Position numbers and translations under genes: made by a program
In this document: piece by piece, positions 1 through 64,000 of the stretch
Layout of the letters: every line of letters begins with the position of its first letter
Numbering within the stretch: position 1 is the stretch's first letter
Assembly (NCBI RefSeq): GCF_900291475.1
Contig: NZ_OLMM01000005.1
Span: 38,370 to 102,369 of the forward strand
Direction of reading: 5' to 3'
DNA: 64,000 nucleotides
DNA from: Acidaminococcus hominis
GTDB lineage: Bacteria > Bacillota > Negativicutes > Acidaminococcales > Acidaminococcaceae
Notes under the pieces: model-generated
The model's input: the letters and a program-made list of their open reading frames with translations, nothing else
Told to the model about the DNA's origin: nothing
The model's database searches: none

Positions 1-66
1 TGAGTGGTTCGCATTATGCCAATCAGCTTCGCTCTCCGAGCTCGCTTCTTGGAATGCTATCACATG

Positions 67-119
67 GCTCATATTAACCAATAGTCCCTTAAAAAGCTGA
101 TGGACTATTGGATATGAGC
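67..119. repeat. Long inverted repeat / stem-loop
   Basis: Arms at 67-87 and 102-119 are complementary (GCTCATAT plus CCAATAGTCC, with two or three unpaired bases) around a 14-nt loop. It has no U-tract on either side, so it is not a simple terminator. It may be the structured end or RNA of a mobile element. Confidence 0.6.
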
Positions 120-123
120 GCAA

Positions 124-275
124 CGCTTGAAGGAGCCGTTCAGACCCATCAGGTTTCCAGTGTTTAACAATACCAGCATCATAGTTCCGGCATTAGTTGA
201 CCAGTAGTGGCCTAGCATGCCACCTTCAAGCGCTCAGGAGGTAGGGCCCGCAGGGCCTCGGAAGAAGTTTCGATG
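124..275 (+). repeat. Structured repeat module, copy 1
   Basis: Begins with CGCTTGAAGGAG, contains CCTTCAAGCG about 95 nt later, then a GGAGGTAGGGCCC...GGGCCTCGG hairpin and GAAGTTTCG. The last 45 nt closely match the minus-strand copy at 34990-35060, and the overall plan matches 36783-36928. Function unknown. Confidence 0.55.
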
Positions 276-308
276 TGCGGATATGGCTTGAAACAAATGA
301 ACACTAAA

Positions 309-355
309 AAAGGGTGCTGCGAAAAATGAGCTTTCATTTTTTCGCAGCACCCTTT
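309..355 (-). terminator. Intrinsic terminator after the activase remnant
   Basis: A nearly perfect 21-bp hairpin (309-329 with 334-355). Stems built on GCTGCGAAAAA...TTTTTCGCAGC recur in this genome, for example in the terminator at 40.59 kb. Confidence 0.8.
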
Positions 356-391
356 ACACCCTTGCGGGCAGCCGATCGAAATACAGTTGTC

Positions 392-1172
392 TTACAGCAC
401 CACGTTATCCAGATACTGTTTCAGGAATTCCTGGCACCATTCCATATGCTCCGGAGTGGGAGACGGAACGCCTGCCAGCTTGTAATCCCGGCCCAGTTTC
501 TGATAGGTGCTTTCCCCCAGCCGGTGATACGGCAGCAGCTGGAGGTGCACCAGCCGTTTCAGACTGGCACAGAATTCGCCGATCTTCGCCAGCTCAGCCT
601 CGGTATCATTGATACCGGGAATCAGCGGGGTCCGAATAATCAGCCGGAAAGGATTGGGATCCTTATCCATAGCCCGGAAGTTATCCAGGATAATTTCATT
701 GGTGATCCCGCAGTGCTCCTTATGGAGCGCAGGGGTCACGGCTTTTAAATCCGCATACACGGTATTGATGTAGGGAAGCAGGGATTGCAGAGCATTCCAG
801 GGTCCAAACAGGCTGGTTTCCACAGCCGTATTGATGCCTTCATCCGTGCAATTGTGAAGAAGTTCCCGGGCGAAGCAGGGCTGGGCCAGCAGCTCCCCGC
901 CGGAGATGGTCATCCCGCCCCCCGGTCATGAAGTAGAACGGGCTATCCTTCCGGACTTCAGTCATCACTTCCCCTACGGTCATTTTCTTGCCATAGGTAG
1001 TTTTGCCATCCTGGGTGGTTTCCTGGTGGAAATTCTGGCTTTCCGGGGTGGAGTACCATTCGCATTGCAGCGGGCACCCCTTCAAAAATACCACCGTTCT
1101 CATACCGTCCCCATCGTGAATGGAAGACCTTTCAATCCGCAGGACCATCCCTGCCAGCTGTTCCGCAACCAT
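392..1172 (-). pseudogene. Glycyl-radical-enzyme activase, broken
   Basis: Radical SAM activating enzyme that should install the glycyl radical in the adjacent enzyme. The N-terminal part (IHDGDGMRTVVFLKGCPLQC) and C-terminal part (MTISGGELLAQP onward) lie in different frames. One extra base in a run of six C on the plus strand (918-923) causes the shift; removing it restores the usual GGGMTISGGE. The radical SAM motif also reads CPLQCEWY, so the third cysteine of CX3CX2C is Tyr (codon 1053-1055), which should abolish cluster binding. No ferredoxin-like cysteine insert is present between the motif and MTVGEV, unlike many activases of GCVE-type enzymes. It lies about 30 nt downstream of the glycyl radical enzyme, clearly co-transcribed. 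The ATG at 1172 is preferred over a GTG at 1181. Sequencing error could explain the indel but less easily the codon change too. Confidence 0.85.
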
Positions 1173-1200
1173 ACTCCCCACATCCTCTCAAATAATCCGC

Positions 1201-3606
1201 TTATTTAGCCACGCAGCATTTGTCTACATGCCACTTGTTGATTTCGGTACGTCCAATGATTTCGTCCTGGGTTTCCTTGCTCAGTTCAACGAAGAAGGCG
1301 GTGTAGCCAGCTACACGGATCAGCAGATCCCGGTGGTTTTCCGGATGCTTCTGGGCGTCAATCAGGGTATCCCGGTCTACGCAGTTGATCTGTACATGGT
1401 ATACATCCAACAGGTTCATGGTCTTCAGCATGTTCATGGCGTTCACCATGCCGCCGTTGCCTTTAATCAGTTCCGGTTCGAACTTCATGTTCAGCTGGGT
1501 GCCCTGGGTATAACGAGCATGCGGCAGATGGCTTACGGATTTCAGCAGTGCGGTAGGACCATTCACGTCGGTACCGCCGGTAGCGCCGATACCATCGGTC
1601 AGAGGGGTCTTGGCTTTACGGCCGGAAGGCAGTGCGCCAACCCATTCACCAATAGGAGTGTTGCCGGATACAGGCAGCATGCCCATGGTCATCTTACCAA
1701 ACTTGGTGTTGTATTTTTCGAACTGGTCAGCTACGTGAGTGTAGATAGCGCCTACGCAGAAGTCAGCTTTGGGATCATCGTTGCCGTACTTGGGAGCTTC
1801 CAGGCACAGTTTCTGCACGTCTTCATAGCCTACGAAGTTGGCATCCAGGGCCTTGATCAGGGTATCCATGGAAACTTTCTTGGTATCGTAAACCAGGTAC
1901 TTCACATCGGCGATGGAGTTGATGATATCTGCCTGGCCAACGGTGATAACGCCGCCGCCTGCGCTGTATTTGGCACCGCCGGGCTGGCTGTAATCCAAGC
2001 CGGATTCCATGCAGTGTTCATAGCTCAGGGACAGGGCAGGTACTGGACGATAGCGCATGCTCAGGTAATCCAGCAGCTGGTTGCCGCTGACGATAACGTC
2101 TACCGCATAGTCGATATGTTTCATTACGGCATTCCAGAAATCGTCAAAGGTCTTGAAGTTCCGGGGATCGCCGGTGGAAACGGATACCCGTTTGCCGGTA
2201 ATGCGGCTGACGCCGTCGTTCAGGGCCAGTTCAACCATGGCGCCCATGTTGATATCGGCAATATCGGTATATTGTTTCATACGGCCGGACAGGTTGGTTT
2301 CTACGCAGCCGCAGGGGTTCCAATCCCAAGCTTCACGCAGGGGCACGCCCTTGTTCTGCATCATGGAGATACCAACTTGGTTGGAGTAGATGGCCGGCAT
2401 GGTCAGGCCGCGGCTGATGGATTCAACAGCCTTGTGCAGCAGGGAATCCGGGTTCTTGGCAATATCATAGGTGAAGCCCAGGTTCGGTTCCTTGAAGCGG
2501 ACATCTTCGGTAGCTTGGATCATCATGTAGGACAATTCGTTGGAAGCATCGTTGCCATATTGGTCAATACCGCCGCAGGAGGTTTGTACCGTGATGCAGT
2601 AACCAGCAGCATATTGGGCGGTTACTTCATCCTGGAACAGGGACATTTCAGCAATCTTGATCCACAGGCAGTCCAGCAGTTCCTGTGCGTCATCGTCGGT
2701 GAGGATACCAGCAGCCTTGTCGGCTTTGTAGTACGGATACAGGTATTGGTCCAGACGGCCCAGGTTGTAGGAAGAAGCGTTCTGTTCCATGAAGATTGCA
2801 TATTCGTAGGACAGCATGCTTTGACAAGCTTCGTAGAAGGTGCGGGCAGGATGTTCAGGCACCCAGCGGCAAACTTCTGCAATCTTCAAGAGTTCCTGTT
2901 TCCGGGTTTCGTCCTTTTCTTCAGCAGCCATCTTTTCGGCCAGGTCTGCATGACGGTTGGCCAGGAGAACGATGGCATCGCAGTCCATGATTTCTGCTTT
3001 GTAGAAGTAGCTCTTTTCCAGATCGCCAGGGTTGGCATCGTCCAGTTTAGCCAGGGCTTCTTCGGCTTCCTTCTTGATGCCGCCCAAGCCTTTGGTCAGG
3101 ATGCGGGTCCAGCCCGGGGTATTTTCGCCATAGCCGCGGACGGCTTTCCGGTCGATATAAATGATGCCGTTGTCCCGCAGGGTGTTCATATCCTGGGGAG
3201 CCATCAGACGCCAGCGGTCAAACAAGCATTTGTTCTTCCAGTAATCGGAAACATCTTCCTTGAAGACCTTCTTGCCTTCTTCGCTCAGGTAGAACGGGTC
3301 ATAGGGACGGGTACTGATGGTATCCAATTCCCGGTCAATGATGGAAGCAGAGCTGTCAGCGCACAGAACGCCGGCACGGGGTTTAAAGGCTACGCCGCCG
3401 ACCAACAGTTCATGGGGCAGAATGTAGATGTTCTTATCTCTGCACTGATGATAATACCCAGTGGCCTTTTGGATGATCCAGGGTTGTCCTTCAGATTCCT
3501 TGAAGCCTTCGGTCAAATACTTTGCGTTGTAAACGTCCATGTCCACCCGGGTTTCCAGGTACTGTTTGCGCAATGCTTCAATCCGTTTCAAATACTCTTT
3601 TGCCAT
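1201..3606 (-). CDS. Glycyl radical enzyme, GCVE type, substrate unknown
   Basis: An 801-residue member of the pyruvate formate-lyase-like superfamily, cytoplasmic and oxygen-sensitive. The thiyl-radical cysteine and partner glutamate are in NPCGCVETN (Cys434, Glu436) and the glycyl radical site is RVAGYTAFF (Gly767). A single Cys followed by V-E places it with eliminases and decarboxylases (glycerol/diol dehydratases, hydroxyproline dehydratase, arylacetate decarboxylases), not with pyruvate formate-lyase, which has adjacent cysteines. The residues after the motif (LSGRMKQYTDIADINMG) do not match a subfamily I can name with confidence. No small subunit of the HpdC type is nearby. The start at 3606 has AAGGAGGAG upstream; the in-frame extension to 3651 has no ribosome site. 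A sigma-54 promoter lies 100 nt upstream and the broken activase follows. Confidence 0.9.
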   Translation of the reverse strand: MAKEYLKRIEALRKQYLETRVDMDVYNAKYLTEGFKESEGQPWIIQKATGYYHQCRDKNIYILPHELLVGGVAFKPRAGVLCADSSASIIDRELDTISTRPYDPFYLSEEGKKVFKEDVSDYWKNKCLFDRWRLMAPQDMNTLRDNGIIYIDRKAVRGYGENTPGWTRILTKGLGGIKKEAEEALAKLDDANPGDLEKSYFYKAEIMDCDAIVLLANRHADLAEKMAAEEKDETRKQELLKIAEVCRWVPEHPARTFYEACQSMLSYEYAIFMEQNASSYNLGRLDQYLYPYYKADKAAGILTDDDAQELLDCLWIKIAEMSLFQDEVTAQYAAGYCITVQTSCGGIDQYGNDASNELSYMMIQATEDVRFKEPNLGFTYDIAKNPDSLLHKAVESISRGLTMPAIYSNQVGISMMQNKGVPLREAWDWNPCGCVETNLSGRMKQYTDIADINMGAMVELALNDGVSRITGKRVSVSTGDPRNFKTFDDFWNAVMKHIDYAVDVIVSGNQLLDYLSMRYRPVPALSLSYEHCMESGLDYSQPGGAKYSAGGGVITVGQADIINSIADVKYLVYDTKKVSMDTLIKALDANFVGYEDVQKLCLEAPKYGNDDPKADFCVGAIYTHVADQFEKYNTKFGKMTMGMLPVSGNTPIGEWVGALPSGRKAKTPLTDGIGATGGTDVNGPTALLKSVSHLPHARYTQGTQLNMKFEPELIKGNGGMVNAMNMLKTMNLLDVYHVQINCVDRDTLIDAQKHPENHRDLLIRVAGYTAFFVELSKETQDEIIGRTEINKWHVDKCCVAK

Positions 3607-3704
3607 GATAAAACTCCTCCTTATCACTTTCCGGCTATCGACTGCCAACACTTACGGGCCAATTTCTTTTTTGGAGACCTCTCCAATGCTTTCACCTATA
3701 TGTA

Positions 3705-3722
3705 TTGCAAAAACCGTGCCAA
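3705..3722 (-). promoter_or_regulatory. Sigma-54 (-24/-12) promoter
   Basis: On the minus strand the sequence is TTGGCACGGTTTTTGCAA, matching the RpoN consensus TGGCACG-N4-TTGCA with exactly ten bases between the invariant GG and GC. It sits about 100 nt upstream of the glycyl radical enzyme start. Such promoters need an AAA+ enhancer-binding protein; none is encoded in this window. Confidence 0.85.
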
Positions 3723-3920
3723 TTTAAAAAATCTTTTGTCAGCATTGCCTGTACTTTGCCAATTTTCAGGTAATTCAGTCTTGAAAACCCGCACGGGCTG
3801 TGCCTTCCGGGGACTTTGCCCCTTTTGGGAAGAAAATCCTGTTTTCCTGATTTCCAGTACAATTTCAGGGCCAAAGAGCAGCCAAACTGCAAAAAATAAC
3901 GGCTTTTGGCTAAATTATTT

Positions 3921-3951
3921 TTGCATGCCCGCAAATTGTTTTGCGCAAAAT
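3921..3951. promoter_or_regulatory. Candidate enhancer (UAS) inverted repeats
   Basis: Two adjacent dyads, TTTGC-N6-GCAAA (3921-3936) and TTTTGCGCAAAA (3940-3951), lie about 200-245 nt upstream of the sigma-54 promoter, a normal distance for enhancer-binding-protein sites. The role is inferred from position and symmetry. Confidence 0.5.
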
Positions 3952-4021
3952 ATTCTGACATTTGCGGTTTTTGCAGGAGTAACAGGATTCGTTTTTTCGG
4001 GGATTTTTGCTGCTTTTCACG

Positions 4022-4067
4022 CAAAAAAACAGGAACTGCCGGCTCCCAAGGGAACCAGCAGCTCCTG
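4022..4067 (-). terminator. Terminator of the opine-dehydrogenase-like gene
   Basis: Hairpin 4031-4066 (AGGAGCTGCTGG...CCGGCAGTTCCT on the minus strand) followed by seven T residues. Confidence 0.85.
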
Positions 4068-4095
4068 CTATATATGATGCTAAACAAGCTTCCTA

Positions 4096-5364
4096 TTATT
4101 TTTTCGGGGTGAAGACGCCTTCACGCAGGTATTTCTGCAGTTGTTCGTCGTTCATGTGGCCGATATCCAGGTAATCCAGGGTGTACTTGCTTTCGCCAGC
4201 CAGGTCGCGTTTCAGCATGGTGGAAGCCAGCAGGATCATAGCATCGATGATCGGGGTCTTTACGCCGTATTTCTTGCCCAATTGGCTCATCAGGTAGCAG
4301 CCAACAGGAACGTCTTCAGTGATGTAGCGGTTTTCCAGGTCGAACGGGCCATCGCCGAAGAAGTTTTCGTATCTTTCGTTAAAGGGAACTGCGAAGTCAG
4401 GGCCCATGTATTCTTTGCCGTACATGGTGGTACGGGAGAAGAAGTCTTCATAGTTTACAGTGCACAGGCCGATGTTCATAGCTTTGGCCAATTCTTTTTC
4501 TTCTTCCCAGAATTGAGCTTGTACTTCAGCAATGCCGGGGCACAGAGCGAAACCATACAGGGAGTAGTTCTTCTTTTCTTGACCCAGAACGGTGTCGAAG
4601 TTCTGCATGGTGGATACGCCCAGAACGGTGCCAGGAACGTGGATTACAGGGTTAACGTTGGACAGGTTGATATCCAGAACGGTGTTGCCGGTTACGAAAC
4701 CATGATGGTATTCGCTGCCGTCTTTAGCAACCGTTACTTCGCCTTCAGCGTCCATGATGGCGCCGAATGCAGGAATGTACCAAGCGGAAGCCATGAAGGC
4801 ATCGTTATCGGTCATAGGCAGAGCGCAGCCGCGGATGGTGGTGATTCTGTCTTCTACTTTGCATTCGTTGGTGGTAACGCCGCCGCGTTTTACAACACGG
4901 ATGCCGTAAGGAGCAGTGTACCAAGCACCTACGATGACTTTCTTGGTGCAGTTCAGTTCACGCATCAATTTGCGGAAAATGAAGGTGCCACAGTTATCCG
5001 GCAGGATGTGGATGACTTGGCCATCTTCCAGCAGAGGAATCAGTTCACGGAACAGGTTTTCGTGAGCCAGAGCTACCGTAGCAACGATGATGATGCCGGC
5101 GCCTTTTACAGCTTTAGCCATGTCATCGGTAGCCAGGGCAACCTTTGCAGTGCCTTTGCGATTGTAACCAAAATAAGAGAATTGGTTGCCGCTCAGGGTA
5201 ATACCGGTTTTTTCAATGTTGACGAAGTTGCGTTTTGCGAAAGCAGGTTGGTCCCAGATCCGAACTTCCTTGCCAGCCAAAGCGCAGTCAGCTGCCATGG
5301 TCTTACCAACGGCACCGCCGCCCAGAACTGCAATAGGCATGTCTTTCAAATAGCTCATATCCAT
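4096..5364 (-). CDS. Octopine/opine dehydrogenase family protein
   Basis: A 422-residue NAD(P)-dependent dehydrogenase of the octopine/nopaline dehydrogenase family. The N-terminus has a Rossmann nucleotide-binding loop (AVLGGGAVGKTMA, residues 11-23); the C-terminal half (about 200-400) is the helical catalytic domain with HVPGTVLG. Family members join an amino acid to a 2-oxo acid reductively, or run the reverse. The substrate cannot be read from sequence. The start at 5364 follows AAAGGAGGA. The gene has its own terminator, but lies directly upstream of the glycyl radical enzyme on the same strand, so a shared pathway is possible. A TATAAT on the minus strand near 5460 is a plausible -10 box. 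Confidence 0.8.
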   Translation of the reverse strand: MDMSYLKDMPIAVLGGGAVGKTMAADCALAGKEVRIWDQPAFAKRNFVNIEKTGITLSGNQFSYFGYNRKGTAKVALATDDMAKAVKGAGIIIVATVALAHENLFRELIPLLEDGQVIHILPDNCGTFIFRKLMRELNCTKKVIVGAWYTAPYGIRVVKRGGVTTNECKVEDRITTIRGCALPMTDNDAFMASAWYIPAFGAIMDAEGEVTVAKDGSEYHHGFVTGNTVLDINLSNVNPVIHVPGTVLGVSTMQNFDTVLGQEKKNYSLYGFALCPGIAEVQAQFWEEEKELAKAMNIGLCTVNYEDFFSRTTMYGKEYMGPDFAVPFNERYENFFGDGPFDLENRYITEDVPVGCYLMSQLGKKYGVKTPIIDAMILLASTMLKRDLAGESKYTLDYLDIGHMNDEQLQKYLREGVFTPKK

Positions 5365-5869
5365 TTTATATTTCCTCCTTTTACAGCTGCCGGCTCTGGC
5401 CGGGCTGTTATAAACTGCTTAGGTTTAGCGGAAGCAGCTCTTTGTTTTGTTGTCCTCATTATAGCTAGTACAGGTTTTGGGTTCTTTGCGACAACCCATT
5501 ATTTTTTTGCCGTTTGTCGGATGGTTGGCAAAGGGACAAAAGCCTTCCTTATATAGCAATTTTGCTTTTTTTCTCCAACTGGCGGAAGGGATTCCTGCAA
5601 AGTCCAGGAAGCCGCACGGCGCCTTGCTTTGCGCCGTTTTCTCCTGCTTTTTTGGCATTTTTTCAGGAGGCTTTGGTGGCCTGGTGTGAAAAAAAGCAAA
5701 ATATATGCGATGGAGTGCAAAGCACCGGAGGCCAAAAAAGGGTATATATGAGATAACTTCAAAAATCGGTCCGCTTGCGCCGGATCGATTGTCAGTCATT
5801 ACCCAATGATTGGCTGACCCGGTGAAGCAGAAGGTTATTCTTGAACAACAATTTAAGGGAGGACGTAAA
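5365..5869. other. Divergent promoter region
   Basis: About 500 nt without a supported gene between the divergent opine-dehydrogenase-like gene and PFOR. A GC-rich hairpin (ACGGCGC...GCGCCGT, about 5615-5640) followed by TTTTCTCC on the plus strand could be an attenuator or terminator in the PFOR leader. The frames at 5425-5901 (minus) and 5477-5756 (plus) have no ribosome site or family resemblance. Confidence 0.45.
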
Positions 5870-8800
5870 ATGGCTAAGAAAATTGAGTTGATGGACGGCA
5901 ACCAGGCGGCTGCCTATATCTCCTACGCATTTACCGAAGTAGCCGGTATTTTCCCCATCACCCCTTCATCTCCGATGGCAGAACACGTAGATGAATGGGC
6001 TGCAAACGGAAAGCTGAACTTATTCGGACAACCGGTTCAGGTTGTAGAAATGCAGTCTGAAGGGGGCGCTTCCGGTACCGTACACGGTGCGCTACAATCC
6101 GGTGCCTTGACCACCACCTACACCGCATCTCAGGGCCTGCTCCTGATGATCCCCAATATGTACAAGATCGCTGGCGAAATGCTGCCGGGCGTGTTCCATG
6201 TTTCCGCCCGTACCCTTTCCGCCCATGCCCTTTCCATTTTCGGTGACCACTCCGACGTAATGGCCGTCCGGAACACGGGCTTTGCCATGCTGGCATCTTC
6301 TTCTCCGCAACAGGTTATGGACTTGGGGGCTGTTGCCCACCTGGCTGCCATCCACTGCCGGATGCCGGTGCTGCATTTCTTTGATCGGTTCCGTACTTCC
6401 CACGAAATCCAAAAGATTGATGCTTTGGATTACGAAGACCTGCGGCCTTTGGTAGACTACGATGCCATCCGGGCCTTCCGCAAAAACGCTTTGAACCTGG
6501 AACATCCGGCTACCCGCGGCACCACCGTAAACCCGGATATCTTCTTCCAATGCCGGGAAGCCTGCAACCAGAGAGTGGCTGCCATTCCTGATGCTGTAGA
6601 ACACTACATGCAGGGAATCAACAAACTCACCGGCCGCAGCTACCATCTGTTCAACTACTATGGCGCTGCCGATGCCGACAGAATCATCATTATGATGGGT
6701 TCCGGCGCAGAAACTGCCAAGGAAACCGTGGATTACCTGGTAGCCAAAGGCGAAAAGGTAGGCCTGATCAACGTTCATCTGTACCGTCCGTTCTCTGCCG
6801 ACTACTTCCTGAAAGCCGTTCCTGCTACGGTAAAGAAAATTGCCGTACTGGATCGAACCAAGGAACCTGGCGCCATGGGCGAACCTCTGTACCAGGATGT
6901 ATGCAGCATCTACAAGAACAAGGGCATTCCTATGGAAATCGTGGGCGGCCGCTACGGCTTGAGCTCCAAGGATACCACTCCTGGCCAAATCCTGGCTGTC
7001 TATGACAACCTGAAACAGGACAAACCCAAAAACGATTTCACCATCGGCATTGTGGACGATGTAACCTTCACTTCCCTGCCGGTTACCCAGGAAATCGAAA
7101 CCTCTCCTGCCGGCCAGACCAGTGCAGAACTGTGGGGCATGGGTTCCGACGGCACCGTAGGCGCCAACAAGAACTCCATCAAGATCATCGGCCATACCAC
7201 CGACCTATACTGCCAAGCCTACTTTGTGTACGATTCCAAGAAATCCGGCGGTCTGACCCAATCCCATCTGCGTTTTGGCAAAGAACCCATCCGTTCTCCG
7301 TACCTGGTAACCCAGGCTGACTTTGTAGCCTGCCACACCCCGTCCTACGTGCATAAATACGATATGGTAGCCAACCTGAAAGAAGGCGGCACCTTCCTGT
7401 TAAACTGCGGCTGGAGCGATGCAGAACTGGAAACCCACCTGCCGGCAACCATGAAACGGGCCCTGGCAGCCAAGAAAGCCAAGTTCTACACCATTGATGC
7501 TACCTCCATTGCCCGGGAAATTGGACTGGGGAACCGCACCAACACCATTCTGCAAGCTGCTTTCTTCAAACTGCTGAATGTCATTCCCATCGATCAGGCT
7601 GTTACTGCCATGAAAGATGCCATCTATAAGACCTACTACAAGAAAAAGGGCCAGGCAGTGGTAGACAAGAACAATGCTTCCATTGAATACGGCATTGAAA
7701 AACTGCACCAGGTAACCATTCCTGAAGCTTGGCTGACTGCTGAGGATGCTCCGGTAGAAAACAAGAACCCGGAATTCATCCAGGAAGTGGTAGAAGTCAT
7801 GAACCGTCAGCAGGGCGACAGCCTGCCGATTTCCACCATCACCAAGTATGGTCTGGAAGACGGCACCTGGCCGGCTGGCACCACCAAGTACGAAAAACGT
7901 GGGGCTGCTGTGGATGTACCGGAATGGCAGCTGGATAAATGCATCCAGTGCAACCTGTGCTCCCTGGTTTGCCCGCACGCAGCCATTCGTCCTGTACTCC
8001 TGGACGCTGCTGAAAAAGCGGCTGCTCCTGCCGGCTTTGCCACCAAGAAAGCTTTGGGTGCAGGTCTTGGCCAATACGAATTCCGTATGCAGGTTTCCCC
8101 GTATGACTGCACCGGCTGCGGCAGCTGCGCCAATGTGTGCCCTGCCAAGGAAAAAGCCCTGGTGATGAAACCACTGGAAAGCCAGCTGGGCGAAGCTCCC
8201 AATTGGGATTATGCTGTAGAAACCGTTACCGTGAAGAAAGATGCGGTCAGCGACAAGAACGTCAAGAGCTCCCAGTTTGCCAAACCGTATTTTGAATTCT
8301 CCGGTGCCTGCGCTGGCTGCGGCGAAACCCCATACATCAAACTGGTTACCCAGCTGTTTGGCGACCGGATGTACATCACCAACGCTTCCGGCTGCTCCTC
8401 CGCTTACGGCGGCTCCACTCCTTCTTCCCCGTACTGCACGGACAAGAAAGGCTTCGGTCCTGCCTGGGCTATGAGCTTGTTCGAAGACAACGCTGAATAC
8501 GCTTACGGCTACCTGCTGGGCCAAGATGCGGTAAAACGGGAACTGAAAGCTTCCGTTACGGCCCTGAAGGCTAAGGGCGTAGCTGTGGAAGCCTGCCAGG
8601 CTTACCTGGACAAGGCAGACGTTACGGCTGAATCCCGGAAGGTCAGCGATGATCTGCTGGCTGCCCTGGAAAACAACGCCAGCGAAGAAGCGGAATTCAT
8701 CCGTCACAATAAAGAATACCTGGCCAAGAAGAGCGTTTGGGCCTTCGGCGGCGACGGCTGGGCTTACGATATCGGCTACGGCGGTTTGGACCATGTACTG

Positions 8801-9307
8801 GCTTCCGGCCGGGACATCAACGTACTGGTACTGGATACCGAAGTGTACTCCAACACCGGCGGTCAGGCTTCCAAGTCCACCGAAGCTGGCGCCATTGCCA
8901 AGTTTGCTGCCGGCGGCAAGGAAACCAAGAAGAAGGACCTGGGCCTGATGGCCATGAGCTATGGGTATGTGTACGTAGCCCAGGTAGCCATGGGTGCCGA
9001 TCCTGCCCAAACCCTGAAAGCCATTCGGGAAGCTGAAGCTTATCCGGGCCCGTCCCTGGTTATCTGCTACTGCCCTTGCATCGAACACGGCATGAAGTGC
9101 GGCATGGGCCTCAGCCAGAACGAAGAAAAGAAAGCCGTAGAAGCTGGTTACTGGCATCTGTACCGCTTCGATCCCGACAAGAAGAAAGCCGGCGAGAATC
9201 CCTTCACCCTGGATTCCAAGAAACCCACTGGGGACTTCCGGGCCTTCCTGCTGGGCCAGAACCGGTATGCATCCTTGAAGCTGTCCTTCCCGGATAAGGC
9301 GGAATAA
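5870..9307 (+). CDS. nifJ: Pyruvate:ferredoxin (flavodoxin) oxidoreductase
   Basis: Single-chain PFOR of 1145 residues, converting pyruvate, CoA and oxidised ferredoxin to acetyl-CoA, CO2 and reduced ferredoxin. Visible domains: N-terminal pyrimidine-binding domain (YAFTEVAGIFPITPSSPMAE), gamma domain (WGMGSDGTVGANKNSIK), a two-[4Fe-4S] ferredoxin domain (CIQCNLCSLVCPHA and CTGCGSCANVCPAK, about 690-770), then the TPP domain with CAGCGETPYIK, FGGDGWAYDIGYGG and YSNTGGQ. The start at 5870 follows AAGGGAGGA; an upstream in-frame extension lacks a ribosome site. Oddity: TAA at 9305-9307 comes right after SFPDKAE, but the same frame continues for 22 family-like codons to a second stop at 9374-9376, so the usual C-terminal helix appears removed by a nonsense change. 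Confidence 0.95.
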   Translation: MAKKIELMDGNQAAAYISYAFTEVAGIFPITPSSPMAEHVDEWAANGKLNLFGQPVQVVEMQSEGGASGTVHGALQSGALTTTYTASQGLLLMIPNMYKIAGEMLPGVFHVSARTLSAHALSIFGDHSDVMAVRNTGFAMLASSSPQQVMDLGAVAHLAAIHCRMPVLHFFDRFRTSHEIQKIDALDYEDLRPLVDYDAIRAFRKNALNLEHPATRGTTVNPDIFFQCREACNQRVAAIPDAVEHYMQGINKLTGRSYHLFNYYGAADADRIIIMMGSGAETAKETVDYLVAKGEKVGLINVHLYRPFSADYFLKAVPATVKKIAVLDRTKEPGAMGEPLYQDVCSIYKNKGIPMEIVGGRYGLSSKDTTPGQILAVYDNLKQDKPKNDFTIGIVDDVTFTSLPVTQEIETSPAGQTSAELWGMGSDGTVGANKNSIKIIGHTTDLYCQAYFVYDSKKSGGLTQSHLRFGKEPIRSPYLVTQADFVACHTPSYVHKYDMVANLKEGGTFLLNCGWSDAELETHLPATMKRALAAKKAKFYTIDATSIAREIGLGNRTNTILQAAFFKLLNVIPIDQAVTAMKDAIYKTYYKKKGQAVVDKNNASIEYGIEKLHQVTIPEAWLTAEDAPVENKNPEFIQEVVEVMNRQQGDSLPISTITKYGLEDGTWPAGTTKYEKRGAAVDVPEWQLDKCIQCNLCSLVCPHAAIRPVLLDAAEKAAAPAGFATKKALGAGLGQYEFRMQVSPYDCTGCGSCANVCPAKEKALVMKPLESQLGEAPNWDYAVETVTVKKDAVSDKNVKSSQFAKPYFEFSGACAGCGETPYIKLVTQLFGDRMYITNASGCSSAYGGSTPSSPYCTDKKGFGPAWAMSLFEDNAEYAYGYLLGQDAVKRELKASVTALKAKGVAVEACQAYLDKADVTAESRKVSDDLLAALENNASEEAEFIRHNKEYLAKKSVWAFGGDGWAYDIGYGGLDHVLASGRDINVLVLDTEVYSNTGGQASKSTEAGAIAKFAAGGKETKKKDLGLMAMSYGYVYVAQVAMGADPAQTLKAIREAEAYPGPSLVICYCPCIEHGMKCGMGLSQNEEKKAVEAGYWHLYRFDPDKKKAGENPFTLDSKKPTGDFRAFLLGQNRYASLKLSFPDKAE

Positions 9308-9396
9308 CTGTACAACAAGTGTGCACGGGATGCGGAAGAACGGTACAACACCTACGCAGCCCTGGCCGGCAAATAATGATATAGCCCTCTCTCTAA

Positions 9397-9437
9397 CCGG
9401 TCCGCCTCCTTCGGGCGGCGGATCGGATTTCTTTTTC
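9397..9437 (+). terminator. PFOR terminator
   Basis: Hairpin CCGGTCCGCC...GGCGGCGGATCGG followed by TTTCTTTTT. Confidence 0.8.
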
Positions 9438-9456
9438 CAATAAAGGAGAACCCAAA

Positions 9457-10935
9457 ATGACTTTGATGACTGCTGCTGAATACGTAGAAAGCCTGCGCAA
9501 GCTCCACACGAAAGTATATATGTTCGGGGAAAAGATTGATAACTGGGTGGACCATCCCATTATCCGTCCTTCCATCAACTCTGTAGCCATGACCTATGCC
9601 CTGGCCCAGGATCCCAAATACAAGGACCTGATGACCGCTACCTCCAACCTGACCGGCCATACGGTAAACCGCTTCACCCACCTGCACCAATCCACCGATG
9701 ACCTGATCAAGAAGGTAAAGATGCAGCGCCTGCTGGGTCAAAAGACCGCCAGCTGCTTCCAACGCTGCGTAGGCATGGACTCCTTCAATGCCGTTTATTC
9801 CACCACCTATGAAATCGATGAAAAATACGGCACCCATTACCATGAAAACTTCAAGAAATTTCTGATCTACGTACAGGATAACGACCTGACCGTGGACGGC
9901 GCCATGACCGACCCCAAAGGGGACCGCTCCAAGGCTCCCCATGAACAAGCCGATCCCGATATGTTCGTCCATGTAGTGGAAAAACGGCCGGACGGCATTG
10001 TAGTCTGCGGCGCCAAGGTGCACCAGACCGGTTCCATCAACTCCCATTGGCACATTTTCATGCCCACCATTTCCATGAAGGAAGCGGACAAGGATTACGC
10101 CGTAAGCTTTGCCTGCCCCACCGATGCAGATGGCCTGTACATGGTCTACGGCAGACAATCCTGCGATACCCGGAAAATGGAACCCGGTGCCTGCATTGAC
10201 CTGGGCAACGCCAAATTCGGCGGCCAGGAAGCCCTGGTGGTACTGGACCATGTGTTCATTCCCAACGAATACATTTTCCTCAACGGCGAATATGAATTTG
10301 CCGGCATGATGGTAGAACGGTTTGCCGGTTATCACCGTCAATCCTACGGCGGCTGCAAAGTAGGCGTAGGCGATGTGGTGATTGGGGCCGCTGCCCTGGC
10401 TGCCGAATACAACGGCGTAGAAAAAGCCAGCCACATCAAAGACAAACTGATTGAAATGACCCACCTGAACGAAACCCTGTACAGCTGCGGCATTGCCTGC
10501 TCCTGCGAAGGCTGCCCCACCAAAGCCGGGAACTACCAAATTGATATGCTGCTGGCCAACGTGTGCAAGCAGAACATCACCCGGTTCCCCTACGAAATCG
10601 TCCGCCTGGCAGAAGACATTGCCGGCGGCCTGATGGTGACCATGCCTTCCGAAACGGACTTCAAGTCCAACACGGTAGTGGGCCGCAACGGGGAAACCAT
10701 CGGCGAAATCTGCAACAAGTTCTTTGCCGGCCGGCCTGCCGTTTCCACCGAAGACCGTCAGCGCATCATGCGTTTCCTGGAAAATATGTGCCTGGGCGCT
10801 GCTGCTGTAGGCTACCGGACCGAATCCCTGCACGGGGCCGGTTCTCCTCAAGCCCAGCGGATCATGATTGCCCGCCAGGGGAACATCGACGGCAAAAAAC
10901 AGCTGGCCAAGAATATTGCCGGCATCAAAGATTAA
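9457..10935 (+). CDS. abfD: 4-hydroxybutyryl-CoA dehydratase / vinylacetyl-CoA isomerase
   Basis: A 492-residue flavin and [4Fe-4S] enzyme converting 4-hydroxybutyryl-CoA to crotonyl-CoA. From memory it follows the Clostridium aminobutyricum enzyme closely over its whole length (YMFGEKI-NWVDHP, KMQRLLGQKTASCFQRCVGMD, RFAGYHRQSYGGCKVG). The cluster ligands are all present: Cys100 and Cys104 in SCFQRC, His293 and Cys300 in HRQSYGGC, shifted by one from the characterised protein. Start 9457 follows AAAGGAGAA. No CoA transferase or 4-hydroxybutyrate dehydrogenase is in the window, so the source of the substrate (succinate semialdehyde or 4-aminobutyrate route) is not shown. Neighbouring PFOR and NfnAB fit a ferredoxin-linked butyrate-type fermentation. 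Confidence 0.95.
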   Translation: MTLMTAAEYVESLRKLHTKVYMFGEKIDNWVDHPIIRPSINSVAMTYALAQDPKYKDLMTATSNLTGHTVNRFTHLHQSTDDLIKKVKMQRLLGQKTASCFQRCVGMDSFNAVYSTTYEIDEKYGTHYHENFKKFLIYVQDNDLTVDGAMTDPKGDRSKAPHEQADPDMFVHVVEKRPDGIVVCGAKVHQTGSINSHWHIFMPTISMKEADKDYAVSFACPTDADGLYMVYGRQSCDTRKMEPGACIDLGNAKFGGQEALVVLDHVFIPNEYIFLNGEYEFAGMMVERFAGYHRQSYGGCKVGVGDVVIGAAALAAEYNGVEKASHIKDKLIEMTHLNETLYSCGIACSCEGCPTKAGNYQIDMLLANVCKQNITRFPYEIVRLAEDIAGGLMVTMPSETDFKSNTVVGRNGETIGEICNKFFAGRPAVSTEDRQRIMRFLENMCLGAAAVGYRTESLHGAGSPQAQRIMIARQGNIDGKKQLAKNIAGIKD

Positions 10936-10990
10936 GCCAAAATCTGTTTCAATCTTGCTTTTTAATTCAACATGCGGTATTCTTCAAAGA

Positions 10991-11022
10991 AAGGAAACAG
11001 GTTTCCGCCTGTTTCCTTTCTC
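10991..11022 (+). terminator. abfD terminator
   Basis: GGAAACAGG...CCTGTTTCC hairpin followed by TTTCTC. Confidence 0.7.
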
Positions 11023-11068
11023 ATACCATACGCCGCGATGCGGCTCTCTAGATTAAGGATGTGAAACC

Positions 11069-11923
11069 ATGCCTCGTAGATTTGAGATTGTAGAAAAGGA
11101 AGTACTGAACCCCAACATTACGCGGATTTCCATGTACGCTCCGTTGATTTCTGCCAAAGCCAAGGCTGGTCAGTTTGTAATCCTGCGTTCCAACGTGGAT
11201 GCAGAACGGATTCCCCTGACCATCTCCTCTGCAGAAAACGGCTGCGTAGACGTGATTTACCAGAAAATCGGCGCCAGCACCATTGACCTGGACCAGCTAA
11301 ACGTAGGCGACTGCCTGGCTGACCTGGCAGGCCCCCTGGGCAAACCCACCCCCGTGGAAGGCTATGGCCATGTGGCAGTAGTCGGCGGCGGCCTGGGCTG
11401 CGCCATTGCCCTGCCGGTAGCCCGTGCCCTGCACGAAGCCGGCAACAAGGTAGAGCTGATCAGCGGCTTCAAAACCAAAGATCTGGTAATCCTGGAAAAG
11501 GAAATGAAGGCAGCTTCCACCAACCTCTACATGTGCACGGATGATGGCATCTACGGCTACCACGGCTTTGTCACCAACAAGCTGGAAGAACTGATCAACA
11601 GCGGGGAAAAGCTGGACCATGTATTTGCCATTGGACCCCTGCCCATGATGAAGTTTACTTCCCTCTTGACGAAAAAATATAATATCCCCACCACGGTAAG
11701 CATGAGCCCCCTGATGATCGACGGCACCGGCATGTGCGGCTGCTGCCGGGTAACGGTGGACGGAAAACTGCGCTTTGCCTGCGTGGATGGCCCGGACTTT
11801 GACGGCCACAAGATTGATTATGATGAAGCCATTGCCCGGAACCGTTCCTATACGGAATTTGAATCTAAAGAGCGGGAAGAACATCTTTGCCGCCTGACGG
11901 GAGGAAAACGCCAACATGCCTAA
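11069..11923 (+). CDS. nfnA: NfnA-type subunit of NADH-dependent reduced ferredoxin:NADP+ oxidoreductase
   Basis: A 284-residue ferredoxin-NADP reductase-like flavoprotein with an FAD domain (RIPLTISSAE), an NAD-binding domain (VVGGGLGCAIALPVARAL) and a C-terminal [2Fe-2S] motif (MCGCCRVTV...FACVDGPDF). With NfnB it forms the electron-bifurcating complex that couples NADPH, NADH and ferredoxin. It overlaps the next gene by 8 bp, so the two are translationally coupled. The same subunit type also occurs with sulfide dehydrogenase (SudB); the pairing with a GltD-like partner is common to both names. Confidence 0.85.
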   Translation: MPRRFEIVEKEVLNPNITRISMYAPLISAKAKAGQFVILRSNVDAERIPLTISSAENGCVDVIYQKIGASTIDLDQLNVGDCLADLAGPLGKPTPVEGYGHVAVVGGGLGCAIALPVARALHEAGNKVELISGFKTKDLVILEKEMKAASTNLYMCTDDGIYGYHGFVTNKLEELINSGEKLDHVFAIGPLPMMKFTSLLTKKYNIPTTVSMSPLMIDGTGMCGCCRVTVDGKLRFACVDGPDFDGHKIDYDEAIARNRSYTEFESKEREEHLCRLTGGKRQHA

Positions 11924-13313
11924 TCCGAATCTGAACCTGCAAGCTACCAAAACGCCCATGCCGGAACAGCCGGCGGACGTCCGCAAATGCAACTTCCTGG
12001 AAGTAGCGCTGGGCTACACGCCGGAACAAGCCATCAATGAAGCCCGCCGCTGCCTGCAATGCAACAATCCTGCCTGCGTAACCGGCTGCCCGGTAGGCAT
12101 TCCCATTCCCCAATTCCTGGAAAAGACCGCTGAAGGCGACTTTGCCGCTGCCTACGAAATTCTGTCCGGGGCCAATGCCCTGCCGCGGATTTCTGGCCGG
12201 GTCTGCCCCCAGGAAAACCAATGCGAAGGCAAATGCGTCCGGGGCATCAAACAGGAATCTGTTTCCATCGGCCGGATTGAACGGTTTGTCTCCGACTGGG
12301 CTGCCCACAACAACGCAGAAAACACGGAAACCGCTCCCAAAAACGGCCACAAGGCCGCGGTCATCGGTTCCGGCCCTGCGGGCCTGACCTGCGCTGGGGA
12401 ACTGGCCAAAAAAGGCTTTGACGTTACCGTTTTTGAAGCTTTCCATGTGCCCGGCGGCGTGCTGAGCTACGGCATTCCTGAATTCCGCCTGCCCAAAGCC
12501 ATTGTGGCCCAGGAAGTGAATAAATTAAAGAAAATGGGCGTTACCATCGAAACCGATATGGTTATCGGCAAGGTACTGACCATTCCTGAACTGTTTGAAC
12601 ATGGGTTTGAAACCGTCTTCATTTCTTCCGGTGCCGGTCTGCCCCAATTCATGAAGATTCCCGGAGAAGGCCTGGTAGGCGTATATTCCGCCAACGAATA
12701 CCTGACCCGGACCAACCTGATGAAGACCTATGATCCCCGGAGCAACACCCCCATCCTCCACAGCAAGCGTGCTGCCGTAGTCGGCGGCGGCAACGTGGCC
12801 ATGGATGCGGCCCGGTGTGCCCGCCGGATGGGTGCGGACGTGCATGTACTGTACCGCCGGGGCGAGGCTGAACTGCCTGCCCGGCTGGAAGAAATCCATC
12901 ACGCCAAGGAAGAAGGCATCCAGTTTGACTTCCTGACCGCTCCCCTGGTAATCCATGGAGACGACACCGGCCGTGTCTGCGCCGTAACCTGCCAGAAGAT
13001 GCAGCTGGGCGAACCGGACGCTTCCGGCCGCCGCCGTCCTGTACCCATTGAGGGCAGCGAATACGACCTGCCGGTGGACATGGTAATCATGGCCATTGGT
13101 ACGTCCCCCAACCCCATGAGCTACGAAGGCACCCCCGACCTGGAGCTGACCAAAAAAGGCTGCGTCCAGGCTGACGAGGAAACCGGTGCTACGTCCGTGC
13201 CCGGCCTGTACGCCGGCGGTGACGCTGCCACAGGTGCCGCTACCGTAATCCTGGCTATGGGTGCCGGCAAGAAAGCTGCCGCCCATATGGCCGAATACAT
13301 GCTGAACAAATAA
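11916..13313 (+). CDS. nfnB: NfnB-type subunit (glutamate synthase small-subunit-like)
   Basis: A 465-residue GltD-like flavoprotein. The N-terminal domain carries cysteines for two [4Fe-4S] clusters (CLQCNNPACVTGCPVG, then CPQENQCEGKCVRG). It is followed by an FAD dinucleotide fold (IGSGPAGLTCAGELAKKG) and an NADPH fold (VGGGNVAMDAARCARRMGA), ending in AGGDAATGAATV. No glutamate synthase large subunit is nearby, and the overlapping nfnA supports the transhydrogenase assignment over glutamate synthase. It should reduce NADP+ at the expense of NADH and reduced ferredoxin, or run in reverse. Confidence 0.87.
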   Translation: MPNPNLNLQATKTPMPEQPADVRKCNFLEVALGYTPEQAINEARRCLQCNNPACVTGCPVGIPIPQFLEKTAEGDFAAAYEILSGANALPRISGRVCPQENQCEGKCVRGIKQESVSIGRIERFVSDWAAHNNAENTETAPKNGHKAAVIGSGPAGLTCAGELAKKGFDVTVFEAFHVPGGVLSYGIPEFRLPKAIVAQEVNKLKKMGVTIETDMVIGKVLTIPELFEHGFETVFISSGAGLPQFMKIPGEGLVGVYSANEYLTRTNLMKTYDPRSNTPILHSKRAAVVGGGNVAMDAARCARRMGADVHVLYRRGEAELPARLEEIHHAKEEGIQFDFLTAPLVIHGDDTGRVCAVTCQKMQLGEPDASGRRRPVPIEGSEYDLPVDMVIMAIGTSPNPMSYEGTPDLELTKKGCVQADEETGATSVPGLYAGGDAATGAATVILAMGAGKKAAAHMAEYMLNK

Positions 13314-13356
13314 GGGACTTGCCCCTGAACGCAAGACAAAACCACACACACGCAAA

Positions 13357-13400
13357 CGAGGCTGGAAAAATGAATGTTCATTTTTCCAGCCTCGTTTTTT
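13357..13400. terminator. Bidirectional terminator nfnB / tenI
   Basis: Hairpin GAGGCTGGAAAAATGA...TCATTTTTCCAGCCTC (13357-13393) with a T-run on the plus side; the A-rich loop flank also serves the convergent thiamine operon. Confidence 0.75.
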
Positions 13401-13983
13401 ATTTTTCCGGCAGCTGCGCAAAAGCTCCCATACCCCAGGCTCCGGCAGCCCCGGCAGCAGCAAGCTCCGGGAGCTTTTCCCGGGTAACGCCTCCGATAGC
13501 CCAGACGGGCACCGGGGAGCGGCGGCATACCTCCTGGAGCAGCGTCACCCCTCTGGGGGCCAAATTTGGCTTACAGGCGGTGGTATAGATATGACCCAAC
13601 GTCACCCTTGCGGCACCTAGTTTCGCCGCTGTAAGGACGTCTTTCAGGCTATGGCAGGAGGCTCCCAGGGGCGGCAGGGCGGCCCGTTCCTCCGGCCTAA
13701 GGCGCTCCAACACCGGAAGCGGCAGGTGCAGGCCCTCGGGGCGCAGTTCCCGGGCCGCTTCCGGGTAAAAATGCAGAATGCAGGGCACCCCGGCCCGGCG
13801 GCACAGAGAGAGGACCTGCCGGGCCAGCTGCCGATAAACCTCTGGATTTAAATCCTTTTCCCGAAGCAGCAGGGCCGCAGGCCGCTGGGCCAAAATCCCT
13901 TCCACCTGTTCCAGCAGGGGAACCTGGTACAGCTGGCGGTGGGTGACGCAGCCAAAGGGCAGGCTACACGTAAAGGTAGTCAT
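13399..13983 (-). CDS. tenI: TenI/ThiE family protein, probably thiazole tautomerase
   Basis: A 194-residue TIM-barrel protein of the thiamine phosphate synthase family. The segment CHSLKDVLTAAKLGA and especially LGHIYTTACKPNLAPRG, followed by PVWAIGGV, fits TenI-type thiazole tautomerases; true ThiE usually has G-P-V/I-F-x-T-x-T-K here. It overlaps thiH by 20 bp and is the last gene of the operon. The likely job is aromatising the thiazole phosphate tautomer made by ThiG. A residual ThiE role cannot be excluded, since no other thiE is in the window. Confidence 0.75.
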   Translation of the reverse strand: MTTFTCSLPFGCVTHRQLYQVPLLEQVEGILAQRPAALLLREKDLNPEVYRQLARQVLSLCRRAGVPCILHFYPEAARELRPEGLHLPLPVLERLRPEERAALPPLGASCHSLKDVLTAAKLGAARVTLGHIYTTACKPNLAPRGVTLLQEVCRRSPVPVWAIGGVTREKLPELAAAGAAGAWGMGAFAQLPEK

Positions 13984-15220
13984 TGCGCACCGGCTGGAGG
14001 CCTTCCCGGTCCAGATCCTCCGTCATGGCCCGGAGGCTCCGGCCGTCCTGGATTTCAAACTGTTCGTCCCCTTCGGACCCGCTCTGCTCTCCAGTATACT
14101 TTTCCTCGTGGTCCCCGATGCCCGTGGACACCCCAGCGGAGACCTTGGTGGCCGCAATGCGCACAATGCCGTTGCGAAAGGCCGCGGATTCCCGGCTGGA
14201 AACGGTAATTCCTGCAAAGGGCAGGAACAGCCGGTAGGCGCAGAGAATCTGGCACAGCTGGCGCTCCCCTACGTCCTGGGGGTTGATGGAGGCGTTGTTG
14301 ATAATGGGCCGCAGCCGGGGGCAGGACAGGCTCATTTCCGCCCAGGGATACTTCCGCTGGAGGTAATACACGTGAAGGGCTGTGGCCAGGGCGTCCTTGC
14401 GGAAATTGGACAGCCCCAAAAGGGCTGAAAAGCCCACCCCCCGCATGCCGCCCCTAAGGGCCCGTTCCTGGGAATCAAACCGGTAGGGCCATACCCGTTT
14501 GTGCCCCAAGAGATGCAGGGTTTCGTATTTTTTCAGATCGTAGGTCTCCTGGAATACGGTGACCGAATCCGCCCCGCAGGCATGGAGATACCGATACTCG
14601 TCGGTGTTCATGGGGTAGACCTCCAGACCCACGTTCTTGAAGTACTTGGCGGCCAGCTTGCAGGCCTCCCCGATATACTCCACGCTGCTTTTGGCCCGGC
14701 TTTCCCCGGTAAGCAGCAGGATTTCCTCCATGCCGCTTTGGGCGATTACCTGCATTTCCTGCTCCATCCGCTCCCCGGTGAGCTGGAGCCGGTGGATGGG
14801 ATTGTAGCAGTTGAAGCCGCAGTAGATGCAGTAGTTTTCGCAGTAGTTGGCCAGATACAGGGGTGTGAACAGATACACCGTGTTGCCAAAATGCCGGCTG
14901 GTAACTGCCCGGGCCTTTTGGGCCAGTTCTTCCAGGAAGGGCTCCGCCGCCGGGCTGAGCAGCGCCTTCAGGTCCTCCACGGTCACCCGCTCATGGCACA
15001 GGGCCCGGCGCACGTCCACCGCCGTATAGGCGCTGGGGTCATAGGACTCCATTTGGCTGATAACCTTTTCCCGAACCTCCGACTGGAGCTGCTCCATGCC
15101 GGGCAGGTATTCCATCGGGTCCTTCCGGCAGGAAGGGTCGTTTTCCAGTTGGTGTTTCCGTTTCAGGGCAGCCGGGGTTAGATTCTTGCCGTCCACCAAA
15201 AATTGATTTTCTTCTTCCAT
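13964..15220 (-). CDS. thiH: 2-iminoacetate synthase ThiH
   Basis: A 418-residue radical SAM enzyme cleaving tyrosine to p-cresol and dehydroglycine for thiazole synthesis, which marks an anaerobic-type thiamine pathway (aerobes use ThiO). The radical SAM motif is CENYCIYC (about residue 127-134), followed by GFN, typical of the ThiH/BioB group. C-terminal BATS-like region present. Its start overlaps the thiG stop (TGATG at 15220), so translation is coupled. Confidence 0.93.
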   Translation of the reverse strand: MEEENQFLVDGKNLTPAALKRKHQLENDPSCRKDPMEYLPGMEQLQSEVREKVISQMESYDPSAYTAVDVRRALCHERVTVEDLKALLSPAAEPFLEELAQKARAVTSRHFGNTVYLFTPLYLANYCENYCIYCGFNCYNPIHRLQLTGERMEQEMQVIAQSGMEEILLLTGESRAKSSVEYIGEACKLAAKYFKNVGLEVYPMNTDEYRYLHACGADSVTVFQETYDLKKYETLHLLGHKRVWPYRFDSQERALRGGMRGVGFSALLGLSNFRKDALATALHVYYLQRKYPWAEMSLSCPRLRPIINNASINPQDVGERQLCQILCAYRLFLPFAGITVSSRESAAFRNGIVRIAATKVSAGVSTGIGDHEEKYTGEQSGSEGDEQFEIQDGRSLRAMTEDLDREGLQPVRNDYLYV

Positions 15221-15999
15221 CAGGCATCCTCCCGCAAAAAGCCAGTCAAGGGATCGCTGGAGGCGGCGCCCCGGCTGAGCACCCGTCCCAGGCCGGACAG
15301 ATACGCTTTCCTACCGGCTTCCACCGCGCTGCGGAAGGCCTGGGCCATGAGAGGTAAATCCCCGGCAGTGGCCAGGGCGGTATTTACCATTACCGCAGCG
15401 GCCCCCATTTCCAGGGCTTCACAGGCCTGGGAAGGCCGGCCAATGCCCGCGTCCACAATGATGGGCAGGTCAATTTCGTCCAGGAGGATCTGGATAAAGT
15501 CCCGGGCGGACAGGCCCCGGTTGGAGCCAATGGGCGCAGCCAGAGGCATAACAGCCGCAGCCCCGGCACTGACAAGGTCCCGGGCCGCATTCAGGTCCGG
15601 GAACATATAGGGCAGCACCACAAAGCCGTCCTGGGCCAGAAGTTCCGTGGCCTTGATGGTTTCCTGGTTGTCCGGCAGCAGGTACCGGCTGTCCCGCATG
15701 ATTTCAATTTTCACGAAGTTCCCGCAGCCCAGTTCCCGGGCCAGTTTGGCAATGCGCACCGCCTCCTGGGCATTCCGGGCGCCGGAGGTATTGGGCAGCA
15801 GGGTTACGTCTTGGGGAATGTACTGAAGGATATTGTCCTGTCCAGTGGTATTGGTCCGGCGGACCGCCAGGGTAATCATTTCGGCACCGGCGTCCTGAAT
15901 GGCCGTTTGAATTAACGGCAGGGAATATTTCCCCGAGCCCAGAATAAAGCGGGAATGGAAGATTTTGCCTCCCAGCTGCCAAGTATCATTTGCGTTCAT
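15220..15999 (-). CDS. thiG: Thiazole synthase ThiG
   Basis: A 259-residue TIM barrel forming the thiazole phosphate from deoxyxylulose 5-phosphate, ThiS thiocarboxylate and dehydroglycine. Diagnostic motifs are [16 protein letters not shown] (the imine-forming Lys), [11 protein letters not shown] and [11 protein letters not shown]. The start at MNANDTW (15999) gives the best spacing to AAAGGA; upstream starts overlap thiF further. It overlaps the thiF 3' end by 14 bp. Confidence 0.93.
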
Positions 16000-16648
16000 A
16001 GTATTCATCCTTTCCAATTTTTTCTGTTTCTCCAGCTAGCAGCTGAAGCACCGTAAGGGCCTCCTGGGCCGCACACAAATTGACCCGGGCCCCGTAGAGC
16101 CCGTCTCCGTCCCGGATATCCGCCGTCCTGTCCCCGCACAGGTAAAAATGAGGGGACAGTTTGCGCACCCGGACCCGGTTGCCGGAGGAAAAGCCGGCCA
16201 TACCGGAGGCGGCCACCAGCACCGCCTGGGGAAAGCACTCCCGGACCGTATTGCACAAAAGTGCCTTTTCCCGGGGCCCGTCAAAGGCTTCTACAATCAA
16301 GTCATAGCCGGCCAGCTCCTGGGGGATATTTTCCGCCGTCAGCCGCAGGATCCGGGGCACCAACTCTGCGTAGGGGGTAATCCGCCGCAGGCTCGCCACC
16401 AGGGCCTCCGCCTTGTACTGGCCCAGCTGGTCCATAAAATACAGCTGCCGGTTGAGATTGGTGGCTTCCACCCGGTCGTCGTCCACCAGCCGTAGGTGTC
16501 CTACCCCAGCCCGGACCAAAAGCTCCGCTACCCGGGAGCCTAGGCCCCCCAGCCCGCAAATGGCCACCCGGCCCTGGCGGAATTTGGCCTGACGCGCCGC
16601 TCCGTGGCGGCTTTCCAGGGCGTCAAACCATTCTTTTTGGCTGAGCAT
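15986..16648 (-). CDS. thiF: ThiS adenylyltransferase ThiF
   Basis: A 220-residue E1-like ATP-binding protein ([33 protein letters not shown]) that adenylates the C-terminal glycine of ThiS. It is short and lacks the two CxxC zinc pairs of the longer MoeB/ThiF proteins, as in other anaerobe thiFs. It begins one base after the thiS stop. Confidence 0.9.
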
Positions 16649-16649
16649 C

Positions 16650-16841
16650 TCAGCCCCCGCCTACAAACGACACGATCTCCAGCACGTCTTCCGGCTGGAG
16701 CAGCACCGAGGCATACTGGCTTTTGGGCACAATGTCCCCGTTTCGTTCCACGGCTACGTTGCCCAGGTCGATCTGCCGCTCCCGAAGGTACGCCAGCAGG
16801 GTCCGGCCCTCAGCCTTTTCTTCTTTTCCATTGATTCGCAT
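16650..16841 (-). CDS. thiS: Sulfur carrier protein ThiS
   Basis: A 63-residue ubiquitin-like sulfur carrier starting MRINGKEE and ending in the required Gly-Gly (IVSFVGGG has three glycines). Start 16841 has AAGGAGG eight bases upstream; a longer TTG-initiated frame runs into the riboswitch terminator and is rejected. First gene of the TPP-regulated operon. Confidence 0.92.
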   Translation of the reverse strand: MRINGKEEKAEGRTLLAYLRERQIDLGNVAVERNGDIVPKSQYASVLLQPEDVLEIVSFVGGG

Positions 16842-16865
16842 TTCCAAGGCCTCCTTGTTTTGGGA

Positions 16866-16908
16866 CAACAAAAAAGAGAAGCCACCTGAATCCGGGTAAC
16901 TTCTCTTG
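16866..16908 (-). terminator. Expression-platform terminator of the TPP riboswitch
   Basis: AAGAGAAG...CTTCTCTT hairpin followed by TTTTTTG on the minus strand, just after the aptamer and before thiS. Confidence 0.75.
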
Positions 16909-16920
16909 CCGTTTTGCTCG

Positions 16921-17022
16921 TTTGCATCCCTACGTTGGCATTATCCAAATCAGGTTCACGGGTCGAAGGGCCTACCTTCCTCTCAGCCTGTCCGGCATTT
17001 CTGCCTGCAAGCTCCCCTGCCC
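16921..17022 (-). promoter_or_regulatory. TPP riboswitch (THI element)
   Basis: On the minus strand the aptamer shows GGGGAGC, GGCTGAGAGGA, GACCCGTGAACCTGAT and GGATAATGCCAACGTAGGGA, the conserved THI-box blocks in order. With the terminator downstream it should switch off thiSFGH-tenI when thiamine pyrophosphate is plentiful. Confidence 0.95.
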
Positions 17023-17158
17023 TGCGGTTTTCACCGCCGGCTTCTCTATTCTGTTTGCTTTTGATTATACCGCTATTTTCTGGAAATTGCAAAAAACAGG
17101 TTAACTTTATACGCTCCCAAAATCTTCCGTTTGCCGCCCGAAAAATACAGATCAGGCC

Positions 17159-17187
17159 TTGAAAAAAAGCGGAAAACATGGTAAAAT
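17159..17187 (+). promoter_or_regulatory. tRNA-Thr promoter
   Basis: TTGAAA (17159-17164), 17-bp spacer, TAAAAT (17182-17187), ending 13 nt before the tRNA. Confidence 0.7.
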
Positions 17188-17200
17188 ACTCTCCATGAAT

Positions 17201-17276
17201 GCTACTGTAGCTCAGTTGGTAGAGCATCTCATTCGTAATGAGAGGGTCGTAGGTTCGAATCCTATCAGTAGCTCCA
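17201..17276 (+). tRNA. tRNA-Thr (CGT)
   Basis: A complete cloverleaf: acceptor GCTACTG/CAGTAGC, D arm AGCTCAGTTGGTAGAGC, anticodon loop TTCGTAA with anticodon CGT, T arm GTTCGAATC, and encoded CCA. Confidence 0.95.
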
Positions 17277-17310
17277 TTTTTTTACCCTTTTTTGGACCTG
17301 CCGGGTTTCC

Positions 17311-17344
17311 GGTCTCCCCAGGGAGACGGAGACCTGTTTTTTTA
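17311..17344 (+). terminator. tRNA-Thr terminator
   Basis: GGTCTCC...GGAGACC hairpin followed by TGTTTTTTT. Confidence 0.8.
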
Positions 17345-17364
17345 TGCCCCAAAACGGCTCTTTT

Positions 17365-17405
17365 CTGGGAGGATTTCGCCCCACCCTTCCTGCTATACTG
17401 AAAGT
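17365..17405 (+). repeat. Duplicated promoter, copy 1
   Basis: A 41-nt stretch (CTGGGAGGATTTC... to TATACTGAAAGTA) that recurs at 17707-17747 with about two differences. It contains a -10-like TATACT (17394-17399) and lies 56 nt before the small HTH gene. Confidence 0.7.
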
Positions 17406-17461
17406 ATGGAAAAACGCAGGATTGCCCCCTGCCCTGGCAGGAGGCAGCAAAGGAGGAGCCT

Positions 17462-17689
17462 ATGGATATTACAGAGATCATCAAGGAAAAATTGGCAGAC
17501 CGCAGCCTGCACCAGCGGGACCTGGCGGAACGGACGGGCATCCGGAAGGACTCCCTGTCCCTGTACGTGAACCGGAAGCGGGAGCCCAATCTGGAAACCC
17601 TGCTGCGGATTTTGGAGGGGCTGCATTGCAGCCTGGAGGTCCGGGATGAGGAAACCGGGGAAACCTACCAGGTGGCCGCCGGGGATTAA
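17462..17689 (+). CDS. Small XRE-type helix-turn-helix protein
   Basis: A 75-residue protein with a Cro/C1-type HTH spanning most of its length (LHQRDLAERTGIRKDSLSLYVNRKREPNLETLLRIL has the usual spacing of helices 2-3). Start 17462 follows AAAGGAGGA. Such stand-alone XRE proteins often regulate themselves or neighbours; here the next gene, also a small DNA-binding-like protein, has an almost identical promoter. No toxin partner is evident. Confidence 0.8.
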   Translation: MDITEIIKEKLADRSLHQRDLAERTGIRKDSLSLYVNRKREPNLETLLRILEGLHCSLEVRDEETGETYQVAAGD

Positions 17690-17706
17690 TTTCCCCAAAC
17701 ACTTAC

Positions 17707-17747
17707 CTGGGAGGATTTCACCCCACCCTCCCTGCTATACTGAAAGT
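17707..17747 (+). repeat. Duplicated promoter, copy 2
   Basis: Near-identical to 17365-17405, including the TATACTGAAAGTA end, upstream of the second small gene. Confidence 0.7.
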
Positions 17748-17824
17748 AAGGGAAGCTGTAGGGCCTGGCTAAAGCCGGATTGGGGAATCCGGGGCGCCGG
17801 GCCCACCAGAAAGGATGGATGCCT

Positions 17825-18040
17825 ATGGAAGATTGGGAAGAAGATAAATACCTCAAGAAAAAACGCCTGTCGGTGCGCATGGAGGAGGAGCCCCTCCGGC
17901 GGTTTGGGGAGCTCTGCCGGCAGCAGGGCACTACCCCCAGCCACGTGATCCGGGATTTCATCTTCCGGTTTATTGCCCGGAACTCAAAAACCCCCAGGCA
18001 GGGGAACGCTTCTGGGGAAAGCAAAAAACAGGATGTGTGA
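17825..18040 (+). CDS. Small ribbon-helix-helix-like protein
   Basis: A 71-residue basic protein. RLSVRMEEEPLRRFGELCRQQGTTPSHVIRDFIF resembles a CopG/Arc ribbon-helix-helix domain (a beta strand with alternating residues, then two helices). Start 17825 has AAAGGA ten bases upstream; another ATG at 17819 is possible. No known name. Its promoter repeats that of the preceding HTH gene, suggesting co-regulation. The C-terminal tail is polar and its last codons fall in the terminator stem. Confidence 0.65.
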   Translation: MEDWEEDKYLKKKRLSVRMEEEPLRRFGELCRQQGTTPSHVIRDFIFRFIARNSKTPRQGNASGESKKQDV

Positions 18041-18067
18041 CCACCAGGGTCATACATCCTGTTTTTG
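18026..18067 (+). terminator. Bidirectional terminator
   Basis: AAAACAGGATGTGTGA...TCATACATCCTGTTTT hairpin between the small RHH-like gene and convergent murI. Confidence 0.8.
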
Positions 18068-18072
18068 CTTTA

Positions 18073-18867
18073 TCATAATTGAATCAGCTTGAAGACGCAG
18101 CCGTTTGTGTCCATGACCCGCTGGGCCAGCCGCTGGCCCCGTTCCACATCGGCGGTAAAGCAGATTTCCGTTTCCCCGATGCCTTCCGTCTGGGCCAGTC
18201 CCCGGGCCGCCAGGTCCTCGATGGCATCCTGGGTGGTCCGCTCTGCCGGGTCCAGAATGGTCACCTGGGATCCCAGGGCCTTTTGCAGCTCTTCCCGGAC
18301 GAAGGGATAATGGGTGCAGGCCAGGAGCACCGTATCCACGTCATGGGCCTTCAGGTCGTCGGCATATTCCTGTACGGCGCTGGCCAGTTCCGGAGTGCCA
18401 AATTTCTCCCCTTCAATCAGGGGCACAAATTTAGGGCAGCCCTGCCCAAACACCTGGATTTCCGGGTCCATGGCCTGGATTTCCCGTTTATGGGCCCCGG
18501 TGGACACCGTAAAGTCCGTGGCCACAAAGCCCACCCGTTTGTTCTTGGTTACGCCTTTCACCATCCGGGCGCCTTTGGCCATACCGATAACGGAAAAGTC
18601 ATACCCGTTTTGGATCACGTCCTTACCCAGCACCGTAATGGTGTTGCAGGCCACCACCAGCTGCTTGATGTGCCGTTTGTCCAGGTAGGCGGTCATATCC
18701 CCTACAAATTCAATGATCTGTTCCCGGGACCGGTTGCCATAGGGCGTCCGTGCCGTATCCCCGATAAAGATAAAATCCTCGTGGGGCATTTTTGCCCGGA
18801 GCCATTTCAGCACCGTCAAGCCCCCTACTCCTGAATCGATTACGCCAATGGGTTGTTTCTTATCCAT
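18073..18867 (-). CDS. murI: Glutamate racemase
   Basis: A 264-residue enzyme making D-glutamate for peptidoglycan. Both catalytic cysteines are visible in VVACNT (about residue 73) and LLACTHYPF (about 185), with the N-terminal IGVIDSGVGGLTV. Start 18867 is preceded by AGAGGGGG. A TATAAT at 18918-18923 (minus) is a likely -10 box. Confidence 0.95.
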   Translation of the reverse strand: MDKKQPIGVIDSGVGGLTVLKWLRAKMPHEDFIFIGDTARTPYGNRSREQIIEFVGDMTAYLDKRHIKQLVVACNTITVLGKDVIQNGYDFSVIGMAKGARMVKGVTKNKRVGFVATDFTVSTGAHKREIQAMDPEIQVFGQGCPKFVPLIEGEKFGTPELASAVQEYADDLKAHDVDTVLLACTHYPFVREELQKALGSQVTILDPAERTTQDAIEDLAARGLAQTEGIGETEICFTADVERGQRLAQRVMDTNGCVFKLIQL

Positions 18868-18944
18868 CTGTATGCCCCCTCTTTAGACTGCCGCGCCGGC
18901 AGGTTCGTTCACCTTCTATTATACCGCAAAACAATCCTGTATTT

Positions 18945-18981
18945 ACAAAAAATTCAGCAGCGGTCCAAAAGACCGCTGCCA
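18945..18981 (-). terminator. Terminator upstream of murI
   Basis: GCAGCGGTC-N5-GACCGCTGC perfect hairpin (18957-18979) followed on the minus strand by TTTTTT. It probably stops read-through from aroD before the murI promoter. Confidence 0.6.
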
Positions 18982-19042
18982 GTTGTTGCAAAGCTGGGTG
19001 CTGAAGGAAAAATAAACGGACAAATTTCTCCGTTTTCCCCTT

Positions 19043-19088
19043 TAGCCCATAAAAAAACAGGTGCAGTTCTCACCACACCTGTACGCTT
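19043..19088 (-). terminator. aroD terminator
   Basis: ACAGGTGTGG...CACCTGT-type hairpin followed by TTTTTT on the minus strand immediately after the aroD stop. Confidence 0.65.
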
Positions 19089-19844
19089 TTAGGCCAGGCT
19101 CTTTAAGAATATGGACAGGCCGTTGGCTGGCAGCTGTCCCGGTGCCGAAGCTTTGCCGGCAGTGCCGAAGGTAATGCAGGAACCGAAGGCTTCGCCGCAG
19201 ATCCTGCTGATGACGCCCTTGTGCCCCATGGACATGGTAATCACCGGCGTTTCATCGTGTTCTTCCTTCATGGTCAGGGTGGCATCCAACAGGGTCAGCA
19301 CATCCCGTTCCGACTGGGGCATCACGGCGAATTTGGCAATGTCACAGCCCAGGTCCTGCATCTTGCACAGGTTCCGGACGATGATGTCCTTGTCCGGGGT
19401 ACTCTTGAAATTGTGCCGGGAGCCAACCACCTTGACGCCGGCTTCGTGGGCCGCCTCTACAATGGTCTTCATGGCTTTTTCGCCCCGGGACAGTTCCACG
19501 TCCACCAGATCAATCAGGCCGCTGTCAATAACCGCCAGGAGCAGATCCACATAGTCCTGGGTATCGATTTCCATCATGCCGCCTTCTACGTCCGTGCGGA
19601 CGGTGAAGAGCAGCGGCAGGTTCCACAACTGGTCCCGGAACAGGGTCATGGGTTTAATCCGAACTTCCGGATCCGTTACATTGTTGAAGAAATCTGCTCT
19701 CCATTCAATCAGGTCACAGGGGGAATTCATGATTAGATTCACGGATTTCCGCACCCCTGCGTAATCGCTGTCCGAAATGGGGATGGCAATCTTGGGCATT
19801 CCTTCGCCGATACGTACATTCTTTACCTTTACTACTTCGCTCAT
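19089..19844 (-). CDS. aroD: 3-dehydroquinate dehydratase, type I
   Basis: A 251-residue Schiff-base dehydroquinase (3-dehydroquinate to 3-dehydroshikimate). EWRAD, the catalytic His in VVGSRHNF and the Schiff-base Lys in IAKFAVMP are all present. It stands alone here with its own terminator. Type I enzymes serve biosynthesis or quinate breakdown; the shikimate-dehydrogenase-like gene 13 kb upstream in the same catabolic region makes the second role worth considering. Confidence 0.93.
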   Translation of the reverse strand: MSEVVKVKNVRIGEGMPKIAIPISDSDYAGVRKSVNLIMNSPCDLIEWRADFFNNVTDPEVRIKPMTLFRDQLWNLPLLFTVRTDVEGGMMEIDTQDYVDLLLAVIDSGLIDLVDVELSRGEKAMKTIVEAAHEAGVKVVGSRHNFKSTPDKDIIVRNLCKMQDLGCDIAKFAVMPQSERDVLTLLDATLTMKEEHDETPVITMSMGHKGVISRICGEAFGSCITFGTAGKASAPGQLPANGLSIFLKSLA

Positions 19845-20001
19845 TTGGCTTACCTCTTTCCATGCTACTATCCTACTGGTTTGCTATAAGTGACTAAAAG
19901 TATACCACCCAAAGTTACTGCTGTCAAACATTCTTGCCACAAATTTTAAATTTTTGTAAACAATTGCACCATTTATTACAGGTTAACTTTTCCTGTAAAG
20001 A

Positions 20002-20050
20002 AAGAAGGATGCGCGGCCATTAGAGGGGAAAAGCCGCACATCCTTCTTAT
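20002..20050 (-). terminator. Terminator of the acylating aldehyde dehydrogenase gene
   Basis: AAGAAGGATG...CATCCTTCTT hairpin with an inner GCGGC/GCCGC stem, followed by TTCTTT. Confidence 0.8.
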
Positions 20051-20110
20051 CTATAAGAGGATTCAATATGAGTAATTCGCAAATGGTGCCAAGAAAATGG
20101 TCAAGCTGGA

Positions 20111-21547
20111 TTATTCTTCGTCCATGCCCGGTTTGAAGAAGTCACCGAACAGTTCTTCGTTGGAAGGCATATCGTATTCCAGAGGACGGGATACCCAAGT
20201 GGTGTTCATGTAATGTTTCAGGGAGATGTTCTCGGAAACAATGTTGCCGCCCCAGGTGCCGCAGCCCATGGAAGAGGTCGGAGGCATGCCGTTCCAAGCG
20301 GAACCAGAGTTGCCTCTGTTGTTAGGTTGACGAACCATGATACGGGAAACAGGAGCTGCTTTGCCCAGACGATCGATATGGTCATCATCGAAGGAGTAGA
20401 TGCCGCAGGAGTGGCCTTTGCCGCCTACTTCGAAGATAGCTCTCATCATATCCAGAGCGTTTTCGAATTCGCCTTTGTATTTGAACAGGGTCAGCAGGGT
20501 GGTCAGTTTTTCGCTGGAGAAGAAGAATTGTTTGCCGATATGTTCGATGCCGCCGCCAGTTACAGCGATGAATTTACGGTCAGCAGGGATGGTGAAGCCA
20601 GCAGCTTCAGCCAGGGCTTGCGGGCTAACGGCAACGGTGTCAGGCAGACGGTGGCCGGTTTCATCCCACATAACCTTTTTAATCTTTTCAGCTTCTTCTT
20701 CGTTGGCCAGGTAAGCGCCTTCTTCAACCAGGGCTTTTACGAAGCCATCGTAAACTTCTTCAGAAATAACCAGGTTGCCGTCGCAGGAGCAGCCAGAACC
20801 AAAGTCGGAAGTCTTGGAAATCCGGGTGTTGGCAGCAGCTTCTTTTTGACGTTCCGGAGTGTTGCAGGTGTTATCAATGATAACGGTAGCGTTGCCGGCG
20901 CCAGAACCATAGGCAGGAACGCCCTGGCTGTAAGCAGCCTTAACCATGGGCCGTCCGCCGGTAGCGATGATCAGGTCAGCCCGTTTCATCAGTTCGGAAG
21001 ACAGGGCAATGCTGGGTTTTTCAACGCCTTGGATGATGTCGGCAGGAGCGCCTTCACGAACCAGGGTGTCACGGATCAGGTTGATGGTCTTGTTGGTGAT
21101 GTTCTTAGCTCTGGGATGCGGAGAGAAGACAACAGTGTCTCTGCATTTGATAGCAAACAGAATCTGGCCAGCAGGAGTCAGGCAGGGGTTGGTGGTCGGA
21201 ACCAGGGAAACGATTACGCCAACGGGTTTTGCATATTTCACAATGCCTTTTTCAGGAATGGTTTCTACTACACCGATGCTGGGGTTGCGCAGGCAATCTC
21301 TCAGGATCAATTTGATTTTGTTTCTCTTGTTTCTCTTGGAGACTTTGTCGCCCAGACGGGTTTCGTCAACGGCTTCGTCGCAGATCTTGCCCCAAACCTT
21401 CAGGTCGCATACAGCGGCTGCTACAGCTTGGCACAGTCTATCAATACGTTTTTGATCATAGGTTTCCAGAATCTTTTGTGCTGCATGAGCACGGGCAATT
21501 TTCTCTTCACAGACAGCAATTTCTTCGGGAGTTACTTCTCTTGCCAT
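20111..21547 (-). CDS. CoA-acylating aldehyde dehydrogenase (SauS/EutE/AdhE-like)
   Basis: A 478-residue aldehyde dehydrogenase of the CoA-acylating class, interconverting an aldehyde and an acyl-CoA with NAD(P). GVIVSLVPTTNPCLTPAGQ and FSPHPRAKN are typical of this branch, and the nucleophile is probably Cys253 in GSGCSCDGN. It resembles sulfoacetaldehyde and acetaldehyde dehydrogenases; no iron alcohol dehydrogenase domain is fused, so it is not AdhE. Start 21547 has GGAGAG upstream. A 23-bp palindrome 130 nt upstream carries the same ATAGA-N5-TCTAT core as the operator at the neighbouring LysR gene. The natural aldehyde is unknown. Confidence 0.8.
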   Translation of the reverse strand: MAREVTPEEIAVCEEKIARAHAAQKILETYDQKRIDRLCQAVAAAVCDLKVWGKICDEAVDETRLGDKVSKRNKRNKIKLILRDCLRNPSIGVVETIPEKGIVKYAKPVGVIVSLVPTTNPCLTPAGQILFAIKCRDTVVFSPHPRAKNITNKTINLIRDTLVREGAPADIIQGVEKPSIALSSELMKRADLIIATGGRPMVKAAYSQGVPAYGSGAGNATVIIDNTCNTPERQKEAAANTRISKTSDFGSGCSCDGNLVISEEVYDGFVKALVEEGAYLANEEEAEKIKKVMWDETGHRLPDTVAVSPQALAEAAGFTIPADRKFIAVTGGGIEHIGKQFFFSSEKLTTLLTLFKYKGEFENALDMMRAIFEVGGKGHSCGIYSFDDDHIDRLGKAAPVSRIMVRQPNNRGNSGSAWNGMPPTSSMGCGTWGGNIVSENISLKHYMNTTWVSRPLEYDMPSNEELFGDFFKPGMDEE

Positions 21548-21680
21548 TATTATCTCTCCTTTGCATTCTTCACACGGAATCTTCTAATTATTCCGTTTCG
21601 TTAAGTTCATTATACTTTGAATTGACTGATTAATCTAATACAAGATTTATTGCTTTATGATAGAGTCTTTCTATAGTTTT

Positions 21681-21703
21681 ATTTATAGATACAATCTATA
21701 AAT
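21681..21703. promoter_or_regulatory. LysR-type operator (palindrome)
   Basis: A perfect 10-3-10 palindrome with core ATAGA-N5-TCTAT, overlapping the end of the Gfo/Idh gene and lying upstream of the aldehyde dehydrogenase. Confidence 0.6.
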
Positions 21704-22874
21704 CGACTCTTTTCCCTGATTCTGCCGATAGGTACGCAGCATAGATTACTTTCATGGTTTCACGGGCTACGGCAAAATCTTCCGACGTATCCCAATCATA
21801 GGCCACTGCCTTCAGGAATCGGGTCAGTTCATCGGCGTAGCCCCGGATCACTTCATCGCTGACAAAGGCCTTGTTCCAGCCAATGGCCTGGGGCAGCATT
21901 TCGCTGATGTACACGTCCTGCATCCCATCCTGGTCCAGGAAATACGTATTCATCAGATCCGTAGGCGTCAGGTTGCAGACAAGGGCCGCATCGTTGGCGT
22001 AAACCTCAATATAGTTTTTGGTGCCCCCCAGCACCGTATCGCTGGCAATGGTCAGGCATTTGGTACCATCGGAGAAGATCACCGTTACAGCGGCGTAATC
22101 CTCCACGTCCAGGGGATTGGCCCGGATGTGCCGGTGCTCATAGGCATTCAGGCAGCGGGTGGTTTGACCCACATCGGCAGAAACGCTTTGGACCGTAATG
22201 GTTTCGCCCCGGGCGGCTGCCTCCTGCTGCTTGAGCCATAGCATGCCGCTTAAGGGGTGGGTACCGGTACGGATCAGGGTGCCGCCGCCCACCTTGCTCC
22301 ACTGGCTGGACAAGGCGGAGCTGGAGCCGCTCAGGCTCTCCTCCCCTTTCATAAAGAGGATTTTGGACTTTTTGGCCCGGACCACCTCTGCGGCCTTCCG
22401 GACGGCCGGGGCATAGAGGAAGTTTTCCGCGTACATGAATTTCCGGTCCGACTGCCGGAGCACCTGCCCCAATTTCTCCATTTCGGCCAGCACCTGCTCA
22501 TACATGACCTGTTTGGGGGTATCCCCCACCCGTTCTTCCCCAGGCTTGCCAAAATACCCGGTCAGGGGCTTTTCGCAGATGACGTGCTTGCCGGCCTGAA
22601 TGGCCTGAATGGCCATGGGAATGTGCAGCAGAGGCGGCGTTACAATATCCACCACAGTGATTTCCGGATCCTCCAGCATTTTTTCGTAGGAAGTTTCCAC
22701 CTGTTCGTAGCCAAATTCTGCCTGGACCTTTAGGGCCAGCTCCGGCACAGTATCACAGATGGTCTTTAGCCGGAAGGGTACGCCCCCGGACTTTTTATAT
22801 CCATTGCCGTGAAGCCGGGCAGCATACCCCGCTCCTACGGTGCCAATGACCACAGGCTGCAATTCTTTTTCCAT
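21696..22874 (-). CDS. Gfo/Idh/MocA family oxidoreductase
   Basis: A 392-residue NAD(P)-dependent oxidoreductase. The Rossmann fold is at the N-terminus (VVIGTVGAGYAARLHGNGYK) and the family motif CEKPLTGYF contains the conserved Lys of EKP. The C-terminal half is the GFO_IDH_MocA beta-sheet domain. Substrates in this family are sugars, inositols and related polyols or hydroxy acids; not predictable here. Start 22874 is chosen; the longer frame to 23009 runs through the divergent LysR promoter. It is transcribed divergently from the LysR gene and probably regulated by it. Confidence 0.8.
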   Translation of the reverse strand: MEKELQPVVIGTVGAGYAARLHGNGYKKSGGVPFRLKTICDTVPELALKVQAEFGYEQVETSYEKMLEDPEITVVDIVTPPLLHIPMAIQAIQAGKHVICEKPLTGYFGKPGEERVGDTPKQVMYEQVLAEMEKLGQVLRQSDRKFMYAENFLYAPAVRKAAEVVRAKKSKILFMKGEESLSGSSSALSSQWSKVGGGTLIRTGTHPLSGMLWLKQQEAAARGETITVQSVSADVGQTTRCLNAYEHRHIRANPLDVEDYAAVTVIFSDGTKCLTIASDTVLGGTKNYIEVYANDAALVCNLTPTDLMNTYFLDQDGMQDVYISEMLPQAIGWNKAFVSDEVIRGYADELTRFLKAVAYDWDTSEDFAVARETMKVIYAAYLSAESGKRVDL

Positions 22875-22936
22875 ACTTCCATCTCTTTTTGGGGCCGGCA
22901 AGCGGCCCGATTGATAGAAAACACTGTTATTTTTCC

Positions 22937-22951
22937 ATAGAAAGCTTCTAT
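22937..22951. promoter_or_regulatory. LysR-type operator
   Basis: ATAGAAAGCTTCTAT, an ATAGA-N5-TCTAT dyad of the T-N11-A type, in the 128-bp divergent promoter between the Gfo/Idh gene and the LysR gene. Confidence 0.65.
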
Positions 22952-23002
22952 AATTTTTTCCTTTCCCATGATACAATGAAGAAGTATCACAGGAGGTATC
23001 CC

Positions 23003-23902
23003 ATGACATTACTGCAATTGCTTTACTTTGACACCCTGGCCCGGGTACTTCACTATACCCGCGCAGCCCAAGAGCTCCATATTTCCCAGCCCAGCCTTTC
23101 CTACGCCATCAATGAACTGGAAAAGGAACTGGACGTTCAGCTTTTTGTCCGGGAAAAGCGTCATATTACCCTGACCCCCTACGGCCAGCGCTTTCTGCCC
23201 TATGTGCAGAAGGCCCTCCAGTCCCTGGACCAGGGAAAAACCACCCTAAAAGAAATGAAGGGGGAAGCGGAATACGTGGTCCGTTTGGGCTACTTCCATT
23301 CCATTTCCTCCTCCCTGATTCCTTCCATGATGGAGTCCTTTTACCAGGACCTGTCCCACCGGCAGACGCATTTTCAATTTTCAGAAGGTACATCCTACCA
23401 GATCTATTCCCAGGTCAAGGAAGGGAAACTGGATCTGGGCTTTTCCACCCACCGGGGGCCGGGGGTGGATTCCCAGCTGATTTTAAAACAGCCCCTGTAC
23501 CTGGTGGTTCCCTTGGAGCATCCCCTGGCCAAACGGTCCTACGTAACTTTTGAGGATTTTGCCAAGGAGCCCATCATCAGCCTGGACAAAGGCAGCAACC
23601 TGCGGGACCAGCTGGACCGGGCCTACAGCCGACACCAGATTGTTCCCAAGATTGTCTTTGAGGTCCAGGAGTGCAACGCAGCCCTTCAGTACATCGACCT
23701 GAAATTCGGCCTGGGCATCCTGCCGGAAATTCCCGGCATCAAAACCGCCCGGGTGGTGGCCCTGCCCATTGCGGAGCAGAACACGGACTTTATCCGGAAC
23801 GTGTACCTGGTGTGGAACAATACCCGTCCCCTTACCCCGGCGACCACCCTGGCCCGGGACTTTATCCTGGAAAACTACGGTTTCCGGGGCAGTGCCGAAT
23901 GA
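23003..23902 (+). CDS. LysR-family transcriptional regulator
   Basis: A 299-residue LTTR with an N-terminal winged HTH (LHYTRAAQELHISQPSLSYAINELEKEL) and a periplasmic-binding-like effector domain. Start 23003 follows AGGAGGT; the longer upstream frame is rejected. It is divergent from the Gfo/Idh gene with a dyad operator between them and a matching dyad before the aldehyde dehydrogenase. Its stop codon abuts that of the convergent AEC transporter with no gap. Confidence 0.9.
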   Translation: MTLLQLLYFDTLARVLHYTRAAQELHISQPSLSYAINELEKELDVQLFVREKRHITLTPYGQRFLPYVQKALQSLDQGKTTLKEMKGEAEYVVRLGYFHSISSSLIPSMMESFYQDLSHRQTHFQFSEGTSYQIYSQVKEGKLDLGFSTHRGPGVDSQLILKQPLYLVVPLEHPLAKRSYVTFEDFAKEPIISLDKGSNLRDQLDRAYSRHQIVPKIVFEVQECNAALQYIDLKFGLGILPEIPGIKTARVVALPIAEQNTDFIRNVYLVWNNTRPLTPATTLARDFILENYGFRGSAE

Positions 23903-24865
23903 TTACAGCTGCCCGCCGTAACTGATGTACAGGTAGAACAGCGGAAACGCCACCAGCACGTAGACTACGGTCGTCTCCAGAAACGAAGCCACCGACAGGT
24001 CCACGTCCAGCCCAAACAACTGGGCGGTGATTACCGAGTTGATGGCGGTGGGAGTAGCCGCTGCGATAAGGATGGTCCCCAACAGCCGCTGGTCGTGAAT
24101 AAAGGGCCGGGCAATCAGGTACACCACCAGGGGCACAATAAGAAAACGCAGGGGCAGGATGCTCAGCACCTTCTTGTAGTACTTGGAGGCCTTGCTGAAA
24201 TCAATGGTGTAGCCCACCGGGGTAAAGGCGATCCAAGCCTGGATGTGCACCAGACAGTGGAAGAAATTGGCCACCACCGGCGGCCGTTCCACCCCTGCCA
24301 GCTGCAGGCCCAGGCCAATGAGCATCCCCAATACCCCCAGCTGCTTTTTCGTAAAGAACATATCTTTGATGCTGATCTCCCAATGGAGTCCCGCTGCGGA
24401 CTCCAATTTTTTTGCGTAATAATACTGGGCCAATGGGAAGGCCAGAATCACCATCAGCACATTCTGGGGCACGGCAAACAGCTGCACATAGGCAAAGCTG
24501 ATTTCCCCGTAGGCAATGAAAGCGCAGATACCCCCAAGGGTTCCAATATTGGACAGCATGGCGGAGACAGCAAAAGACCCCTTTTCCAAGGGGTCAGAAA
24601 GTGACCGCCCAAAAACAAACACGGCAAGCCCTACGGAGAGTAGGGCCATCACCACGCTTAAAATAGGCAGCAAAATGAAAGAACGGGAAATGGGCAGGAT
24701 CCAGAAGCTCATCAGGTTCATCACCGTGATCAGCGCCACTACGTTAAACAGCATCAGAGCATTGCACGCTTTCTGAGACATCCACCCTTTCTTCCGCAGG
24801 ATATACCCTGTGGCCAGGGGGCAGAAAATATCAAAAATAACGGTTAGGATCTGTACACTGTTCAT
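23903..24865 (-). CDS. AEC-family transporter
   Basis: A 320-residue integral membrane protein with about ten hydrophobic segments, of the auxin efflux carrier / malonate permease family (bacterial MdcF/MleP relatives carry dicarboxylates such as malonate or malate). It lies 64 nt downstream of the HMG-CoA-lyase-like gene on the same strand, so it probably moves a substrate or product of that pathway. Confidence 0.8.
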   Translation of the reverse strand: MNSVQILTVIFDIFCPLATGYILRKKGWMSQKACNALMLFNVVALITVMNLMSFWILPISRSFILLPILSVVMALLSVGLAVFVFGRSLSDPLEKGSFAVSAMLSNIGTLGGICAFIAYGEISFAYVQLFAVPQNVLMVILAFPLAQYYYAKKLESAAGLHWEISIKDMFFTKKQLGVLGMLIGLGLQLAGVERPPVVANFFHCLVHIQAWIAFTPVGYTIDFSKASKYYKKVLSILPLRFLIVPLVVYLIARPFIHDQRLLGTILIAAATPTAINSVITAQLFGLDVDLSVASFLETTVVYVLVAFPLFYLYISYGGQL

Positions 24866-24929
24866 GGCATGGCCTCCGCATCGCCCATTCCCGTTCTCTT
24901 AGGAACAGAAACAGCTTTTTATTTTCTTC

Positions 24930-25895
24930 TTATTTTTTATCAGTTAAGGTATGATTCTTAGCTTGTTTTTTAGGAATATCCAGAATCAGGTCGCTGGCTT
25001 TTCCGGCACGCAGCAAATAGCTGTCGGTTTCATGGCCCACCATTTTCACCACGTCCCGGCTGATGGCCATAACCTTATCCAGGTCAATGCCGGTATCCAC
25101 TTTCATTTCATCCAGCATATGCACTACATCTTCAGTGGCTACGTTGCCGGCAGCACCGGGAACGAAGGGGCAGCCCCCTACACCGGCAAAGCTGGAATCA
25201 AACTGGTCAAAGCCTGCTTCCATAGCAGCCAGGATGTTGCTCATACCCAGGCCCCGGGTGTTATGGAAGTGCATCCACCAGGAAACCTCCGGATAGGATT
25301 TCTTCATTTCCGTACCCATATCGTACACCTGGGAAGGGAAGGCCATGCCGGAAGCATCGGACAGGCTGATTTCCGTAATGCCCACACCCATGTAGGCTTC
25401 TACGATTTCTTTCACGGTAGAAACGGGGATTTCCTTATCCCAGGGAGAACCAAAGGCCATGGAAATGGAACCGGAAATGCCGATGCCGGCTTCCTTGGCC
25501 CGTTCCACGCAGGCGGCAAAGCGGGCAACGCTTTCAGCCGGAGTGCAGTTCAGATTGGCCAGGTTGTGGGCCACAGAAGCGGAAACATTCAATTTCACCT
25601 TTTTGCAGCCGCAGGCAATGGCCCGTTCCACGCCTCTCAGGTTGGCAATGAGGGCCCGGTATTCCACTCCTTCTTTTTGCTTGAAGTTCTGGAACACTTC
25701 GTCGGTATTGGCTACCTGGGGTACGGCCTTGGGGCTGACAAAGCTGCCCACTTCAATCACCGGGAATCCGGCGTCCGTCAATTTTTGCAGCAAATCCAGC
25801 TTCTGCTCGGTGGTGAGCAGGGTCTTTTCATTTTGCAGGCCATCCCGCAGACCTACTTCACAGATACGTACTTTTTTGACTACGTTTAATCCCAT
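24930..25895 (-). CDS. HMG-CoA lyase-like DRE-TIM metallolyase
   Basis: A 321-residue TIM-barrel lyase with the family signature ICEVGLRDGLQNEK, the metal-site HFHNTRGLG and the catalytic loop cysteine in VGGCPFVPGAAGN. Known members cleave 3-hydroxy-3-methylglutaryl-CoA to acetyl-CoA and acetoacetate; close relatives act on other 3-hydroxyacyl-CoAs. It sits 24 nt after a PEP-mutase-family lyase, so a C-C cleavage of a branched hydroxy acid or its CoA ester is likely. Start 25895 (AGGAGGA upstream). Confidence 0.85.
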   Translation of the reverse strand: MGLNVVKKVRICEVGLRDGLQNEKTLLTTEQKLDLLQKLTDAGFPVIEVGSFVSPKAVPQVANTDEVFQNFKQKEGVEYRALIANLRGVERAIACGCKKVKLNVSASVAHNLANLNCTPAESVARFAACVERAKEAGIGISGSISMAFGSPWDKEIPVSTVKEIVEAYMGVGITEISLSDASGMAFPSQVYDMGTEMKKSYPEVSWWMHFHNTRGLGMSNILAAMEAGFDQFDSSFAGVGGCPFVPGAAGNVATEDVVHMLDEMKVDTGIDLDKVMAISRDVVKMVGHETDSYLLRAGKASDLILDIPKKQAKNHTLTDKK

Positions 25896-25919
25896 AATGC
25901 TATTTGTCCTCCTGGTGGT

Positions 25920-26780
25920 CTATTCCTTCAAATATTTGGCGCCCAATTCCCGCAGTTCATCTACGTGCACCAGTTTGATGTAGGTGTTGAAGTCGATCAT
26001 GTCGCCATCGTAGCCAGCATCGCTGCCATGCTGTTTGATATATTCCAGTACCCGCAGTTCAGCTGCTACCTGAGCAAACAGGACGCTGAAGGGGAAGGTA
26101 ATGATCTTGTAGCCCAGTTTCTTGCCGCAGTCTTCACTGCTGAAGCCCTTGAAGAAATCCTGGTTGGGGAAGAAGCCCAGATGGATGGGACCATGGACCT
26201 TTTCCGGCAGGGCAATCAGTTCTTCCCGGGATTTCGGCAGAATCTTGACCATGTCAGCGCCGGCGTCCAGATAGGCGTTGGCCCGTTCTACAGCTTCTTC
26301 GTAGGGAGCATCGGTTCTGGCAATGATCAGCAGATCCGGATCTTTCCGGGTTTCTACCGCAGCCTCAATCTTGCCCACCATTTCGTTGGTGCTGATCAGC
26401 TGGGTATCGCTGATAAAGGGGCAGTTGGGCGGCTGCTGCTGGTCTTCAATAAAGAAGCCGGCAACCCCGGTCTTTTCATATTCCTTGACGGTACGTACTA
26501 CGTTCAGGGCATTGCCGTAGCCGCCTTCTGCATCGCAGATAATGGGGATATTGACGGCATCGGCCATTTTGCTCAAGATATCCACGGATTCATTCAGGGC
26601 CAGCAGGCCGCTGTCCGGCTGAGCCAGGACGACGCCGTGCATGCCGTAGCCGGTGGTGCCGCACACATCAAAGCCGGCCACTTCAATGGCCCGGGCGCTT
26701 AAAGCATCGTAGGCGCAGGGGGCTACCAGATAATCTTTTTCCTTCAACAGACGACGCAGTTTCGTGGTCATTTTTTCCAT
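25920..26780 (-). CDS. Isocitrate lyase / PEP mutase family protein
   Basis: A 286-residue TIM barrel of the PEPM/ICL superfamily (2-methylisocitrate lyase, dimethylmalate lyase, oxaloacetate hydrolase relatives). CAYDALSARAIEVAGF and GVAGFFIEDQ are family blocks. Two catalytic signatures are altered: the metal-site motif, normally D-A-D-x-G, is DAEGG (83-87), and the lid motif, normally K-R/K-C-G-H, reads PPNCPF (117-122), keeping only the cysteine. The reaction is therefore not assignable. Start 26780 has AGAAGGG upstream; the ORF extends further without support. Just upstream is a 14-bp intercistronic hairpin. Confidence 0.8.
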   Translation of the reverse strand: MEKMTTKLRRLLKEKDYLVAPCAYDALSARAIEVAGFDVCGTTGYGMHGVVLAQPDSGLLALNESVDILSKMADAVNIPIICDAEGGYGNALNVVRTVKEYEKTGVAGFFIEDQQQPPNCPFISDTQLISTNEMVGKIEAAVETRKDPDLLIIARTDAPYEEAVERANAYLDAGADMVKILPKSREELIALPEKVHGPIHLGFFPNQDFFKGFSSEDCGKKLGYKIITFPFSVLFAQVAAELRVLEYIKQHGSDAGYDGDMIDFNTYIKLVHVDELRELGAKYLKE

Positions 26781-26831
26781 AGGAAACCCTTCTTTCTGTA
26801 CAGTTGATGGTTCTTTACTTCTCTCCATTCA

Positions 26832-26871
26832 CAAATACCCTGTTCTGGTTGAAAACGGAACAGGGTATTTG
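26832..26871. terminator. Intercistronic hairpin
   Basis: Perfect 14-bp stem (26832-26845 with 26858-26871) between the TPP-enzyme stop and the PEPM start. No U-tract follows on the minus strand, so it may be an RNA processing or stability element or a weak attenuator instead of a full terminator. Confidence 0.5.
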
Positions 26872-26882
26872 CCTTTATCATA

Positions 26883-28718
26883 TTATTTTGCTTTGTGGGA
26901 CTTTGCGTGGTTGGGAGCTACAAACTCACCGTTTTCGTCTTTCACCAGTTTGCCGTCTTCAACCAGCTTGTTGGGGCTATAGATATCATTGATGTTCCAG
27001 CAGCCAGGAGTAGGAACTACAATGTTTTCCATAGGAGCTTCTACCAGGAAGGGTCTGCCTTCAGCGTTGGCTTTCATGGCAGCTTCCATGGCCGGTTTGA
27101 ATTCTTCAGCGCTGTGTACGCAGATAGATTCCACGCCATAGGCTTTGGCTACGCCAGCCCAGCTGGGGCTGTAGGTTTCGCCGTCCGGAGTCTTGAATAC
27201 CGTACCAAACTTGGTGCCGTAGTTGGCATTTTCCAGACCAGCAATGGTACCGAAAGCAGAGTTGTTCATTACTACCCAGGTTACAGGGATATCTTGTTCC
27301 ACAGCGGTAGCCAGGCAGGTGGGGTTCACGCCGAAGCCGCCGTCACCGGTCAGGGTGATGCAGACCTTGTCAGGAGCACCCAGTTTGCCGCCCAGTACAG
27401 CGGAAGCACCAAAGCCCATGGTAGCCAGACCGGAGGAGTGATGGATGCTGCCGGGAACGGTAATATCATATTGCTGTGCTACACCATTCTTGTTCCAGCC
27501 CACATCGGTGAAGATATGTGCATCTTCGGGAACAACGGCCTTTACATCCTTCAGGATCCGCTGCGGGGTCATGGGGAAACGGCTATCGTTGGAAATGGCT
27601 TCGTTGCTCTTCTTGAATTCCGCCTTGGCTTCAGCAATGGCTTTCCGCAGTTCGGGATGGCTCTTGCCTTCGGGGCAGATTTTCTTTACTTCGTCAATGA
27701 TCTGCTGCAGGCCCAGTTTCAGGTCGCCTACGGCGCCAATGGCTACAGGATAGTTACGGCCGATTTCGGTAGGATCGATATCGATTTGCAGGAATTCGGT
27801 CTTTTCCGGATCAAAGGTTACGCCCTTGTACCAGCTGGAGCTGTCAGCTTCGGCAAAGCGGGTGCCCAGGCCCAGGATAACGTCAGCCTGGGTGGTCAGG
27901 GAATGGGTGAATTCCATGCCCCAGAAACCAGTCTGGCCAATCATCAGAGGATGGTTGTCGCTGATGCAGCCTTGGCCCATCAGGGTACGGGAAACGGGGA
28001 TATCCAGCAATTCGGCCAGTTCAGCCAGCTCATCGGAAGCTTGGGCCAAAAGGATACCGCCGCCGGCATGCATTACAGGATGTTCTGCTTTTACCAGTTT
28101 TTCAGCAATGGCTTTGGCTGCAGCCGGATCCAGGGCCGGTTTCATGGTCACGTGGCTGTCTTTGTAGGTCCGATCCCACAGGTAATCTTCTACTTTTTCG
28201 GAGAAGATGTTCATGGGAACGTCAATCAGTACAGGGCCAGGACGGCCGGATTCTGCCAGACGGAAGGCCTTGTCCATAATGTCAGCCATGGATTCAGGAT
28301 CGTCCACCCGCCAAGCTCTCTTGACTACCGGTTCCAGAATCTTGTACTGGCTGCCATCTTCGTGCATATTGACTTCCTGATGGGGATGTTTGCCGAAGTA
28401 GTAGCTGGGCACATCGCCAGCGATAACAACCATAGGAATGGAGTCAAAAGCAGCGTTGGCCACGCCGGTCAGGACGTTGGTCAGCCCAGGTCCAAGGTGG
28501 CACATGCAGACGGAAGCCTTATGGGTTACCCGGGCGTAGCCGTCAGCTGCGGTGGAAGCCACCGATTCGTGCCGGTTGGAAATGTATTTTACTTTCTTGC
28601 TGCGGGACAGGGCATCCAGCATGGCGATAACCGTATGGCCGCACAGACCGAATACGTATTTCACATCCCGTCTTTCCAAATAGTCAACCATCAAATCTGC
28701 AATCAATTTCTTGGTCAT
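26883..28718 (-). CDS. Thiamine-diphosphate-dependent enzyme (acetolactate synthase-like)
   Basis: A 611-residue protein with the three-domain plan of acetolactate synthase/oxalyl-CoA decarboxylase-type enzymes. Catalytic Glu51 is in NRHESVAS, and the TPP motif begins LTGDGGFG and ends VVMNNSAFG. Glu51 argues against glyoxylate carboligase, which lacks it, and the sequence does not resemble my recollection of sulfoacetaldehyde acetyltransferase. It is longer than acetolactate synthase because of a charged C-terminal tail (NKLVEDGKLVKDENGE...HKAK). Its start overlaps the LysR stop by ATGA, so translation is coupled. Probable role: decarboxylation or carboligation of a 2-oxo acid in the organic-acid pathway. 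Confidence 0.8.
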   Translation of the reverse strand: MTKKLIADLMVDYLERRDVKYVFGLCGHTVIAMLDALSRSKKVKYISNRHESVASTAADGYARVTHKASVCMCHLGPGLTNVLTGVANAAFDSIPMVVIAGDVPSYYFGKHPHQEVNMHEDGSQYKILEPVVKRAWRVDDPESMADIMDKAFRLAESGRPGPVLIDVPMNIFSEKVEDYLWDRTYKDSHVTMKPALDPAAAKAIAEKLVKAEHPVMHAGGGILLAQASDELAELAELLDIPVSRTLMGQGCISDNHPLMIGQTGFWGMEFTHSLTTQADVILGLGTRFAEADSSSWYKGVTFDPEKTEFLQIDIDPTEIGRNYPVAIGAVGDLKLGLQQIIDEVKKICPEGKSHPELRKAIAEAKAEFKKSNEAISNDSRFPMTPQRILKDVKAVVPEDAHIFTDVGWNKNGVAQQYDITVPGSIHHSSGLATMGFGASAVLGGKLGAPDKVCITLTGDGGFGVNPTCLATAVEQDIPVTWVVMNNSAFGTIAGLENANYGTKFGTVFKTPDGETYSPSWAGVAKAYGVESICVHSAEEFKPAMEAAMKANAEGRPFLVEAPMENIVVPTPGCWNINDIYSPNKLVEDGKLVKDENGEFVAPNHAKSHKAK

Positions 28719-29677
28719 AATGTAGGGTCCTCCCGATTGTTCATCTGGTCTGCATCAGCGGTAAAGCTGATGCCGTGACGAACGAAATATTGGTTTAATA
28801 CGTCGCCGCTGCGCATGATATAGTTCTTGAAAAACTCCGCTGCCGGGGGAATGTACCGGTCCTTGTTCCATTGCAGGTACAGGGGCCGGTCCGTCATGGC
28901 CTCGTCGGCAATGGGAATCACCTTGGTGCCGTAGGGCGCTCCGCTTAAAGGATAGGGAACCACGGCAATGCCGTGCCCCGCTGCCACCAGGCCGTAGATG
29001 ATTACGTCGTTGGGAGTTTCTGTGACAATATTCACGTGCAGGTGTTTCTGCTCAAAAATTTCCTTCATTCTGCTGCTGATCTGCCCGGAGGAGTCAAAGG
29101 AAATGAAGTTCTCTCCTTGGAAATCTTCCAGCTTCAGGCTGGACCGCTGGGCAAACCGATGTTGTTCGGATACCAACGCCACCAGGGGATGGGAGCCGAT
29201 ATAGTACGACCCGACCCGGGGCGAATTCACCTTGGTACATAGGATCAGATCCATGGATCCATCCAATAGATGCTTTTGTAGATTGAACCAGCCTTCCGAG
29301 GAATACTGGAATTGTACGCCCAGGCGGTTGGTTTCACTGTGGTAGCGGATCATCAGATCCGTGGTAAAAGCTTCGATAGAATAGAAACCGCCAATGATGA
29401 TGGTCCCGGAGTTGGGATCGATGTATTCTTTGAGAGCGTTTTCCCCTGCTTCCAGGGTATTCAAAGATTTCTGGGCGTAGGGCAGGAACAGCTTGCCATA
29501 CTTGTTGAGTTTTACATTCCGTCCCTGCCGTTCAAACAGTTCCGCGCCCAGTTCCCGTTCCATGCTTTTGATGGCATGGCTCAGGTTGGATTGGCTAATC
29601 TTTAGTTTTTCTGCAGCCCTGGTGTAGTGTTCCAGTTCTGCGATTGTTACGAAATAGTACAACCATTGCAGCTGCAT
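28715..29677 (-). CDS. LysR-family transcriptional regulator
   Basis: A 320-residue LTTR (N-terminal HTH: HYTRAAEKLKISQSNLSHAIKSMERELG). Start at MQLQWLYYF (29677) with GAGGGGG upstream. Lies between dctP and the TPP-enzyme gene and is translationally coupled to the latter, which is unusual for an LTTR and implies co-transcription with the pathway it controls. A dyad operator lies 47 nt upstream. Confidence 0.9.
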   Translation of the reverse strand: MQLQWLYYFVTIAELEHYTRAAEKLKISQSNLSHAIKSMERELGAELFERQGRNVKLNKYGKLFLPYAQKSLNTLEAGENALKEYIDPNSGTIIIGGFYSIEAFTTDLMIRYHSETNRLGVQFQYSSEGWFNLQKHLLDGSMDLILCTKVNSPRVGSYYIGSHPLVALVSEQHRFAQRSSLKLEDFQGENFISFDSSGQISSRMKEIFEQKHLHVNIVTETPNDVIIYGLVAAGHGIAVVPYPLSGAPYGTKVIPIADEAMTDRPLYLQWNKDRYIPPAAEFFKNYIMRSGDVLNQYFVRHGISFTADADQMNNREDPTL

Positions 29678-29723
29678 AAGCGTTTCCCCCTCTTCCTTCC
29701 ACATTGCTTCATAGTACGTCTGG

Positions 29724-29745
29724 TTCTATTGTACCCGAAATAGAA
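29724..29745. promoter_or_regulatory. Candidate LysR operator
   Basis: TTCTATT-N8-AATAGAA dyad in the 114-nt gap between dctP and the LysR gene. Confidence 0.5.
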
Positions 29746-29791
29746 GAGGGAAGGAAACGAGTATTCATTCTTACTGACTTACAAACCCAAC

Positions 29792-30871
29792 TTATTTGCT
29801 GGCAGCATCCAGTTCTTTCATCAGCGTAGTGCCCAGGCCGCCGATTTGGTCGTCGATTTTCTTGTACAGGGCTTTTACGCCTTCGTTGTTCAGAACCTGA
29901 TCGAAGAAGGACTTATCATAGGTAATCTCGGTCATGCCTCTCTTCTTCAGGATGTCCTTGTTGTCCTTGTCAACCTTTTCCAGGGTCGGACGCAGTTCAT
30001 CCATGGCTTGTTTAACAGCTTGGTTCAGGGCTTTCTGGTAGGCAGGATCCAGGCTGTCATAGGCTTTCTTGTTGATGGCCATTTGGTTGGCGTACAGGAT
30101 ATGGTTGGTATCAGCCAAGTACTTTTGTACTTCGTTGAAGTTGGAGTTTACGATGGTATCGCTGGCGTTTTCTTCAGCATCTACGGTACCGCTCTGCAGA
30201 GCAAAGTACAGTTCAGAGAAAGCCAAAGGAGTGGGGTTAGCACCCAGGGCGGACCAGAAGTCCATGTGGTTCTTGTTGCTCATGGTACGAATCTTCAGGC
30301 CTTTGTAGTCGTCCACAGTCTTCAGATCCCGGTTGGCCGTGGTCAGACGGAAGGTACCATTTTGCAGGATGCCCAGGTAATGCAGGCCGGCCTTATCATA
30401 GGCAGCGGACAGTTTCTTGTTGAATTCCCCATTGCCGTTCAGGACCTTGTCAATGGCATCGCCTTTATATTTAGCAAAGGACATGGGCAGGTCGAATACA
30501 GCGGTTTCCGGAATTACAGCGGTCAAAGGAGCCATCTGGCAAACCACGATCTGGATATCGTTGGATTTCAGCTGCCGGATCAGATCTTCGTCGCCGCCCA
30601 GTTCCCCATTGGGATGGTAGTCGATTTTCAGCTTGCCGCCGGTGATATCAGCTACGTTCTTGGCAACTGCTTCGCCGAATTTTTGGCCGATGGCGTCTTT
30701 AGCAGCCGTATCGGCACCAATCAGTTCCACTTCCTTCAAATTGGCAAAGTCACCCTTGCCGGCGGATTTGGTGTCTTTCTTGGCGTCGTCACCGCCGCCG
30801 CAGGCGGTCAGGGAAGCTACCATCAAACCGGCCAATACTGCACTTGCGAGCTTTCTCATGGATTTTTTCAT
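29792..30871 (-). CDS. dctP: TRAP transporter substrate-binding lipoprotein DctP
   Basis: A 359-residue extracytoplasmic solute receptor. A lipoprotein signal is clear: positively charged MKKSMRKL, hydrophobic core, lipobox LTAC with Cys24. The family arginine that binds the ligand carboxylate is in GLKIRTMSNKNHMDFW, followed by ALGANPTPLAFSELYFALQSG. The ligand is an organic acid, identity unknown. Last gene of the dctQ-dctM-dctP set. Start 30871 with GGAGGT upstream. Confidence 0.93.
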   Translation of the reverse strand: MKKSMRKLASAVLAGLMVASLTACGGGDDAKKDTKSAGKGDFANLKEVELIGADTAAKDAIGQKFGEAVAKNVADITGGKLKIDYHPNGELGGDEDLIRQLKSNDIQIVVCQMAPLTAVIPETAVFDLPMSFAKYKGDAIDKVLNGNGEFNKKLSAAYDKAGLHYLGILQNGTFRLTTANRDLKTVDDYKGLKIRTMSNKNHMDFWSALGANPTPLAFSELYFALQSGTVDAEENASDTIVNSNFNEVQKYLADTNHILYANQMAINKKAYDSLDPAYQKALNQAVKQAMDELRPTLEKVDKDNKDILKKRGMTEITYDKSFFDQVLNNEGVKALYKKIDDQIGGLGTTLMKELDAASK

Positions 30872-30941
30872 ACGAATACCTCCTTAAGATGATGAATCTA
30901 TAGGTTCGGGCAGAAGCAGGTCCTGCCCGAAAACACCAGGT

Positions 30942-32240
30942 TTATTTCAGCAGTCCCGGCAGATAGGTGGACAGCCAGGGGATATACACAATCATGAACA
31001 GGGCAATGGTGAAGGAAACAATGAAGGGGAAAGCCTTCTTGGCTACATCCATTGGCTGTTTCTCCGCTATGTTCCCGGCTACGAACAAGTCCAACCCAAA
31101 GGGAGGCGTTGCCAGGCCGATGGACAGGCAGCATACCAGTACTACGCCCAGGTGAACCGGATCTACACCCAGTTTTACGCAGGCAGGCAACAGGATGGGA
31201 GCCAGGATGATGATGGCCGGGCCGGTATCCATAACCATACCCAGCAGGAAGAAGATGATGGTCAGTACGGTCAGTACGGAGAAGGCGGAAGTGAAGTTGC
31301 CCAGGATGAAGCTTTCCACCACTTTGGTGGCGCGGGTCAGGGACAGTACGCGGCCGAAGGCGGTAGCAAAGGCCAGTACGAAGGCCAGGCCGCCGTAGGT
31401 CTTAACGGATTCACACAGCATGGGCAGCAATTCGCTGAACTTCATGGATTTGTAGATGAACAGGGAAACCAGGATGGCGTAGAATACGGATACGGTAGCA
31501 GCCTCGGTAGGAGTGGTGAAGCCGGTGTAGATACCGCCCAGTACGATTACAGGGCACAGCAGAGCCCAGAAGCTGTCTTTGAACAGGTTAACCAGACCCC
31601 GGGAAGACAATTCGCTCATTCTTTCTTTGATCTTGTCTTTGTCTTCGCCTTTCTTCACACAGTAGTACACAGCATAAACCATCAGGGCAACACCAATCAG
31701 GATGCCGGGGAATACACCGCCCAGGAACAGGTCACCAGTGGATACGCCCGTTGCCAGGGAGTACAGTACGAAAGGAATGGAAGGCGGGATGATTACGCCC
31801 AAGCCGCCGGCAACAGCAATCAGGCCAGCGCTCCAGGTTTTGTCATAGCCCAAGTCCGTCAGGAACGGTACGCACATAGCGCCTACAGCGGCGGTGGTAG
31901 CAGGACCGGAACCGGAGATGGCACCGTAGAACAGGCAGGTCAGGATTACTGCGCAGGGCAGGCCGCCGGTAAACCGGCCGGCAAAGTAAGCGAAGAAGTT
32001 GAACAGTTTCCGGGAAATACCGCCCTTGGCCATGATAACGCCGCCCAGGATGAACAGGGGAACAGCCAGGATAGGGGTGGAGTTGGCGCCGGAGAAGGTG
32101 TTGTTCAGCAGCTGTACAATAGAGCCGCCTTTATGCATCAATTCAATAGGGGCAACGGAGCCCAGGATCATGCTGACCCCGATGGGAATGGAAAGTGCAA
32201 TTCCAATCAGGAATACCGCGAATACAAGTACTGCAGCCAT
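30942..32240 (-). CDS. dctM: TRAP transporter large permease DctM
   Basis: A 432-residue membrane protein with about twelve hydrophobic segments and the typical PIELMHKGG...LLNNTFSGANSTPILAVPLFILGG region. The start overlaps the dctQ stop (TAATG). Energised by a sodium or proton gradient in this family. Confidence 0.93.
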   Translation of the reverse strand: MAAVLVFAVFLIGIALSIPIGVSMILGSVAPIELMHKGGSIVQLLNNTFSGANSTPILAVPLFILGGVIMAKGGISRKLFNFFAYFAGRFTGGLPCAVILTCLFYGAISGSGPATTAAVGAMCVPFLTDLGYDKTWSAGLIAVAGGLGVIIPPSIPFVLYSLATGVSTGDLFLGGVFPGILIGVALMVYAVYYCVKKGEDKDKIKERMSELSSRGLVNLFKDSFWALLCPVIVLGGIYTGFTTPTEAATVSVFYAILVSLFIYKSMKFSELLPMLCESVKTYGGLAFVLAFATAFGRVLSLTRATKVVESFILGNFTSAFSVLTVLTIIFFLLGMVMDTGPAIIILAPILLPACVKLGVDPVHLGVVLVCCLSIGLATPPFGLDLFVAGNIAEKQPMDVAKKAFPFIVSFTIALFMIVYIPWLSTYLPGLLK

Positions 32241-32797
32241 TACTTCACATCTCCTTCCTGTGCCAGTTCAGTTTCTTTCTTGGCGTCTGCCATGGTTTGT
32301 TCAATGGTGGTCAGTTCTCTGTCACCGAAGTGCTGAATATGACGGACGATGACTTGGATGCCGCGCACACCACCCAGGAAGAAGCCGATAATCATGAAGA
32401 AATATACAAAAGACATAGGCCATTGCATTGCCGGAGAAATTTCATGACTTCTGGCGATGTTGTCATACACTTCGATGGAATAGTAGCCCAGGTAGAACAT
32501 GCAGGCCATGGTAACAACGTCTACTACAATGTTGACTACTTTCTTTACCTTGTCCGGCAGCATATCTTTCAATACGCCCACCCGCAGCATATTCTCATTG
32601 AGGATGGTATAGGGCAGGGAGATGAATACGCTCCAGATCCACATGAACCGGCAAAATTCCTCGGCCCAGGTCAGGGAACTCATCCCCGGAATCTTTCTAA
32701 CGATAACCTGCAGCATGCTGACGCAGGCAATGAGAACCAGCATGACGACCATGAATGATTCTTCCAAATGTTTATTCAGCCAATCAAGCAATTTCAT
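32240..32797 (-). CDS. dctQ: TRAP transporter small permease DctQ
   Basis: A 185-residue four-helix membrane protein with the WAEEFCRFMWIWSVFIS block of DctQ. Start 32797 follows AAAGGAGG. Separate dctQ and dctM genes, coupled by a one-base stop/start overlap. Confidence 0.92.
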   Translation of the reverse strand: MKLLDWLNKHLEESFMVVMLVLIACVSMLQVIVRKIPGMSSLTWAEEFCRFMWIWSVFISLPYTILNENMLRVGVLKDMLPDKVKKVVNIVVDVVTMACMFYLGYYSIEVYDNIARSHEISPAMQWPMSFVYFFMIIGFFLGGVRGIQVIVRHIQHFGDRELTTIEQTMADAKKETELAQEGDVK

Positions 32798-32836
32798 TCT
32801 AATAAGCCTCCTTTGGTTGGTGTAGGAGCAGAAGCA

Positions 32837-33697
32837 TCATTTCTGATTCTGTTCTGCCAGGATGGTCAAGAGTTCGTTGCGCATTACGTCAACAGGAGCC
32901 TTTTTGCCGGTCCACAGTTCGATTTGGGCCGTACCCTGGTACAGGGACATCATCAGGCCGTTCATAATCTGGCAGCCAGCTTCTTCAGCGTTTAGCAGAA
33001 ACTGGGTTTTGTCCGGGTTGTAGCAGGCATCAAAGAAGATTTGGCCTTTGTTGATGTATTCCTTGGGCATGGGGGTTTCACCAATGCTGTGACCCATACC
33101 AACGCCGCTGGCGTTCAGGATAATATCGCAGGCTGCAAGTTTGGAGAAATCACCATGGGGAACGAATTCGGCGATAGTGGAGAAGTTCTTGTTGATGTCA
33201 TCTACCAGGGACCGGGCGCAGTCTTCAAACAGGTCGGTGATGTAAATCTTCCGGGCGCCGTGGTAAGCCAGGATGGAGCACATGGCCCGGCCGGCACCGC
33301 CGCCGCCGAAGCAGAAGAATACGTTTTGGTCAACCTTTACGCCGGCTTCCGTGATGGCGGTGTAGAAACCAACGCCGTCGGTGTTGTGGCCGATGAGCTT
33401 GGTGCCTTCCTTCACAACCGTGTTGCAGGAGCCCATCTTCTGGCACAGGGGATCCAGTTCATCCAGATACTCCAGCACCTTGATCTTGTTGGGTTTCGTT
33501 ACGGCAAACCCAGCAAAGGGCATATAGCGCAGGGCATTGACGATTTCACCCAGGTGTTCGTTGCCGGTCACCGTGTAGAAATACACCATGTTCATGCCGG
33601 CTGCTTCATACGCTTTGTTCTGCATTCTGGCGGCAAAGGATTGTGCCAAAGGATCGCCTAACAGCGTAATGAATTTCGTGTTGATATCAACGTTCAT
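32837..33697 (-). CDS. Shikimate-dehydrogenase-like protein (divergent AroE)
   Basis: A 286-residue AroE-fold NAD(P) oxidoreductase. Retained: catalytic Lys71 in VTKPNKIKV, Asp107 in HNTDGVGF and the nucleotide loop FGGGGAGRA. Altered: the N-terminal shikimate-carboxylate motif S-x-S of H-S-L-S-P is S-F-A (Ser20-Phe21-Ala22 in PLAQSFAAR), and the usual P-H-K is P-N-K. It may therefore use quinate, an aminoshikimate or another hydroxy acid. Start 33697 (GAAGGGA upstream). It is the second gene of an operon running TIM barrel, this gene, dctQ, dctM, dctP, so it likely acts on the imported acid rather than in aromatic biosynthesis. Confidence 0.8.
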   Translation of the reverse strand: MNVDINTKFITLLGDPLAQSFAARMQNKAYEAAGMNMVYFYTVTGNEHLGEIVNALRYMPFAGFAVTKPNKIKVLEYLDELDPLCQKMGSCNTVVKEGTKLIGHNTDGVGFYTAITEAGVKVDQNVFFCFGGGGAGRAMCSILAYHGARKIYITDLFEDCARSLVDDINKNFSTIAEFVPHGDFSKLAACDIILNASGVGMGHSIGETPMPKEYINKGQIFFDACYNPDKTQFLLNAEEAGCQIMNGLMMSLYQGTAQIELWTGKKAPVDVMRNELLTILAEQNQK

Positions 33698-33733
33698 TTC
33701 ATTCCCTTCTTTCTTTAGCCTCAAAAGTAATTT

Positions 33734-34528
33734 TTAAAATAATTTTTTCAGGTTTTTCAGGCAGCTTTTCGCATGGCCCAGAGCACCGTATTTCTCAATG
33801 TATTCCTTGTTGGGAAGCTCAATGGAGCAGGGCAGCTCCGCCGGGAAAGCTTCCAGGTACTGGGCAATGGGAGCAGCTCCCAGGCCCGGGTACTCTCTCT
33901 TTTCCCGCATGATGACGACTTTTTCGTAGGACAGGTAATCCTTGGGGCAGTCGCACATGTGGATCAAACCAAACCGGGAAGGATCCGTATTCTTGATCAG
34001 TTCCGGGGTTTCGTTATCCCAGTACACATACAGGATATCCATCAGCAGCTTCAGGTTGGGGGCCTTGATGGCATCCTGTACGGCGATGACATCTTTCAGG
34101 CTCCGCAGGCCGGAAATTGCCGGAAATTCCAAATCCATCTGCAGGCCGAATTCCTTGGCCTGTTCACAGTAGCTGCCCAGCGTATCGATGGCGAAGTTTC
34201 TGTCTTCCGTCCAAACGCTGCACAGTACCTGGGTGGCGCCCAGCTGGGCGGCCTTTTCAAAAGCGCCCCGGTAATCCTTGGGCAAATCTTCCTTCACGCG
34301 TACCAGTTCAATGTCCAGAGGCTTCAGGTTGTAAGCCTTTAAGGTTTCCTGGATTTTCTTGAACAGGGCAGGATCCTTTTCCAATTCATTGGCCGGTTCA
34401 CCAGGTTGATGCATGGGAATGGTCCGCAGGCTGACAAAGTCATAGCCTGCTTCGGCAGCAATCCGAATCTGGTCCACAGCTTCCACGCCGGGGATGGTCA
34501 AATACGCGAGAGAAACCTTCCGTTTCAT
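33734..34528 (-). CDS. Xylose-isomerase-like TIM barrel protein
   Basis: A 264-residue sugar phosphate isomerase/epimerase-type (AP endonuclease 2 superfamily) protein. Likely metal ligands Glu134 (MDLEFP), Asp164 (LLMDILY), His190 (LIHMCD) and Glu237 (SIELPN) are in the order expected. The family includes 3-dehydroshikimate dehydratases, hydroxypyruvate isomerases and epimerases. With a divergent AroE next to it, 3-dehydroshikimate dehydratase is one reasonable guess. First gene of the transporter operon; start 34528 after AGGAGGT. Confidence 0.7.
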   Translation of the reverse strand: MKRKVSLAYLTIPGVEAVDQIRIAAEAGYDFVSLRTIPMHQPGEPANELEKDPALFKKIQETLKAYNLKPLDIELVRVKEDLPKDYRGAFEKAAQLGATQVLCSVWTEDRNFAIDTLGSYCEQAKEFGLQMDLEFPAISGLRSLKDVIAVQDAIKAPNLKLLMDILYVYWDNETPELIKNTDPSRFGLIHMCDCPKDYLSYEKVVIMREKREYPGLGAAPIAQYLEAFPAELPCSIELPNKEYIEKYGALGHAKSCLKNLKKLF

Positions 34529-34985
34529 TACATTACCTCCTAGAAAGTCTATTTAGAATGGTCTGAAAATTCTCTCTATTAAAATTCTCTTGTTCTCCAC
34601 TTCTCCTTATGCAATTTTTGTGTTGCCGCTTTCCCCTGCGGCACTCCGAATGATGAAACAGATTATTGTCTGGAAATTATGAATTTAATGAATCCATTTA
34701 ATTCTCTGTTCCTTACAAGAACATTATATCGATGAGTTCTATAAATTACCAATATTATTACTTCATCATTTAATCTATTTTATTCATGAATTGTCTGATA
34801 CGTTCGGATTTTTCTTGGCCAAATCCCGGTTTTTCTGTTCCGGAATTGTGAAATCTCCTTACATTGTCACCGTTTAAGACCTTTTTATATGCAACTTTTT
34901 GAACTTCCTGCAAACAATTTCTTACATCAAATTATCTCTTTTATGCATAATTTAACATGTATGAATGAAACGTATAGCCAAATCA
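34529..34985. other. AT-rich upstream region of the TRAP operon
   Basis: About 450 nt without a gene, markedly AT-rich (TATATCGATG, TTTATTCATGAATTG). It should hold the operon promoter and regulator sites, but I cannot pick a convincing -35/-10 pair. No sigma-54 site was found. Confidence 0.5.
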
Positions 34986-34989
34986 AAAA

Positions 34990-35060
34990 AGGGGCTGCGA
35001 AAAAATGAAACTTCCTCCGAGGCCCTTCGGTCCCCACCTCCTTCACGCTTGGTGTGCTCC
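34990..35060 (-). repeat. Structured repeat module, copy 2
   Basis: On the minus strand: CCAAGCGTGAAGGAGGTGGG, a CCG-AAGGGCCTCGG hairpin part, GAGGAAGTTTC, then TTTTTTCGCAGCCCC. The core closely matches 234-275. It lies directly outside the IS3 left end and points away from it. Confidence 0.55.
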
Positions 35061-35094
35061 CCGTCAAGTAGACAGTTCCTAATAATATAAACCT

Positions 35095-35934
35095 CTACGC
35101 CGCCATTTGGTAGCTATTATGTTTTTGCATAGGGGTCAAACGGCCCAAATTCCGCTGCAAACGGCCACTGTTGTAATACTCCATGTAGTTATTAATCATC
35201 GTTACCAAAGCTTTACGGCTGTCGAAGTCACGAGTATAGTACCGTTCTCTTTTCAGCATGCCCCAGAAGCCTTCCATCGGGCCATTATCAATGCATTTTC
35301 CTATCCGTGACATACTCTGCGTCATACCAGCATCTAGAATCATCTTGCGGAAATCCCTGCAGGTGTATTGGAATCCCCGGTCAGAGTGAAACAGGGGATG
35401 CGCGCCAGGGTTTTTCAACAATGCCTTATTGAAGGTATTGAATACCAAATTTTTATCGTTCCGGTTGCTTATCACATAGGAAACAATTCGTCTGTCATAC
35501 AGGTCAATAATCGCGCTCAGATATACCTTATGCACAACTACCCCCTCATAGTAGTGAAATTCTGAGACGTCAGTACACCATTTCTGGTTAGGGGCATCGG
35601 CTTTAAATTCCCTATTCAAGATATTTTCTGCAATGTATGCAGGATCTATTGCACGCTGGGTGCAGCCCTTAGGGGCATATTTAATCGTAGACTTTATATT
35701 TATCACTCGACAAAGATGAAGAACGCGACCGTCACCAATTGCTATTGGTTTCGTGTCAGGATAGATCTTCTTATTTGGGGCTCGTAAGTCATCAGCTATT
35801 CGTCTGTACCCTTTAGCTGGGTCAGCCTTGTATATCTCTTCTATTCTTTTAGCAATTTCCTTGTCGTCAATTTCGCGTGCTGAAGGCTCTCTATGAAGCC
35901 ATTTGTAGTAGCCGGCCCGGGACACTTTTCCCAA
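35095..35934 (-). CDS. IS3-family transposase orfB (DDE integrase)
   Basis: A 279-residue reading from the first ATG; the frame continues upstream (RYGAIYEAIKELHAEKN) to about 36000, indicating expression by -1 frameshift from orfA. Integrase core with D,D,E: Asp in WCTDVSEFHY, Asp in LFHSDRGFQYT and Glu in GPMEGFWGMLKRERY, plus the YNSGRLQRNLGRLTP C-terminus. Catalyses transposition as the OrfAB fusion. Confidence 0.88.
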   Translation of the reverse strand: MGKVSRAGYYKWLHREPSAREIDDKEIAKRIEEIYKADPAKGYRRIADDLRAPNKKIYPDTKPIAIGDGRVLHLCRVINIKSTIKYAPKGCTQRAIDPAYIAENILNREFKADAPNQKWCTDVSEFHYYEGVVVHKVYLSAIIDLYDRRIVSYVISNRNDKNLVFNTFNKALLKNPGAHPLFHSDRGFQYTCRDFRKMILDAGMTQSMSRIGKCIDNGPMEGFWGMLKRERYYTRDFDSRKALVTMINNYMEYYNSGRLQRNLGRLTPMQKHNSYQMAA

Positions 35935-36008
35935 TTTGCACAGGCCAAGAATAGGGTAATTCTTTTCAGCGTGCAGTTCTTTAATGGCTTCATAAATGGC
36001 TCCATATC

Positions 36009-36707
36009 TTATTTGTGTGAATCCCGCCTCCTTTCCACAATATCGAGTTTTTTTAGGAAATCAATCTCCATATCCTTGGCTTTGAGTTTTGCATTAGCCA
36101 GTTTGAGTTCAGCTTTCATACACTCATATTCTGTAGGGGCTTCTTCAGGGACTTCTACTGGCTTCCTGTGTCCGCGCCCATCTATGAGTCCTTCGGTATT
36201 GTACTTATTATATTTTAAGACGTAATTTCTGACTTGCTGGTAGGAAACCTTAAACTTTTCAGCGGTTTCATGGTAAGCATTCCCGTTTTCAATGCAGTAT
36301 TTTACGATTTCAACGCGCTCGTCAAAGGTCGTTTGTCTAGCTTTAGTCATGATCTTGGCACCTCCAGTACCCGAACTTTTTAGTTCCTCATGACTATTAT
36401 ACTTCTTTAACCAGTCTCTGATTTGACGAGAACTTTTTAATCCGTATTTTTGTACCAGCTGGGACATAGTCGTTTCGCCCTTAAGATATTCCTCTACGCA
36501 TTGGATCTTAAGATCAGCAGAATAACTTTTAACCTGTCTTTTGTTAAATACCTCAGGACCATTTCCTATATATTCATCTACCCAATACTGTACTGCTTTC
36601 CAGTGAACCCCTAACCTTTTTGCAGAAACCATTGGTGATTCTTCATGAGCAAGAACAGCTTTGACAGCCTTTAATTTATCCTCTGCACTGACTTTCGATA
36701 TAGACAT
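36009..36707 (-). CDS. IS3-family transposase orfA
   Basis: A 232-residue DNA-binding protein with repeated HTH units (SAKRLGVHWKAVQYWV; MSQLVQKYGLKSSRQIRDWL; TAEKFKVSYQQVRNYV) and a leucine-zipper-like end (ELKLANAKLKAKDMEIDFLKKL). Start MSISKV at 36707 follows AAAGGAGAG. An A-rich slippery stretch CTAAAAAAAC (minus strand, about 36050) and GGAAAGGAGG after it precede the overlap with orfB and would support -1 frameshifting or re-initiation. Confidence 0.82.
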   Translation of the reverse strand: MSISKVSAEDKLKAVKAVLAHEESPMVSAKRLGVHWKAVQYWVDEYIGNGPEVFNKRQVKSYSADLKIQCVEEYLKGETTMSQLVQKYGLKSSRQIRDWLKKYNSHEELKSSGTGGAKIMTKARQTTFDERVEIVKYCIENGNAYHETAEKFKVSYQQVRNYVLKYNKYNTEGLIDGRGHRKPVEVPEEAPTEYECMKAELKLANAKLKAKDMEIDFLKKLDIVERRRDSHK

Positions 36708-36782
36708 TTTACATACTCTCCTTTCAACGAATCCAGGAGGTTTAACTATATGCCAGTCTACTTTATTCATAGCATACCACCT

Positions 36783-36928
36783 TGAAGGAGGCCTGCTAGG
36801 CCGCTGCTAATCAATTTAAGCCTTAACTGTAGTGCCAGTATGGATAAGCACTGGATTCCTTACGGCTATGAATGGCCCCTTCAAGCGTGAAGGGGCTGTC
36901 AGCCTATAGGGCTGACTGAGGAAGTTCC
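36783..36928 (+). repeat. Structured repeat module, copy 3
   Basis: CCTTGAAGGAGG at its start, GCCCCTTCA-AGCG-TGAAGGGGC hairpin (about 36885-36906), GTCAGCC-N4-GGCTGAC hairpin and GAGGAAGTTCCG. Same plan as 124-275 but different inner stems. Points away from the IS3 element on its other side. Confidence 0.5.
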
Positions 36929-36957
36929 GGTGTTCGAATACTACTACACGAACAACG

Positions 36958-36996
36958 TTAAAAACGGCTTGCGAACTTAAACAAGTTCGCAAGCCA
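36958..36996 (-). terminator. Terminator of the M20D gene
   Basis: GGCTTGCGAACTT...AAGTTCGCAAGCC hairpin followed by GTTTTT on the minus strand. Confidence 0.85.
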
Positions 36997-37027
36997 TTTT
37001 TTCACAGCCCCCAGCAAACACTTCATT

Positions 37028-38206
37028 TCAGCCCAGGTAATCCAGGGCAAATTGGACTTCAATAGCGGTTCCCGCAGGCAGTACGTCCTCGTCCACTTCA
37101 AAGCCAGGATGGTGATGGACGCAGCAGATGCCCTTCTTTTCATTCCGGGCGCCCAAAAACAGAAAGACCCCGGGGACCTTTTCCATCAGCACGGAAAAGT
37201 CTTCCGCCCCCATCTGCCGTTCCATGGGCACTAGGGCCGCTTTTCCCAGCACCTGGGTGACGGCCTGGCGTCCCAGGTCGTTGAGCTCCAGGTGGTCGTT
37301 GCTCAGCGGTGCCGGGCCAAAGAAATAGGTACAGTCTACCTGACAGCCCAGGCCTTCCCCCACTCCCTTGGCCACCTTCTCGATTTGGGCGGGCAGTCCC
37401 TTTCGGAAAGCTTTGTCAAAGGTCCGGGTGGTACCCACCAGTTCCACCTGCCGGGCGGTCCGGCCGGCTTCCCCGGTGCTGTTAAACATCCCCACCGTCA
37501 GCACGAAGGTATTTTCCGGGTCATTTTGCCGGCTGGCCAGCTGCTGCAGGGCCAGAATCACAGCCGCTGCCGCTGCAATAGGATCCCTGCCCTGCTCCGG
37601 GGCAGCCAGGGGCGCTTCCTTCCCGGTCAGGCGAATGGTAAACCGGTCGCTGCAGGCCATCCGGGGACCGTCTTCCAAGTTCACGGTGCCAGCCTCCAAC
37701 AGGGCCCAGATATGCATGCCAAATATGGCGTCCACCCCCTCCAGGCAGCCTTTTTCCACGTAGTGCCGGGATTCGGTGCCAATTTCCTCAGCCATTTGAA
37801 AAAGGAATTTAACGGTACCGGAAAAATCTTCCCGGTGCTGGCTGAGGATTTTGGCGGCCCCCAGCAGCATGGCCATATGGCAGTCGTGGCCGCAGGCATG
37901 CATGACCCCGGGATTCTGGGACGCGTAGAATTTACCAGCAGGGTCCTCCGCAATGGGCAGGGCATCAATGTCCGCGCGGAGCATCAGGGTCTTTCCCGGG
38001 CCTTTCAGGCCAGTCAGGGTACCAATGCAGCCAGTAATATCCGGAAAGGTTTCCACGGCAATTCCCATTTGCTCCAGTTCTTGTGCCAAATAGTTCGTCG
38101 TATTCCGTTCTTCCCTCCCCAGTTCCGGGTGGGCATGAAGATAATGGCGCTGGTCCAGGATATAATCCTTTTCGGCCAGCGCCAGTTCCTTAACATTCCT
38201 TAGCAT
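37028..38206 (-). CDS. M20D family amidohydrolase, altered lid domain
   Basis: A 392-residue zinc-dependent amidohydrolase (N-acyl-amino-acid or aminobenzoyl-glutamate hydrolase type). The catalytic domain is complete: HACGHDCH (103-110), AEE (139-141), IFGMHIW (His165), GAEDF and HHHPGF near the end. In the lid/dimerisation domain the usual G-G-H-A-A-x-P-H is GKEAPLAAPEQ (195-205), so both histidines, one of which normally completes the partner subunit's active site, are missing. Start MLRNVK (38206) has AAGGAGG nine bases upstream and overlaps the stop of the preceding lid-only ORF. It follows an AbgT transporter gene. Confidence 0.85.
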   Translation of the reverse strand: MLRNVKELALAEKDYILDQRHYLHAHPELGREERNTTNYLAQELEQMGIAVETFPDITGCIGTLTGLKGPGKTLMLRADIDALPIAEDPAGKFYASQNPGVMHACGHDCHMAMLLGAAKILSQHREDFSGTVKFLFQMAEEIGTESRHYVEKGCLEGVDAIFGMHIWALLEAGTVNLEDGPRMACSDRFTIRLTGKEAPLAAPEQGRDPIAAAAAVILALQQLASRQNDPENTFVLTVGMFNSTGEAGRTARQVELVGTTRTFDKAFRKGLPAQIEKVAKGVGEGLGCQVDCTYFFGPAPLSNDHLELNDLGRQAVTQVLGKAALVPMERQMGAEDFSVLMEKVPGVFLFLGARNEKKGICCVHHHPGFEVDEDVLPAGTAIEVQFALDYLG

Positions 38207-38583
38207 CAGCATATGCCTCCTTGGCTGGAAAACCGCACCTCTGACTTACAGGCAAAAGTTTCTGCGGTCAGTTCCGCCATCCGTTTTAGTTTTTCTGCCA
38301 TCTCTGCCAAAAGTTCCTCGTCGTAGCCCAAAAGGGTGCCCTGCAGCTGAACCTGGTCACAGATGATATTGAATTGCTTGCCCGCCTTGACGTTTTCCAA
38401 GGCCAAGACCAGGGGCCGCAGGGGATTGTTCACCCGGCTGACCAGGGTTTGGAGGGCCTGGATAATGGCCGCAGCAGCCACAATGGCGTCTTTGCCCAAA
38501 TGGGGCGTGGAACCATGGGCCGCCGCCCCATGGACCAGAATCGTAAAATCAAGTTTGTTTTCCTTTTCGCTCACAAGTGCCAT
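38206..38583 (-). CDS. Free-standing M20 lid/dimerisation domain
   Basis: A 125-residue protein matching only the lid domain of M20D amidohydrolases: LVHGAAAHGSTPHLGKDAIV with intact His23 and His28, then ALQTLVSRVNNPLRPLVLALENV and QFNIICDQVQLQGTLLGYDEE. No catalytic domain precedes or follows in frame. It has its own ribosome site (AAAGGGG, ATG 38583) and its TGA overlaps the M20D start. Either it is a decayed abgA-like gene or a domain supplied in trans to the neighbouring enzyme, which lacks just these histidines. Confidence 0.75.
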   Translation of the reverse strand: MALVSEKENKLDFTILVHGAAAHGSTPHLGKDAIVAAAAIIQALQTLVSRVNNPLRPLVLALENVKAGKQFNIICDQVQLQGTLLGYDEELLAEMAEKLKRMAELTAETFACKSEVRFSSQGGIC

Positions 38584-38633
38584 AAGAACCCCTTTCTGCG
38601 GCATTTGCCGCATGGGCTGGCAAAACTGGGAGA

Positions 38634-38668
38634 AGAAAGCGGCTGCGCCAGCCGGCAGCCGCTTTCGT
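38634..38668 (-). terminator. Hairpin after abgT
   Basis: AAAGCGGCTGC...GCAGCCGCTTT stem immediately after the abgT stop, followed by TTCTTCTCC. It may only partly terminate, letting some transcription into the M20 genes. Confidence 0.7.
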
Positions 38669-38670
38669 TT

Positions 38671-40218
38671 TTAGTGAAGATAAATGCCGCCGCCAGGTCC
38701 CAAGGGCAGGTTCAGTACTACCCAGATGGCCAGGAGTATCAGCCAGGCCACGGAAAAGCACAGGGAATAGGGCAGCATATTGGCAATGATGGTCCCCATG
38801 CCGGTGTTCTTCTCGTACCGCCGGGCAAAGCCCAGAATCAGCGGGAAGTAATAGAACAGCGGGGACAGGGGGTTGGTCAGAGAGTCACCAATCCGGTAGG
38901 CCACCTGGGTCAAGGCCGGATCGTAACCCATGAGCATCATCATGGGCACCATTACCGGTGCCAGGATGGCCCATTTGGCAGACGCGGAACCGATGAAGAT
39001 GTTGATGATGCAGGAAACCAGCACCAGGCCGAAAATCAGGGGCAGCCCAGTAAAGTGCATGGCCTGCAAGCCGCCGGCGCCTTTAATGGCCAGCACCACA
39101 CCCAGGTTGGACCAGGCGAAATAGCTGGTGAACTGGGAGCAGAAGAAGCACAGCAGAATGTAGGAGGAAATATCCTTGAAGGCCAGGGAAATATCCGCAA
39201 ACATATCCTTGTCGTTCTGGTATTTGCCGGAAGCAAAGCCGTAGACGGCCCCGGGCACAAACAGCACCACGGTCACCATCAGGATAATGCCGGTCATAAA
39301 GGGAGACGTGGCGCTCATGATGGAATGGGTCTTGGGATCTCCCAAAATGGGGTCCGCCCCTACGCACAACAGGGCGATGACCACCAGGGTGGCCAGGGTA
39401 GCCCACAGGGCTTTGGTGACGGCCTTTTTGTTCCGGTCCGTCATATTAGTCAGGGATTCATCCAGTTCATACTGGCTGAGATCCGCCCCGGCAAACCGGG
39501 GAGCCATAATCTTTTCCGTTACGAAGGTTCCCACCGCCGTCAAAAGGAAGCAGGAAACCACCAGGAAGTAGTAGTTGATGGCGGGAGACTGCTGGTAGTT
39601 GGGGTCAATGAGCTTGGCCGCCGCTTCCGTAAAGCCGTAGGCCAGGGAGTCGGACATGCCCAGCATAATGTTGGCGCAGAAGCCTGCGGCCACGCTGGCA
39701 AAACCACAGAACACCCCTAGCAGTGGATGCCGGCCCATGCTGAGGAAAATCACCCCAGCCACCGGAGGCAGGACCACAAAGGCCGCATCCCCGGCTACGT
39801 TGCCGTTGATGCCGATAAAGATGATGACAGCGGTGACCAGGGCGGGAGATGCGGATTTCAACATCTTCTGCATAAAGGCCGCCAGAAAGCCGCTTTTTTC
39901 AGCTACCCCGGCGCCGATAACGCACACTAGCACCATGCCCAAAGGAGCGAAACTGGAGAAGTTGGTGACAGCCTTGCTCCACATCTGCCGGAAGCCCTCC
40001 ACGGAAAGCAGGTTCACTACTTTGATGACCTTGCCCGTACCGGGGTGCACTGCGGAGACGCCCATACTGCCCAAAAGGGCGGAACAGGCCACCACAATCA
40101 GGGCCAGCAGAATAAACAGACTGGCCGGATCCGGCAGTTTGTTGCCGGCCACTTCCACCATGTTCAGAAAGCGGTCCATCAGACTTTTTTTCTGGGTGGT
40201 TGGATTTTCTGTTGTCAT
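38671..40218 (-). CDS. abgT: AbgT-family transporter
   Basis: A 515-residue membrane protein of the AbgT family (p-aminobenzoyl-glutamate importers; some members export antibiotics such as sulfonamides). Family blocks are visible: VAGNKLPDPASLFILLA near the N-terminus, NGNVAGDAAFVVLPP, and the C-terminal IGSASAKWAILAPVMVPM and YRIGDSLTNPLSPLFYYFP. Start 40218 follows AAGGAG. Downstream M20 genes support import of an N-acylated or peptidic glutamate followed by hydrolysis, useful to a glutamate fermenter. Confidence 0.92.
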   Translation of the reverse strand: MTTENPTTQKKSLMDRFLNMVEVAGNKLPDPASLFILLALIVVACSALLGSMGVSAVHPGTGKVIKVVNLLSVEGFRQMWSKAVTNFSSFAPLGMVLVCVIGAGVAEKSGFLAAFMQKMLKSASPALVTAVIIFIGINGNVAGDAAFVVLPPVAGVIFLSMGRHPLLGVFCGFASVAAGFCANIMLGMSDSLAYGFTEAAAKLIDPNYQQSPAINYYFLVVSCFLLTAVGTFVTEKIMAPRFAGADLSQYELDESLTNMTDRNKKAVTKALWATLATLVVIALLCVGADPILGDPKTHSIMSATSPFMTGIILMVTVVLFVPGAVYGFASGKYQNDKDMFADISLAFKDISSYILLCFFCSQFTSYFAWSNLGVVLAIKGAGGLQAMHFTGLPLIFGLVLVSCIINIFIGSASAKWAILAPVMVPMMMLMGYDPALTQVAYRIGDSLTNPLSPLFYYFPLILGFARRYEKNTGMGTIIANMLPYSLCFSVAWLILLAIWVVLNLPLGPGGGIYLH

Positions 40219-40585
40219 AGCTATCACTCCTTTTTGTCAGCGCTTCCCAATAAATACAACATTTTCTGCTCCATGAGGGAAGATAGTTCGTTTTTATTAT
40301 AAAAGATATAAAAAAACATGTCTAGAAAATCCATGTAAAATCTTCTTTACACAGGCTTTTTCGCTGATTTTCAGGCTAAAAATGGAATAAATGAAACAGT
40401 GCAGGCAAATAATGGAAAAGCAGAAAAGTTTGGGATAATACCAAACGATTATTTTTTATTAGTATTATGCGTTCGTTATGTTTTTCAAGCCTCCTTCTGC
40501 AATTCCTTTGGGTTTCTAATTTCTGCGTTTTTTTAACTAAGTTTATTTTTATTTTTCCTCAAATTTCGTTAAGTTAACGTAAAAA
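40219..40585. other. AT-rich intergenic region
   Basis: About 370 nt upstream of abgT. It is AT-rich with TATAAAAGATATA-like stretches (about 40295-40310) that could provide -10 elements. No gene or RNA is evident. Confidence 0.5.
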
Positions 40586-40628
40586 AATAAGGCTGCAAAA
40601 AATGCACAGGCATTTTTTCACAGCCTTA
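40586..40628 (-). terminator. Nudix gene terminator
   Basis: AAGGCTGTGAAAAAATGC...GCATTTTTTGCAGCCTT-type hairpin followed by ATTTTTTT on the minus strand. Confidence 0.85.
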
Positions 40629-40640
40629 CGGTATATTCTC

Positions 40641-41159
40641 TTATACGTTCACAGGATAGCCCAGTTTCTTGAGCAGCTTCCGGTAAATGGGGAAAATGGC
40701 ATTTTCCGGGCTATCCGGGAAAGCGGTTTCCGGCAATTGCAAAATAGGCACCCAATGGGCGGCGTTGATTTCCGGGGACAGCACCGGTTCCTTTTTATGG
40801 GTAAAGCCCATAAAGCAGTGCATCAGCATATCTCCCCGGCCAAACCAATGGGTCCCAGCATATTCCAATTCTTCCAGGTCCAGGCCCAGTTCTTCCTTGA
40901 CTTCCCGCAGGGCAGCGGCTTCCGCGGTTTCTCCAGGAATAATAAAACCGGAAGTGATGACCTCGTACTCTTTGGACAGGTATTCCTGCCGACACAGCAT
41001 TACTTCATCCTGTTCGTTGTAAATCAAGATGATTACACAGCTGGCAAAAGTATCAAACCAATATTTCTTACAGCTATTGCAGTAGGGAATCAGCCCATCA
41101 TCCCCAGCCTGCCGGTCCACCAGTTTCTGCCCGCAGTGGGGGCAATATTCATAATGCAT
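40641..41159 (-). CDS. Nudix hydrolase with zinc ribbon
   Basis: A 172-residue protein with an N-terminal zinc ribbon (CPHCGQKL...PYCNSCKKYW) and a Nudix box (GETAEAAALREVKEELGLD, about residues 75-93). This resembles the NudC-type NADH pyrophosphatase layout but is much shorter and lacks its N-terminal domain. Start MHYEYCP at 41159 with GGCAGGA upstream. Substrate (NADH, nucleotide sugar or other) not predictable. Confidence 0.85.
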   Translation of the reverse strand: MHYEYCPHCGQKLVDRQAGDDGLIPYCNSCKKYWFDTFASCVIILIYNEQDEVMLCRQEYLSKEYEVITSGFIIPGETAEAAALREVKEELGLDLEELEYAGTHWFGRGDMLMHCFMGFTHKKEPVLSPEINAAHWVPILQLPETAFPDSPENAIFPIYRKLLKKLGYPVNV

Positions 41160-41292
41160 GGAGTTTTCCTGCCTTTCTGTTTGCAATCCTACAGTGACAG
41201 CATACGCCGCCGGGCCCATCCCTGTCAACTTGTTTTACCCGCAGGGAGCGGACCTTTTAGCCAAAAGAATACCGTTTCTGCCCCTGGACGCA

Positions 41293-41335
41293 AGTTAGGC
41301 AGGTCCTCCCCCAGAGGGGAGAAACCTGCCTAACG
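41293..41335 (-). terminator. Ferritin gene terminator
   Basis: GTTAGGCAGGT...ACCTGCCTAAC hairpin with an inner CTCCCC/GGGGAG stem, downstream of the ferritin gene. Confidence 0.7.
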
Positions 41336-41367
41336 ATAGAAACCCCTTCTAAAAGGCTTCCGTTGCC

Positions 41368-41880
41368 TTATACTGTAAGCGTGGGTGCCGTATACACCCG
41401 GGTCAGCAATTCGGCATTCAGCGCATAGAGACCCTTAGGATCCTTGCCAAACAGCTCGTATTTCTTGATGATATCCGTAATGTTCTTTTCTTCTTCGCCC
41501 TGTTCCTTCACAAACCAATCATAGAACTGCATGGTCCGGTAATCCTTTACCTTATCTGCAGCCTGATAAATGGTGTTGATCTTGTTGGTAATATACCGTT
41601 CATGTTCCAAAGCAGCCTTCAGGGGTGCTTCCAAATCAGCATATTCCCGGGTAGGATCCTCAATGGGTCCGAAAACAACCTTGCAGTCGTTGTTTTGCAG
41701 GTAGGTTCTCATTAAGAGGGCATGATCCCGTTCTTCCTGTTCCTGAATCTCGAACCAATGGGCAAAGCCATCCAAGCCCTTTTCCTGATAGTAGTTGGCA
41801 AAATCCAGATACAGATAGGCAGAATAAAATTCAAATACAACCTGTTTGTTGATCAGATCTCTAACTTCATCTGTTAACAT
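41368..41880 (-). CDS. ftnA: Ferritin
   Basis: A 170-residue non-heme ferritin with a four-helix bundle. Ferroxidase-site residues are recognisable in FEFYSAYLYL (Glu), IQEQEERDHALL (Glu-x-x-Glu-x-x-His) and FVKEQGEEEKN. Start MLTDEV (41880) follows AAAGGAGAGG. Stores iron and limits Fenton damage in an iron-sulfur-rich anaerobe. Confidence 0.92.
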   Translation of the reverse strand: MLTDEVRDLINKQVVFEFYSAYLYLDFANYYQEKGLDGFAHWFEIQEQEERDHALLMRTYLQNNDCKVVFGPIEDPTREYADLEAPLKAALEHERYITNKINTIYQAADKVKDYRTMQFYDWFVKEQGEEEKNITDIIKKYELFGKDPKGLYALNAELLTRVYTAPTLTV

Positions 41881-41985
41881 AAGAAATCCTCTCCTTTGAG
41901 GAGTCAACTGGCTCCATCTCTATTATAGCAGTTTTTAATAAAATTACGACTGCTTTTTGGGAAAGAAAATCCTTTTGTACCATTG

Positions 41986-42687
41986 TCATTGGGCCAATAC
42001 GGCCTGAAAACGCTTTTGGGCCGCCGCCAAAAATTCCGGCGCTACGCCTAGCTTTTCCTCAAAGGGCGGCTCCGGGGTAACTACCTGAAGTACATCCGGG
42101 TGCAGCTGCTGGACGGCCTGGGTAAAGAAGGCCAGGGAGGTTTCATCATCGCTATAGCCTTTCACCAGGGTAATTTCCAGCCGGAATATGCCCTTATATT
42201 TTTTCCGAAAGGCCACCATATTGGCCAGATGCTGCTCCACCGTATAGCCGTGCAGGGGCCGCTGGGCCTTGAGGAAAGCCTCGTCCCGGCCCATTTTCAG
42301 CTCCCCGATGACTTCCTCACACTGCCGGGCCAGGCCTGCGCAGCGGTCATCTCCATACAGGTAGCCATTGGACAGCAGGCGGATGGGCAGCTCCCGTTCA
42401 TGGATCCGCTCAATGACTTCCGCCAGGCCTGCGTGCAGAAAGGCTTCTCCCAGGGAATTGATGAAAACCAGGTCCGGCTTCACCGTATCCAGCTTTTGGT
42501 CCAGCTCGGCCAGGGCCTCCGTCAGGCTGCCAAAGCTCCGAACCAGGTCCGTTTTCTCATGGTGCAGCTGCCGGCTGACCGGGCAGAAGATGCAGTCAAA
42601 GACACAATACTTGCCCGGCAGAATATTCATTTCCAGAATTTTGCGGCCCTCTTCCTCATAGGGCTCCTTGTAAAAAAAGCCTTGCAT
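41986..42687 (-). CDS. Radical SAM protein (COG0731-like)
   Basis: A 233-residue radical SAM enzyme with CVFDCIFC near residue 28 and the following PVSRQ loop. Later blocks are FINSLGEAFLHAGL, SNGYLYGD and MGRDEAFLKAQRPL. It resembles the Fe-S oxidoreductase family related to wybutosine-type proteins, in which bacterial members have no defined reaction. Not linked in an operon to an obvious substrate gene; the DUF2905 gene lies 34 nt upstream on the same strand. Confidence 0.8.
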   Translation of the reverse strand: MQGFFYKEPYEEEGRKILEMNILPGKYCVFDCIFCPVSRQLHHEKTDLVRSFGSLTEALAELDQKLDTVKPDLVFINSLGEAFLHAGLAEVIERIHERELPIRLLSNGYLYGDDRCAGLARQCEEVIGELKMGRDEAFLKAQRPLHGYTVEQHLANMVAFRKKYKGIFRLEITLVKGYSDDETSLAFFTQAVQQLHPDVLQVVTPEPPFEEKLGVAPEFLAAAQKRFQAVLAQ

Positions 42688-42721
42688 TTTCTTAGCTCCT
42701 TAAAAATTAGTGATATTTTCC

Positions 42722-42922
42722 TTAATGAAAGAGACTTAGAATGATATTCAGTACAATACTGATGACAATGCAGGTCACCACAGGGAAATAAAAACTGCCA
42801 TGGCTGCCGGTAATCTTGATATCCCCGGGCAGGTGTCCAAGGGGCAGGAATCCGGACCCCAGCTCGATCAGGGCACCGATGATGATGCAGAGAACGCCCA
42901 CGGTGATCAATAGTTTGCCCAT
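42722..42922 (-). CDS. DUF2905 family small membrane protein
   Basis: A 66-residue protein with two hydrophobic segments (LLITVGVLCIIIGALIE and YFPVVTCIVISIVLNII) around a conserved-looking loop LGHLPGDIKI. It fits DUF2905, of unknown function. Start 42922 has AAAGGAG six bases upstream. It lies downstream of the candidate RNA gene. Confidence 0.85.
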   Translation of the reverse strand: MGKLLITVGVLCIIIGALIELGSGFLPLGHLPGDIKITGSHGSFYFPVVTCIVISIVLNIILSLFH

Positions 42923-43017
42923 ACACTGCTCCTTTCCCAGTCTTCTGACTGCCCATGTTTTCCAACGTTCCCTATTGTAGCAAATTTCTGTCATTTTGGC
43001 ACAAAAATTTTGTAAAA

Positions 43018-43328
43018 AATCCAAAAAACCGGCTCTGTCATTCCACTCTCTAGCCAGTGGAATCACAAAACCGGTTTTCTGCGTTGTGCGGAGCTCTCTC
43101 GCTTTGTGTGGAATTGAACCAAAGGGGATGGCAATCAACCTGTGATTGGGAGGGTTTTGCAAAAGGTTCAAGCCCGAAGGGAGCCAAGGGAAAGTGCTTT
43201 TCTCTAGTTCAGGCGGCCCTGTCATCCACGGAGATGCTTCCCGGCGGCAACTGGAGTTTTGCAGCCAGGGACCAGGGGGCCTGTTTTTTGGTACTTGCCC
43301 ATGGGGAGAGATACTCTCTGTAACACAT
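43018..43328 (-). ncRNA. Candidate structured noncoding RNA
   Basis: About 310 nt with a strong promoter at one end (TTTACA at 43358-43363, 17-bp spacer, TATAGT at 43335-43340, minus strand) and a terminator-like hairpin at the other (CCGGTTT/AAACCGG stem, 43025-43077, followed by TTTTTTGGATTTTTT). Between them are nested stems: TTGAACC/GGTTCAA enclosing CAATCA/TGATTG, and a CAGGC/GCCTG domain. No protein frame with a ribosome site. It does not show the signatures I know for 6S, SRP, tmRNA, RNase P, T-box, TPP or cobalamin RNAs. It could be an independent small RNA or a long leader of the DUF2905 gene. Confidence 0.5.
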
Positions 43329-43334
43329 GAAACA

Positions 43335-43363
43335 ACTATAGCAGGTTCTATATACAATGTAAA
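43335..43363 (-). promoter_or_regulatory. Sigma-70 promoter of the candidate RNA
   Basis: TTTACA-N17-TATAGT on the minus strand, optimal spacing, 73 bp from the divergent LysR gene. Confidence 0.7.
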
Positions 43364-43435
43364 ACAATGATTTACCAATATTTCCACAAGGTTTTCCTTG
43401 TGATATAATGGAAGCCATGTAAAAGGAGACTGCCC

Positions 43436-44404
43436 ATGGATACTTCACAAAAAATGTTTCTTCTGGCTGTGGAAGAAATGAACTTTACCAAAGCCGCCCA
43501 CCGGGCCTACGTGACCCAGCAGTGCCTCAGCGAGCATATCCGAAACCTGGAAAAAACGCTGGGGACCCAACTGTTTTTCCGCACTCCCCGGCTCCAGCTT
43601 ACCCCTTCCGGAAAGGCCCTGTACGAAACCCTCCAGCAGATGTCCCAGCTGGAAGCCAACCTTCACGCCCGGATCAACGAGCTGGAACAGGGACAGGTAG
43701 GCGAAATCCGCTTTGGACTCAACACCACCCGGGCCCGGCTGTTCCTACCGGAACTGATGAAAGCCTACCACCAGCGCTTTCCCAAAGTCACCCTGTCCGT
43801 AACCCTGGGGGATACGGAAGCCTTGATGGAAGACCTGCTAAAGCAGAAACTGGACCTGGTCCTGGGGGTGGACGCTCCGCCCAGTACGCTGCTGGAGCGG
43901 ATTCCTGCCGGAGAAGAAGCTCTTTTGGTAGCCGCCACCAACTCCTTCCTGAAACGGTACTATAAGGGCGGCCGAGGCTGGCAGGACTTCCACACGGGGG
44001 ACGCCATTGACCTGCGCTCCTTTGAGCCCTTTCCCCTGGCAGGGAACCTGAATGTCAGCACAGTACTGAAACTGGCGGGTTCCTACTTGTGGCAGCTGGA
44101 TATTGTGCCCAAGCAGATTGTTTCCATCAGCGATTACGATACCCAGCTGAACCTGTCCGGCCAGCAGCTGGCAGCTACTTTCTGTGCTTCCTTTATGCTG
44201 CCGGCCATCCAAAACCAGAACCAGCTGCATCCCCAGCACGAACCCCTGCTGGCCCTGAAGCTTTCCGGTTTTTCCCATCCCATCAGCATTGAGATTCTCC
44301 GGCCCCGGCAGCTGTTTGTACCCAGGTACCTGGAAGAATTTATTTCCCTGATCCAAGCCCACCTGGTGGTGTGGCATGAAAAGATTGCCCAGGCCCTGGC
44401 CTAA
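43436..44404 (+). CDS. LysR-family transcriptional regulator
   Basis: A 322-residue LTTR with start 43436 (AAAGGAG upstream). The HTH region FTKAAHRAYVTQQCLSEHIRNLEK closely parallels the LysR gene at 46178 (FTKADKRGFVTQQCLSKNIKQFEK), and the effector domains align as well. The two are paralogues of the same length (322). It faces the IlvD/Edd gene convergently and may regulate the sugar-acid genes. Confidence 0.9.
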   Translation: MDTSQKMFLLAVEEMNFTKAAHRAYVTQQCLSEHIRNLEKTLGTQLFFRTPRLQLTPSGKALYETLQQMSQLEANLHARINELEQGQVGEIRFGLNTTRARLFLPELMKAYHQRFPKVTLSVTLGDTEALMEDLLKQKLDLVLGVDAPPSTLLERIPAGEEALLVAATNSFLKRYYKGGRGWQDFHTGDAIDLRSFEPFPLAGNLNVSTVLKLAGSYLWQLDIVPKQIVSISDYDTQLNLSGQQLAATFCASFMLPAIQNQNQLHPQHEPLLALKLSGFSHPISIEILRPRQLFVPRYLEEFISLIQAHLVVWHEKIAQALA

Positions 44405-44417
44405 CTTTACACGGTGA

Positions 44418-44455
44418 AAAAAGCGATGCCCGAATTGGACATCGCTTTTTATTAT
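44418..44455. terminator. Bidirectional terminator
   Basis: AAAAGCGATG...CATCGCTTTTT hairpin between the convergent LysR and IlvD/Edd genes. Confidence 0.8.
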
Positions 44456-44483
44456 GGAAAATTTTATTTTCCCATTTTTATTT

Positions 44484-46133
44484 TTAATCAGTGTACAGCC
44501 ATACAGCGCCTTTTTCGGCCCCTTCCACCACTTTCCGGTACTGTTTCATAATGCCGTAGGCAGGATGGTCCGGTTTTACGATTTCTGCCTTCCGGCGTGC
44601 CAGCTCTTCCTCCGAGACTTCCACTTCCAGCAGGTGCTTGTTCAGGTCGATGTGGATCATATCCCCGTTCTTGACGCAGGCAATGGGCCCACCGTCCCAG
44701 GCCTCAGGAGAGATATGGCCCACACAGGGACCTCGGGAAGCACCGGAAAAACGGCCATCGGTAATCATGGCCACGGATTTTTGCAGCCCCATGCCGATGA
44801 GCATGGCCGCAGGAATGGACATTTCCCGCATGCCCGGACCGCCTTTAGGGCCTTCGTAGCGGATGACCAGTACGGAGCCCGGTTTCACATCGGAGTGCAG
44901 CAGGCAGTCCATGACTTCTTCCTCGGAATCAAAGACCACTGCCGGACCCCGATGCTCGAACATGGCAGGGTCCACGCCACTCTTTTTCACCACCGCGCCT
45001 TCCGGCGCCAGATTGCCGTAGAGCACGGAGAAACAGCCCTTTTCCTGGAGAGGATGCTCCAGGTCGTGGATGATGTTCCGGTCTATGGGGCGGGTAAACC
45101 GGTCCAGGGCTTCCTTCAGGGTGCCGCCCATGGCCAAGGGGACTTCTGTATGGAGGAATTTTTCCAGGGTCTTCAGGCTTCCCAGGGCGCCGCCAGCCTT
45201 GCCGTAATCAATCAGGTTGTATTGGGAAGAAGGCTTAAATTTGGCAATCAGGGGTACCCGTTCCTGAATGGCATCAAATTCTTTCAGATTCAACTTCACC
45301 CCGGCTACTTTGGCGATGGCCTGGATGTGCAGGGCAAAGTTGCTGGAACCGCCGGCAGCAGAGGTATGCATAATGCCGTTTTCCAGGGACTCCCGGGTCA
45401 TAAAGGTTTTGGCCGGAATCTGCTGCCGGGTCAGTTCCACAATCCGTTCGCCCACGTCCCGGGCCTGTTTGAATTTGGCGGATACGCAGAAGGGCATGGT
45501 GGCGGAACCAAAGGGCGCCAGGCCGATGGCTTCAGCAAACACTGCCATGGTATTGGCCGTGCCGTACATGGAGCAGGTACCGCAGGAAGCGCACATATTC
45601 TGGCGGTAGCGGTGGAAGGTTTCCTCGCTGATTTTGCCGGCTTTCCATTTGCCGATAGATTCCTTCAGGTCCGGGGTGGTGTAGACCACACCGTCTTCCT
45701 CGTAGGGCAGCATGGAACCCGGGGGCAGAAACAGGCTGGGCAGGTTCAGGGAAGCGGCGGCCATGAGCATGCCGGGAACAATCTTGTCGCAGGCACACAG
45801 GAATACCAGGCCGTCAAAATTGTGGGCCCGCACCATGGTTTCGATGGAGCCGGCAATCAGGTCCCGGCTGGGCAATACGTACTGCATGCCCCGGAGCTGG
45901 GCCATACCGTCGCAGGGAGCGGGCACGTTAAATTCGGCGGGAGCGCCGCCGGCCGCCCATACCCCTTCCTTCACGTACTGGGCCAGTTCCTTTAAGGGCT
46001 TATGGCCGGGGTTTACTTCATTCCAGGAATTGACGATGCCAATAATGGGCTTGTGCAGGTCCTTATCCCGGTACCCGCAGGCATTCATCAGGCCTACGTA
46101 ATAGGCCTCTGCATTGGGATCAATATGACTCAT
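44484..46133 (-). CDS. IlvD/Edd family dehydratase
   Basis: A 549-residue Fe-S dehydratase of the dihydroxyacid/sugar-acid dehydratase family. Cluster cysteines appear in [19 protein letters not shown] and [14 protein letters not shown]. Its operon, gntP-lysR-this gene, argues for an aldonate or similar sugar acid being dehydrated to a 2-keto-3-deoxy acid rather than for valine/isoleucine synthesis; the sequence alone does not exclude IlvD. Start 46133. Confidence 0.82.
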
Positions 46134-46177
46134 AATTTATTACTCCTTTCAAATAGGCAGTTTGCAAAATACCAGTT

Positions 46178-47146
46178 TTACCGGAGCATTTCTGCCGTGT
46201 ACAATTCGTTTTCGTATATTACCTGACGCATAATATCCATGAAATCCGTTAGATATTGGGGACGGCTGGAAAGCTCCGGCCAGACAATAGACAGATTGAC
46301 CGTCCGTTCCCAGCCGGCAATGCGAAAGACCAAAAGCCGCTGTTCCTCTGCCCTGCCCCGGTTATAGGCTGCCACCTGGGACAGGATGGTCTGGGGACAA
46401 AAGGCCGCCGCCAGTGACCGGCCGCAGAGGGAAATTTGGGTTTCGTAATCACTGACGCTGAACTGCTGGGTAAAGACGATGCCCTGCTGCAGCAGAAAGT
46501 GATGACACAGAGCGGCAAAACTGCTGCCTTCCCGGTTGCCGGTAAGGGGCAGACTGGGAAAGGCTGCCAGGTCCAGGAAATCTCCGGATACGGGAGGGCG
46601 GCGGTCCGTGCTGCCGGGCAGGTGCTGCTGGAGAAATTTTTCCGTAGCCAGCAAGAATACCTGGTCCCGGGAAACCGTTTCAGAGTGGAGAACGGGATCC
46701 GCTTCGTAATTAACGCCTAAAAATAAATCCAGTTCATTATTAATTAGCCTTTTTTCTAAGGAAACGTTGTCATCCAGCACCACGGATACTTCCACATGGG
46801 GATAGCGGCTTTGGAAACGTTCATAGATTTCCGGCAGCAGTACCCGGCCCCGGGAACTGTTGATACCCAGGGTCAGGGAACCCAGGCTCTCCTGCTGAAC
46901 CTGTTCCAGCCGGGACTTCAGGTCATGCTCCAGGATTTCCACTTTCCGCAGGGTTTCAAATACCATACGTCCTGCCGGCGTCAGGGTAAGTTTGGGGGAC
47001 CGCTTGAACAGTTCCACATTCAGTTCCTTTTCAAACTGTTTGATATTCTTGCTCAGGCACTGCTGGGTTACAAAACCCCGTTTGTCGGCTTTGGTAAAAT
47101 TCATTTCTTCCACCGTCAGCAGGAACAATTTTTGCATGGTTTTCAA
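46178..47146 (-). CDS. LysR-family transcriptional regulator (TTG start)
   Basis: A 322-residue LTTR in the gntP-lysR-dehydratase operon, 21 nt after gntP. The frame opens with TTG (47146), which aligns exactly with the ATG of the paralogue at 43436 (MKTMQKLFLL against MDTSQKMFLL) and has GGGGTGAT four bases upstream; an ATG three codons in has poor spacing. Probably regulates gluconate-type uptake and its own operon. Confidence 0.88.
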   Translation of the reverse strand: MKTMQKLFLLTVEEMNFTKADKRGFVTQQCLSKNIKQFEKELNVELFKRSPKLTLTPAGRMVFETLRKVEILEHDLKSRLEQVQQESLGSLTLGINSSRGRVLLPEIYERFQSRYPHVEVSVVLDDNVSLEKRLINNELDLFLGVNYEADPVLHSETVSRDQVFLLATEKFLQQHLPGSTDRRPPVSGDFLDLAAFPSLPLTGNREGSSFAALCHHFLLQQGIVFTQQFSVSDYETQISLCGRSLAAAFCPQTILSQVAAYNRGRAEEQRLLVFRIAGWERTVNLSIVWPELSSRPQYLTDFMDIMRQVIYENELYTAEMLR

Positions 47147-47167
47147 GCAATCACCCCATTTGAGATT

Positions 47168-48520
47168 TTAGCGGAACAGGCTGATAACCACCGTTGCCAA
47201 CAGTCCGGCAAAAGCCATTACGTGCTGTCCAACGCAAAGTGTTTTTAAGGAAGTTTTGGTATCGTAGCCAAACAAGTTGGCGAATACCCAGAAATAGCTG
47301 TTGTTTACATGGGAACCGAAGCCGCTGCCTGCACAAATGGACAGGAATGCTACAATCGGATCTATGAGCCCGTTCTGCATCAGGGGCAAGGTCAGGGTGG
47401 AAGCTACAATAACAGCCACCGAAGAAGAACCCTGAACAAACTTGGAGAACCCGCAGATCAGGAAGGGAATCAGGATAATGGGCAGGGACATGCTGCTGAG
47501 TGCATTGGCCATTACCGTGCCTACACCGGTGAGATCAATGACCTTGGCCAGGGCACCGCCGGCAGCGGTAATGAAAATTACCGGACCGGAGGGGGTCAAG
47601 GCTGTAGTCATGGAAGCAAACACTTCTTCCCGAGGAATGGAACGGTACAGCATCAAGATAGCCGAAATGATACCCAAAGCCAGAGCAATGTTCTTATCGC
47701 CTAAGACTCCAGTCACCGCCAGGACAGAACTGCCCTTGGGCAATACCATTTTACAAGTTGTATTCACCAATATCAACACGATGGGGACCAGGATAGGAAT
47801 AATGGACTGAATGAAGGAAGGCATGGGCAGGTTATTGGGCTGCTCCTTTTCTTCTGCCAATTCCTGAACCTGTTCTTCCATTTTGGCAGCTGCACTCTTA
47901 GTGAACCAGCCCTCCGGCTTCGGGGCAATAAACAAGCGGCAGAAGGCCAAAATAGCTACGCAGTCTACAGCGGAAACAATCAGGCCCCACAGAATGGATT
48001 CACCCAGGTCAATACCCAGGATGGAAACAATGGACAAAGGCGCCGGCGTAGGAGCCACAAAAGTGTTGGTGGTCAGAAGGGACAGCGCCAAAGCCGTGGC
48101 CAGGGAACCCAGACCCAAACCGCTTTTCTTGGAAACAACCTTCACCAGCGGTGCCAGCATAATCAGGGCTACATCACAAAATACATGAATGCTTACCAGG
48201 AATCCGGTGGCACTTAAAGCAATATCCGCCTTTTTCTTGCCGGTAACCTTCAGCAAGGTGGATGCAATGCGCTGGGTGGCGTTGGATTTGTCCAAATAGT
48301 CCCCCAGGATAGCGCCAAAAATAATGACAATACCAATACTCTTACAAATTCCCCCAAAGCCCGTGGCGATGGTGTCGATGGCTTTCTGGGCCGGCAGGCC
48401 ACAGCCTACGCCGATGATCAGTGCCCCCAGAAGCATGGACATGAAGGGTCCGATTTTTGTTTTGATCATCAAAGTCAGCATAATTGCCAGGCCAATCAGA
48501 AATGGAATCATCAGTGCCAT
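47168..48520 (-). CDS. gntP: Gluconate permease family transporter
   Basis: A 450-residue GntP-family proton symporter with about twelve membrane segments. GFGGICKSIGIVIIFGAILGDYL, VSIHVFCDVALIMLAPL and PTPAPLSIVSILGIDLG are family blocks. Transports gluconate or a similar sugar acid. First gene of the operon; start 48520 after AAAGGGG. Long, palindrome-bearing leader upstream. Confidence 0.9.
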   Translation of the reverse strand: MALMIPFLIGLAIMLTLMIKTKIGPFMSMLLGALIIGVGCGLPAQKAIDTIATGFGGICKSIGIVIIFGAILGDYLDKSNATQRIASTLLKVTGKKKADIALSATGFLVSIHVFCDVALIMLAPLVKVVSKKSGLGLGSLATALALSLLTTNTFVAPTPAPLSIVSILGIDLGESILWGLIVSAVDCVAILAFCRLFIAPKPEGWFTKSAAAKMEEQVQELAEEKEQPNNLPMPSFIQSIIPILVPIVLILVNTTCKMVLPKGSSVLAVTGVLGDKNIALALGIISAILMLYRSIPREEVFASMTTALTPSGPVIFITAAGGALAKVIDLTGVGTVMANALSSMSLPIILIPFLICGFSKFVQGSSSVAVIVASTLTLPLMQNGLIDPIVAFLSICAGSGFGSHVNNSYFWVFANLFGYDTKTSLKTLCVGQHVMAFAGLLATVVISLFR

Positions 48521-48937
48521 AACTATTTACCCCTTTTCTCTTTGTTAGATTGGATTTAACTCCGTTGTGCAACCTACACTTACCGCACCACAATAGTGCT
48601 TTCCCATCCCCTGTACGCTGCCTTACAGGAACCTGGTTCCTGCATCCTTTGGAAACACCGCCGCGCAATGGCAGTGCCTCAGCGAAAAGACGCCTGAATG
48701 TTCTGATAAACTCCGGCGCATTCCCTTTCCCTGACAAAGGATTTCCGATACCCTCCCTTCCTGTTAGGACTTGGACTGTTCCATTCCGAACAACAGACCG
48801 TACACAGGATTTGTTCAGCTACAACTTAACATCATTTGAGGTAAAATAAAAACAACCTTTTAGCGTATTTCCACAACTTTCCGTTGTACCACAAGGGATG
48901 GACCGCTTTTCTTTTTTCTTCAATAAATATAGTTGCG
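48521..48937 (-). other. gntP leader and promoter region
   Basis: About 415 nt with no supported gene. It contains a near-perfect operator-like palindrome (48626-48642) and G-rich blocks on the minus strand that could fold. The frame at 48342-48737 is mostly antisense to gntP coding and is rejected. I do not recognise a known riboswitch. Confidence 0.5.
48626..48642. promoter_or_regulatory. Operator-like palindrome
   Basis: CAGGAACC-T-GGTTCCTG, 8-1-8 perfect dyad about 105 nt before the gntP start. Likely regulator binding site; the short loop makes an RNA hairpin role less likely. Confidence 0.5.
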
Positions 48938-48941
48938 GCGC

Positions 48942-48979
48942 AAAAAAAGCACCCTCCTGATAATAGGAATGGGTGCTGC
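48942..48979 (-). terminator. phoH terminator
   Basis: GCAGCACCCATTCC...GGAGGGTGC hairpin followed by TTTTTTT on the minus strand. Confidence 0.85.
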
Positions 48980-48997
48980 ACAAAATTATAGGGGTAA

Positions 48998-50362
48998 TTA
49001 TAGGCGGCCAATGGCTTCCAGAGCCAGCCGGGACCGTTCACATTCGCTTTCCAGCATGGTAACCTGGCAGCATAGGGGGCTGCCCTTCATTTTTTCTGAA
49101 GCATAGCTGAGGCCGTTGGTACGCTCATCCAAAAAGGGCTTGTCAATCTGCTGGGGATCCCCCAGGAGAATAACCTTGGTGCCCTTCCCTGCCCGGGTAA
49201 TGATGCCCTTCACCTGGTTAGGGGTCATATTCTGGGCTTCATCGATGATCAGGTAAATCTTTTCCAGGGAACGGCCCCGGATAAAGTTCAGGGCTTCCAT
49301 CTGAATCAGGTTCCGGTCAAAGACTTCTGCCAGAACGCTTTCCAGTTCCAGTTCATCGTCATACCGGGCCGTATCGTCCTTATCCAGCAGCTGTTCCAGA
49401 TTATCCATAATGGGCCGCATCAGGGGAGAAATTTTTTCCTGTTCGTCCCCTGGAAGAAACCCAATATCCGTATCAAACTGGGCATTGGGCCGGCAGATCA
49501 GAATCCGCCGGTATTCGCCGCTGGGGTGATCCAGCAGCTTCTCCAGCCCCACGGCCAGGGAATAGAAGGTTTTGGCCGTACCTGCCTGCCCCTTGATAAT
49601 TACCAGGGGAACTTCGTCCGCCGGCTTCATCAGAGCTTCCTGCATAAAATACTGGCCCGCATTCCGGGGCTTGACCCCATAGGGCGTATCCTTGGCGTAG
49701 GCAAGGGGCACCACCCGGTCCCCCCAAACCCGACCCAATTGGGTTTTCCGCAGGGAGGCGTCAGCCCGCAGCAGGATAAACTCATTCTGGTAAACCGTTA
49801 CCGGCAGAACCTGCCCCGCCGCATCGCATTGGTACAACTGAGAAACGGGAATCCCCTGCTCCCCAAACCGGTCAAAGAACGGCTCCGGCACATAGCATTC
49901 CTGCCGGCCCCGGTACTGCTGCTCTCCTGTAAGAACCTGCTGGGAACTGAAATCCTGGGCCTCAATGCCCAGCAGCTGGGCTTTCGGCCGCAGTACCAGG
50001 TCCTTGGTTACCAAAATGGGTTTCTGGTCCCGAAGGTGGAAACAAACTTTAAGGATTCGGTTATCCCCCTTGTCCTCCGGCAGCCCTTCCGGCAGCTCCT
50101 CATGAATGCAGTTAGGTTCTACCCGAAGCCTGCCGCCGTGGGGCAGTGCCGCCCCGGCAATCAGGTCATCCTGCCGTCTCAGGTTTTCCAGGTAACGGAT
50201 TACCTTCCTGGCATTATAGCCCTTTTCTCCCTCTGCCTTTTTAAGCCCGTCCAATTCTTCCAGGACCACCAAAGGCAGAACCAGTTCGTTGTCCTCAAAG
50301 CACTCCAAAGCACCGGGGGACTGGATCAGCACATTGGTATCGATTACATAGATTTTTCCCAT
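48998..50362 (-). CDS. PhoH-family ATPase with PIN domain (PhoH2/YlaK type)
   Basis: A 454-residue fusion: N-terminal PIN ribonuclease domain (IYVIDTNVLIQSP with the first acidic residue; later GDNRILKVCFHL and VTKDLVLR) and C-terminal PhoH ATPase (Walker A IIKGQAGTAKTFYSLAVGL, Walker B IYLIIDEAQNMTPNQVKGI, GDPQQID). Such proteins couple RNA cleavage with unwinding. Own terminator, single gene. No antitoxin partner is seen beside it. Confidence 0.92.
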   Translation of the reverse strand: MGKIYVIDTNVLIQSPGALECFEDNELVLPLVVLEELDGLKKAEGEKGYNARKVIRYLENLRRQDDLIAGAALPHGGRLRVEPNCIHEELPEGLPEDKGDNRILKVCFHLRDQKPILVTKDLVLRPKAQLLGIEAQDFSSQQVLTGEQQYRGRQECYVPEPFFDRFGEQGIPVSQLYQCDAAGQVLPVTVYQNEFILLRADASLRKTQLGRVWGDRVVPLAYAKDTPYGVKPRNAGQYFMQEALMKPADEVPLVIIKGQAGTAKTFYSLAVGLEKLLDHPSGEYRRILICRPNAQFDTDIGFLPGDEQEKISPLMRPIMDNLEQLLDKDDTARYDDELELESVLAEVFDRNLIQMEALNFIRGRSLEKIYLIIDEAQNMTPNQVKGIITRAGKGTKVILLGDPQQIDKPFLDERTNGLSYASEKMKGSPLCCQVTMLESECERSRLALEAIGRL

Positions 50363-50483
50363 AGGTACGCCGCCTTTCTTTTACAGCCAAAGCTTCTCAA
50401 GAAATGGTTCCTAGGGATACCCTATCAAAGAAAAGTAGGAGAAACAGCAAGAAAGGGTAAAGATTGGGTAATATCTGAAATTT

Positions 50484-52010
50484 TTACTCCGTCAGGGCCT
50501 GGTTCAATGCCTTCAGGATATGGCCGCGCTGTACATATTGCTTTCTATACATAGCCGTATGCTCCCCATTGGGCATAAATTCATCCCGTACCGCCAACTG
50601 ACGCTGCAAAGCGTCCTTCAAATTGGGCACATCGCCTACAGCGTAGGCAGCTACCACACAGTTGGTGGGAACGGCGCCGCCGGCTACCTGAAGGGTTACC
50701 ACCCGGGTATCCAGCATATCCGCCTTGATCTGGTTCCACAGGGCATCCCGGCTGCCCCCTTCGGTAATGGTCAGCTGGGACAGGTCAATCCCTGCTTTCC
50801 GATACCGGTCGGTAATTTCCATATAATCGTAGCCGATGCCTTCCAGTACGCAGCGCCACAGTGCCCCCTGGTCAGAATCCAGGGTAAGCCCGGTAAAGGT
50901 GCCCCGAACATGAATATATTCCCCATTGCTGCCGGTAAGATAGGGAATAAACAGGGCCCCGTTGCAGCCAGCGGGATGGGCTTTGGCCAGCCGGTCCAAT
51001 TCTCCATAGTACAAATCATCGGTTTCCTTGCGGGCAATGCTGTCCTTGAACCAGCGCAGGGCCAGCCCTCCAGTCCGGACCATGCCCCAGTAGAAATACG
51101 TGCCGGGCAGGGTACCGGAATTGAAAATCAAATTGTTGCCGGGAGAAGACAGGGCGGGAATGATGCCGTCCGTGGCTGCACAGAACATGGAACAGGTGCC
51201 GGCCACGTCCACCGCCCGGCCCGGTTCCAGAATGCCGCTGCCCATCATGGACTCCATGGTATCCCCGGCCCCGGCACAAATGGGAATTCCAGCAGGAAGA
51301 CCCGTTTCCGCAGCATCGGCTGCACAAAGGGTACCGATAATATCCCAGGGCTTCACAATCCGGGGCATGTACTTGGGGTCAATACCCAGGATAGAAAGCT
51401 GCTCCGGAGACCATTCCTTCTTGAGGACGTTATAGCCTAGGCCCCAGCCGGACATGGTACCCCAATCCACAAAAGCTTCCTCACCGGAAAGCCCGGCCAA
51501 ATGCATCAAAATATAAGGGCAATTGTGAACGAACTTCACGCCCCGTTCCCGGACTGCTGGAATATTTTTGAGAAACCAGCGAGCGTACATGGCAGGAAAC
51601 ATAATATGGGGTTCCGGATTCCCAGTTTCTTCCGCCCAAATGGATAAATGCTGGGCCTTCAGTGCTTCCACATCGTCGGAAGTCCGGCTGTCCAGGTAGT
51701 TGATATAGGGAGAAATGGCGTTGCCCTCTGCGTCCACACAAACAATGCCGCAGATAACGCCGTCCCCCATAATGGAACGGATCTGGCCCACGTCCAGTCC
51801 CTTGGCTGCCATTTGCCGGCTGCAATCCCGCATACATTGTTTAATCAGCTGATAATATTCCCCCACATCCATCTGTACCCAGCCCGGCTGCGGGTAGAGC
51901 AAGGTGGTAGGAGCCGTTGCCATAGCCACTTCCTGGCCTGCCTCATCGTAAATGGCAACCTTCACACTTTGGGTTCCTGCGTCAAACCCCAGATAATATT
52001 TTTTGTCCAT
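50484..52010 (-). CDS. FGGY-family carbohydrate kinase
   Basis: A 508-residue sugar kinase with the N-terminal ATP-binding fold YLGFDAGTQSVKVAIYDEAG, the sugar-binding YINYLDSRT region and the C-terminal TITEGGSRDALWNQIKADML motif. Resembles xylulokinase- and gluconokinase-like members; the exact sugar is not predictable. Stands alone upstream of phoH on the same strand, within the sugar-acid region, so phosphorylation of a keto-sugar or sugar acid is plausible. Start 52010. Confidence 0.87.
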   Translation of the reverse strand: MDKKYYLGFDAGTQSVKVAIYDEAGQEVAMATAPTTLLYPQPGWVQMDVGEYYQLIKQCMRDCSRQMAAKGLDVGQIRSIMGDGVICGIVCVDAEGNAISPYINYLDSRTSDDVEALKAQHLSIWAEETGNPEPHIMFPAMYARWFLKNIPAVRERGVKFVHNCPYILMHLAGLSGEEAFVDWGTMSGWGLGYNVLKKEWSPEQLSILGIDPKYMPRIVKPWDIIGTLCAADAAETGLPAGIPICAGAGDTMESMMGSGILEPGRAVDVAGTCSMFCAATDGIIPALSSPGNNLIFNSGTLPGTYFYWGMVRTGGLALRWFKDSIARKETDDLYYGELDRLAKAHPAGCNGALFIPYLTGSNGEYIHVRGTFTGLTLDSDQGALWRCVLEGIGYDYMEITDRYRKAGIDLSQLTITEGGSRDALWNQIKADMLDTRVVTLQVAGGAVPTNCVVAAYAVGDVPNLKDALQRQLAVRDEFMPNGEHTAMYRKQYVQRGHILKALNQALTE

Positions 52011-52344
52011 ACTGACACCGTCCTTTACGGCAGCCCTAGAAATAATGCTGCCAAGTTCCCCTCTATCATAACAAAAAACTGCCGGATCCGGAAAACATTT
52101 TCCCGGCGTCCGCAGGACAAAAAAGATGAGAAAAATGCATGGAAAGGCACAAAGAAAAAAGTGAAAAATATTTCATACCAGCAACAGGGTCTATAAATGG
52201 CCTGATGTGAAAAGAAATACAGAAAAAACCAGAAATCACAGGGATTTTATGCATAAATAGCTAAAATTATAGGCACATGGATAAGAATAAAAGAAGTACC
52301 TGGAATACGGCAGCCTGCGGTCAACCTTTCTGCCCTAAAACAAC
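52011..52344. other. Intergenic region upstream of the FGGY kinase
   Basis: About 330 nt between the kinase and the rRNA terminators. AT-rich; a GCCGG/CCGGC dyad (52080-52116) is the only clear structure. No gene seen. Confidence 0.45.
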
Positions 52345-52386
52345 AGCCCAGCACGTTCCCGGGTTCTCCCGGAACGCGCTGGGCTA
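52345..52386 (-). terminator. Second terminator after the rRNA operon
   Basis: GCCCAGCGCGTTCC...GGAACGTGCTGGGC hairpin on the minus strand, followed by TGTTGTTTT. Confidence 0.65.
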
Positions 52387-52428
52387 TTTGACTTTACATA
52401 CACGCTTGAAGGAGACTAAAAAGGTAAA

Positions 52429-52466
52429 AGAAAAACGCCTGAGCGATTTCTCACTCAGGCGTTTGC
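52429..52466 (-). terminator. First rRNA operon terminator
   Basis: AAACGCCTGAG...CTCAGGCGTTT hairpin followed by TTCTTTTACC, just after the 5S gene. Confidence 0.85.
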
Positions 52467-52468
52467 CT

Positions 52469-52585
52469 AACCGGCAGCTTCCTATCCTCCCGGACCGTTT
52501 CCAGTCGAGTACTTTCGGCGTATGAAGGCTTAACTACTGTGTTCGGCATGGGAACAGGTGGATCCCTTCAGCCATAACCACCGGA
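52469..52585 (-). rRNA. rrf: 5S ribosomal RNA
   Basis: About 117 nt with closing stem TCCGGTGGT...GCTGCCGG and the conserved CCATGCCGAACACAG and GAGGATAGG blocks. Confidence 0.95.
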
Positions 52586-52653
52586 TTATCAATTAGAAGG
52601 CATGAGCCTTCAAAACTTCATGAAGAGACGTTCTTTACTTCTTGGACTTGCGG

Positions 52654-55564
<2,911 letters not shown>

Positions 55565-55897
55565 CTCCTAGCAATATTCGGCCATTTCTTTGTCGCTCGT
55601 CACAAATTTTCCTCGATATACTAAGTGTATTATCTCCGGAAATTTGCTTCCTCGCTTCGCGAACTGCCTCGAATCTTGCTGGAGCTTTCGTTTCCACTTT
55701 TCAGTGAAAACTGCTAGTTCTACTAAGGAACATTTACGTTCCTAGTTTTCTCGTTACTCGTCTTCTAAATTCGCATTTAGATTAGAGGTTTCTACTACAT
55801 ATTCATCACAATACGTAGTAGATTTAATTTTGATTTTCATCAAAACTGTTTTTGTCTCTTCTATGAAGTTTTCAAGGTTCATACGATAGTAAGTAAT

Positions 55898-55973
55898 TGG
55901 TGGAGACGAGGAGAATCGAACTCCTGACCCCCTGCTTGCAAGGCAGGTGCTCTCCCAGCTGAGCTACGCCCCC
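55898..55973 (-). tRNA. tRNA-Ala (TGC)
   Basis: 76 nt, GGGGGCG acceptor, anticodon loop CTTGCAA with TGC, T arm GTTCGATTC, CCA encoded. In the 16S-23S spacer. Confidence 0.95.
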
Positions 55974-55997
55974 AGCATACATTCCTTTAGGAAAATA

Positions 55998-56074
<77 letters not shown>

Positions 56075-56181
56075 ATTTCCTTACCATCTTGAGGGCAGAA
56101 CCCTCAAAACAGAATATTGATATTGACAGATGTGCGTCGACGAGAATAGTTGATGTACCGTAGTACCCAACGGTTCTCCAT

Positions 56182-57737
<1,556 letters not shown>

Positions 57738-57911
57738 ATAGAATTATTTTGAAAAGCCGCTTGGCTCTTGAAAATACTAGCTTTGATTTTTTTACTTCGT
57801 TGTCTCGAAGTGACTCGATCTCATCACCGTAAAGGTGACTTGACCCGCACATCTGTCAATCAATATTCAGTTTTCAAAGTTCGTCGCTGCTGTCTCACTG
57901 ACAGCTTGTTT

Positions 57912-57940
57912 ATTCTAGCAAACTTAGAAGTTTTTGTCAA
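57912..57940 (-). promoter_or_regulatory. rRNA promoter, proximal
   Basis: Consensus TTGACA (57935-57940), 17-bp spacer, TAGAAT (57912-57917) on the minus strand, about 175 nt before the 16S gene. Confidence 0.85.
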
Positions 57941-58039
57941 CCACTTTTTAAAATTTATTTTTTAAATCGTGATTGGCGCTTTTTCCTTCTAAGGACCGCC
58001 AGGCCTTTCGCTGCGTTTCCGTAACGAGAAAGCTTGTAT

Positions 58040-58068
58040 ATAATAGCACAGATATCGAAGGTCGTCAA
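58040..58068 (-). promoter_or_regulatory. rRNA promoter, distal
   Basis: TTGACG (58063-58068), 17-bp spacer, TATTAT (58040-58045) on the minus strand. Tandem with the proximal promoter, 128 bp apart. Confidence 0.8.
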
Positions 58069-58079
58069 CTGTTTTTTAG

Positions 58080-58128
58080 AAAAAAATTCCCCCTGCCAAA
58101 CGGCTAGCAAAAACGCCGTTGTCAGGGG
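58080..58128 (-). terminator. Terminator of the first DUF805 gene
   Basis: TTCCCCTGACAACGGCG...CCGTTTGGCAGGGGGAA hairpin followed by seven T residues, insulating the rRNA promoters. Confidence 0.8.
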
Positions 58129-58766
58129 AAGTTCTCCCTGGTTTCGGTGTAGTCATACCGATTGGGCTTCCAGGGAGTAGGCGCCAGCAGCAGGTACAGC
58201 AAAAACAGTCCTTGGAGGGCAGGAATCAGGAGCAGCAGCATCCACCAGCCGCTGGCGTTCCGGTCGTGAAGCCGGCGAACGCCCAGGCTTAGGTGCATCA
58301 ATATCAGGACGACGCCCGCAGTGCCTTCCAGCAGCAGCACAAAGTCGTCCCCCAGGCCGATGACGTCTCCCAGGGTATAGGCAAAAAGTGCCACCACCAG
58401 ATCCGCCGCCCCCAGCCACAGGGACCGACAGAAATAATCTCCCCGGTGCACCCGGCCTTTAAAATTCAGATACAGCTGCCGCCACGTATCCTGGTCCGGC
58501 AGATTATCTTCCAGCATACGTTTCCAGGACCGATGGGGCTCCCCCTGGGCATAGGGATTGTACAGGGGCTGCCCGTCCCTTAGGGCTTCATCGCCCGGCC
58601 GCAGCTTCTCCACGGATATATGGAGTACGGTTTCCCCCTGCTGGGATCTGGTTCCAGACGGACTTCCGCCCTGCACTCCCGGACTTTGCTTTAGCGGCGT
58701 TCCGTCTTCGGAACAGAAATTTTCACTGTCCGGATAAATCTTATAACAGCGGGGACAAATTTTCAC
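58122..58766 (-). CDS. Zinc-ribbon DUF805 membrane protein
   Basis: A 214-residue protein. The N-terminal ribbon ICPRCYKIYPDSENFCSEDGTPL could bind zinc; a linker follows, then a DUF805 domain (YFCRSLWLGAADLVVALFAY, LGVRRLHDRNASGWWML) with about four membrane helices. Start is GTG at 58766 with AAAGGGGGA upstream, aligning with the ATG of the paralogue next door. Function unknown. Confidence 0.82.
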   Translation of the reverse strand: MKICPRCYKIYPDSENFCSEDGTPLKQSPGVQGGSPSGTRSQQGETVLHISVEKLRPGDEALRDGQPLYNPYAQGEPHRSWKRMLEDNLPDQDTWRQLYLNFKGRVHRGDYFCRSLWLGAADLVVALFAYTLGDVIGLGDDFVLLLEGTAGVVLILMHLSLGVRRLHDRNASGWWMLLLLIPALQGLFLLYLLLAPTPWKPNRYDYTETRENFP

Positions 58767-58829
58767 GCTGCTTCCCCCTTTCCCCAATCCACCAAAACAC
58801 GCCTCAAGAGACCTTTTCTTTCTTTAGGT

Positions 58830-59483
58830 TTATTCCCCGTACTGGTTAGGTGCTTCTTCCGTAGGAGAAAGCAGCAGATACAGGGTGAGCAGCGGATGCA
58901 CCACCGGAATCAGCATCAGGAGCAGCCACCAGCCGGTATGGTTCCGGTCATGGAGCCGGCGAATGCCCAAACTCAGGAACATGATGATCATGCCCACAAT
59001 CACCAGTCCGCCCAGGCTGCTGATGACAGGTACAATCACACTGATGGTGCTGACCAGCACCATGGCCAGGAGCAGCCACAGCCACCGGCACACAAAATCT
59101 CCCCGGTGCACCCGGCCCCGGGTATTCAAGTACAGTTCCTTCCAATTTTCCTGATTGGGGAAGTTATCTTCCATCATCTGTCCAAACCCTCTGCTGGGTT
59201 TGGGCGGGACGTACTGATTCTGCTGAAAGTCTTTTTGTCCTTCCTGTTCTTCCTTTTGGAAGGTATCTTCCGTTTCTGCTTCTGCCTGCTTTTCCTCTCC
59301 CTGGGGCTCGGCAGCCTCCACCACCTTGCCTTCCTTTTCCGGGATCACCGGGGTCTCTTCCGAAGTAGGCTGCTCTTTTCTCATACTTTGGGACACGGGG
59401 CTCAGTTCCAGCCGGCTGCCATCAAGGGCACAGAAGTTTTGGCTATCTTCATACATTTTATGGCATTTAGGGCAGATTTTCAT
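58830..59483 (-). CDS. Zinc-ribbon DUF805 membrane protein, paralogue
   Basis: A 217-residue protein with the same plan as its neighbour: CPKCHKMYEDSQNFCALDG ribbon, Glu-rich linker (residues 40-95), then DUF805 (FVCRWLWLLLAMVLV, LGIRRLHDRNHTGWWLLL). The linkers differ greatly in length and charge while the ribbon and membrane parts are conserved, indicating tandem duplication. Function unknown. Confidence 0.82.
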   Translation of the reverse strand: MKICPKCHKMYEDSQNFCALDGSRLELSPVSQSMRKEQPTSEETPVIPEKEGKVVEAAEPQGEEKQAEAETEDTFQKEEQEGQKDFQQNQYVPPKPSRGFGQMMEDNFPNQENWKELYLNTRGRVHRGDFVCRWLWLLLAMVLVSTISVIVPVISSLGGLVIVGMIIMFLSLGIRRLHDRNHTGWWLLLMLIPVVHPLLTLYLLLSPTEEAPNQYGE

Positions 59484-59558
59484 GACATTCTTCCTTTCTT
59501 GTCCATATATTCTATAGAGTTATATCATTAATTTCTTTTTATTCAACTCTCTTGTGTT

Positions 59559-60293
59559 TTATGAGTGGTGATGCTGGGCGTAATAGCTGGCCAGCATGGG
59601 ACCGATATATTCGCCAAACTGGTCCGTTTTCTGGCTCCAGGCATCACTGACAGCGTAGTGGTCCGTCATGACGCCCTGGCTGTTGAAGGTACACAGGTAC
59701 AGGGTCCGTGCCCTTCCATTGGACAGATCATAGCGGGTATGGGATAGGAGAATTTCCGTACCGTTTGCCGGTTCCTTCAGCCAGGTCTTTTCCCACACTT
59801 CATAGGTATCGCTGCCTTTTTTCTCCAACGTCTGGGGATTGAACCATTTCTTACCCAGTTTGGGCAGAGTCTTGCTGAAGACCCAAGGGCCGTTCAGCCG
59901 GGCATAGTCCCATTCGTACCGGGCCCGGGTAAACAGGGCCGTCATGGCCTGAAAGGGCTGCCATTCCCCGATTTTTCGGCTGCCGGTGACCTTTTGGCCT
60001 TTGGTATTCAGGGCATACACGCTCAGCTGCCGCCATTTCTTCTCTTTCAGGTCGTACTCCTGATGGCGCAGCTCTCCGGCAATACCCTGGGCACTGACCA
60101 TCGGCCACTCCACCTTTTCCCAGACCTTGAGATACCGTTCATCCTGGGTCAGTTTCAGGCTGTCCCGGTCCATGGAGACCAGGCCTTCTTCACTTTCCCC
60201 CAGGGGCATCCACTGCACGGCCTGGGCCGGCGCTGGCAGCAGGGTCATAAGACAAACGGCTGCTGTGACGAACCAAGCCTTCCAGTTTCCCAT
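59559..60293 (-). CDS. Secreted protein of unknown function
   Basis: A 244-residue protein with a Sec signal peptide (WKAWFVTAAVCLMTLLPAPAQA, predicted cut after Ala-Gln-Ala). The mature part looks like two related halves: each has a YLKVWEKVEW or TYEVWEKTWLK strand followed by R-x-x-x-Y-D-L and a later Y...N-x-x-G turn. This recalls surface-adhesin-E-like repeats. Start ATG 60293 with AAGGAG upstream and TATAAT at 60326-60331. Confidence 0.7.
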   Translation of the reverse strand: MGNWKAWFVTAAVCLMTLLPAPAQAVQWMPLGESEEGLVSMDRDSLKLTQDERYLKVWEKVEWPMVSAQGIAGELRHQEYDLKEKKWRQLSVYALNTKGQKVTGSRKIGEWQPFQAMTALFTRARYEWDYARLNGPWVFSKTLPKLGKKWFNPQTLEKKGSDTYEVWEKTWLKEPANGTEILLSHTRYDLSNGRARTLYLCTFNSQGVMTDHYAVSDAWSQKTDQFGEYIGPMLASYYAQHHHS

Positions 60294-60336
60294 ACTCCCC
60301 ACTCCTTCCGCCTGTTTATTTTTCCATTATAGCATA

Positions 60337-60370
60337 AAAAAGAAACCCCTTCTGCAAGAAGAATTTCTCC
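60337..60370 (-). terminator. Terminator of the liv/CBS operon
   Basis: AGAAATTCTTC...AGAAGGGGTTTCT hairpin followed by TTTTTT on the minus strand, after the DUF951 gene. Confidence 0.65.
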
Positions 60371-60418
60371 TACAGCGCAAAAAAGAGGACCGGCCAATAG
60401 GCACCAGTCCCCTGCTTT

Positions 60419-60625
60419 TTATTCCTTATGTTCCAATACATCCCGTACCGCTTTTTCGAATTTGGCCCGGGGCAGCATCACATAATGCCCGCAGCCCCGG
60501 CATTTGATGCCGAAATCCATACCGACCCGCACCACATCCCATTCATAGGAGCCGCAGGGATGGGCTTTTTTCATCCGTACAATGTCGCCAACGTGATAAT
60601 CAATTTTACCGGACACTGGGATCAT
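60419..60625 (-). CDS. DUF951 family protein
   Basis: A 68-residue protein with YHVGDIVRMKKAHPCGSYEWDVVRVGMDFGIKC split over the conserved DUF951 core, and a CRGCG pair that may bind metal with the upstream Cys. Its start lies inside the end of the CBS-ACT gene (20-bp overlap), so it is translationally coupled. Function unknown; nucleic-acid binding has been suggested for related small proteins only by fold. Confidence 0.8.
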   Translation of the reverse strand: MIPVSGKIDYHVGDIVRMKKAHPCGSYEWDVVRVGMDFGIKCRGCGHYVMLPRAKFEKAVRDVLEHKE

Positions 60626-61274
60626 CTACTTTCAAAGTAGAGATATCAGTAATGTTGTAGCCTGCGTCACGGATGGTTTGGATAACATCCATAGCGTTGG
60701 TCAGGTCTGCACGAATGGTAATTTCCCGGTCATCATTTCCTATATCACGGGTCAGGATGGAAATGATGTTGACGCCTCTATCCTTGAAAATGTTGGCCAG
60801 TTCTGCCAGAACCCCCACCTTATCCTTGGAATCGATGGTGATTTTGGTAGAGGTTTGGGCATAGCCCATCAGGTCCACAAATGCCTTGAACAAGTCCGTA
60901 TCAGAAATGATGCCTACCACCTTGTTGTTGTCGTCCACCACCGGCAGGGCGCCGATTTTAAACTTGTACATCAGGTAAGCAGCCACTTCCACCCCGTCCA
61001 CTTCCTTAACGGTAATGACGGCTTTGGTCATCAAATCTTTCACCTTCAGCTTGCCCAGCAGGTAGTTGGCTTCATACCGGCTCAGGGTGCTGGCATCGGA
61101 GGGCGTAGCCCGGGCTACATCCCCATCGGTGATGATACCCCGCAAATGGCCTTCCTTATCCACCACCGGTACCCGGCGCAGATTGTTGTTGAGCATCAGT
61201 TCCTGGATTTCCAAAAGGGACTGTTCGCTCTCCACTACCTTTACGACTTTGGTCATCAACTCTTTTACTAACAT
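60606..61274 (-). CDS. CBS-ACT domain protein (AcuB-like)
   Basis: A 222-residue sensor protein. Two CBS domains (about 1-60 and 75-135; LMTKVVKVVESEQSLLEIQELM and DLMTKAVITVKEVDGVEVAAYLM regions) are followed by an ACT domain (TKITIDSKDKVGVLAELANIF). CBS pairs bind adenosyl ligands and ACT domains bind amino acids. Start MLVKELM at 61274 with GAGGAGG upstream; the long upstream frame is rejected. It directly follows livF, suggesting it senses the amino acid the transporter imports. Confidence 0.87.
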   Translation of the reverse strand: MLVKELMTKVVKVVESEQSLLEIQELMLNNNLRRVPVVDKEGHLRGIITDGDVARATPSDASTLSRYEANYLLGKLKVKDLMTKAVITVKEVDGVEVAAYLMYKFKIGALPVVDDNNKVVGIISDTDLFKAFVDLMGYAQTSTKITIDSKDKVGVLAELANIFKDRGVNIISILTRDIGNDDREITIRADLTNAMDVIQTIRDAGYNITDISTLKVDDPSVR

Positions 61275-61290
61275 GGTTTCTGCCTCCTCA

Positions 61291-61994
61291 TCAGCCGCCC
61301 AAATAGGCTTTCTGTACAGCTTCGCTGGCTGCCAGTTCGGCTGCAGTGCCGGACAATACCACCCGTCCGGTTTCCAATACATACGCCCGGTCGGCAATGG
61401 ACAGGGCCATGTTGGCATTCTGTTCCACCAACAGGACGGTGGTTCCTTCTTCGTTGATCTCTTTGATGATAGCAAAGATTTCCCGTACCAGCAAGGGTGC
61501 AAGACCCATGGAAGGTTCATCCAAAATCAGCAGTTTGGGACGACTCATCAGGGCCCGGCCCATGGCCAGCATCTGCTGCTCGCCGCCGGACAGGGTACCG
61601 GCCATTTGCCCCACCCGTTCTTTCAGCCGGGGGAACTTGGCGAAAACCTTTTCCTTATCCTGGGCAATACCGTCTTTGTCACTGCGCAGGTAGGCGCCCA
61701 TGTCCAGGTTTTCCATAACCGTCATGTTGGAAAATACGTGACGGCCTTCAGGGACCTGGACCAGCCCCTGGCCCACCAGTTTATGGGCCGGAACGCCCAC
61801 GATTTCGTGGCCGTCATATTCGATGCTGCCGTTTTTCGGTTTGATCAGTCCGGAAATGGTATGCAGGGTGGTGGATTTTCCAGCCCCATTGGACCCAATC
61901 AGGGTAACAATCTGTCCATCGCCTACTTCCAGGCTTACATCCTTGACTGCGTGGATGGCCCCGTAGAATACATCCAAATGTTCTACCTTCAGCA

Positions 61995-61995
<1 letters not shown>
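61291..61995 (-). CDS. livF: Branched-chain amino acid ABC transporter ATPase LivF
   Basis: A 234-residue ABC ATPase: Walker A GSNGAGKST, signature LSGGEQQ, Walker B LLILDEPSMGL. Start overlaps the livG stop by one base (TGATG). Confidence 0.93.
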
Positions 61996-62739
<744 letters not shown>

Positions 62740-62765
<26 letters not shown>

Positions 62766-63708
62766 GAGATCCACCTCCCAGCTTTATAGATTTAAACATA
62801 TTCAGGCTCAGTTCCTTGCTGCCAAACAGGCCCTGCGGGCGGTTCAGCATCAGGACAATCATGACAATGGAGTAGATGACCATACGCCATTCCGGATAAT
62901 CTGCCAGAGCAGCAGAAATAGCGGTTAAGAGAACAGCACCGGTAACAGCACCGGTCATGGAACCCAGGCCGCCCAATACCACCATGGTCAGGATATCAAA
63001 AGAACGCATGAAGGTAAAGGATGCCGGGTGGGCAATGTAATAGTAATGGGAGAACAGGGCACCGGCGGTACCGGCAAAACCAGCTCCAATGGTGAAGGCC
63101 ATAACCTTGTACTTGGTGGTGTTGATACCCATGGTTTCCGCCGCAATTTCGTTTTCACGAATGGCCAGGCAGGCACGGCCGTCTGCCGAATTCTTGAAGT
63201 TTTTGATGACGTATACCACAAAAACCATAATCCAGAAGGCAATGGGGAAGGTGGTCAAACGGGGAATCCCCATGAAACCGGAAGCCCCGCCTACATAGTT
63301 GATGTTCAGGATGGCAATCCGGATGATTTCCCCCAAACCCAGGGTAGCAATGGCCAGATAGTCACCGTCCAGCCGCAGGGTGGGCATGCCAATCAGGAAG
63401 CCCAGGAAAGCAGCGGCCAAAGTTCCTACAATCAGGGCAAGGGCAAAGTCCATTCCCAGTTTTACGGTAATAATGGCGGAAACATAGGCGCCTACTGCCA
63501 TAAAGCCGGCATGGCCGATGGAGAACTGTCCCGTAAAGCCGTTGATCAGGTTCAGGCTTACGGACAGGATGATGTTGATCAAAATCATGATGACGTTGGT
63601 TTCCCAATAGTCATCCAAAACTTCCTGGTCAAACAGCAGATAGAATACCACAAAAATCACTGCAAAAATGCCCAGGCCCAGTAAATCCTGTTTGCGTAAA
63701 TTTTTCAT
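62740..63708 (-). CDS. livM: Branched-chain amino acid ABC transporter permease LivM
   Basis: A 322-residue inner-membrane permease with about nine hydrophobic segments and the LivM block LNLINGFTGQFSIGHAGFMAVGAY. Start ATG 63708; the GTG at 63717 is less likely. Directly after livH. Confidence 0.93.
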
Positions 63709-63717
63709 GGCTCCCAC

Positions 63718-64000
63718 CTACACTTTCTCTTTCACGTTCTTGCCCAGTAAGCCCGTAGGTTTATAGAGCAAGATGATAATCAGGATGGCAAAGGCTGCTG
63801 CATCACGGAAGGTGGAGGAGAAGAAGCCGCTGACCATGGCTTCTACCAGACCCATGATGATGCCGCCCAGCATAGCGCCGGGGAGAATGCCGATGCCGCC
63901 TACAACAGCTGCAATGAACGCCTTGATACCGGGCATCATGCCCATCAGGGGATCAATGGAGTTGTAGTAGATGCCTACCAGTACGCCGGCGGCAGCAGCC
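63718..64000 (-). CDS. livH: Branched-chain amino acid ABC transporter permease LivH (partial)
   Basis: Only the C-terminal part is inside the window; the frame is open to its right edge. KAFIAAVVGGIGILPGAMLGGIIMGL and LYKPTGLLGKNVKEKV are typical of the LivH C-terminus. The substrate-binding protein gene is presumably further right. Confidence 0.88.
   Translation of the reverse strand, partial: AAAAGVLVGIYYNSIDPLMGMMPGIKAFIAAVVGGIGILPGAMLGGIIMGLVEAMVSGFFSSTFRDAAAFAILIIILLYKPTGLLGKNVKEKV

Follow-up and report, generated by a model that had tools for sequence, protein, structure and literature searches.

A lid-only protein and an M20D enzyme without two lid residues: a probable two-gene M20 hydrolase behind AbgT in Acidaminococcus hominis

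Introduction

The p-aminobenzoyl-glutamate hydrolase of E. coli, AbgA-AbgB, is an alpha2-beta2 heteromer of two full-length M20 subunits, and its authors once considered that one subunit might serve for interaction only and the other for catalysis (PMC5082436). In related dimeric enzymes, residues of the lid (dimerization) domain are shared between chains. In DapE, chain B contributes His194 and Asn244/245, and chain A contributes Arg258 (PMC5919655; PMC10815964); DapE without its dimerization domain is inactive (PMC4012986). Likewise, His229 and Asn275 of one carboxypeptidase G2 (CPG2) monomer meet Arg288 of the other (PMC6271292). PepV and other monomeric M20 peptidases have one catalytic domain and two lid units, with Arg supplied by one unit and His and Asn by the other (PMC10699109, PMC6271292).

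Here we describe a pair of M20-related genes of Acidaminococcus hominis that resembles each of these systems in part. The term window refers to the whole stretch of DNA that was analyzed (64,000 nucleotides). As in E. coli, two non-identical M20 genes lie beside abgT, which is directly upstream of the window pair. Unlike the window pair, however, both AbgA and AbgB are full length and both keep the lid His, Asn and Arg, whereas one window subunit consists of a lid only; the two pairs are not orthologous. With one catalytic domain and two lid units, the proposed pair would be a two-chain analogue of PepV, but PepV carries its doubled lid in one chain, while the second lid here is a separate gene product, apparently left from a paralogous subunit. 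The enzyme's fold and zinc ligands, and the lid fold of the small protein, are those of the homodimeric M20Ds (YxeP, IAA-amino acid hydrolase and 4ewt). Ordinary M20Ds are presumed to be self-complementing homodimers, whereas half of the lid residues are missing from each of the present chains. Our search of the open-access literature turned up no M20 lid that stands alone as a subunit, which is not proof of absence.

Results

Organization of the locus

The features of the locus are as follows.

40296..40324, minus strand: sigma-70-like promoter TAGACA-17-TATAAT upstream of abgT (11/12 consensus matches; a consensus match only)
38671..40227, minus strand: abgT-family transporter, 518 aa, first gene of the operon (PF03806, E 1.4e-174)
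38635..38666, no strand assigned: 12-bp G+C-rich hairpin in the gap between abgT and the lid gene (from sequence)
38206..38583, minus strand: lid-only subunit, 125 aa, an isolated M20 dimerization/lid domain (PF07687, E 6.5e-12)
38216..38222, minus strand: Shine-Dalgarno sequence AAGGAGG of the M20D enzyme, within the final codons of the lid gene (from sequence; also in relatives)
37028..38206, minus strand: M20D catalytic subunit, 392 aa (TIGR01891, E 3.3e-97; PF01546, E 5.5e-38)
36966..36995, no strand assigned: bidirectional terminator-like hairpin of 13 pairs, 3' of the enzyme gene (found on the plus strand; a T run is present on the minus strand too)

The genes abgT, lid and M20D probably form one operon on the minus strand, in that order. 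The stop codon of the lid gene overlaps the enzyme start in the sequence TGATG, as it does in relatives. The open reading frame as listed begins at 38212, but we place the enzyme start at the ATG at 38206, because its 9-nt spacing from AAGGAGG is better and because this choice gives the same TGATG overlap as in the relatives. From the overlap and the internal Shine-Dalgarno sequence we infer that the lid gene and the enzyme are translationally coupled. The preliminary description had recognized a 125-residue lid-only protein with an intact AHGSTPH motif, coupled by stop/start overlap to an M20D gene downstream, and the PF07687 match and the TGATG overlap bear this out. The lid and enzyme genes lie in different frames at every locus that we examined, and there is no PepV-like doubled lid in a single polypeptide.

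Hairpins similar to that in the abgT/lid gap are present in loci L039, L042, L043 and L044 and absent from L191 and L045; the hairpin may determine how much transporter is made relative to hydrolase. Just 3' of the operon terminator is an IS3-family transposase of two ORFs (35095-36770, minus strand), which leaves the operon intact.

The two proteins

The lid-only protein matches the profile PF07687 (M20_dimer) with 45.8 bits, well above the gathering score of 21. The M20 peptidase catalytic domain with its zinc site is absent (125 aa, with no PF01546 match). The protein carries the motifs AHGSTPH, containing His23 (codon 38515-38517), and FNII, containing Asn72 (codon 38368-38370), and has Leu at the column where Arg would stand. 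Its AlphaFold2 (AF2) model (pLDDT 89.2, pTM 0.82) has a complete lid fold, and its best PDB matches, at Z 14-16.5, are lids taken from M20 enzymes.

The enzyme scores 325.9 bits against TIGR01891 (amidohydrolase; cut-off 153.75), and its zinc ligands are intact (C105, H107, E140, E141, H165 and H365). The tip of its lid reads GKEAPLAAPEQ, with Pro199 in place of the lid His. The Asn (FNII) loop is also gone, being replaced by GEAGRTAR, a point that had been missed earlier, and the GTTRTF motif with Arg261 is kept. The enzyme's own lid is folded in its AF2 model (pLDDT 94.7, pTM 0.91), which matches the homodimeric M20D structures YxeP (1ysj), IAA-amino acid hydrolase (1xmb) and 4ewt with Z 45.8-48.8, the highest value being that for 4ewt (Z 48.8). 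YxeP and IAA-amino acid hydrolase are its nearest solved relatives, while Klebsiella AbgA is a much weaker match. The preliminary description had used the name abgA for a full-length gene at this position, but we rule out calling the pair AbgA/AbgB, since the enzyme resembles YxeP and IAA-amino acid hydrolase more than AbgA and the E. coli subunits are both full length.

Partition of the lid residues between the chains

The chain 3ic1 of HiDapE maps His194, Asn245 and Arg258 onto the three lid columns considered here, where the placement of the Asn and Arg columns was counted along the aligned DapE lid. Lid/enzyme pairs from 12 species were compared at these columns with 120 ordinary full-length M20Ds from the fetched loci. 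The lid-only proteins keep His and Asn in every case (12/12 for both) and have lost Arg in 10 of 12, with L, Q, Y or V at the column; Arg is still present in those of loci L039 and L041. The partner enzymes are the reverse. His is lost from all 12 (replaced by P, L, N or D) and Asn from 11, while Arg and the six zinc-site residues (CHEEHH) are kept in all 12. The enzyme of L045/L102 has Asn at the aligned column, but the FNII context is gone. Among the controls, His, Asn, Arg and the zinc residues are retained without exception (120/120 for each). The patterns used to fetch 69 of these controls included the His or Asn motif, but retention is equally complete in the other 51. Thus, the reported absence of the lid His from the M20D enzyme, which has Pro199 at that column, extends to all 12 split enzymes and to none of the 120 controls.

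Given this reciprocal loss in 12 pairs, against controls that are all intact, we read the alignments as a partition that follows the direction of action, with the trans-acting residues on the lid protein and the cis-acting residue on the enzyme. The erosion of the enzyme lid is correspondingly local. We compared the AbgT-type split enzymes with their full-length relatives of the B type (see below), expressing the identity of split enzymes to full-length B proteins relative to the level among full-length B proteins. The relative identity is 0.52 for the His loop and 0.49 for the Asn loop, versus 0.91 for the dimer helix, 1.00 for the dimer strand, 0.92 around Arg and 0.96-0.97 for the catalytic domain; the assignment of helix and strand to the lid-lid interface follows the description of a related enzyme (PMC10952681). 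Erosion is thus confined to the His and Asn loops: the enzyme has kept its dimer face and released only the two loops that would act on a partner's active site.

Conservation and selection

The preliminary description had suggested looking for conservation of the pair in relatives, and both the pair and its gene order recur in 12 species (four Acidaminococcus, six of the Phascolarctobacterium type, one other Acidaminococcaceae MAG and one from another Negativicutes family). Within the family, stand-alone lids are found in 11 of 59 genomes, namely 4/9 of the window's genus, 6/6 of the Phascolarctobacterium-type genus, and the MAG G019. One more, in G758, comes from another Negativicutes family (380 Negativicutes searched), and no other besides the window's own was present among the matches listed at E <= 1e-20 from 398 Bacillota genomes. 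A 205-aa open frame, G371:C280, came from the same 398-genome Bacillota search. The lid gene is directly 5' of the M20D gene in all 12 cases and follows abgT in 11; in G019 an unrelated transporter takes its place. Chance does not explain an arrangement that is found in 12 species when every one of the 120 ordinary M20Ds keeps the lid His.

Within genera, the dN/dS values of the lid gene (0.07-0.26) are slightly higher than those of the enzyme gene (0.06-0.15), and indicate that the lid gene is maintained as a protein under purifying selection. Conservation and dN/dS together rule out a pseudogene or a frameshift as the source of the lid ORF.

Origin of the split

At the same position behind AbgT, relatives have two full-length M20Ds, A followed by B (L046, L047, L048, L053, L055, L061, L063 and others), which form separate clades in trees built without the lid columns. 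The lid-only proteins are closest to the lids of A (50-53% identity), and the split enzymes are B proteins (61-66% identity to full-length B). Because full-length tandem A/B pairs occupy the same place in relatives, we interpret the lid-only protein as a reduced A subunit. It had been proposed that a full-length gene at this position would mark the ORF as a decay product; such a gene is indeed there (full-length A in L046, L047 and L048), but conservation across 12 species shows that the lid ORF is not decaying.

The G019 enzyme falls in a different clade, together with tandem genes of Fusobacteriaceae (support 100/99). A tree in which all splits are constrained to a single clade is worse by 136 log units and is rejected (p-AU 8.75e-34). 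A single clade of the AbgT-type splits is not rejected (p-AU 0.11 and 0.10), and the tests among these splits, with p-AU 0.10-0.25, allow one or several origins. The trees thus point to at least two origins of the split, the second of which rests on one MAG that is 63% complete. In L193, a transporter resembling that of G019 (likeness judged by eye) is followed by two full-length M20Ds, which is the arrangement that would be expected of a precursor of the G019 split. The transporters of G019 and G729 have no Pfam or NCBIfam match (Pfam was run on G019 only).

Similar-looking membrane proteins lie directly 5' of M20D genes at L045:4790-6049 and L193:2995-4320; neither has an NCBIfam match, and that of L045 has no Pfam match either. 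These are possibly an unnamed family of acyl amino acid transporters. The full-length A proteins of two other Acidaminococcus species (L047:6924-8120 and L064:4455-5621) share a long stem of 0.69 changes per column, as though selection on the catalytic domain of A had already relaxed or changed. Tandem M20D pairs of the A-B kind, of two distinct clades, occur widely across Clostridia and Negativicutes; they are probably heteromers, although we found no characterized member. In Clostridia bacterium UC5.1-2E3 (L107:4413-6780) such a pair is broken into several ORFs, by pseudogene formation or sequencing errors.

Discussion

Proposed mechanism

We consider it very probable that the two proteins work together as an obligate heterodimer with only one active site, although the complex, its 1:1 stoichiometry, the dependence of catalysis on the lid protein and the substrate are all inferred. 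In this complex, the lid-only subunit would pair lid-to-lid with the enzyme's own lid, in the way that the identical lids of ordinary M20 dimers do, and would reach over the zinc center of the enzyme, placing His23 at the oxyanion hole and Asn72 at the substrate carboxylate. From the enzyme itself would come the zinc ligands, the catalytic Glu and, acting in cis, the lid Arg261. Such a 1:1 heterodimer would have a mass of approximately 56 kDa. That the small protein supplies the lid His in trans within a heteromer was the central proposal of the preliminary description. It now has strong comparative support, from conservation, selection, reciprocal loss, the retained dimer face and at least two origins, but neither the complex nor its activity has been shown.

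The ancestor would have had two full-length M20D subunits, A and B, encoded in tandem behind a transporter. Deletion of the A catalytic domain would leave the trans-acting His and Asn of B with no active site to serve, and these would decay; the His and Asn of A would stay essential, while its cis-acting Arg would decay. The more inclusive reading is of a two-gene M20 hydrolase that has a bare-lid subunit and cleanly sorted trans and cis lid residues, that arose in parallel, on two or more occasions, from full-length tandems behind two unrelated transporters, and that works as an obligate one-site heterodimer. We regard this as probable.

The substrate is probably an N-acyl or N-aroyl amino acid imported by AbgT, which is likewise an inference. 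Acidaminococcus has a glutamate-fermenting habit. A glutamate racemase gene lies directly 3' of the pair in A. fermentans (L041:6436-7230), and an asparaginase gene 3' of the pair in Phascolarctobacterium-type genomes (L042:3647-4648). Together, these neighbors and glutamate fermentation suggest, if only weakly, that an acidic amino acid is freed from an acyl or aroyl conjugate.

Alternative explanations

The complex might form without any need for a lid His, if the chemistry of the enzyme had changed and the lid protein served structure or stability only, for example as a binding protein or a chaperone for AbgT cargo. The free replacement of the enzyme His (P, L, D or N) would fit such a change, but all 12 enzymes conserve the zinc ligands, the pair of catalytic Glu residues and Arg, and the strictly kept His and Asn of the lid protein point to a catalytic role; we think this explanation quite unlikely. 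Truncated paralogues are often dominant negatives, and a free lid could pair with any of the approximately 24 M20 proteins in the genome, so the lid protein could also be a regulatory or inhibitory decoy that blocks homodimerization of its own partner or of other M20 proteins and has no part in catalysis. A decoy requires the dimer face rather than the tip His and Asn, yet it is the His and Asn that are invariant; moreover, the translationally coupled enzyme is without exactly those residues, and the pairing is fixed to this enzyme only, which together make a decoy very improbable. Least tenable is that the lid ORF is a pseudogene, left over from a full-length A gene in decay, and that the enzyme needs no partner and functions as a homodimer lacking the lid His: a full-length A gene does occupy this position in relatives and the enzyme does have a complete lid fold of its own, but in 12 species the domain boundaries are the same and clean, with nothing left of the catalytic halves, the lid gene has the low dN/dS values given above, its catalytic-type residues are invariant, none of the 120 other M20Ds is without the lid His, and loss of the cis Arg with retention of the trans His and Asn would be unexpected for a decaying ORF.

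Significance

The obligate heterodimer proposed here would realize the division of labor that was once proposed for E. coli AbgA/AbgB. If the lid protein (14 kDa) switches the zinc hydrolase on, the pair would amount to a split enzyme that is ready for use. There is also a warning for annotation, in that the small lid gene resembles a fragment and the enzyme resembles a dead or a lone hydrolase. In evolutionary terms, the pair is a clear case of complementary degeneration after duplication, for which the intermediates, full-length tandem pairs, persist in close relatives. Finally, it is a natural experiment on the sharing of residues across an enzyme dimer, with the trans His and Asn and the cis Arg split onto two genes, and this separation of His/Asn from Arg is an independent confirmation of the inter-subunit mechanism of the M20 family, to which DapE, ArgE, carboxypeptidase G2, aminoacylase and carnosinase belong.
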